The notes beneath the pieces are model-generated. The model did no database searches and had not been told where the DNA came from. It saw only the letters and a list, made by a program, of their open reading frames with translations. 25,538 bases of DNA from a virus: the IMG/VR virus record IMGVR_UViG_3300030105_001704, positions 1-25,538 of that record; one strand, given 5' to 3'. Position 1 is the first letter of the stretch. Each line of letters begins with the position of its first letter. The translations under genes and the position numbers were made by a program. Below are positions 1-25,538 of the stretch, in pieces.

Positions 1-77
1 CGCTGCTCTTGTGCCATCTGTTCAGGTGTGTTCAGTATGTTAGAGAACAAACCCTGTATGTTTATTAAGTCTGCCAT
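1..77 (-). CDS. N-terminal fragment of a probable virion/ejection protein (runs off window)
   Basis: An ATG at 77 opens a frame that stays open to the window edge, giving 25 complete codons beginning MADLINIQGLFSNIL. It follows the TAG stop (81-83) of the upstream gene by 3 nt, as expected inside the late operon. The N-terminus resembles that of the neighbouring 323-residue protein (MADIQNILQGLF), so the two may be related or share an N-terminal targeting segment. By position after the connector and tail genes, an internal virion or DNA-ejection protein is the best guess, but nothing in 25 residues proves it. Confidence 0.6.
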   Translation of the reverse strand, partial: MADLINIQGLFSNILNTPEQMAQEQ

Positions 78-80
78 ATT

Positions 81-1052
81 CTAGTTCCCGCTAAAGAAGT
101 CTGATGCTATGTCACCAATAGTGCCGAACAAGCCTGTAGTGCTGTCACCGGCAGAGTTAGTACCACCTAGTAGTAAGTTAACTATGTCTTGGTTACGAGC
201 TATGCGAGCCTGTGTAGCCTGTCCTTGTGCACCTACCTGTGCTTCAATGCCTGACTCTAACAAACCAGCTGATGTGTTAGCAGCGTTAGAGGCGGCTTGT
301 TGATCTATGCTACCTATGTCAGCACCTAGCGTAGCTGTTCTACGTAGATCATCCATTGGTAAGAATGAGTTGGTGAACAAGTCATTACCTATACCAGCGT
401 TGACAGCTTTGTCTTGTGTGTTTAATCCGAACAAGCCTGAAAAGTTATTAAACCTACGCTGCTCATCGTCTCTAGCTAGGTTGAAAGCGTTAACAGACGT
501 ACCCGCTCGCTGCTCCTCTCTAGCCTTAGCGATAGCCAACTCTTCAGGTGTGCCACCAAACTGCTCAGTACGTACACCACCTCTACCTTGGCTGAACAGT
601 CTCTCTTCTAAAGCTAGACGTTCACGTTCCTGACCTGGCTGCTGAACAGCATTAAGCATCTCAAAGATTTCAGCTTCAGACCTACCTTGACCACCTAGCC
701 CTAACCCATCTAACATCCCTGTTGTCTGAGTCCCTGTATCCTGATTAGCTCTACCGATAAAGTCACCAGCAGACATCCTGCCTGAGTCCACCATAGCCTG
801 TAACTCAGGAGATAGATTCAAACCTAAGCCACTAAAGCGTCCATCAGCTGCCATAGTGTCCACTGTACCGTTCCCAGATGTAACTGAGAAGGGTTGGAAG
901 TTGGCTTGGTCTTGTATACCTGTAGCGGCTGACTGAGCTGTAGCTAAGGCGTTAGTGCCTACGTCTTCAGCTCCCTGTATAGCATCGTTCTGTAGAGCTG
1001 TGGCTGCACCTGCTCCAAACAGACCCTGTAGTATATTCTGAATATCAGCCAT
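81..1052 (-). CDS. Putative internal virion / DNA-ejection protein
   Basis: A 323-residue protein rich in Ala, Gly, Gln and Asn, with no signal peptide and no clear membrane segment. The N-terminal ~45 residues are Ala-rich (GAGAATALQNDAIQGAEDV), the middle (about 120-205) is highly charged and probably helical (ERERLALEERLF, EELAIAKAREEQ), and the C-terminus returns to Gly/Ser/Thr. It sits downstream of the connector and 501-residue tail genes, and its ATG overlaps the preceding gene's stop by 1 nt. Helical, Ala/Gln-rich proteins here in podoviruses are usually ejected internal core proteins. This call rests on position and composition only; a minor tail protein is the alternative. Confidence 0.55.
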   Translation of the reverse strand: MADIQNILQGLFGAGAATALQNDAIQGAEDVGTNALATAQSAATGIQDQANFQPFSVTSGNGTVDTMAADGRFSGLGLNLSPELQAMVDSGRMSAGDFIGRANQDTGTQTTGMLDGLGLGGQGRSEAEIFEMLNAVQQPGQERERLALEERLFSQGRGGVRTEQFGGTPEELAIAKAREEQRAGTSVNAFNLARDDEQRRFNNFSGLFGLNTQDKAVNAGIGNDLFTNSFLPMDDLRRTATLGADIGSIDQQAASNAANTSAGLLESGIEAQVGAQGQATQARIARNQDIVNLLLGGTNSAGDSTTGLFGTIGDIASDFFSGN

Positions 1053-2557
1053 TATATCATCCTTCCCACAATTGAGTGTATGTTAATTTCCTGTATTGCT
1101 AGGGAGTCTCCATCTATACTTGCTTCTAATCCTAATGAGATAGACCTACCCCTTCCTGTTAAGTTAATATGATTCCTGCTAATAGTACCTAGTCCTGATG
1201 AGAACTCATCCTCTCCAAACTCTCCAATACCAAAGAAGGCTTGAGAGAATGTATCTAAACTCTTCTGTATTGTTCTGTATGCTTCTGAGTAGTCGTAAGC
1301 AAACTTGATTGCTATTAACAAACCTGAGCCACCGTCTGTAGTTACGTCAGCACCCTTAGATATCTTCTCTGTTGTTGGTGTGCCAAAGTCCTGTGACCAT
1401 GAGTAGTAACGCATTACGTAACTCTCTCCTTCATCCTTGTACGTGTCTGAGTACTTCTTGATGCCGTTAACTTCACCAAACAATAACGTCTCGTCTCTAG
1501 CAAAGTAACCACAAGCAGCTCTAACACCTGTCCAGTATGTAGTTCTGTATGATCCATCCTCTAACGGCAGCGCTGTGTCGAAGCATATAACATACTGTGA
1601 CGAAGGGAGGATTAACAATACGTTAGAGTTCTTCCTGTCGTACACAGCCTTGATCGGCAACGACTCACCACTAACAAACCCACGTAAGTCTGTGTTAACG
1701 TTTCTGCTGATAGAGCCAATAGGGCTTGACTTCTCTTGTACTGTCCTACCTAGTGACCTGTAACCTGTACTGTCTAAGAACAACAAGTCACTACCTGTGT
1801 TAATCACACTGTCTCGGGCTATACAACCTATGCCGTCGATAGAGTCTTGTAGCTCCATGGTTGAAGGAGAGTCAGCACCTGAGTAGACTAGGATGCTACG
1901 ACGACCAAAGATAACTAAGAATCCGTTGTGTGCTGCTAACGCTACAGGTGTATCGAACCCTTGAGGCCAATACTCTCTAGTGTCTATACTCCCTGACGTA
2001 CCACCTGTCCAGCTATCACCCTGTAACAAGTCTGTCCAATAGACTATGTGTTCTGATCCAGCACTACCAGCTGCGAAGATTCTACCATAACCCGCTACTG
2101 CACAGCTGGCTTCAGGAGGTGTACCTGTCCCTGACGTACTGTGTAACGCTAACGTACCGGCAGCTGTGTAGCTTAGCGGTTCATGCTCTGCTTGGAACAT
2201 ATGCACTTCGTTAGCTAACGTAACCATCTGCCAATCATCAGCTGTTATAGTTAGGCTGGCTGTTATGTCTGTTAACGTTGTAGTCCCTGTGAATATCTTA
2301 TCGTCACCAGCCGACAGAGTCACTGACGTACCATCCTGCTTTAAGAATTCATAGATTGTTTTGATGTTGGTGTCTGTACCGTTTGTAGTGGTAACATACT
2401 CTAAGCCCTGACGAGAAGCTATACGACCACGATTGTCTACTATGCAATTATCAGCAACCTTAGCAAATGCAGGAGGCATAGATGCTGGACTGTCTTCTGT
2501 GTTTAACCCGAAGAAACCTGGTGCTTCTAAGATTACATTTGATAAAGGCTTAGCCAT
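1052..2557 (-). CDS. Tail/DNA-stabilisation hub protein (podovirus type)
   Basis: A 501-residue, beta-rich protein opening with a conserved-looking segment (APGFFGLNTEDSP, then ADNCIVDNRGRIASRQGLEY). I associate this with a large podoviral tail protein family placed directly after the head-tail adaptor and functionally comparable to P22 gp10 or T7 gp12, which seals the portal channel and carries the tail tip. Repeated short beta motifs (VIFGRRSILVYSG, DLLFLDSTGYRSLG) suggest a propeller-like fold. The start ATG lies directly after the TAG of the adaptor gene (TAGATG), with a GGGAAG Shine-Dalgarno. Family identity is from pattern recognition, not a search. Confidence 0.6.
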   Translation of the reverse strand: MAKPLSNVILEAPGFFGLNTEDSPASMPPAFAKVADNCIVDNRGRIASRQGLEYVTTTNGTDTNIKTIYEFLKQDGTSVTLSAGDDKIFTGTTTLTDITASLTITADDWQMVTLANEVHMFQAEHEPLSYTAAGTLALHSTSGTGTPPEASCAVAGYGRIFAAGSAGSEHIVYWTDLLQGDSWTGGTSGSIDTREYWPQGFDTPVALAAHNGFLVIFGRRSILVYSGADSPSTMELQDSIDGIGCIARDSVINTGSDLLFLDSTGYRSLGRTVQEKSSPIGSISRNVNTDLRGFVSGESLPIKAVYDRKNSNVLLILPSSQYVICFDTALPLEDGSYRTTYWTGVRAACGYFARDETLLFGEVNGIKKYSDTYKDEGESYVMRYYSWSQDFGTPTTEKISKGADVTTDGGSGLLIAIKFAYDYSEAYRTIQKSLDTFSQAFFGIGEFGEDEFSSGLGTISRNHINLTGRGRSISLGLEASIDGDSLAIQEINIHSIVGRMI

Positions 2558-3205
2558 CTACTTAACTTCCCATGTCATTAACTCAGGGTGTCTCTCTCTG
2601 TCTAGGGCTACGTAGTCTGACAACACAGCCTTAGCCTTACCCATAGCATTGCTAGGTCCGTTAGAGCCATCCTCGCCCCTCTCTTCCTTAGCCATTGCTA
2701 GAGCTAGCTGTATGACAGGCTGTTCAGGCATTAGCACTTCCACTGTGCCATCCGCAATCGGTCCTTGATGCCTCTTAACATGGAACTTAAGACTCTGCTC
2801 TGCTGTCGGTACAGGCCATACAGTTACTACAGGATCGTCTGATGCGTCTACGCTGTCGTATGCGTATATAGTAGGACTACCACCTGTACCGCCACCCATG
2901 TTAGTGTTACGTATGATCTGCTCTAGCGTCGACGCTCTCAACTCACCGTCAGTGTCGTCGTTGTATGCAAAGTAGACTTGACCCATCTGACCTAGACCAC
3001 TTAACGTATACGTCTGTGTGTCCGCTACAGTTGTAATGTCTATAACAGTGAATAGAGAATGCCAATTGTGAACAGACTGTGTCATGTCCATAGCGTCATT
3101 AACAAAGTCACTGATCATAGCTGTGTATGCGTTGTCTGACACTGTCAATGCTGGGTCTTCACGTAGCCGACTAAGTACATTGTTTAGTATATCTATGTGT
3201 CTCAT
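2558..3205 (-). CDS. Head-to-tail adaptor (tail tubular A-like)
   Basis: A 215-residue protein with the usual look of podoviral adaptors that ring the portal (T7 gp11 or P22 gp4 role). The N-terminus is helical (ILNNVLSRLREDP, then ISDFVNDAMDMTQSVHNWHSL), followed by a beta-rich middle (ADTQTYTLSGLGQMGQVYF) and a C-terminal helical region with a conserved-looking Pro-Glu-Gln-Pro turn and a long helix (QLALAMAKEERGEDG). The ATG overlaps the stop of the upstream glycine-rich gene by one base (TAATG), implying translational coupling. Size and place before the 501-residue tail protein both fit. Confidence is moderate because the family call is by pattern. Confidence 0.6.
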   Translation of the reverse strand: MRHIDILNNVLSRLREDPALTVSDNAYTAMISDFVNDAMDMTQSVHNWHSLFTVIDITTVADTQTYTLSGLGQMGQVYFAYNDDTDGELRASTLEQIIRNTNMGGGTGGSPTIYAYDSVDASDDPVVTVWPVPTAEQSLKFHVKRHQGPIADGTVEVLMPEQPVIQLALAMAKEERGEDGSNGPSNAMGKAKAVLSDYVALDRERHPELMTWEVK

Positions 3206-4848
3206 TATAAATAGTTCCTGAACTTACGTGAGAATTGAAACAATCCTTTAGGTATGTTATCTAGGTTGATGTCGTTGTTAAATACTTGGCTAGTGATAGA
3301 GGGACCACGCTGGAACATACCACCTGTGCCGTTACCTGTGCCGTCACCTGTACCGTCTCCTACACCGTCTCCTGCACCTGTGCCGCTACCTGTGTCAGCT
3401 ACAGCGTCAGGTGTTTGATTAGGTCCAGCTACACCGTCACCAACATCACCACTACCTGTACTGGGCGTAGCAGTTACACCACCTGTACCGGCTGCTTGTG
3501 TACCTGTAGTACCTGGCTGAGGTGAAGAAGAATCGAATACGTTATCACCTAGTATAGGGATTAGCGACACCATACCAGCTGTGTTATCTATTGTAGCTAC
3601 TGAGTTACCTTCTACATCTACCACATGCTCAGCTACTACACCGTCTGTTCCTGCGACAGGGCGTATAACATACTCACCACCGTCCTCTAGGGCTACGTCA
3701 GAGCCTTCTACAGCTGGCTCAGTACTACCATCCCCTGTGTTGGTGAACACGCCCTGAGTGGCGTCATAGGCCCATACGTCAGAGGGCTGAGATGCGTCTG
3801 GTGTCTGATTAGGACCAACTACGCCAGCTGGTACGTCACCACTGCCTGTGCTAGGAGTAGGGAATAGACCACCTGTGGATGCTGTAGGCTGAGCAGCTGG
3901 TTCAGCGTTACCTGCGTCAGACTGACTAGCACTACCAGACACAGCAGCTACAGCGTCTAAGATGTTCTGAAACAAACCTCCACCACTAGAGCTGCTACCT
4001 CCTGACGATTCAGAACTAGACTGTGGTACAGCTGAAGCTAAATCAATCATCCCGTTCGAGTCTGTACGTACACCAAACTGTGCATCATCACCTGTGTTAC
4101 CGGCTGACAAGTCTACGTTAAACTCAGGGAACCTATCCCATACAGCCTGTAACGCTGCTGTTCTTTCTTCAGGGTTTAGTCCATTCTTAGCTGACTGTGA
4201 GGATACAATAGACGCTATCCTTAAAGCCTTCTGAGATGAAGACATGTCGTTGTTGTCGTTAGTTGCTGTGATTAGTTCTTGTAAGTCTGCCTCAGACAGT
4301 GGAGCATCTTCGTTGCTGTCTACGCCTAAGTTACCTACACCACCTGTGCCGCCACCACCTAGACCACCTCCGCTAGTGCCGCTACCAGATGAGATAGACC
4401 CACCTGTAAAGCCACTACCACCAGTCGATGCTGATGGGAAAGAAACAGGTGCTAAGTTAATCCCACCTGATCCACCAAACTGTGCGTCATTAGAACCATC
4501 AGCTCTAATAGGTACTATGCGTACAGGAGGAGCTTTGTTAGGGTTAACAGTAGGAGCTGGGTCGTTACGTGCTTCAAACGATTCTATCAAAGCAGCGAAC
4601 TGATCGTTACCGCTCTGTGGTACTAACTCACTATCTAGTGAGCTACTGAATGGGTCTGGTCCAGCCTGGGGCGGTACGTAGTACTGGTTAATTAACGACT
4701 GTGCATCGTTAGCTGATATAGCTCCTGCCGTACCAGCATAGGCGTCACTAACAGACTGAGTACTAATACCGTTATCTACTAGGTAAGACGCTACAGCTGA
4801 CGGACCACCGTTCTGTAACACACTATCTAATGTCTGTCTTAAGCTCAT
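3205..4848 (-). CDS. Glycine/serine-rich repeat structural protein
   Basis: A 547-residue low-complexity protein. The N-terminal ~60 residues look folded (MSLRQTLDSVLQNGGPSAV, then SYLVDNGIST); the bulk is Gly-Ser-Thr-rich linker with a roughly 30-residue module that occurs twice around PSTGSGDV and GPNQTPDA, encoded near 3,799-3,860 and 3,410-3,471. A GD-GTG ladder follows (GDGVGDGTGDGTGNGTGG). It ends in a basic, aromatic tail (PKGLFQFSRKFRNYL). No enzymatic motif is visible. Placement between lysis-like genes and connector genes suggests a virion-associated protein, perhaps internal or decorating; function is unknown. Antisense reading frames across it come from its repetitive codons. Confidence 0.7.
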   Translation of the reverse strand: MSLRQTLDSVLQNGGPSAVASYLVDNGISTQSVSDAYAGTAGAISANDAQSLINQYYVPPQAGPDPFSSSLDSELVPQSGNDQFAALIESFEARNDPAPTVNPNKAPPVRIVPIRADGSNDAQFGGSGGINLAPVSFPSASTGGSGFTGGSISSGSGTSGGGLGGGGTGGVGNLGVDSNEDAPLSEADLQELITATNDNNDMSSSQKALRIASIVSSQSAKNGLNPEERTAALQAVWDRFPEFNVDLSAGNTGDDAQFGVRTDSNGMIDLASAVPQSSSESSGGSSSSGGGLFQNILDAVAAVSGSASQSDAGNAEPAAQPTASTGGLFPTPSTGSGDVPAGVVGPNQTPDASQPSDVWAYDATQGVFTNTGDGSTEPAVEGSDVALEDGGEYVIRPVAGTDGVVAEHVVDVEGNSVATIDNTAGMVSLIPILGDNVFDSSSPQPGTTGTQAAGTGGVTATPSTGSGDVGDGVAGPNQTPDAVADTGSGTGAGDGVGDGTGDGTGNGTGGMFQRGPSITSQVFNNDINLDNIPKGLFQFSRKFRNYL

Positions 4849-4875
4849 GTGTTCTACCTATGTTAGTGTATCTAA

Positions 4876-4959
4876 TTACTTCTTAGGCTTTCTTTTCTTA
4901 GCTGCTGCTTTCTTACCAGCTGCTGTGTATGGGAACTTCTTACCTTTAACGTTTGGCAT
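4876..4959 (-). CDS. 27-residue lysine-rich basic peptide
   Basis: A complete short gene: ATG at 4,959, TAA at 4,876-4,878. The product begins MPNVKGKKFPYTAAGKK and continues in Lys/Ala; almost half of its residues are Lys or Arg. An AAAGGA Shine-Dalgarno lies 7 nt before the ATG. It occupies the otherwise empty gap between the glycine-rich gene and the phospholipase-like gene and is in the same orientation. Such peptides often bind nucleic acid or are packaged with phage DNA; I recall similar 'PYT..GK.AA.K' peptides in aquatic podoviruses. Function is inferred only from charge. Confidence 0.65.
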   Translation of the reverse strand: MPNVKGKKFPYTAAGKKAAAKKRKPKK

Positions 4960-4979
4960 GGTGTTTTCCTTTATGTTAG

Positions 4980-5336
4980 TTAATCTTTATAGTGCCAGTA
5001 TGCAGGACCACCGAAGGCTACAACAGCTTCATAGTACTTTAAAGCTCTACGTCTACGTAGTGGCTTAAGCACCTTACTCATGAAGCTAGTCTGTCCTTCT
5101 ATTAGTCTAAGCATGTTGTTTAAGAAGACTCTATCAGCCTCCTCCTTGTCTAAATGTGTTAGTCCTACGTGGTACATCCAGTCGTGTACGTTACAAGCTG
5201 GTGTTATCTTTAAGCCATAGACGCTGTCTGGTACAAAGTCAAACTTAGCCTGTGCTGATCCGCACCCATTACATATAAGTTCTATCTCACCGTCTGAGGC
5301 GTTCTTATATGACTCTGGAGCAAACAACTTAATCAT
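4980..5336 (-). CDS. Phospholipase A2-like protein
   Basis: A 118-residue protein. Residues around the middle read CNGCGSA, then FDFVPDSVYGLKITPACNVHDWMYHVG and a following EADRVFLNNM helix. The CNVHDWMY stretch resembles the CxxHDxxY catalytic signature of phospholipase A2-like enzymes (His-Asp pair), with a downstream Asp-containing helix also typical. If active it would hydrolyse membrane phospholipids, helping lysis or entry. The ATG at 5,336 is preferred over an in-frame GTG at 5,369 because AGGAAG lies 7 nt upstream and it overlaps the stop of the holin-like gene. It neighbours a membrane-spanning gene, which fits a membrane-attack role. Activity is unproven. Confidence 0.5.
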   Translation of the reverse strand: MIKLFAPESYKNASDGEIELICNGCGSAQAKFDFVPDSVYGLKITPACNVHDWMYHVGLTHLDKEEADRVFLNNMLRLIEGQTSFMSKVLKPLRRRRALKYYEAVVAFGGPAYWHYKD

Positions 5337-5535
5337 CTTTCTTCTTCCTATTCCTAAAGCTCTGTACACCTAACACTACTGTAACACATGCAGCTGCGAA
5401 CACGCCTAAGTCTGCTAGTATGCTGGACCATAGCGTTAACTGTTGAGCATTAACGGTAATGCCTAACACTGTGGTTGACACTCCAGACACCATAGCCTTA
5501 ACCTGTGCTGGGTCTTGTATTAAATTCTTTATCAT
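5329..5535 (-). CDS. Small membrane protein, holin-like
   Basis: From ATG 5,535 the product is 68 residues: a helical N-terminus (MIKNLIQDPAQVKAMVSG), two hydrophobic stretches (VSTTVLGITVNA and LGVFAAACVTVVLGV) and a strongly basic tail (RNRKKKDD). Hydrophobic segment(s) followed by a charged C-terminus are typical of phage holins, which form inner-membrane holes. An in-frame TTG at 5,607 would add 24 residues; I prefer the ATG because the TTG has no clear Shine-Dalgarno and the extra residues resemble nothing I know. Its 3' end overlaps the phospholipase-like gene by 8 nt. The endolysin candidate lies 8 kb upstream, so the lysis genes are not adjacent. Confidence 0.5.
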   Translation of the reverse strand: MIKNLIQDPAQVKAMVSGVSTTVLGITVNAQQLTLWSSILADLGVFAAACVTVVLGVQSFRNRKKKDD

Positions 5536-5633
5536 CCTATTTACCCACTGCAAAGAAAGACCTTCTAAACGGAACTCGTAGATTGTAGATAGAGCTAGTG
5601 TTAGCAAAGTTTAACTTAGTAAACCACATAACA

Positions 5634-6053
5634 TTAAACACCCAGTGCCACCCTGACCTTTTTCTTTTTACGACCAATGGCCTTACCTGCTCCGACCTTT
5701 AGGGATGCTGCGTTACCTATAATGGCTGCTACTAGGTCAGCTTTAGTATCTTCCGACTCTGATATAATAGCGTCAAGCAAAGGTGTAGGGGCTTGGTTGT
5801 CTGCTGTGTAAGCAGCCGCCTCAGCCTCTTGAGTTGAAAACGTGTCTATTTCGGCTTGGGAGTAATCAGCCGTCATAGCTGCTGTTTCTTCCTCAAACTC
5901 TAGTATAGCTTGGTCACTAGCGACTTGCTTAAGTCTTGCTGGTTCTGCGGCTAACTCGACAGCCTTCAATACCACCCACTCGGCCTTCTCTAAGGTAGTG
6001 TATGGAACAATTGTTTGTTTACCTGTCTTCACATTCATTTCTATTCTATTCAT
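5634..6053 (-). CDS. Tail-fibre-adjacent small protein, function unknown
   Basis: A 139-residue acidic, Ala-rich protein, with a basic cluster near the end (GRKKKKVRVALGV). The middle (TADYSQAEIDTFSTQEAEA then YTADNQAPTPLLDAI) is typical of small proteins encoded just after phage tail fibres, some of which (DUF4376-like or fibre-assembly proteins) help fold or attach the fibre. It starts 11 nt after the fibre stop. Its codon style (more TTT, AAA, GCG and few TACGT-type strings) differs from the surrounding late genes but matches the fibre C-terminus, suggesting the two moved together. No catalytic motif is visible. Confidence 0.6.
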   Translation of the reverse strand: MNRIEMNVKTGKQTIVPYTTLEKAEWVVLKAVELAAEPARLKQVASDQAILEFEEETAAMTADYSQAEIDTFSTQEAEAAAYTADNQAPTPLLDAIISESEDTKADLVAAIIGNAASLKVGAGKAIGRKKKKVRVALGV

Positions 6054-6064
6054 TACTCATGCTC

Positions 6065-7600
6065 CTATTGATACGCTATATTGATTTCGCCAAAATCGAA
6101 AGCGTCCGAGCCTCCGGCTGTTGTAACACTCACCTGAGTAAGCTCTGCTGAAAGAGATTTACCGCCAGCTGTTGAAAAGAGATTATTAGAAACAGAAATG
6201 TCCGACCAAGCTCCTTGCGCTGACCATGAATTAGTAGTTGAGTTTTCAAGAGTCATAATTATGCTGCCACTTAGTTTGTAACTAGCATTTGCTGTTTTAA
6301 GTTGGAAGCCTGATGTAACCCCTTCTGTCGCTACTGCTGTGTTGATTTGGTTTGCTGATGTGCAGTTATAGCCTCCTGTTTCTATACCCCCTGAATCACC
6401 AATCCTGACGGTAATAGCGCTAGTGCCATTAGTAGACACATTTTTAAAAGTAACTATTATTTGTTTGGTTCCGGAAGGCAGGCCGGTAAAGTTTATTGCT
6501 GTGCCTGAAGTAGATTCTACAGGCGTTCCCAGTGATAGCCCAGAAGGAGCTACTAAAGATGTGCCATCAGCTCTGGCGTAACTAGTCATTCTTACTTTAC
6601 CAATGTCAAAGTAAACAAACTCAGCTTCATCACCAGCTGCTGTAGTTACGTTAGCTCCGCTAAGACACACAATGTCAGTATTGTTAGTTAAGATTAAAGC
6701 AGCATCAAAATGTAATTTAACAACTGTGCCTACAGCTAAGTTAGCAAAAGATGTAGCTGTGGTCGTGCCTGTTACATCAAAATAGTTACCTGTACTTGTT
6801 AGTGGCAACTCTGTAGCACTGGATATGTCTGAACCTTTAGTCCAGGTTTGAGTTTTTGTAAACGTCTGTGCTACGTCTAATTTAGCTGTGTCTGCGTCAT
6901 AGGCTTGTACGTCTGATCCTATTTCTAAACTTAAGTCAGCTCTAGCTTCAGCGTAGCTCCTACCTTCTAATGTATTGCCGTCTGTAAAGCGTGCAAAATC
7001 GTTAGTTACTGGCGTACCCGATATTGTTAATGCGCCTATGTCTACCACTGTAGCGTCTACGTAAGCCTTAATAGACTGCTGCGTAGCTAACACTGTAGCA
7101 CTGTTGCTACCCATAGCGTCTTCGTCTAAGACTGCTGTAACTGTAGCGCCACTAGCCAGGACAAAAGAGCCACCAGTAATCAAACCAGAAGCTGTAGCAT
7201 TAGCTACGCTTACGTTACCTGTTGTTGTTAGGTTCTCGTTACCAAAGCTAATAGCTCCACTAGAGTCTGTGATGCTGCCGCTAGTAACTGTTAACGTACC
7301 ACTAGTTAACTCGTCTGTCCACACCTTAGCCCACCGTACGCTGGTAGAGCCTAAGCTGTCTGTTGAATCTGTATCAGACACAATGTTGCTACCCACTGTA
7401 ACTACACCTGATGTAGTCAAAGCAGCTAAGCTTACTGTACCTGTGAATGTGGGATCAGCCAAGTTAGCTTTGGTAGCTATGGCTGTAGATATGTTATCGT
7501 ATTCTGTATCGAACAAACTACCTAGTATCTTCTTGGCTGCATTACCAGAAGGTAGATTGTCCTTCGCTGTGAAGTTTGTAGTCTTTGAGTAATTAGCCAT
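6065..7600 (-). CDS. Tail fibre / receptor-binding protein
   Basis: A 511-residue protein dominated by Thr, Ser, Gly, Ala and Val. The N-terminus (MANYSKTTNFTAKDNLPSGN, then AAKKILGSLFDTEYDNISTA) looks like a virion-attachment segment shared by many phage fibres. It is followed by beta-helix-like repeats (LTTSGVVTVGSN, SGTLTVTSGSIT, LTTTGNVSVANA). The last ~150 residues (from about VESTSGTAINFTG) form a probable globular beta domain for receptor binding. The gene follows the capsid terminator and precedes the small fibre-adjacent gene. Base style changes in the C-terminal third, consistent with modular exchange of the host-recognition tip. Fibre identity is well supported; the receptor is unknown. 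Confidence 0.75.
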   Translation of the reverse strand: MANYSKTTNFTAKDNLPSGNAAKKILGSLFDTEYDNISTAIATKANLADPTFTGTVSLAALTTSGVVTVGSNIVSDTDSTDSLGSTSVRWAKVWTDELTSGTLTVTSGSITDSSGAISFGNENLTTTGNVSVANATASGLITGGSFVLASGATVTAVLDEDAMGSNSATVLATQQSIKAYVDATVVDIGALTISGTPVTNDFARFTDGNTLEGRSYAEARADLSLEIGSDVQAYDADTAKLDVAQTFTKTQTWTKGSDISSATELPLTSTGNYFDVTGTTTATSFANLAVGTVVKLHFDAALILTNNTDIVCLSGANVTTAAGDEAEFVYFDIGKVRMTSYARADGTSLVAPSGLSLGTPVESTSGTAINFTGLPSGTKQIIVTFKNVSTNGTSAITVRIGDSGGIETGGYNCTSANQINTAVATEGVTSGFQLKTANASYKLSGSIIMTLENSTTNSWSAQGAWSDISVSNNLFSTAGGKSLSAELTQVSVTTAGGSDAFDFGEINIAYQ

Positions 7601-7620
7601 GTCTATTCCTAGTACGTTAT

Positions 7621-7653
7621 AAAAACTCCCCTGACCCGTTAGAGCCAGAGGAG
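7621..7653 (-). terminator. Rho-independent terminator after major capsid gene
   Basis: Read on the minus strand, CTCCTCTGGC pairs with GTCAGGGGAG across an 8-nt loop: 10 pairs, two of them G-U. A run of five T follows (plus-strand 7,621-7,625), then ATAA. Because the G-U pairs form only in the minus-strand RNA, the element is oriented to stop leftward transcription just after the capsid gene. It probably limits read-through into tail genes and keeps capsid message high. Confidence 0.8.
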
Positions 7654-7671
7654 GTACTAATAAGCTAGACC

Positions 7672-8637
7672 TTAGCTATTAACAGCCAATGAAACACCAG
7701 CTTCTTTCTGCATCTCGTGAACGCCATAGATAGTGTCAGCTGTAAACAAATCAGACAACCATTCCTGCTTGTACTGAGTCTGCGAACGAACATCTAACTG
7801 TGTAGCCAGGACGATAGCATCTGGATGCGCCATCAAACTAGATACAAGACGACCACCTGAAGCAGCTCCGTTCTGAGCAGCTGATTCAATCTCGGGACAG
7901 TTGTTAGTCATAAGTACCTTAGTACCGTAGATGTCACCGAACATGCCGTTAGTAGTAGGACGACCGTCTATAAAGTCAGCACTAACGAAATCAGTAATAG
8001 CCAACATAGTTGACTTAACTGAAGGTGGTATGATCCAGAATCGGTCAGACATAGGAACGTCATTGTCGTCCAACTCTTTAATCATAGCTAAGATAATAGC
8101 CTTAGTAACGACGTCAGCTGGAACAACTGTGTCAGCGGTATAGGCTGTCAAGCCTGTTGACGCATCTGCAAAGAAAGAGTTACTGTGAACCCAATCCGTA
8201 CCTGCACCGTTGTCGTCACCTAGATACTTAGCACGTTCTAGGATAGATGTATCTACCTGCTTAGCTAGTGAGTAACCAGCATCGGCAGTGTAGAATTGTC
8301 GTAAACTATCTTGTGCCTGAATCTTTGTAATATCCTCAACTAGACGAGAGTATTCAAAGTGCTGGTCAATCAAGATAGCGATGTCACCTTCAGTTTCCTG
8401 TTGGATCGTAACTGCTGTGTTAGCAGCCTTAGCTGTAGCTGTACCACGGATAGGAGAAGGCACATGAATCGTGTCCCCTTTCTTACCAGTCATGCTCATA
8501 GCCCGAACTAGTGGTGCTGCGACTAGGTTATTTTCATACTCAACCTGAATCTCATCAGACCAAATCTCGGGGATAAATGTTGCAGCCGATGCATTATCAA
8601 CTGTACCACCTTGTGCTGGATATACGCTTGTAGCCAT
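7672..8637 (-). CDS. Major capsid protein
   Basis: A 321-residue protein directly after the scaffold gene and before a terminator, the standard place for the major coat protein. It has the look of HK97-fold coat proteins: an N-terminal arm (FIPEIWSDEIQVEYENNLV), an early beta-rich region (GKKGDTIHVPSPIRG), a long helical spine (QDSLRQFYTADAGYSLAKQVD), and a C-terminal P-domain stretch (DRFWIIPPSVKSTMLAITD, then GDIYGTKVLMTNNCP). Size is usual for podoviral coats. AAGGAAG lies 7 nt upstream of the ATG, one of the best ribosome sites in the arm, which fits high expression. I see no decoration domain or fused protease. Confidence 0.85.
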   Translation of the reverse strand: MATSVYPAQGGTVDNASAATFIPEIWSDEIQVEYENNLVAAPLVRAMSMTGKKGDTIHVPSPIRGTATAKAANTAVTIQQETEGDIAILIDQHFEYSRLVEDITKIQAQDSLRQFYTADAGYSLAKQVDTSILERAKYLGDDNGAGTDWVHSNSFFADASTGLTAYTADTVVPADVVTKAIILAMIKELDDNDVPMSDRFWIIPPSVKSTMLAITDFVSADFIDGRPTTNGMFGDIYGTKVLMTNNCPEIESAAQNGAASGGRLVSSLMAHPDAIVLATQLDVRSQTQYKQEWLSDLFTADTIYGVHEMQKEAGVSLAVNS

Positions 8638-8689
8638 GTTTACTCTTCCTTGTACTTACATTTAAGTTATCAGCGCATTGATCCTACTA

Positions 8690-9517
8690 TTACTGTACTC
8701 TGCCTTCAGTATACGCCTTACGTATCTGGGGTAACATTTCCTTATAGCGTCTCGGATCATCACGTTGTAGTTTTCGGATGTCGGCTCGATAGATTACCTT
8801 GCCAGTGCGTGAACTCCCACTCCCACTTGTAACGTTTCCTGTGTTAGCTGTACTTACGTCACTTGTAGTTGCTTGCGTCTTCGTAGTCTGAGAGGCTGTT
8901 TTAGAAGCCTTTATCTCTTTGTAGTCTGACAATAAAGCATCACCGGCATCTACGTCATAGGTTTTATCTGCCTTTAACAATTCTGCCTTACGGTGTTTAG
9001 ACTTGTTGATCCACTCCATGAACTCAGGCTCAGCGAATATCTTGTCTACGTCTGGGTGTAGCTCTAAGATAGTTGCTTGTCTGTTCTTCCTGTCTTGGTT
9101 CTCTGAGTCTTCTTTAGCTTTAAGCAAAGCTGGGTGTTTGTTTACTACAGCGTTCATAGCTGCTTCAGGGTCTGCGAAGAAATCTACGCTTTCTGCTGAA
9201 TCACCTTCTGGGTTACCATCAGGCTTTGTTGCTGGTTGATGAAGATTCGCATCTATAAGTTTATCGACTGCACTTCGTAGTTCACCTACTTCACTCCCTT
9301 GCCGTCCGATCAAAGACTCAGCTTGCTGGTGCATCTGCACTAACTCAGCCATTGTCTTGTTCTGGTACTTCTCAGGTACGACCTCTTGCTTCGATGTTTC
9401 TTCAGCAGCGTTAGGTGTGGACTCCTCAGCCCCATCTGCCGACAACGAATCAATACTGTCCGTAGGTTTATCCTGCTTAGTGTCTTCGCTCTTTGTATAA
9501 TCTTCAATTTTAGCCAT
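8690..9517 (-). CDS. Capsid scaffolding protein
   Basis: A 275-residue, very hydrophilic protein upstream of the major capsid gene. The first ~50 residues are acidic and disordered (KSEDTKQDKPTDSIDSLS, then EESTPNAAEE). A coiled-coil-like stretch follows (MAELVQMHQQAESLIGRQG, then EVGELRSAVDKLIDAN), then more helical segments, a Thr/Ser-rich linker, and a basic C-terminus (RKLQRDDPRRYKEMLPQIRK) of the kind that binds coat protein during procapsid assembly. Start ATG has GGAG 7 nt upstream. Order portal - small genes - scaffold - coat matches many podoviruses. Confidence 0.75.
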   Translation of the reverse strand: MAKIEDYTKSEDTKQDKPTDSIDSLSADGAEESTPNAAEETSKQEVVPEKYQNKTMAELVQMHQQAESLIGRQGSEVGELRSAVDKLIDANLHQPATKPDGNPEGDSAESVDFFADPEAAMNAVVNKHPALLKAKEDSENQDRKNRQATILELHPDVDKIFAEPEFMEWINKSKHRKAELLKADKTYDVDAGDALLSDYKEIKASKTASQTTKTQATTSDVSTANTGNVTSGSGSSRTGKVIYRADIRKLQRDDPRRYKEMLPQIRKAYTEGRVQ

Positions 9518-9557
9518 CTTAAAACTCCGTGTCTGCTGACATTATGGAGAAGCTATA

Positions 9558-9806
9558 CTAAAAAGGAGTGCCATGATTGGCTTTATTCCTCTCTTCACGC
9601 GCTATCTTCTTATCCCTACTCTTCAACCATTTATCTGTTGCACCTGGGAAATCCCCTGATACTACGTCTAATGAGCAAGCGACAGCGCCTATCTGTTTAG
9701 TAGCTACTTCCGTACATTGTGGGCAAAGTGTTTCCCCTTCGTCGTTGTCAAGCCATACTTCGTTGACATGTCCTGTTGGGCACTTCACATCATAGATTTT
9801 ACGCAT
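9558..9806 (-). CDS. Zinc-ribbon protein (FmdB-like)
   Basis: An 82-residue protein whose N-terminal half is a zinc ribbon: MRKIYDVKCPTGHVNEVW supplies CxxxH and a later LCPQC supplies CxxC, with strands between. This resembles the FmdB-type small zinc ribbons found in phage structural clusters. The C-terminal half is basic and helical (KWLKSRDKKIAREERNK). It overlaps the preceding gene by 8 nt and precedes scaffold. The role in virion assembly is unknown; a regulatory or nucleic-acid contact role is only a guess. Confidence 0.65.
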   Translation of the reverse strand: MRKIYDVKCPTGHVNEVWLDNDEGETLCPQCTEVATKQIGAVACSLDVVSGDFPGATDKWLKSRDKKIAREERNKANHGTPF

Positions 9807-10074
9807 CTGGGTCAGTGGACTCAGGGGTTAACATATCTGCGCGTATTTGTGCTTCCGTAGCTGTAATCAGATTCTCATAATTGAGTATTCCGCTTAGCGT
9901 ATCTACTTGGCCTTGTCGTATTCCTAACTGCTGCTCTCCTACAATACCGTTAAGACTGTTAACTGCATCTAAGTTCTGCTGCATGTCTTGGAGATACATA
10001 GCCCAAGCTTCTGTGCTAAACATTTCACCGATAGTCTCGATACGAGTTAGTTCATCTTGGGGGTTATAGCTCAT
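9799..10074 (-). CDS. Small helical structural-cluster protein, function unknown
   Basis: A 91-residue protein, mostly helical and Gln/Asp-rich (TEAWAMYLQDMQQNLDAVNS, then GVIG-type turn and GQVDTLSGILNYENLITATE). No Cys, no membrane segment, no recognised motif. It sits between a 52-residue coiled-coil protein and the zinc ribbon, and its ATG overlaps the upstream stop by one base (TAATG). The tight coupling suggests a role in head assembly or packaging, but nothing in the sequence identifies it. Confidence 0.65.
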   Translation of the reverse strand: MSYNPQDELTRIETIGEMFSTEAWAMYLQDMQQNLDAVNSLNGIVGEQQLGIRQGQVDTLSGILNYENLITATEAQIRADMLTPESTDPDA

Positions 10075-10232
10075 TAAGCTGCCACCTTTGCCTTAGTTGT
10101 CTTTGTTGCAGGCTCCTTAGCCTCCTGTAAGTCTTTAACTTGTGCTTCTAGTTCATTAACTAAATCTGTTAAGAAATCAAAACGGCTATTAACTTGTTGA
10201 ACAACGTTGGCTAACTCTGTCTTACTAATCAT
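10074..10232 (-). CDS. 52-residue coiled-coil protein
   Basis: A short complete gene: ATG at 10,232, TAA at 10,074-10,076. The product starts MISKTELANVVQQVNSRF and continues with a heptad-like helix (LTDLVNELEAQVKDLQEA) before a Lys/Thr/Ala-rich tail. It fills the gap between portal and the 91-residue gene and ends in a TAATG overlap with the latter. The regular Leu/Val spacing suggests a parallel coiled coil, perhaps an oligomerising assembly factor. Function unknown. Confidence 0.7.
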   Translation of the reverse strand: MISKTELANVVQQVNSRFDFLTDLVNELEAQVKDLQEAKEPATKTTKAKVAA

Positions 10233-10251
10233 ACTGGTTCCTTCGCGCCCG

Positions 10252-12222
10252 TTAGGGTTGTGCGGGTTGGTTGGTTGTGGCTCTCGCCTCGTCTGCGTCT
10301 TGCTTGCGGTCTTTCTGCATTAGCTCGACTACTTTCACTCTTCGTGTAAAGTTCTTTTCATCTTGGTCTCCGTCTGTTAGGTTGTTGGAGATTGCTAAGA
10401 TTCGTTTGTTCTGTAGCTCTACCGGTATAGCTCTAGTCTCGGCATCGTACTTAACAGCACGCGCTTGTGACTCAGCAGCTTGTCCCTCTAAGGCGTTAGC
10501 TTGAGACTGCTGTACTGCTAAGGCTACTGCTTGCGCCTGCTTAGCGGCTTCCTGATCCTCTGGACTAACCTCCCTAGACTGCTTCAGTAGGTCAACTACT
10601 TCTTCTCTGTTAGCTACGTTCATGTTAGCTACGATAGACTCTATCAATACTGGATAGGCTGCGTTATCAGGGCTCATTGTCTGTAACAGTTGGATGAGCT
10701 GACTGACTTCGTACTCACGAGCCATAGTGCCTAGACTAGAAGAGACGTTAAACTTGAAGTCACTAGCTGGGTAGTTGTCTGGGTCGTACTGCATGTACCG
10801 ATAAGCTGTACGCTCTATCAGTGGGATGAGGAAGTCGTCTTGAAAGTTGTTTAGTGTACGCTTGTGGCGCTTGATGATGGCACCTAGAGACATGCTAGTC
10901 CCTGCTGCTGTGCCGTTGTCGTTGATAGAGCCTGCAACACCTGTTGTGTCTACAGCACCCGTAGCCATCTGTAACATCCTGCCTAATGACTCGGCTTGTG
11001 CGAACGTTATCTGACTAACCTGCCCAAAGTTGAAAGGCATTAACGCATCTTTAGGATTGCCGTTAGTGATCACTGTCCTGCCTGGCGTTACTTTAGGATT
11101 CATGCCACGAGGCATCTTAGTACCGTCCACACCCATCATAGGATGCGCTGTAAGAGCTAATGCGTCGTTACGGGCACGCAACTCACTGTCTAATGCCTTC
11201 TGTATGCCATAGCCCTTCTCAGGAACTCCTCGGCCATACCACATAGTTGGTAGGATATCCCAAGCAAAGCCTACTATAGGTCTGTCACCCATCATGTACG
11301 GGTTTTCTTCAGCCTTTAGTATGTGTTCTCCGTTAAGTATGACTACAATAGCCTCAACATAGTCTGAACTAGCTGGTACTACGGCATCATCGTCCTGCAA
11401 CGCAGCTTCAAAGTCTGCAAACGGGTCGTCTTCGCCTTTCTCTTTGTCTTGTGTTAGCAATTCTCTAGGAACTAGGCCGAAATACTTAGTGATCCTGACT
11501 ACATTCTCTGGTTGTTGGACTAATCCTTGGTCTTTCTGCTTAACTGAGTAGCCACCACCGGCTACAACTACGTCTTTGTTGTACACACCCTGGTCTTGTA
11601 GGATTTGTACTTGATGTACTGGTATGTAGAAGCAATCTGAGCCACAACCTAGGCCATCGTCGATGCTTGTAGCTGCTGGGTCCATGCGAAAGTCTGCTGG
11701 GTGAATAGGCATAACGTCACAGACTACACGCTTAGTGGTTGTTACACCTACTTCAGTGGTTCCGTCTTCGTTTTGCACACTAGTGGGCACACGTTGTACT
11801 ATCTCGGACAATACAATCTCAGCAGCACCGTTACCGTAGATAGCACCGTTAAGGATAACCTCACTAATAGCTTTTCTAATCTTTCTACGCTTCAGGTCTT
11901 CGTCTAAAGTCTCACGAAGCAGTGCTACGTCAGCTCGCTCTGAATCACCTATGTTGTCTGTAACATCAAACAAGCTACCTCTGCCGTAGATGGCTTCTTC
12001 TACTTCCGCTACTGAAGATTCAACAGCTTGAGAAGTGTGAGGTGCAACAACTCGTGATCGTTCACTCTCTCTAGTTTTGTCTTCGGCTTTCCAAGTACCA
12101 CGCCAGATACGCTCATACTCTAAATGGCTTTGTTTAAAGTTGTTATCATAGAAGTCACCCCAGTCATTCATATGACTCATGACCCATGAAGCTAGACTGT
12201 CACCTACTATTAAATCTGCCAT
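10252..12222 (-). CDS. Portal protein
   Basis: A 656-residue protein directly after the large terminase gene. Features of portals include the N-terminal region (WGDFYDNNFKQSHLEYERIW), a central segment with PIVGFAWDILPTMWYGRGVP and GIQKALDSELRARNDALALT, and a Gln/Ala-rich helical C-terminus (QAVALAVQQSQANALEGQAA) expected of the barrel. The portal forms the dodecameric DNA channel at one capsid vertex and docks the terminase. I place the start at ATG 12,222, which overlaps the terminase stop as TAATG; an in-frame ATG at 12,255 would add 11 residues but has no Shine-Dalgarno and lies inside the terminase gene. Confidence 0.85.
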   Translation of the reverse strand: MADLIVGDSLASWVMSHMNDWGDFYDNNFKQSHLEYERIWRGTWKAEDKTRESERSRVVAPHTSQAVESSVAEVEEAIYGRGSLFDVTDNIGDSERADVALLRETLDEDLKRRKIRKAISEVILNGAIYGNGAAEIVLSEIVQRVPTSVQNEDGTTEVGVTTTKRVVCDVMPIHPADFRMDPAATSIDDGLGCGSDCFYIPVHQVQILQDQGVYNKDVVVAGGGYSVKQKDQGLVQQPENVVRITKYFGLVPRELLTQDKEKGEDDPFADFEAALQDDDAVVPASSDYVEAIVVILNGEHILKAEENPYMMGDRPIVGFAWDILPTMWYGRGVPEKGYGIQKALDSELRARNDALALTAHPMMGVDGTKMPRGMNPKVTPGRTVITNGNPKDALMPFNFGQVSQITFAQAESLGRMLQMATGAVDTTGVAGSINDNGTAAGTSMSLGAIIKRHKRTLNNFQDDFLIPLIERTAYRYMQYDPDNYPASDFKFNVSSSLGTMAREYEVSQLIQLLQTMSPDNAAYPVLIESIVANMNVANREEVVDLLKQSREVSPEDQEAAKQAQAVALAVQQSQANALEGQAAESQARAVKYDAETRAIPVELQNKRILAISNNLTDGDQDEKNFTRRVKVVELMQKDRKQDADEARATTNQPAQP

Positions 12223-13487
12223 TAGTACCCTGCTACCTCGTCGAGAGGTTCCCATTCATAGTTGTCGTACTCGTCCCAATCAACACCGTATATAGTGTTA
12301 ACCATCTGGTCGATGTACGCCAGCGCGTCTATCATGTCGTCATGTGTTAGCTTGTCGGGGAATTGAAACAGCTCATCTAAGAACTTTAACGTCCACTCAC
12401 CCTTGTTCAATCTAATCTTACCGTGTTCGAATCTACCTTCTAAGGCCCATCGAATACGCTGTGTCTTGTTCTGGTTGCCGTGTGTCAGGTCTTCTACGTT
12501 AAAGTAGTTACCGCGCTGACCCATCAAGTCTTTAAGTGGACTCATGATAGCCTGCTTACTAATACCCTGCTCTATGCCTACGGCTCTAGGCTTGTAACGA
12601 TCTACTAGGTTAAAGATGTGTTCAGCTGTCTCGTCAGTAGTCCATCTACCTGCCTTGATCTGCTGTACCCACCAGCCTGTCTCGTTAACCTTAACAACAG
12701 CTATGGCTGAGTTATCTCGATTCCCTTTACTTTTCGAACCAGACACTTCAAAGCCTGCTAAGTCACAAGCAATGTAGTATTCGCCTACATCTGGTTCGTT
12801 CTCTTCATAATGTATCCACTCTTCTTTGAATATCTCTGAGCCAGATGCTTCAAAACTAGCCATGTATTCTTGCTTAAAGGCGTAAGTAGACAGCTCTGCT
12901 TTAGCAGCATCTATCTCTTCCTTGTCGATGAATGGGTTATCATACGTGGTGTAGTGCCACGCCTTATAAGATGGATCACCTCCCGAGCTTGCTTTAGAGT
13001 ACAGTTCAAAGAAATGGTTTCTCCCCATAGGGGTTCCGATGAACATAGCGCCGCCTTTCCTATCAGAGAGTGCTGGGCGAATAATCAAAGACCAGACATC
13101 GGGCTTCATATCAGCATACTCATCTAACACTACGTACTGTAGTGAGACACCACGCATGGTATCAGGACGGTCACTACCTTTCAAGCTAATCCGACTACCG
13201 TTCATCAGTCTAACTTGGAGGTTATTTACATTTTCACCTACTCTTATAGGGGCTGTAGTGTCTAACATCATCTGCCACATGATGTCTCTAGCCTGTCCCT
13301 GAGTTGGTGCTATGTAAAATACATCGCAGTTTGGATGGTCTAAGGCTTCTGTAACTAGCTTATAACAAGCCTTCCTAGTCTTACCTGTTCGTCTACCTGC
13401 TGCTATTACTTTGAATCTAGCTGGGTCTGCCCAGACTTCTGTCTGCCAGGGTAGGAGCTGGAAGTCTAACGTAATGTCTCCAGTCAT
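12222..13487 (-). CDS. terL: Terminase large subunit
   Basis: A 421-residue packaging motor. The ATPase domain has Walker A GRRTGKT at 31-37, Walker B YVVLDE at 118-123 with catalytic Glu123, and a coupling motif around FIGTPMGR (149-156). The C-terminal RNase H-like nuclease shows Asp242 in YIACDLAG, an acidic VGIEQG strand, and the closing HDDMIDA motif with Asp383, Asp384 and Asp387. All key residues are present, so the enzyme should cut and translocate DNA into the prohead. Start ATG immediately follows the peptidase stop (TAAATG), and its own stop overlaps the portal start. Confidence 0.93.
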   Translation of the reverse strand: MTGDITLDFQLLPWQTEVWADPARFKVIAAGRRTGKTRKACYKLVTEALDHPNCDVFYIAPTQGQARDIMWQMMLDTTAPIRVGENVNNLQVRLMNGSRISLKGSDRPDTMRGVSLQYVVLDEYADMKPDVWSLIIRPALSDRKGGAMFIGTPMGRNHFFELYSKASSGGDPSYKAWHYTTYDNPFIDKEEIDAAKAELSTYAFKQEYMASFEASGSEIFKEEWIHYEENEPDVGEYYIACDLAGFEVSGSKSKGNRDNSAIAVVKVNETGWWVQQIKAGRWTTDETAEHIFNLVDRYKPRAVGIEQGISKQAIMSPLKDLMGQRGNYFNVEDLTHGNQNKTQRIRWALEGRFEHGKIRLNKGEWTLKFLDELFQFPDKLTHDDMIDALAYIDQMVNTIYGVDWDEYDNYEWEPLDEVAGY

Positions 13488-13850
13488 TTAGTACGTCCAT
13501 AAGACAGGGGCTGTGTTCCTATCGTCTACGTGTATGAAGTTACCAGCTACGCCTATGCCGTTAAAGCCCATACGCATTGCTGTGTTGATGATTCTGTAGC
13601 GTTCTACGCTGTTGGTGACAGCTATGTCAGCTGCTATACCCTGTGTGTGTCTACCGCCCTTAGCCTTACTAGCCTCTGCTGGGTGGCTCTGATCTCTGTA
13701 TCCAGACGTTATAGTGAAAGCAAACCCGCATCTATGTCGTAAGATGTCTAGCCTTTCTAGGAAGCTATACTGCATCTCGTTCTCACCTGTGTGTGTACAA
13801 TCAAACTCTCTAATGTCAAAGTATCTGAATGTTGCGTTGATGGAGTCTAT
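13488..13850 (-). CDS. M15-family peptidase (probable endolysin), likely AUA start
   Basis: Zn-dependent D-Ala-type peptidase fold. Counting from the first ATG (13,775), SGYR is at 24-27, zinc ligands His43 (GGRHTQG), Asp50 (AADIA) and His82 in FIHVDDR, with Asp84. These match the peptidase_M15_3 pattern, so it probably cleaves peptidoglycan cross-links during lysis. The open frame continues upstream of that ATG for 25 codons encoding FRYFDIREFDCTHTGENEM, the usual N-terminal segment of this family, yet contains no ATG, GTG, TTG or CTG. The best start is ATA at 13,850, with AGGTGA 6 nt upstream and an ATAG overlap with the preceding stop. If only standard starts are allowed, the gene is 13,488-13,775 (95 residues). 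Confidence 0.8.
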   Translation of the reverse strand: MDSINATFRYFDIREFDCTHTGENEMQYSFLERLDILRHRCGFAFTITSGYRDQSHPAEASKAKGGRHTQGIAADIAVTNSVERYRIINTAMRMGFNGIGVAGNFIHVDDRNTAPVLWTY

Positions 13851-14191
13851 AGCGTTTCACCTTCGATTATTCCGTATATCGTAAACGTAGCTCTGTTAGC
13901 TGTACTAGACTTAACGGCTATACTTCCTGCTGCATACCTACCTGATACGCCTAAGTCTTGTAGTAGGACTTCAGAGAGGTCTGTGGCTGTACTCTGCTTA
14001 GCTATCACTGTTGTGCTGTCCCATGTTGTACCGTCAACGTCATGGTATATCTCAGTGGCTACAGCGCCACCACCGTTGTTCACAACACTTATAGCTGTTA
14101 TGCGATAGGGCTTGTTGTCTGTTGGGCTAAACAGCAATGTAGCGTTTGTGTTAGATGGTTTAACTTGTCCTAGCTGCCTAGCCTTACTCAT
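13847..14191 (-). CDS. Small beta-rich structural protein, function unknown
   Basis: A 114-residue protein rich in Thr, Ser and Ala, predicted mostly beta (YRITAISVVNNGGGAVATEI, then WDSTTVIAKQSTATDLSE). No membrane segment or catalytic motif. The fold could resemble small decoration or head-fibre proteins, but that is speculative. Its start overlaps the 54-residue gene by 8 nt, and its stop region carries the AGGTGA sequence that serves the peptidase gene. It lies among packaging genes, not tail genes. Confidence 0.65.
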   Translation of the reverse strand: MSKARQLGQVKPSNTNATLLFSPTDNKPYRITAISVVNNGGGAVATEIYHDVDGTTWDSTTVIAKQSTATDLSEVLLQDLGVSGRYAAGSIAVKSSTANRATFTIYGIIEGETL

Positions 14192-14348
14192 CGTCTAAGT
14201 CCTTACTAAGGCTAAGAGCGTTAGCTAATGCTACAACAGTAAATCCGTCTTCTGACATCTCATCTTTTAGAAGATGTAGTTTACCTTCTTCAGACATCCA
14301 CTCTAATGTTTTCATGTAGCCTTTGTCTGTCATAGCAAACTTACTCAT
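14184..14348 (-). CDS. 54-residue acidic protein, function unknown
   Basis: A short complete gene: ATG at 14,348 and TAA at 14,184-14,186. The product begins MSKFAMTDKGYMKTLEWMSE and continues helical and acidic, ending in LSKDLDDE. Start and N-terminus (MSK) resemble the next gene's. It lies 30 nt downstream of the tRNA and overlaps the 114-residue gene by 8 nt. The overlap and clean frame support expression; nothing reveals its role. Confidence 0.65.
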   Translation of the reverse strand: MSKFAMTDKGYMKTLEWMSEEGKLHLLKDEMSEDGFTVVALANALSLSKDLDDE

Positions 14349-14378
14349 TGTCTAAGTCCTTATAACGTTAAAATTCTT

Positions 14379-14453
14379 TGGGGTGACCAGAGGGACTCGA
14401 ACCCTCGTAAAGCGAGTCACAGTCGCTGTCTTTACCTGTTAAGATATAGCCAC
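14379..14453 (-). tRNA. tRNA-His (GTG anticodon)
   Basis: A full cloverleaf on the minus strand. Acceptor GTGGCTA pairs with TGGTCAC (two G-U pairs); T8 and A9 follow; D stem TCTT/AAGA has a GG-containing loop; anticodon stem AGCGA/TCGCT closes the loop CTGTGAC, giving anticodon GTG; T arm GAGGG/CCCTC has loop TTCGAGT. The 3' end has discriminator C73 and an encoded CCA (14,379-14,381). C73 is typical of bacterial tRNA-His, but the encoded base at -1 is C, not the G usual for this tRNA. It is embedded in the late operon, so it is probably cut from the long transcript. Confidence 0.92.
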
Positions 14454-14464
14454 GCCAAAGAACT

Positions 14465-14848
14465 CTAGTCGTCCTCAATCTCCTGGTAGTCAGCGTCTTC
14501 AGCTTCAACATCAATTGTAGTGCCAGCGTCTGTACCGATACCCGTTATGTTAACAGTTACTGACGGCTTCTGTCCGCTACCCTTCTTAGGATCAAAGGAC
14601 GATACTGGTAACGCTCTGTCCATCCATAACTTCCATGCTGCTGCTTGATGTGGATGCCCATCTGTCGTTGCTGCCGTTAGAATAGAGTCTAACACTTTCT
14701 TACTCTTAGGGGAGGTTAACATTCTAGCTCTGTAATCAGCTATGATACCGGCTTCACCCTTGGGTCTGCCTACTGCTCTTCGTTTAGTCTTAGCCTCTAA
14801 GTCAGTCTTCTTGGGACGACCTATTTTTGCTACAGTCTTTGTAGTCAC
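14465..14848 (-). CDS. GRPK-motif DNA-binding protein, possible small terminase
   Basis: A 127-residue protein with a basic N-terminus carrying two AT-hook-like motifs (IGRPKK near 9-14 and VGRPKG near 27-32). A helical middle follows (IIADYRARMLTSPKSKKVLD, then HQAAAWKLWMDRALP), then a short beta segment, and an acidic tail (DVEAEDADYQEIEDD). First gene of the late operon, two kb ahead of terL; a small packaging subunit that recognises phage DNA would fit position, basic head and acidic tail, but the family is not proven. Start is GTG at 14,848 with AGGA 7 nt upstream. The stop lies 11 nt before the tRNA. Confidence 0.6.
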   Translation of the reverse strand: MTTKTVAKIGRPKKTDLEAKTKRRAVGRPKGEAGIIADYRARMLTSPKSKKVLDSILTAATTDGHPHQAAAWKLWMDRALPVSSFDPKKGSGQKPSVTVNITGIGTDAGTTIDVEAEDADYQEIEDD

Positions 14849-14960
14849 TGAGTTGTCCTATTAACTATGTAGTACTGAGTTGTACGTTAACATGTAACGT
14901 TAGAATGATTGTATGATATAGTCTAATTGTCTGTAACTGATGCTAGGTTAAGAACAACTT

Positions 14961-14974
14961 AAACTATATAGTAT
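14961..14974. promoter_or_regulatory. Candidate operator, leftward leader copy
   Basis: AAACTATATAGTAT matches 13 of 14 bases of the palindrome found at the 16,920 promoter. It lies about 18-31 nt downstream of the predicted start of leftward late transcription, a position where a bound protein could block elongation. The site is in non-coding DNA. Confidence 0.4.
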
Positions 14975-14998
14975 TGTTTAACTCTACAGTATATGTAT

Positions 14999-15027
14999 AT
15001 TATACCACACTTTGCTGCATTTGTCAA
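14999..15027 (-). promoter_or_regulatory. Leftward late-arm promoter, perfect sigma70 consensus
   Basis: On the minus strand the -35 is TTGACA (15,022-15,027) and the -10 is TATAAT (14,999-15,004), separated by exactly 17 nt. Both hexamers are perfect consensus. Transcription should begin near 14,992, giving a 144-nt leader before the GTG at 14,848. It is placed to drive the entire structural arm using host RNA polymerase. Such a strong promoter in front of late genes implies repression or an elongation control early in infection. Confidence 0.88.
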
Positions 15028-15318
15028 GTACTATCGTGTATTGATTGCAAATCAGTGCTAAATAACATTCCTATAACGACATAGCTATCTGTACAGATTC
15101 GCTATGTAGTTAGCTGTGCAGTCTACTACTCAGTCTAACCCTTTCTATCCTGTCTATGGCGTCTATCCTGCTACCACTAACCCATTGATTACTAAGGACT
15201 TGAATGATGGCTAAGTCTATTTTCTTTTCTATTTAATTTCCCTATTTAATTCTTAGTAAATCTGTGCGGCAACCTGATCCTGACGCCACAGTCCCTACGC
15301 CCCCGCCCCTATGACGCT

Positions 15319-15351
15319 GAATGCGAATCATTATCATTCGTGTTAGCATTC
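15319..15351. repeat. Nested inverted repeat with Fur-box-like core
   Basis: GAATG and CGAAT (15,319-15,328) pair with ATTCG (15,336-15,340) and CATTC (15,347-15,351) around the loop CATTATC, with a 6-nt bulge on the right. The centre, GAATCATTATCATT, closely resembles half of the bacterial Fur operator (GATAATCATTATC). It sits in a more GC-rich part of the control region. Structure is seen directly; binding by Fur is speculation. Confidence 0.5.
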
Positions 15352-15366
15352 TCATTAGTGCTGCGC

Positions 15367-15410
15367 AGCCTCGCCAGGTCTGCATTGACAATGCGTTGGC
15401 GTGAGAGGCT
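15367..15410. repeat. Three-tier imperfect hairpin
   Basis: Three nested pairs are visible: AGCCTC (15,367) with GAGGCT (15,405-15,410); GCCA (15,373) with TGGC (15,397-15,400); and GCATTG (15,382) with CAATGC (15,389-15,394) around a single A. Internal loops separate the tiers. There is no T-run, so it is not a simple terminator. It could be a structured leader, a replication or packaging signal, or a protein site. Confidence 0.55.
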
Positions 15411-15487
15411 ATGTGGCTACTACATCGACACTATCCTGTCATTGGTTAACGACTACAAAGATAAATATAGATATCTATAAATAAAGC

Positions 15488-15515
15488 TTGCATTACTGAT
15501 TCAGTATGTTATAGT
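15488..15515 (+). promoter_or_regulatory. Rightward early promoter
   Basis: TTGCAT (15,488-15,493), 16-nt spacer, TATAGT (15,510-15,515), predicted start near 15,522, 28 nt before the first early ATG. The spacer contains a perfect palindrome ACTGA-T-TCAGT (15,495-15,505), and another, AGTTGA-AC-TCAACT (15,513-15,526), covers the predicted start. Both could be operators. Hexamers are good but not perfect. Confidence 0.55.
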
Positions 15516-15532
15516 TGAACTCAACTACACAG

Positions 15533-15552
15533 ACAACGGAGTAATTACAATG
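15533..15552 (+). repeat. Repeated ribosome-binding leader, copy 1
   Basis: ACAACGGAGTAATTACAATG includes a GGAG site 8 nt before the ATG. The identical 20 bases recur at 16,112-16,131 and an 18/20 version at 16,444-16,463, each ending in a start codon. This suggests duplication of a translation-initiation cassette among the early genes. Confidence 0.8.
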
Positions 15553-15714
15553 TTATACGACTTAACTACTATACTGTTCAACTCATACGGCTTTGCACCT
15601 ACACTGGCGCTATACGCTAGCACACTTGTGTTACCCTTACACTTAGCCTTCACTGTGTTTGAGAGAAAAGAACACGAAGCATTTGTTAAAAGAGTACTTG
15701 ACACCAACAACTAA
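15550..15714 (+). CDS. 54-residue single-span membrane protein
   Basis: First gene of the right arm: ATG at 15,550, TAA at 15,712. Sequence begins MLYDLTTILFNSYGFAPTLA and has a hydrophobic span (about residues 14-36, LALYASTLVLPLHLAFTVF) followed by a charged tail (ERKEHEAFVKRVLDTNN). Most likely a small inner-membrane protein with the tail in the cytoplasm. It follows the rightward promoter by about 35 nt and uses the repeated GGAG leader. Being the first early product, it may alter host membrane functions or block superinfection; this is inference from position only. Confidence 0.65.
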   Translation: MLYDLTTILFNSYGFAPTLALYASTLVLPLHLAFTVFERKEHEAFVKRVLDTNN

Positions 15715-15764
15715 GTAGTTCACACTGTAGTCAATCAAACAAAACACATACAAGGAATACAACA

Positions 15765-16076
15765 ATGAAGCAATCAATTACAGTTAGCCAGTTTGACGAC
15801 GCCTTTATCAGCATGGATTGCCAGGACAACTTTAGCTATGCAGGTCGGCATGCCTTGTTTGATCACAGAGTTGCAATGGAATGGGACAACACAGATATAG
15901 TATGTGGCGTAGAAACCGAGTTAGAGGTTATAGCCCTATGCTGTGTATTCACAGAATATGATAGCTTTGCAGACATCCAGTCTAACTATCGCGACTTAGA
16001 AACTATTGAAGACGTAGAAGACATGACGATAGTGATACCATTCGGTGACGGTCAATACATTATAGCTGACTACTAA
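15765..16076 (+). CDS. Early acidic protein, conserved-looking, function unknown
   Basis: A 103-residue acidic protein. It starts MKQSITVSQFDDAFISM, followed by NFSYAGRHALFDH and a hydrophobic ELEVIALCCVFTEYDS segment, then acidic LETIEDVEDMTIVIPFGDG. I recall this pattern (short helix, FSY segment, LDVIALCC strand) from hypothetical proteins of many phages, some near anti-restriction genes, but the function is not known to me. Negative charge could suit DNA mimicry; that is speculation. The Shine-Dalgarno is AAGGAA, 9 nt before the ATG. Confidence 0.7.
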   Translation: MKQSITVSQFDDAFISMDCQDNFSYAGRHALFDHRVAMEWDNTDIVCGVETELEVIALCCVFTEYDSFADIQSNYRDLETIEDVEDMTIVIPFGDGQYIIADY

Positions 16077-16111
16077 CTGTTAGCAATCAATCAACCTTAG
16101 AACTAATCAGC

Positions 16112-16131
16112 ACAACGGAGTAATTACAATG
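16112..16131 (+). repeat. Repeated ribosome-binding leader, copy 2
   Basis: Identical over 20 bases to 15,533-15,552, ending in the ATG of the 108-residue gene. The coding start that follows (GAAGCAATCA) also matches the start of the gene at 15,765, so leader and first codons have been shuffled or copied between early genes. Confidence 0.8.
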
Positions 16132-16455
16132 AAGCAATCAACCACAGAACAGAACAGAGCAGCGCTATTAGAGACATTAATACAACTAACTACGTCCACT
16201 TTAGAATTAGATGAAACAAGTAAATTAGTAGTTGAAGCCAACAACCAAAGTGACGCTGTTGACTGTCTTTCGTATAAACTAAGGCATCAGGCGCTAGATC
16301 ACTACTGTGATTATGTTGAAGTTGAAGGGACAGACTGGGGCTTAGCCAAATCATTAGGCGCTGGTACTGTAATGGAAAAGAAAATCATGCGCGAAGCATT
16401 GCTGTGTTATTTAAAGCAAGGTGACCTAGTCTCAACCGACACAACAACGGAGTAA
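16129..16455 (+). CDS. Early protein, function unknown
   Basis: A 108-residue, mainly helical, acidic protein (MKQSTTEQNRAALLETLIQL, then LDETSKLVVEANNQSDAVDC). Its first four residues, MKQS, and their codons match the previous gene, but the rest is unlike it. Includes an HQALDHYCDYVEVEG segment and ends Thr-rich. No catalytic motif or membrane span. It uses the repeated GGAG leader and lies in the first early transcript. Confidence 0.65.
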   Translation: MKQSTTEQNRAALLETLIQLTTSTLELDETSKLVVEANNQSDAVDCLSYKLRHQALDHYCDYVEVEGTDWGLAKSLGAGTVMEKKIMREALLCYLKQGDLVSTDTTTE

Positions 16456-16460
16456 CAACA

Positions 16461-16646
16461 ATGCTAAGTGACACACTGATCGTAAGAGACAGACGCACCA
16501 AGCAGACAGCCTTAGAGCTACGCTATGAAGTGTTAGCTGATAAGACACTGAAGCCTAGGTGGGAAGTGGTAACGCCACAGCAACAGGCTTGTGAGCTGGC
16601 TGAAGCAGGTAGTTATGAACGGTTGATGGCAGCGGAGGAGCTATGA
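16461..16646 (+). CDS. Small early protein, function unknown
   Basis: A 61-residue charged protein (MLSDTLIVRDRRTKQTALEL, then RYEVLADKTLKPRWEVVTPQ), with a beta-rich first half and a helical C-terminus (QQACELAEAGSYERLMAAEE). The leader is an 18/20 copy of the repeated ribosome site. Its TGA overlaps the next ATG (ATGA). No motif is recognised. Confidence 0.65.
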   Translation: MLSDTLIVRDRRTKQTALELRYEVLADKTLKPRWEVVTPQQQACELAEAGSYERLMAAEEL

Positions 16647-16735
16647 GAACTATCAAGCTAATCGTACATGAGCTACTATGCGCCAGTGTACCAGCAGCAC
16701 TCATAGTCTATGTAGTGTTAACATACATTAATTAA
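16643..16735 (+). CDS. 30-residue single-span membrane peptide
   Basis: ATG at 16,643 overlaps the previous stop (ATGA); TAA ends at 16,735. The peptide (MRTIKLIVHELLCASVPAAL, then IVYVVLTYIN) has a basic N-terminus and one hydrophobic span covering most of its length. GGAGG lies 6 nt upstream within the previous gene, strongly supporting translation. Small phage membrane peptides of this type can act as holin modulators or exclusion factors; no function is shown here. Confidence 0.65.
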   Translation: MRTIKLIVHELLCASVPAALIVYVVLTYIN

Positions 16736-16764
16736 AGCTTGACAATTAAACCAGGAGAATTAAC

Positions 16765-16923
16765 ATGTACGAAGATTTAACTAACGAAGAAATGATCGCA
16801 GCTCTTACTGAGTGTTGGACTGAGTCTTGGTCTCATACTTCTGGGTCTATGACTAGTGGCGAGGTATCTCAAGTAGAAGTCTTCTTGTCTCGTCTAGCTG
16901 AACTAATAAAAGATAGAGCTTGA
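16765..16923 (+). CDS. 52-residue acidic early protein, function unknown
   Basis: ATG at 16,765 with AGGAGA 7 nt upstream; TGA ends at 16,923. The product (MYEDLTNEEMIAALTECWTE, then SWSHTSGSMTSGEVSQVEVF) has two acidic helices joined by a Ser/Thr/Gly linker and ends LSRLAELIKDRA. Its stop codon lies inside the -35 box of the next promoter. No recognised motif. Confidence 0.65.
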   Translation: MYEDLTNEEMIAALTECWTESWSHTSGSMTSGEVSQVEVFLSRLAELIKDRA

Positions 16924-16948
16924 CAAGCATAACATATCAGGCTATACT
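16920..16948 (+). promoter_or_regulatory. Strong rightward sigma70 promoter
   Basis: TTGACA (16,920-16,925), 17-nt spacer, TATACT (16,943-16,948). The -35 is perfect and the -10 differs by one base. Predicted start is near 16,955, inside a perfect 16-bp palindrome that begins at the -10, so a protein bound there would compete directly with RNA polymerase. It should drive the replication genes from 17,058 onward. Confidence 0.82.
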
Positions 16949-16958
16949 ATATAGTATA
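16943..16958. promoter_or_regulatory. Perfect 16-bp palindromic operator candidate
   Basis: TATACTATATAGTATA reads identically on both strands and overlaps the -10 and start of the 16,920 promoter. Related sequences occur at 14,961, 17,007, 23,483 and 23,514, all in promoter or leader DNA. The palindromy and shared placement suggest a binding site for a dimeric regulator. Part of the similarity could come from -10 boxes, so confidence is limited. Confidence 0.6.
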
Positions 16959-16988
16959 TTGAGTTGTTAAATATAGGTAGCTGATTGA

Positions 16989-17016
16989 TTGACTTAGTAC
17001 AACTCAGTGCTATATA
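16989..17016 (+). promoter_or_regulatory. Second rightward promoter
   Basis: TTGACT (16,989-16,994), 16-nt spacer, TATATA (17,011-17,016), about 40 nt before the next ATG. The -10 region belongs to GTGCTATATAGTAA, a degenerate copy of the palindrome upstream. The spacer includes TACAACTCAGT, which recurs on the opposite strand in the leftward leader (14,863-14,884). Confidence 0.55.
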
Positions 17017-17057
17017 GTAACAGACAACTAAACATAACGTTAATGAGGTATTAAACA

Positions 17058-17210
17058 ATGAGAAAGGTAAAGAGATACAACACAGACGGCACAGTTATAC
17101 AGTCAACACAGAATAGAAAGACTAAGGGACACACTAAGTGTTTCTGTGATGGCTGCAAAGGTACTCGTGGGCATCGACGCCCTCACTGGTACTTAGCAGC
17201 TACTGTATAA
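17058..17210 (+). CDS. 50-residue basic Cys/His-rich protein
   Basis: ATG at 17,058, TAA ends 17,210, with GAGGT upstream (spacing 9). The product (MRKVKRYNTDGTVIQSTQNR, then KTKGHTKCFCDGCKGTRGHR) is strongly basic and has CxCxxC plus several His residues (GHRRPHW), suggesting metal or nucleic-acid binding. First gene after the double promoter. No family recognised. Confidence 0.65.
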   Translation: MRKVKRYNTDGTVIQSTQNRKTKGHTKCFCDGCKGTRGHRRPHWYLAATV

Positions 17211-17238
17211 ACAACCACCAACTAATGAGGCAAACACA

Positions 17239-18150
17239 ATGAAGACAATCACAATGACAGACGAAGACAAGAACAACATAGCCGTAGGAACTGAGGTGAT
17301 AGCTACACAGGACGGCTTTGAATACTCAGCCGGTGACGTACTAGTCATACTTGAGCAGGACTATGATCACATGCCCGCAGCTATTCGGAAGGGAGACGAT
17401 GATCCATTTGGTTGTTTCCACATAGACATCGCACACTTCGAAGTCTTAGACTTGTCAGACGTAGCGCCAACAACAACGGCTGTTAAGCTGCTACCTGGTG
17501 AACGACCTAAGCATGGTGTTGTCTATACTGTTATCGGTGGCGGTGATGGGGGATACTACCTAGAGGGGTGGGAGATGGTGCTACTGGGAGACGATGGTAC
17601 TGATGCACCTTGGTTCGTGAGAGTTAACGGGCGGGGTTTGCTACAGGGTATGAGCAGGGTAGCAATAAGGCTGTCATACCTAACGTACGAGCCTGAACAG
17701 ACAACTACACCGGCACCTAAGCAGTCCGATGAACAGATCAAGCGTAGCTTACCAGTGGGCACACGAGTTAGGCTTCTAGTCAGTCAAGGCTCCTTGGATG
17801 GTTTGCATATAGGTGCTGAGGGGTGTATAGAAGATCAAGATGGGTCTGATATGCCTGCGATACAGCTTGATAGATTCATGGTCCCACTGTACGTTGAAAC
17901 CAAAGACTTCGAAGCCATCCCAGTTACGCCACCAGCTGAGGTGACACAGGATAACTTAGCTTTCGGTCAAGTCTATAAGCTAACTGGATGGGGGTGTGGT
18001 GCTGACGAAGGGGACTTAGTAGTTCTTAAGGAGAATGATGGTTCATACTGTCCTTGGTTCACCAGACTAGGTGACGGTGCGGGAGTAATAACTTACTTAG
18101 ATCGGTTGGTAGCTGTTGATGTTGTGGAGTCTAAGGGGTCTACGTCATGA
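17239..18150 (+). CDS. Protein with an internal A-B-A-B duplication, function unknown
   Basis: A 303-residue acidic protein built of two related halves. Segment A occurs at about 14-70 (AVGTEV ... DHMPAAI ... HFEVL) and 171-226 (PVGTRV ... SDMPAIQLD ... DFEAI). Segment B occurs at about 92-147 (VVYTVIGGGDGGY ... APWFVRVNG) and 242-296 (QVYKLTGWGCGAD ... CPWFTRLGDG). Short SH3-like beta barrels would fit such strand-turn patterns, but the fold is a guess. A Pro/Thr linker (EPEQTTTPAPK) separates halves. It precedes the coupled replication genes and its stop overlaps the next start. Confidence 0.7.
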   Translation: MKTITMTDEDKNNIAVGTEVIATQDGFEYSAGDVLVILEQDYDHMPAAIRKGDDDPFGCFHIDIAHFEVLDLSDVAPTTTAVKLLPGERPKHGVVYTVIGGGDGGYYLEGWEMVLLGDDGTDAPWFVRVNGRGLLQGMSRVAIRLSYLTYEPEQTTTPAPKQSDEQIKRSLPVGTRVRLLVSQGSLDGLHIGAEGCIEDQDGSDMPAIQLDRFMVPLYVETKDFEAIPVTPPAEVTQDNLAFGQVYKLTGWGCGADEGDLVVLKENDGSYCPWFTRLGDGAGVITYLDRLVAVDVVESKGSTS

Positions 18151-18539
18151 ACAGACAACAAGTGTTTGATAAAGTATTGAATGGACTGCGTGAGCAAGGT
18201 AGTATAAGCGTTAACGAGGGTGGTATGTGCATGTATCGTGGTGTTAATGGCATGAAGTGTGGCATAGGTATGTTGATAGCTGATGAACACTACCATGAGG
18301 GCTTAGAAGAGAGTAGTGTTGAACATACCGGCGTCATAGCGGCGCTGAAACACAGCTTAGGCTACTTAAATGAAGGGAGCGTAGGGTTTCTTGCTAAAGT
18401 ACAGGCTAGGCTACACGACAACTACTCAAACGAACAACAAAGAGACGACGACATAGAAGAATACCCAGCCTGGTTAGAACATCAAGCTAAAGACTTAGCT
18501 TCTACCTTTGACTTAAACTACAGTGAGACTACATCATGA
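18147..18539 (+). CDS. Conserved-looking phage protein, function unknown
   Basis: A 130-residue protein. The N-terminus (MNRQQVFDKVLNGLREQGSI), then CMYRGVNGMKCGIGMLIADE and a histidine-bearing HYHEGLEESSVEH segment, resembles hypothetical proteins widely found in phage early regions. A LQ-type helix (FLAKVQARLHDNY) follows. Cys and His are present but not in a clear zinc arrangement. It is ATGA-coupled to neighbours on both sides, pointing to shared expression with replication genes. Confidence 0.7.
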   Translation: MNRQQVFDKVLNGLREQGSISVNEGGMCMYRGVNGMKCGIGMLIADEHYHEGLEESSVEHTGVIAALKHSLGYLNEGSVGFLAKVQARLHDNYSNEQQRDDDIEEYPAWLEHQAKDLASTFDLNYSETTS

Positions 18540-18724
18540 AGATTAACAAGCGCGAACAAGCTATACCGCTGCCACAGTACGAGACAGTGACAACGTATGA
18601 GTTGACTCAAGAGGAAATGTCTGTGTTGATAAACGCTATCGGTAGGCTACGCCCCAACCAAGGACAAGAAGCCAGTGACTTCTTCTTTAAGTACGCAACA
18701 GTAGTGAGAGGGAACCAACCATGA
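18536..18724 (+). CDS. Small early protein, function unknown
   Basis: A 62-residue protein (MKINKREQAIPLPQYETVTT, then YELTQEEMSVLINAIGRLRP). One amphipathic helix in the middle and a basic C-terminus. Coupled by ATGA overlaps at both ends. No recognised motif; the coupling and absence of in-frame stops support it as real. Confidence 0.65.
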   Translation: MKINKREQAIPLPQYETVTTYELTQEEMSVLINAIGRLRPNQGQEASDFFFKYATVVRGNQP

Positions 18725-19041
18725 AAACTATAGGCAAGCCTTATCCACCAACACCGATCACACCTGAGTACACAGATGGTGAAGTCACATTCAGCATGAC
18801 GTTTAAGGAAGTAGCTGCGCTGCATGTTGTGCTGGCGTACACTAAGTCTAAAGTTCTTACGCACAACCTAACCGACGAAGGTGCTGAGTTGCTTGATGAT
18901 ATGTACGGAGTAACATCAAAGCTAATGCACACTAGCGTCACCGGTAGTAAGTACTGGACACACGCCATAGACATACCCGATGAATACATAGACGTTATAG
19001 ACTACAAGGGGCCAGCTGGATGCATAACTTTAGGGGAGTAG
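18721..19041 (+). CDS. Early protein, function unknown
   Basis: A 106-residue protein (MKTIGKPYPPTPITPEYTDG, then EVTFSMTFKEVAALHVVLAY). A helical core (VAALHVVLAYTKSKV, AELLDDMYGVTSKLM) is flanked by Pro-rich and acidic ends. The 62-residue protein upstream has a similar helix (QEEMSVLINAIGRL), so the two may be distant relatives. Overlaps the next gene by 22 nt. No enzymatic motif. Confidence 0.65.
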   Translation: MKTIGKPYPPTPITPEYTDGEVTFSMTFKEVAALHVVLAYTKSKVLTHNLTDEGAELLDDMYGVTSKLMHTSVTGSKYWTHAIDIPDEYIDVIDYKGPAGCITLGE

Positions 19042-19241
19042 AACAAGGAAGGTGGATTAGCGTTAAAGATATGTTGCCTGTATACCAGTATGATGTGTTA
19101 GTTCTTACCAAGCGTGGAGACATTGTACTGACTCGGCGCGTTGCGGGTGAGGGATGGCGTGGTGTCACCGGCAAGCCTGTTACCTATTGGATGAAGATAC
19201 CTCGTGAACCTAAAGTAACACCTGGGGTAGGTTATGTCTGA
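19020..19241 (+). CDS. DUF551 family protein
   Basis: A 73-residue protein carrying the DUF551 pattern: WISVKDMLPVYQYDVLVLTK near 12-31, a central WR, and PVTYWMKIPREP near the end, equivalent to the family's WISV.DRLP ... VTHWMPLP. Such proteins are common in phages and prophages; their function is unknown. GGGG lies 8 nt before the ATG inside the preceding gene. Its stop overlaps the primase-helicase start by 8 nt. Confidence 0.8.
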   Translation: MHNFRGVEQGRWISVKDMLPVYQYDVLVLTKRGDIVLTRRVAGEGWRGVTGKPVTYWMKIPREPKVTPGVGYV

Positions 19242-20901
19242 AACGCACCAACCATGTACAGACTGTGGCTCTAGTGACGGGCTACAGGTTAACGAAGATG
19301 CGTCAACGTTCTGTCATGTCTGTCGTGAATACACTAGAAACGTTAGCGCACCACCAACTAAGAAGCAGGAGACTAAGACAGTGACAGCATTCAGTAAGCT
19401 AACAGTTGAGCCTAAGTCGATACCAGATAGAGGGTTCAGCATACTAGACACCAAAGCATACGGTGTTATCACAGTAGGTAACGAAGTTAACTTCCCCTAC
19501 TACAACGAGTCAGGTGAGCTAGTAGCCTATAAAGTTAGACGACCTGACAAGTCAATGCACAGCACCGGCAGCATCAAAGAAGCTGTGTTGTTCGGACAGC
19601 AGCTGTTCAATCGTGGCTGTGCTAAGATGATCACACTAGTTGAAGGTGAGTACGATGCCTTAGCCAGCTATCAGATGCAGGGTAGTAAGTACCCCGTAGT
19701 GTCCATTAAGAACGGAGCTAGTGCAGCACTGAAGGATTGTAAAGACAACTACGAGTATCTTAACTCCTTCGATAAAATCTACATCAACTTTGACAGTGAC
19801 GAACCAGGACAGAAGGCAGCTAAGGAAGTGTTGGAACTGTTCAGTGGTAAGGCGTACAACGTCAAGCTCAAGCGCGGCAAGGACGCTAACGATTACTTGT
19901 TAAGCAATGACAGACAGGCATACATGCGTGAGTGGTGGGACGGTGAAGCCTTCGTACCTAGCGGGCTCATCAACGGTTCAGCTCTACGTGACGATGTGAT
20001 GAAGCCATTAGCTATGCCTATCTTTTCTTGGCCTTGGGATGGCTTGAACTTAATGACCTATGGCATACGCTCGGGTGAGATCATAACCTTGACAGCTGGC
20101 ACAGGTAGCGGTAAGACTACGTTACTCAAGCAGGTAGTGGACAAGGCTATGACAGACACTGAGTTTCCTATAGGTATGCTGTCGTTAGAGGAAGGCACAG
20201 ACACAGCCGCTCTATCGTTGATGTCTATGTACGCTAACAAACGATTCCACCTACCAACTAAGTCACAGATGTTAACCATCTTGAACGACCCAGCTAACAT
20301 CAAGTATAAGACTGGACTGGCTGACGAGGTAACAGATGAAGAGAAGTCTGAAGCGTTTGAACAAGTGTTAGCAGGTGGACGGCTATGGTTCTATCAGCAC
20401 AACGGAGACTCGACAGTGGACTCAGTGTGTGACACCATCAAGTACATGAGCAAGGTAGTAGGCTGCCCTGTTGTCATACTAGACCACGTTAGTATCTTGG
20501 TTGGTATGCAGCACAGCCGTAGACAGACATCAGAGCGTGAGGCTATTGACGACACCATGCACATGCTACGTAGCTTAGTAGAAGAGACAGGTGTTACCAT
20601 ACTACTCGTGTCTCATTTGTCTAAGGGTAGCAGCAACGACACTAGCCATGAAGAAGGTGGTCGTGTTAAGATGTCACAGATGCGAGGTAGTAACGCTATC
20701 GCTCAGCTATCTAACTTAGCCATTGCTATAGAGCGTGACACACAGGCTGAGGATGTACTAGATAGTAATCTGTCTACACTTAGAGTGCTAAAGAATAGAC
20801 TGAGTGGTGAGACAGGCGTAGCCACTGTGCTACAATGGGATGAGAAGACAGGTAAGTTAAACGAATTACTCGAAAGAGTTTATACAGGTGATCCACTATG
20901 A
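19234..20901 (+). CDS. T7 gp4-like primase-helicase
   Basis: A 555-residue bifunctional replication enzyme. The N-terminal zinc ribbon has Cys8, Cys11, Cys27 and Cys30. A TOPRIM-type primase core follows: Glu137 in LVEGEYDA and Asp187/Asp189 in INFDSDEPG. The C-terminal RecA-like helicase has Walker A GTGSGKT at 289-295 and Walker B VVILDH with Asp417, then a VSHLSKG motif and later MRGSNAIAQL. This is the order in T7 gp4: primer synthesis and unwinding in one hexamer. It is encoded just before DNA polymerase, its replisome partner, and its TGA overlaps the next ATG. Confidence 0.93.
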   Translation: MSETHQPCTDCGSSDGLQVNEDASTFCHVCREYTRNVSAPPTKKQETKTVTAFSKLTVEPKSIPDRGFSILDTKAYGVITVGNEVNFPYYNESGELVAYKVRRPDKSMHSTGSIKEAVLFGQQLFNRGCAKMITLVEGEYDALASYQMQGSKYPVVSIKNGASAALKDCKDNYEYLNSFDKIYINFDSDEPGQKAAKEVLELFSGKAYNVKLKRGKDANDYLLSNDRQAYMREWWDGEAFVPSGLINGSALRDDVMKPLAMPIFSWPWDGLNLMTYGIRSGEIITLTAGTGSGKTTLLKQVVDKAMTDTEFPIGMLSLEEGTDTAALSLMSMYANKRFHLPTKSQMLTILNDPANIKYKTGLADEVTDEEKSEAFEQVLAGGRLWFYQHNGDSTVDSVCDTIKYMSKVVGCPVVILDHVSILVGMQHSRRQTSEREAIDDTMHMLRSLVEETGVTILLVSHLSKGSSNDTSHEEGGRVKMSQMRGSNAIAQLSNLAIAIERDTQAEDVLDSNLSTLRVLKNRLSGETGVATVLQWDEKTGKLNELLERVYTGDPL

Positions 20902-21125
20902 AAATCGAACACAAAGCTATGGACTATGTTGAAACAAGTATTAGGTTTCTAGGAGCTACACATACGCAGGACAGGGGGTTAACGTACACGGATGGCTGTA
21001 GGTACACATTAGACGTTGACTGCTACGTTAACGGGACGCGCTGCTACTCAATGTTAGAGATACACGGAGACAGTGAAGAACTACTACAAGCAATCGCTGA
21101 CAAAATAGTAAAGGACTTCTCATGA
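20898..21125 (+). CDS. Small replication-cluster protein, function unknown
   Basis: A 75-residue protein (MKIEHKAMDYVETSIRFLGA, then DGCRYTLDVDCYVNGTRCYS) with a beta-rich middle containing three Cys, and a C-terminal helix (EELLQAIADKIVKDFS). Coupled by ATGA on both sides between primase-helicase and the zinc-finger mini-protein. No known motif. Confidence 0.65.
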   Translation: MKIEHKAMDYVETSIRFLGATHTQDRGLTYTDGCRYTLDVDCYVNGTRCYSMLEIHGDSEELLQAIADKIVKDFS

Positions 21126-21292
21126 GATGCTTAGCATGTAACGTAGAACTAACAGATAACGAGTCAGCATATCAAGACGAGAACGGCTACGTAGATATGT
21201 GCGGTGGTTGTATCAAAGCCAGCTCAGACACTAGCCCAATGGAGCCAGACTATGTCAAAGAAAGTGTTGGACTTAGAAACGAAGACGACTAA
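21122..21292 (+). CDS. 56-residue zinc-finger-like mini-protein
   Basis: ATG at 21,122 (ATGA overlap with the previous stop), TAA ending 21,292. The product begins MRCLACNVELTDNESAYQDE and then GYVDMCGGCIKASS: CxxC ... CxxC, spaced like a treble-clef or ribbon zinc site. The C-terminal half is acidic. Its 3' end overlaps the polymerase gene by 41 nt in another frame, and its codons contain the polymerase's Shine-Dalgarno. I recall similar small Cys4 proteins next to phage polymerases, but role is unknown. Confidence 0.7.
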   Translation: MRCLACNVELTDNESAYQDENGYVDMCGGCIKASSDTSPMEPDYVKESVGLRNEDD

Positions 21293-23060
21293 GGATCACA
21301 TCTGGATATCTGGTGTGTTGGATACAGTCACTGATGTGTATACACAGTACACCACAGCTGATGAGCTACGCTGTGCTATCAACGAAGGCGACACCATCAT
21401 CATGCATGGCGGTATAGACTTCGACCACCCTGTACTGAAAGCTGTATGGGACTACGACTTCCCCGACAACGTCACCTTTATAGATACGTTGGTGATGAGC
21501 AGGCTGTACTGGCCTCGTATGGAAGGAGGACACAGCCTAGGTGCTTGGGGTAAGAGACTTAACTTTGGTAAGGGAGACTTCACAGACTATGACGGACCAG
21601 GTATGGTGCATGACTTCTGGCAGACACATCAGTGGGTTGAAGATTTCGATTTAGATAACGATGGGTCCATGCAGTTAGAGGCAAAGGGCCACGAGATAGT
21701 ACTAGACCCACCGATAGAGCATGTGAAGGAAGAGTGCTGGGTTGAATGGGATGAGCGTATGGCTGTCTACTGCGAACAAGACTGTCGGTTAACGTGGAAG
21801 TTGTTTGAGCATTTGATGCACAAGATGCGACAGTGGCAGGTAACTAAGACAGCGTTCGACTTAGAGCATGATACACAGTGGGTTGTGTCGGAGCAGGTTA
21901 GGAATGGCATACACTTTAACATACCAAAGGCGCAGGAATTGTACGCTAAGTTAAACGTTAGGCTTTCAGAAATTCTAGTTGAGATGCAAGAAGAGTTCCC
22001 ACCTATAGTAACTGAGCGCTGGTCAGACAAGACAGGTAAGAGACTGAAGGATGGAGTAGAAGACTTCAACCCTAACGCTAGGCAGCAGATAGCTAAGCGT
22101 CTAATGGCTAGAGGTGTTAAGTTTACTGAGTACACTGAGATAAGCGGTGACGTTCAGATCAACGGAGACATACTGGAAGCGTTAACACACCCAGCTGCTG
22201 CGTCTATCCAAGAGTACATGATGTTAGGTAAGCGGATCAGTCAGTTCGATCAGTGGTTTGAGTTCGTTGACGTAGACACAGGCAGGATACATGGACAAGT
22301 TAACTCAATGGGTGCTGGTACATATCGTATGTCACAGTTCAAGCCTAACCTGGCACAAGTACCTGCTACGGGTAAGCCATACGGTACAGAGTGCAGAGAG
22401 TTGTTCGATGTAGCAGATGGTAACGTTATGCTAGGGTGTGACGCTTCAGGCTTAGAGTTACGCATGTTCGCACACGCTACAGGTAACCTAGACTACGTCG
22501 AAGCTGTGACAGTAGGTGACCCACATCAATTCCATGCTGACATACTAGGTATCGAACGCAGGATAGCTAAGACATTCATCTATGCTTTCTTGTACGGTGC
22601 AGGTAATGGTAAGCTAGGTAGGATACTAGGTGGCACTATGAAGGACGGAGCAGGGGCTAGGATCGAGTTCACTGAGAAGCTGGTAGGGTTGTTAGACTTA
22701 AAAGAACGTGTCGAGAAGGAGGCTGAGAGGGGCTACGTTACGGCCATAGATGGTAGGCGTATCAGAACTAAGTCAGCACACTCAGCCCTTAACTACAGAC
22801 TACAAGGTGACGGTGCGTTGGTGATGAAGAAGGCATCGGTTAACTGCCATAGGTACATACGTGAGTGGAACCCTGTTGTCAAACCAATGCAGGTAGTAGC
22901 AGCACACGATGAGTGGCAGTTCGAGGTAGTACCAGGCAACGCAGAACACCTAGGTAGGTTGGCTGTTGAGTCTATTAGACAGGCAGGTAGAGACTTTAAC
23001 ATGGTGTGCCCACTAGACGGTGAGTACATGATCGGTCAGTCATGGGCTGAAACACATTGA
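21252..23060 (+). CDS. Family A DNA polymerase with 3'-5' exonuclease
   Basis: From ATG 21,252 (GGAG 7 nt upstream) the product has 602 residues. Exonuclease: Asp7 and Glu9 in VLDLET, HGGIDFD near 52-58 (Asp58; the usual Asn of HN is Gly), and Tyr173/Asp177 in YCEQD. Polymerase: motif A CDASGLELR with Asp397, motif B RRIAKTFIYAFLYG, and motif C HDE at 552-554. All catalytic acids are present, so replication with proofreading is expected. The residue equivalent to E. coli Phe762 is Tyr444, as in T7. A GTG at 21,204 in frame would add 16 residues but lies deeper in the upstream gene and has no better ribosome site. Confidence 0.93.
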   Translation: MSKKVLDLETKTTKDHIWISGVLDTVTDVYTQYTTADELRCAINEGDTIIMHGGIDFDHPVLKAVWDYDFPDNVTFIDTLVMSRLYWPRMEGGHSLGAWGKRLNFGKGDFTDYDGPGMVHDFWQTHQWVEDFDLDNDGSMQLEAKGHEIVLDPPIEHVKEECWVEWDERMAVYCEQDCRLTWKLFEHLMHKMRQWQVTKTAFDLEHDTQWVVSEQVRNGIHFNIPKAQELYAKLNVRLSEILVEMQEEFPPIVTERWSDKTGKRLKDGVEDFNPNARQQIAKRLMARGVKFTEYTEISGDVQINGDILEALTHPAAASIQEYMMLGKRISQFDQWFEFVDVDTGRIHGQVNSMGAGTYRMSQFKPNLAQVPATGKPYGTECRELFDVADGNVMLGCDASGLELRMFAHATGNLDYVEAVTVGDPHQFHADILGIERRIAKTFIYAFLYGAGNGKLGRILGGTMKDGAGARIEFTEKLVGLLDLKERVEKEAERGYVTAIDGRRIRTKSAHSALNYRLQGDGALVMKKASVNCHRYIREWNPVVKPMQVVAAHDEWQFEVVPGNAEHLGRLAVESIRQAGRDFNMVCPLDGEYMIGQSWAETH

Positions 23061-23078
23061 TAGCTTAGGAGTTATAAC

Positions 23079-23432
23079 ATGAGTAGAGAGATTAAGTTTA
23101 GAGCATGGGATTCGTACGGCGACGGGTGTGGTAACGGGAAGATGTATTTAGAACCTTTTAACGGAAAGATTGGCCGACTTAATGATATTTTTTCTGATAG
23201 AGGCGATTGGCGTTATATGCAGTACACAGGACTCAAAGATAAGAACGGTGTTGAGATATACGAGGGTGATATTCTTTATGGTGACGAGGAAGGTAACGAC
23301 CAAGTAGTTTACGAAGAGAACAAGTTTATCTTACAGCCCCTTAGTGACGATTGTATTTTTTGGGAGCGATCCGAAGTAATAGGCAACATCCACGAGAACC
23401 CTGAACTATTAACCAGTTTAGCTGAGGAGTAA
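23079..23432 (+). CDS. YopX family protein
   Basis: A 117-residue protein with the full YopX pattern: REIKFRAWD at the start, MQYTGLKDKNGVEIYEGDIL in the middle, and EVIGNIHENPELL near the end. The family is common in phages of many hosts; function is unknown. TAGGAG lies 7 nt before the ATG. Codon style is more AT-rich in third positions (GATATTTTTTCT) than in the polymerase gene beside it, hinting at later acquisition. Last gene before the separate ssDNA-binding unit. Confidence 0.88.
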   Translation: MSREIKFRAWDSYGDGCGNGKMYLEPFNGKIGRLNDIFSDRGDWRYMQYTGLKDKNGVEIYEGDILYGDEEGNDQVVYEENKFILQPLSDDCIFWERSEVIGNIHENPELLTSLAEE

Positions 23433-23447
23433 ACATATGGCAATGAG

Positions 23448-23476
23448 TTGACGTAGCGCAGAATAAATGGTATAAT
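23448..23476 (+). promoter_or_regulatory. Dedicated promoter for the ssDNA-binding-like gene
   Basis: TTGACG (23,448-23,453), 17-nt spacer, TATAAT (23,471-23,476). One mismatch from perfect sigma70 consensus. Predicted start is near 23,483, right at the palindrome ATACT-ATGG-AGTAT. With the terminator at 23,959 it defines a one-gene transcription unit. Confidence 0.85.
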
Positions 23477-23482
23477 ATACAT

Positions 23483-23496
23483 ATACTATGGAGTAT
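23483..23496. promoter_or_regulatory. Candidate operator at the ssDNA-binding-like gene
   Basis: ATACTATGGAGTAT matches 12 of 14 bases of ATACTATATAGTAT at 16,944-16,957, and both arms (ATACT/AGTAT) and spacing are kept. It begins at the predicted transcription start. A further weaker version (AGACTATATAATAT, 23,514-23,527) runs into the start codon. Confidence 0.5.
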
Positions 23497-23525
23497 TAAA
23501 CTAAATAACTAAGAGACTATATAAT

Positions 23526-23951
23526 ATGAGTAAGCCTAATCCAAATCTAGCAGTAAAAGCAATCCTCTACTGGCCCAACCTAGACAAAGTAAACAAAATG
23601 TCTGGTAAGTTTCAAGTAGACTTAACCAACCTAAGTCCAGCAGCTGTTACCGCCCTATCCGAACAAGGTATTAAGATCAAGACTAAGACTGAAGAGATGG
23701 GTAGCTTCATCACCTGTAAGTCTGAGTACGTTATCGTCCCTCTTGATGAGGAAGGTAAGGAGGTTACAGCCATGATCGGTAACGGTACTAAGGCTACTGT
23801 TCAGTTACGTGTTAAGTCTGGTAAGAACCCACAGTTCGGAGCCTGGACTATAGCGTCTATCAGTAAGCTAATCATCACCGAAGTTGTGGAGTATGAGGGA
23901 GCTGACGATTCAGACGACGGTGTCGTACCTGATTACGCTGACGCTTTGTAA
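23526..23951 (+). CDS. Putative single-stranded DNA-binding protein
   Basis: A 141-residue protein with a beta-rich body (LAVKAILYWPNLDKVNKMSG, KFQVDLTNLS, TCKSEYVIVPLDEEG, ATVQLRVKSG) and an acidic tail (EYEGADDSDDGVVPDYADAL), the architecture of OB-fold ssDNA-binding proteins such as T7 gp2.5. The acidic tail would contact the polymerase and primase-helicase. It lies downstream of these genes but has its own strong promoter and terminator, fitting a protein needed in large amounts. Shine-Dalgarno is weak (AAGAGA). Sequence similarity to a known family is not demonstrated. Confidence 0.6.
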   Translation: MSKPNPNLAVKAILYWPNLDKVNKMSGKFQVDLTNLSPAAVTALSEQGIKIKTKTEEMGSFITCKSEYVIVPLDEEGKEVTAMIGNGTKATVQLRVKSGKNPQFGAWTIASISKLIITEVVEYEGADDSDDGVVPDYADAL

Positions 23952-23958
23952 ACTAATT

Positions 23959-23987
23959 GGGTGGCTTAGACAGCACCCTTCTTTTTT
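23959..23987 (+). terminator. Rho-independent terminator
   Basis: GGGTG-G-CT pairs with AG-CACCC around the loop TAGAC (one bulged G), followed directly by TTCTTTTTT. It begins 8 nt after the ssDNA-binding-like stop, on the plus strand. Confidence 0.87.
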
Positions 23988-24007
23988 GATTGATAGCGAG
24001 GTAGATG

Positions 24008-24217
24008 ATGAGTGATTGTAAGCACGGAACAATTAAGGGTCTTTGCTCAGTGTGTGATCGCAAGCCCGACACAGTAACCATATCGCGTGAGTGCGCTGAG
24101 AGGTCGCGAAGCAGAGCATCGTATTACCTTGAGGCTTCCTATAACACAGTGGTTGGGCCGGAAGCCTTGAAAGATTTCAATGAGCTGACAGAGGCGATGG
24201 AGAACAACGATGACTAA
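24008..24217 (+). CDS. 69-residue Cys/His-containing protein, function unknown
   Basis: The N-terminus (MSDCKHGTIKGLCSVCDRKP) has CxH ... CxxC, a possible zinc site; the rest is helical and charged (ISRECAERSRSRASYYLEAS). Two adjacent ATGs exist (24,005 and 24,008); the second has GAGG at a better 6-nt spacing. It overlaps the protease gene by 8 nt. No family is recognised. As it follows a terminator, its promoter must be within or after it, but none is clear. Confidence 0.65.
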   Translation: MSDCKHGTIKGLCSVCDRKPDTVTISRECAERSRSRASYYLEASYNTVVGPEALKDFNELTEAMENNDD

Positions 24218-25331
24218 ACAATACGAACTAACAGGCAACGCAGAACCACCAGTAGACCCACGCGACCACGACTACATCTCTCCGTTTATGCCGGAAGAGT
24301 TACCAGCATCGTTGGACCTACGCTTCAGCTGTGTAGACTTGGTCAACCAATTAGATCAGGACGCGTGTGTAGCTAACGGGCACTACTTCGATCTACACAG
24401 GAAAGTACCTAGCTTTGTACCATCAAGACAATTCATGCACAACTCAACTAAAGTGCTAGGTGGTTACGTTGGACAGTCGGGTGTTGTTGTACGTGATGGC
24501 TTGCAAGCACTGTCTAGTGTTGGCGTGTGTCGAGCAGCGTACTACCCATACAACAGCGAGTATAACAACACAGTCCCTGACGATGATGTCTACGAGCTGG
24601 CTAAGCCTCACACTATCAACGACTACGAGGCTGTCATACCAGTAGGACCACACAGAACTGAGCAGGAGAAAGTACATAACATCTGCTCAGCCTTGAACGA
24701 GGGTATGATAGTAGGCTTAGGCATTAGAGTTACATCGTCTATTCACACACTGACTGGACCTTGGCAACAGCATGACTATCAAGTTGAGAGTGATAACAAC
24801 ATAGCTATTGGCAGACACTACATGTACATCGTAGGCTACGACATGGCTACACGTATGTTCTTGTTAGCTAACTGGTGGGGTGAAGGGCATGGTGACGAGG
24901 GCTATTTAGGTTTGCCCTTTGAAGTTGTCAACTCACTACGCCCTGAAGCATGGTGTATCAGATACTTCAAAGAACAAGGTACGCCAGAACGTAGTGGTAT
25001 CTATAAGAACTTGTTAATGTCTAGTGCTTTCTCGGCTAGGTTGCAAGTAAGTGAGGCAATGCACGGCACAACCACTAACATCTGGGTTGGAGCTGTACTG
25101 CCTAGCGGGCAGACACTGATTAAGCACAGCCAAGAGGATGATTCATGGTTGCCTATTGAGCAGGGTTTAGTTCCTTACTTAACAGACTATCCACTCAAGA
25201 AAGTTAACATGCTTAGTCTAGTGACGTATCGACCAGGCTTCCGTGATGCGTTTGCAGGTACAGAGTTCTATGCTGGCTACGGTGACACGGCTGCGTCTAT
25301 GTCTTACAATAAAGTATGGACAATAACTTAG
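24210..25331 (+). CDS. Papain-like (C1-type) cysteine protease
   Basis: A 373-residue protein. Papain-type elements appear in order: a start-of-domain LPASLDLR (31-38), NQLDQDACVAN with oxyanion Gln47 and nucleophile Cys53 at the exact papain spacing, the catalytic His203 in GRHYMYIVGYD, and Asn221 in LANWWGEGHGDEGYLGLPFE (equivalent to papain's NSWG). The full catalytic set is therefore present. The last ~115 residues form a beta-rich domain of unknown role. There is no signal peptide, so it probably acts in the host cytoplasm, or in the virion. Placement in the early/replication arm argues for host modification rather than head maturation. GGAG lies 7 nt upstream. Confidence 0.8.
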   Translation: MTKQYELTGNAEPPVDPRDHDYISPFMPEELPASLDLRFSCVDLVNQLDQDACVANGHYFDLHRKVPSFVPSRQFMHNSTKVLGGYVGQSGVVVRDGLQALSSVGVCRAAYYPYNSEYNNTVPDDDVYELAKPHTINDYEAVIPVGPHRTEQEKVHNICSALNEGMIVGLGIRVTSSIHTLTGPWQQHDYQVESDNNIAIGRHYMYIVGYDMATRMFLLANWWGEGHGDEGYLGLPFEVVNSLRPEAWCIRYFKEQGTPERSGIYKNLLMSSAFSARLQVSEAMHGTTTNIWVGAVLPSGQTLIKHSQEDDSWLPIEQGLVPYLTDYPLKKVNMLSLVTYRPGFRDAFAGTEFYAGYGDTAASMSYNKVWTIT

Positions 25332-25341
25332 GGGGTAACGT

Positions 25342-25538
25342 ATGAGTAACGTTAAAGACATAACAGACTTAACACCCAACCAGGACACCGTCGAATATCT
25401 TGAAGGCTTACTAGACAAGGCTAAGTCAGGAGAGCTTAGGTCAGTCTTTGCGATAGGTGGCTGGAACGACGACACAAGCAGTGTAGGATGGTCTTTCGAT
25501 AGTAGAACTAATATGGTTAAGTTTCTTGGTAGACTTTG
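25342..25538 (+). CDS. Truncated gene, function unknown (runs off window)
   Basis: ATG at 25,342, with AGGGGG 7 nt upstream, opens a frame to the window end (65 codons): MSNVKDITDLTPNQDTVEYL, then EGLLDKAKSGELRSVFAIGG and WNDDTSSVGWSF. A helix followed by beta strands; phage early proteins with an 'LE.LL..AKSGEIR.V' opening are common, function unknown to me. Follows the protease stop by 10 nt. Confidence 0.7.
   Translation, partial: MSNVKDITDLTPNQDTVEYLEGLLDKAKSGELRSVFAIGGWNDDTSSVGWSFDSRTNMVKFLGRL

What the first reader, a model, noticed from the sequence alone, without database searches (positions are those of the whole stretch)
13488..13850. Endolysin-like gene apparently starting with AUA
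The conserved N-terminal segment of M15_3 peptidases (YFDIREFDCTHTGENEM) is encoded upstream of the first ATG, in an open stretch of 25 codons free of ATG, GTG, TTG and CTG. An ATA at 13,850 has AGGTGA, a 6-base match to the anti-Shine-Dalgarno, exactly 6 nt upstream, and forms an ATAG overlap with the preceding stop where neighbours have ATGA or TAATG. A rare AUA start would lower lysis-enzyme synthesis. A sequencing error of ATG to ATA, or -1 frameshifting from the upstream gene, would also explain it.
Basis: partly seen in the sequence, partly recalled or inferred. Interest (0 to 1): 0.65.

Follow-up and report, generated by a model that had tools for sequence, protein, structure and literature searches.

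The report
Phage lysis enzyme starting at AUA
In this uncultured phage the gene for a cell-wall-cutting lysis enzyme has none of the usual start codons and most likely starts at the rare weak codon AUA; a related phage genome has the same arrangement, so it is not a sequencing slip, but no experiment has yet shown where the protein begins.

Summary
In the M15_3 lysin frame (13488-13850, minus strand) there is no ATG, GTG, TTG or CTG between the in-frame TGA (13859-13857) and the ATG at 13775. ATA 13850 lies 6 nt after AGGTGA and overlaps the upstream TAG. A sequencing error is very unlikely: the only close relative found (L001, 94% DNA identity, with its own separate insertions) has the same ATA, SD-like site and A-TAG overlap, and also lacks a canonical start. 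The other 182 distinct family members found all have ATG (114), GTG (57) or TTG (11) within 12 codons of the conserved YF..EF.C motif. Codons 8-25 are evidently translated: 6 family-conserved positions are kept, with 1 difference in 54 nt against about 11 expected if neutral. So starting only at ATG 13775 is unlikely. No slippery site can join the upstream gene to this frame. Best explanation: AUA initiation, coupled to termination of the upstream gene, from a GAAGGNGA ribosome-binding module that relatives also use, some with TTG at nearly the same spacing. SD strength is weak evidence, since the upstream protein's codons produce it by chance. An added short product from ATG 13775 is not excluded. 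AUA starts are known in bacterial genes; this would be a new phage case. Nothing here measures expression.

The parts
13488..13850 (-). M15_3 peptidase / phage endolysin-like gene, 120 codons counted from ATA, plus stop
   Evidence: PF08291 E=4.4e-10; PHROG 894 endolysin E=5.8e-25; 41 of 41 family-conserved positions kept
13848..13850 (-). ATA, proposed start codon; overlaps the upstream TAG
   Evidence: Only third-position near-cognate at good SD spacing; same in L001
13857..13862 (-). AGGTGA, Shine-Dalgarno-like site 6 nt upstream of ATA, inside the IEGE codons of the upstream gene
   Evidence: anti-SD duplex -8.5 kcal/mol in the window, -7.9 in L001; GAAGGNGA module conserved before lysin starts in relatives
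13857..13859 (-). In-frame TGA that closes the lysin frame upstream (GGA in L001)
13830..13847 (-). Lysin codons 2-7, fast-changing and predicted disordered
   Evidence: 6 of 18 nt differ from L001; residues 1-6 pLDDT below 50
13776..13829 (-). Lysin codons 8-25, conserved N-terminal segment FRYFDIREFDCTHTGENE
   Evidence: 1 of 54 nt differs from L001, neutral expectation 11, P about 1.6e-4; family-conserved F11 F16 C18 T21 G22 N24
13773..13775 (-). First canonical in-frame ATG (codon 26), possible internal start of a 95-residue product
   Evidence: AGGTGA 7 nt upstream, -8.4 kcal/mol, but that strength is expected 38% of the time from protein coding alone
13847..14191 (-). Upstream 114-aa gene of unknown function, ending ...IIEGETL, carrying the lysin SD
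   Evidence: Found only in L001 besides the window
12222..13487 (-). Terminase large subunit directly downstream
   Evidence: PF03237 and PF17289

Best explanation
The lysin is translated from AUA at 13850, decoded by initiator fMet-tRNA through a third-position mismatch. Ribosomes finishing the upstream 114-aa gene stop at TAG, which overlaps the AUA by two bases, and re-initiate there with help from the Shine-Dalgarno-like GAAGGTGA inside that gene's last codons. The product is about 120 residues and includes the conserved YF..EF.C segment. Shown by sequence: no canonical start, ATA and SD placement, the same layout in a second genome, and conservation of codons 8-25. Inferred: actual initiation at AUA, coupling, and a reduced lysin yield.
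For: No ATG, GTG, TTG or CTG from the in-frame TGA to codon 26. L001, 94% identical DNA but with an ORF between TerL and portal and without the window's tRNA-His segment, has the same ATA and A-TAG overlap and no ATG, GTG or TTG from its upstream stop at codon -15 to codon 26. All 182 other distinct family genes have a canonical start near the conserved motif, so a start is expected here. Codons 8-25 keep the family pattern and show 1 nt difference in 54 against 11 expected if neutral. Whole gene under constraint: dN 0.035, dS 0.244. The GAAGGNGA module sits just upstream of lysin starts in relatives; several use TTG 8 nt after AAGG where the window has ATA 9 nt after it. AUA starts with strong SD sites are documented for S. 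aureus infC and ccpN, with reporters at about 10-30% of AUG efficiency (PMC13009471).
Against: The SD strength and the TA of ATA are explained by upstream gene coding (IEGE codons and the TAG stop), so their conservation is not independent support. Codons 2-7 diverge freely, so nothing at protein level pins the start to codon 1. Only one close relative exists in the collections searched. No expression or protein data. The host and its anti-SD are unknown; the bacterial consensus was used.
Confidence: 0.62

Rival explanations
1. Dual start: a little full-length lysin from AUA plus a 95-residue product from AUG 13775, which has its own SD; the ratio could tune lysis.
For: AGGTGA 7 nt before ATG 13775 in both genomes, -8.4 kcal/mol. 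Endolysin genes giving two products from internal starts are known (PMC4777826, PMC9430671).
Against: Synonymous coding of the conserved TGENE segment gives such an SD 38% of the time. Codon 26 is Ile (ATA or ATT) in about 20 of the viral relatives, including the L002 and L005 groups, so it is not a family feature. Known cases yield a cell-wall-binding domain; this one would yield most of the catalytic domain without its N-terminal element.
Confidence: 0.15
2. Translation starts only at ATG 13775; the upstream coding segment is a silent remnant.
For: Canonical ATG with good SD; all predicted zinc ligands (H68, D75, H107) lie downstream; PF08291 still matches the shorter form (E=1.2e-9).
Against: Codons 8-25 keep all six family-conserved residues in both genomes and show 1 change in 54 nt where about 11 are expected if untranslated. 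The model has this segment ordered, mean pLDDT above 80.
Confidence: 0.1
3. A -1 frameshift near the end of the upstream gene makes a fusion protein.
For: The lysin frame is -1 to the upstream gene; in L001 the frames overlap for about 15 codons.
Against: In the window TGA 13859 confines the shift to GAA ACG CTA TAG, which has no X XXY YYZ slippery heptamer and poor re-pairing at each position; the sequence is not conserved there with L001 (GAA TCG TTA TAG).
Confidence: 0.05
4. Initiation at another near-cognate codon, such as ATC (codon 4 in the window, codon 3 in L001).
For: ATC occurs in both genomes and can be aligned if paired one-codon indels are allowed.
Against: It is 15 nt (window) or about 12 nt (L001) from the SD, too far for usual spacing; positions differ between the genomes.
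Confidence: 0.04
5. Sequencing or assembly error, or a start recently lost in a decaying gene.
For: Single metagenome contig; reads not available.
Against: The same ATA in an independently assembled relative; no start in any frame nearby; gene constrained (dN/dS about 0.14) with 41 of 41 conserved positions kept.
Confidence: 0.04

Closest known systems
AUA start codons of S. aureus infC, ccpN and citZ (PMC13009471)
   Same: AUA used as start with a strong SD; weak initiation, about 10-30% of AUG in reporters for ccpN and citZ
   Different: Bacterial genes shown by ribosome profiling; here a phage lysin, start inferred from sequence only, overlapping the upstream stop
M15_3 peptidase endolysins of marine phages, e.g. 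carboxypeptidase of Pseudoalteromonas phage H105/1 (HM588722, 60% identity)
   Same: Same enzyme family and conserved N-terminal YF..EF.C..TGEN segment
   Different: The H105/1 gene starts at ATG immediately before RYF; the window gene has no canonical start and a longer N-terminus
TTG-start lysins of related uncultured phages (L058, L114, L119, L127)
   Same: GAAGGAGA module at the end of the upstream gene, start 8 nt after AAGG
   Different: TTG rather than ATA; the upstream gene is the small terminase, not the 114-aa gene
Two-product endolysin genes (CTP1L PMC4777826; survey PMC9430671)
   Same: In-frame internal ATG with an SD-like site
   Different: Those yield a C-terminal binding domain; here the internal product would be most of a single catalytic domain

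Membership tests
M15_3 peptidase (PF08291) / phage endolysin (PHROG 894) | Significant profile match above the curated cut-off | tested here: met
   PF08291 40.1 bits against cut-off 23.2; PHROG 894 89 bits
M15_3 peptidase (PF08291) / phage endolysin (PHROG 894) | Metal-ligand motif HxxGxAxD...H and family-conserved positions | tested here: met
   HTQGIAAD and FIHVD present; 41 of 41 positions conserved at 95% or more are kept
M15_3 peptidase (PF08291) / phage endolysin (PHROG 894) | M15-like fold | tested here: inconclusive
   Model pLDDT 83; best PDB match is Zn DD-peptidase 1lbu, probability 1.00 but E=1.7e-3, TM 0.63 by query
M15_3 peptidase (PF08291) / phage endolysin (PHROG 894) | Peptidoglycan hydrolysis and role in lysis | not testable with these tools
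   Needs an enzyme assay
AUA-initiated bacterial gene | No canonical start available for a conserved coding segment | tested here: met
AUA-initiated bacterial gene | ATA with SD conserved between related genomes | tested here: inconclusive
   Conserved in L001, but only one close relative, and upstream gene coding constrains the same bases
AUA-initiated bacterial gene | Initiation at AUA shown by profiling, N-terminal sequencing or reporter | not testable with these tools
   No experimental data
Programmed -1 frameshift fusion | Slippery heptamer in the frame overlap | tested here: not met
   Overlap confined to GAA ACG CTA TAG, by inspection
Two-product endolysin | Internal in-frame start with SD conserved across relatives | tested here: not met
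   Codon 26 is Ile in about 20 relatives and SD energy there ranges from -9.2 to -1.5 kcal/mol

The most novel reading that the evidence does not exclude
A phage lineage keeps a lysis enzyme under an obligate AUA start coupled to an inserted upstream gene, giving deliberately low full-length lysin while a strong internal AUG makes a second, shorter form: a start-codon-based two-product lysis timer.
Probability: 0.1. Interest if true: 0.7.

Novelty: new member of a known kind. Interest (0 to 1): 0.42.

Why it matters
Gene callers that allow only ATG, GTG and TTG would cut 25 residues, most of them conserved, from this enzyme. A natural AUA start on a phage lysis gene, kept in two genomes, would extend the short list of natural AUA starts to phages and offers a direct test of weak initiation as a lysis-dose control. 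My literature searches (held open-access papers only) found no phage example, which is weak evidence of absence.

Tried and rejected
Named phage records: no DNA match to the region and no protein match to the 114-aa gene. Further close relatives: searches with the 114-aa protein, TerL and two DNA patterns gave only L001 again, L083 (which begins inside the lysin's C-terminal half and lacks the start), and unrelated chance pattern matches L260 and L262-L268. Genome collection: one distant MAG relative only. Altered initiator tRNA: the window encodes only tRNA-His. Genome-wide AUA use: every other gene I listed in the window has a canonical start available. SD strength as proof of AUA: rejected, because upstream coding explains it. 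The paper on start efficiency of all 64 codons that I tried by DOI was not held in the library. The PDB sequence search found no homologue at E 0.01.

Full report
OBSERVATION. The window is a 25,538-base uncultured virus record. On the minus strand the lysin frame runs from 13850 to 13488. Upstream it is closed by TGA 13859-13857; downstream the first ATG is codon 26 at 13775. Codons 1-25 hold no ATG, GTG, TTG or CTG. ATA 13850 follows AGGTGA by 6 nt and shares TA with the TAG that ends the upstream 114-aa gene. All other genes I listed in the window have a canonical start.

NOT A SEQUENCING ERROR. The only close relative found in IMG/VR is L001 (90% lysin protein identity; 94% DNA over the region). 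It is a different virus: it has a 181-aa ORF between TerL and portal that the window lacks, and lacks a 277-base segment with a tRNA-His that the window has. It has the same ATA and the same A-TAG overlap, and no ATG, GTG or TTG from its upstream stop (codon -15) to codon 26. The same error arising twice is implausible, and no start exists in any frame nearby that an indel could hide.

THE FAMILY EXPECTS A START HERE. I collected 184 distinct lysin genes from about 240 matching sequences. Within 12 codons of the conserved YF..EF.C motif, 114 have ATG, 57 have GTG but no ATG, 11 have only TTG, and 2 have none: the window and L001. The counts take the best start available, so they lean towards ATG, and relatives are not independent. 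Weak starts are common in this gene. In 77 loci with the adjacent TerL assessable, no nearby ATG was available for 46 lysins and 22 TerL genes.

CODONS 8-25 ARE TRANSLATED. Window and L001 differ at 1 of 54 nt (synonymous) in codons 8-25, against about 11 expected at the gene's synonymous rate (P about 1.6e-4), and at 6 of 18 nt in codons 2-7 (Fisher P 7e-4). RNA-level constraint could in principle contribute. Positions F11, F16, C18, T21, G22 and N24 are conserved at 95% or more across the family and kept here (the motif filter helped select F11, F16 and C18). The AlphaFold model is ordered over this segment and disordered over residues 1-6. The start therefore lies between the TGA and about codon 8.

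WHICH CODON. In that interval the window offers two third-position near-cognates, ATA (codon 1) and ATC (codon 4). ATA has a normal SD spacing, ATC does not. A DNA alignment shows that the ATYGAAGGNGA module (protein I-E-G-E) at the end of the upstream gene is shared with relatives, where the upstream gene is the small terminase. Several relatives start at TTG 8 nt after AAGG; the window and L001 have ATA 9 nt after it. In this lineage the small terminase lacks the IEGE tail and the 114-aa gene carries it. I infer that the 114-aa gene was inserted just upstream of the lysin ribosome-binding module.

LIMITS. The SD strength carries little weight on its own: random synonymous coding of IIEGETL yields as strong an SD at this spot 74% of the time, and coding of TGENE yields an SD as strong as that before ATG 13775 38% of the time. 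The conservation of ATA itself is partly forced by the upstream stop. So AUA is reached mainly by exclusion, plus position and one relative.

ALTERNATIVES. Starting only at ATG 13775 conflicts with the conservation of codons 8-25. A dual start remains possible, but codon 26 is Ile in about 20 relatives. A -1 frameshift would have to occur within GAA ACG CTA TAG, which has no slippery heptamer. An altered initiator tRNA is not encoded in the window.

COMPARISON. AUA starts with strong SD sites are documented for S. aureus infC and ccpN, with reporters giving roughly 10-30% of AUG yield for ccpN and citZ (PMC13009471). Two-product endolysins are documented (PMC4777826, PMC9430671). I found no report of an AUA start on a phage lysis gene in the papers held, which is a limited search. 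The enzyme itself is an ordinary M15_3 peptidase of the endolysin type.

VERDICT. A real, shared absence of a canonical start, most likely solved by AUA initiation coupled to the upstream stop. A new member of a known kind, of moderate interest, needing one reporter or N-terminal peptide experiment.

Noticed in passing
14192-14464 (-): 277-base segment absent from L001, between the small terminase and the 114-aa gene; it holds a tRNA-His (14379-14453) and a roughly 57-codon ORF from ATG 14348 by inspection, flanked by near-identical AAGGACTTAGACRATGAGTAAG copies, suggesting insertion or duplication at the repeat.
   Followed up: partly
L001:4610-5155: 181-aa ORF between TerL and portal, absent from the window; looks by eye like an HNH-type homing endonuclease; not searched against a family library.
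   Followed up: no
13847-14191 (-): 114-aa gene with no family or phage database match, found only in L001; its C-terminal IEGE tail matches the small-terminase tail of relatives, suggesting insertion just upstream of the lysin ribosome-binding module.
   Followed up: partly
4980-5336 (-): Protein with CNVHDWMYHVG, resembling the DUF1353 region (E=1.6e-4, just below the curated cut-off) and by eye a phospholipase A2-like CxxHD motif, next to a small holin-like membrane protein at 5329-5607.
   Followed up: partly
24210-25331 (+): Papain-family cysteine peptidase (PF00112, just above cut-off) encoded on the plus strand downstream of the replication genes.
   Followed up: no
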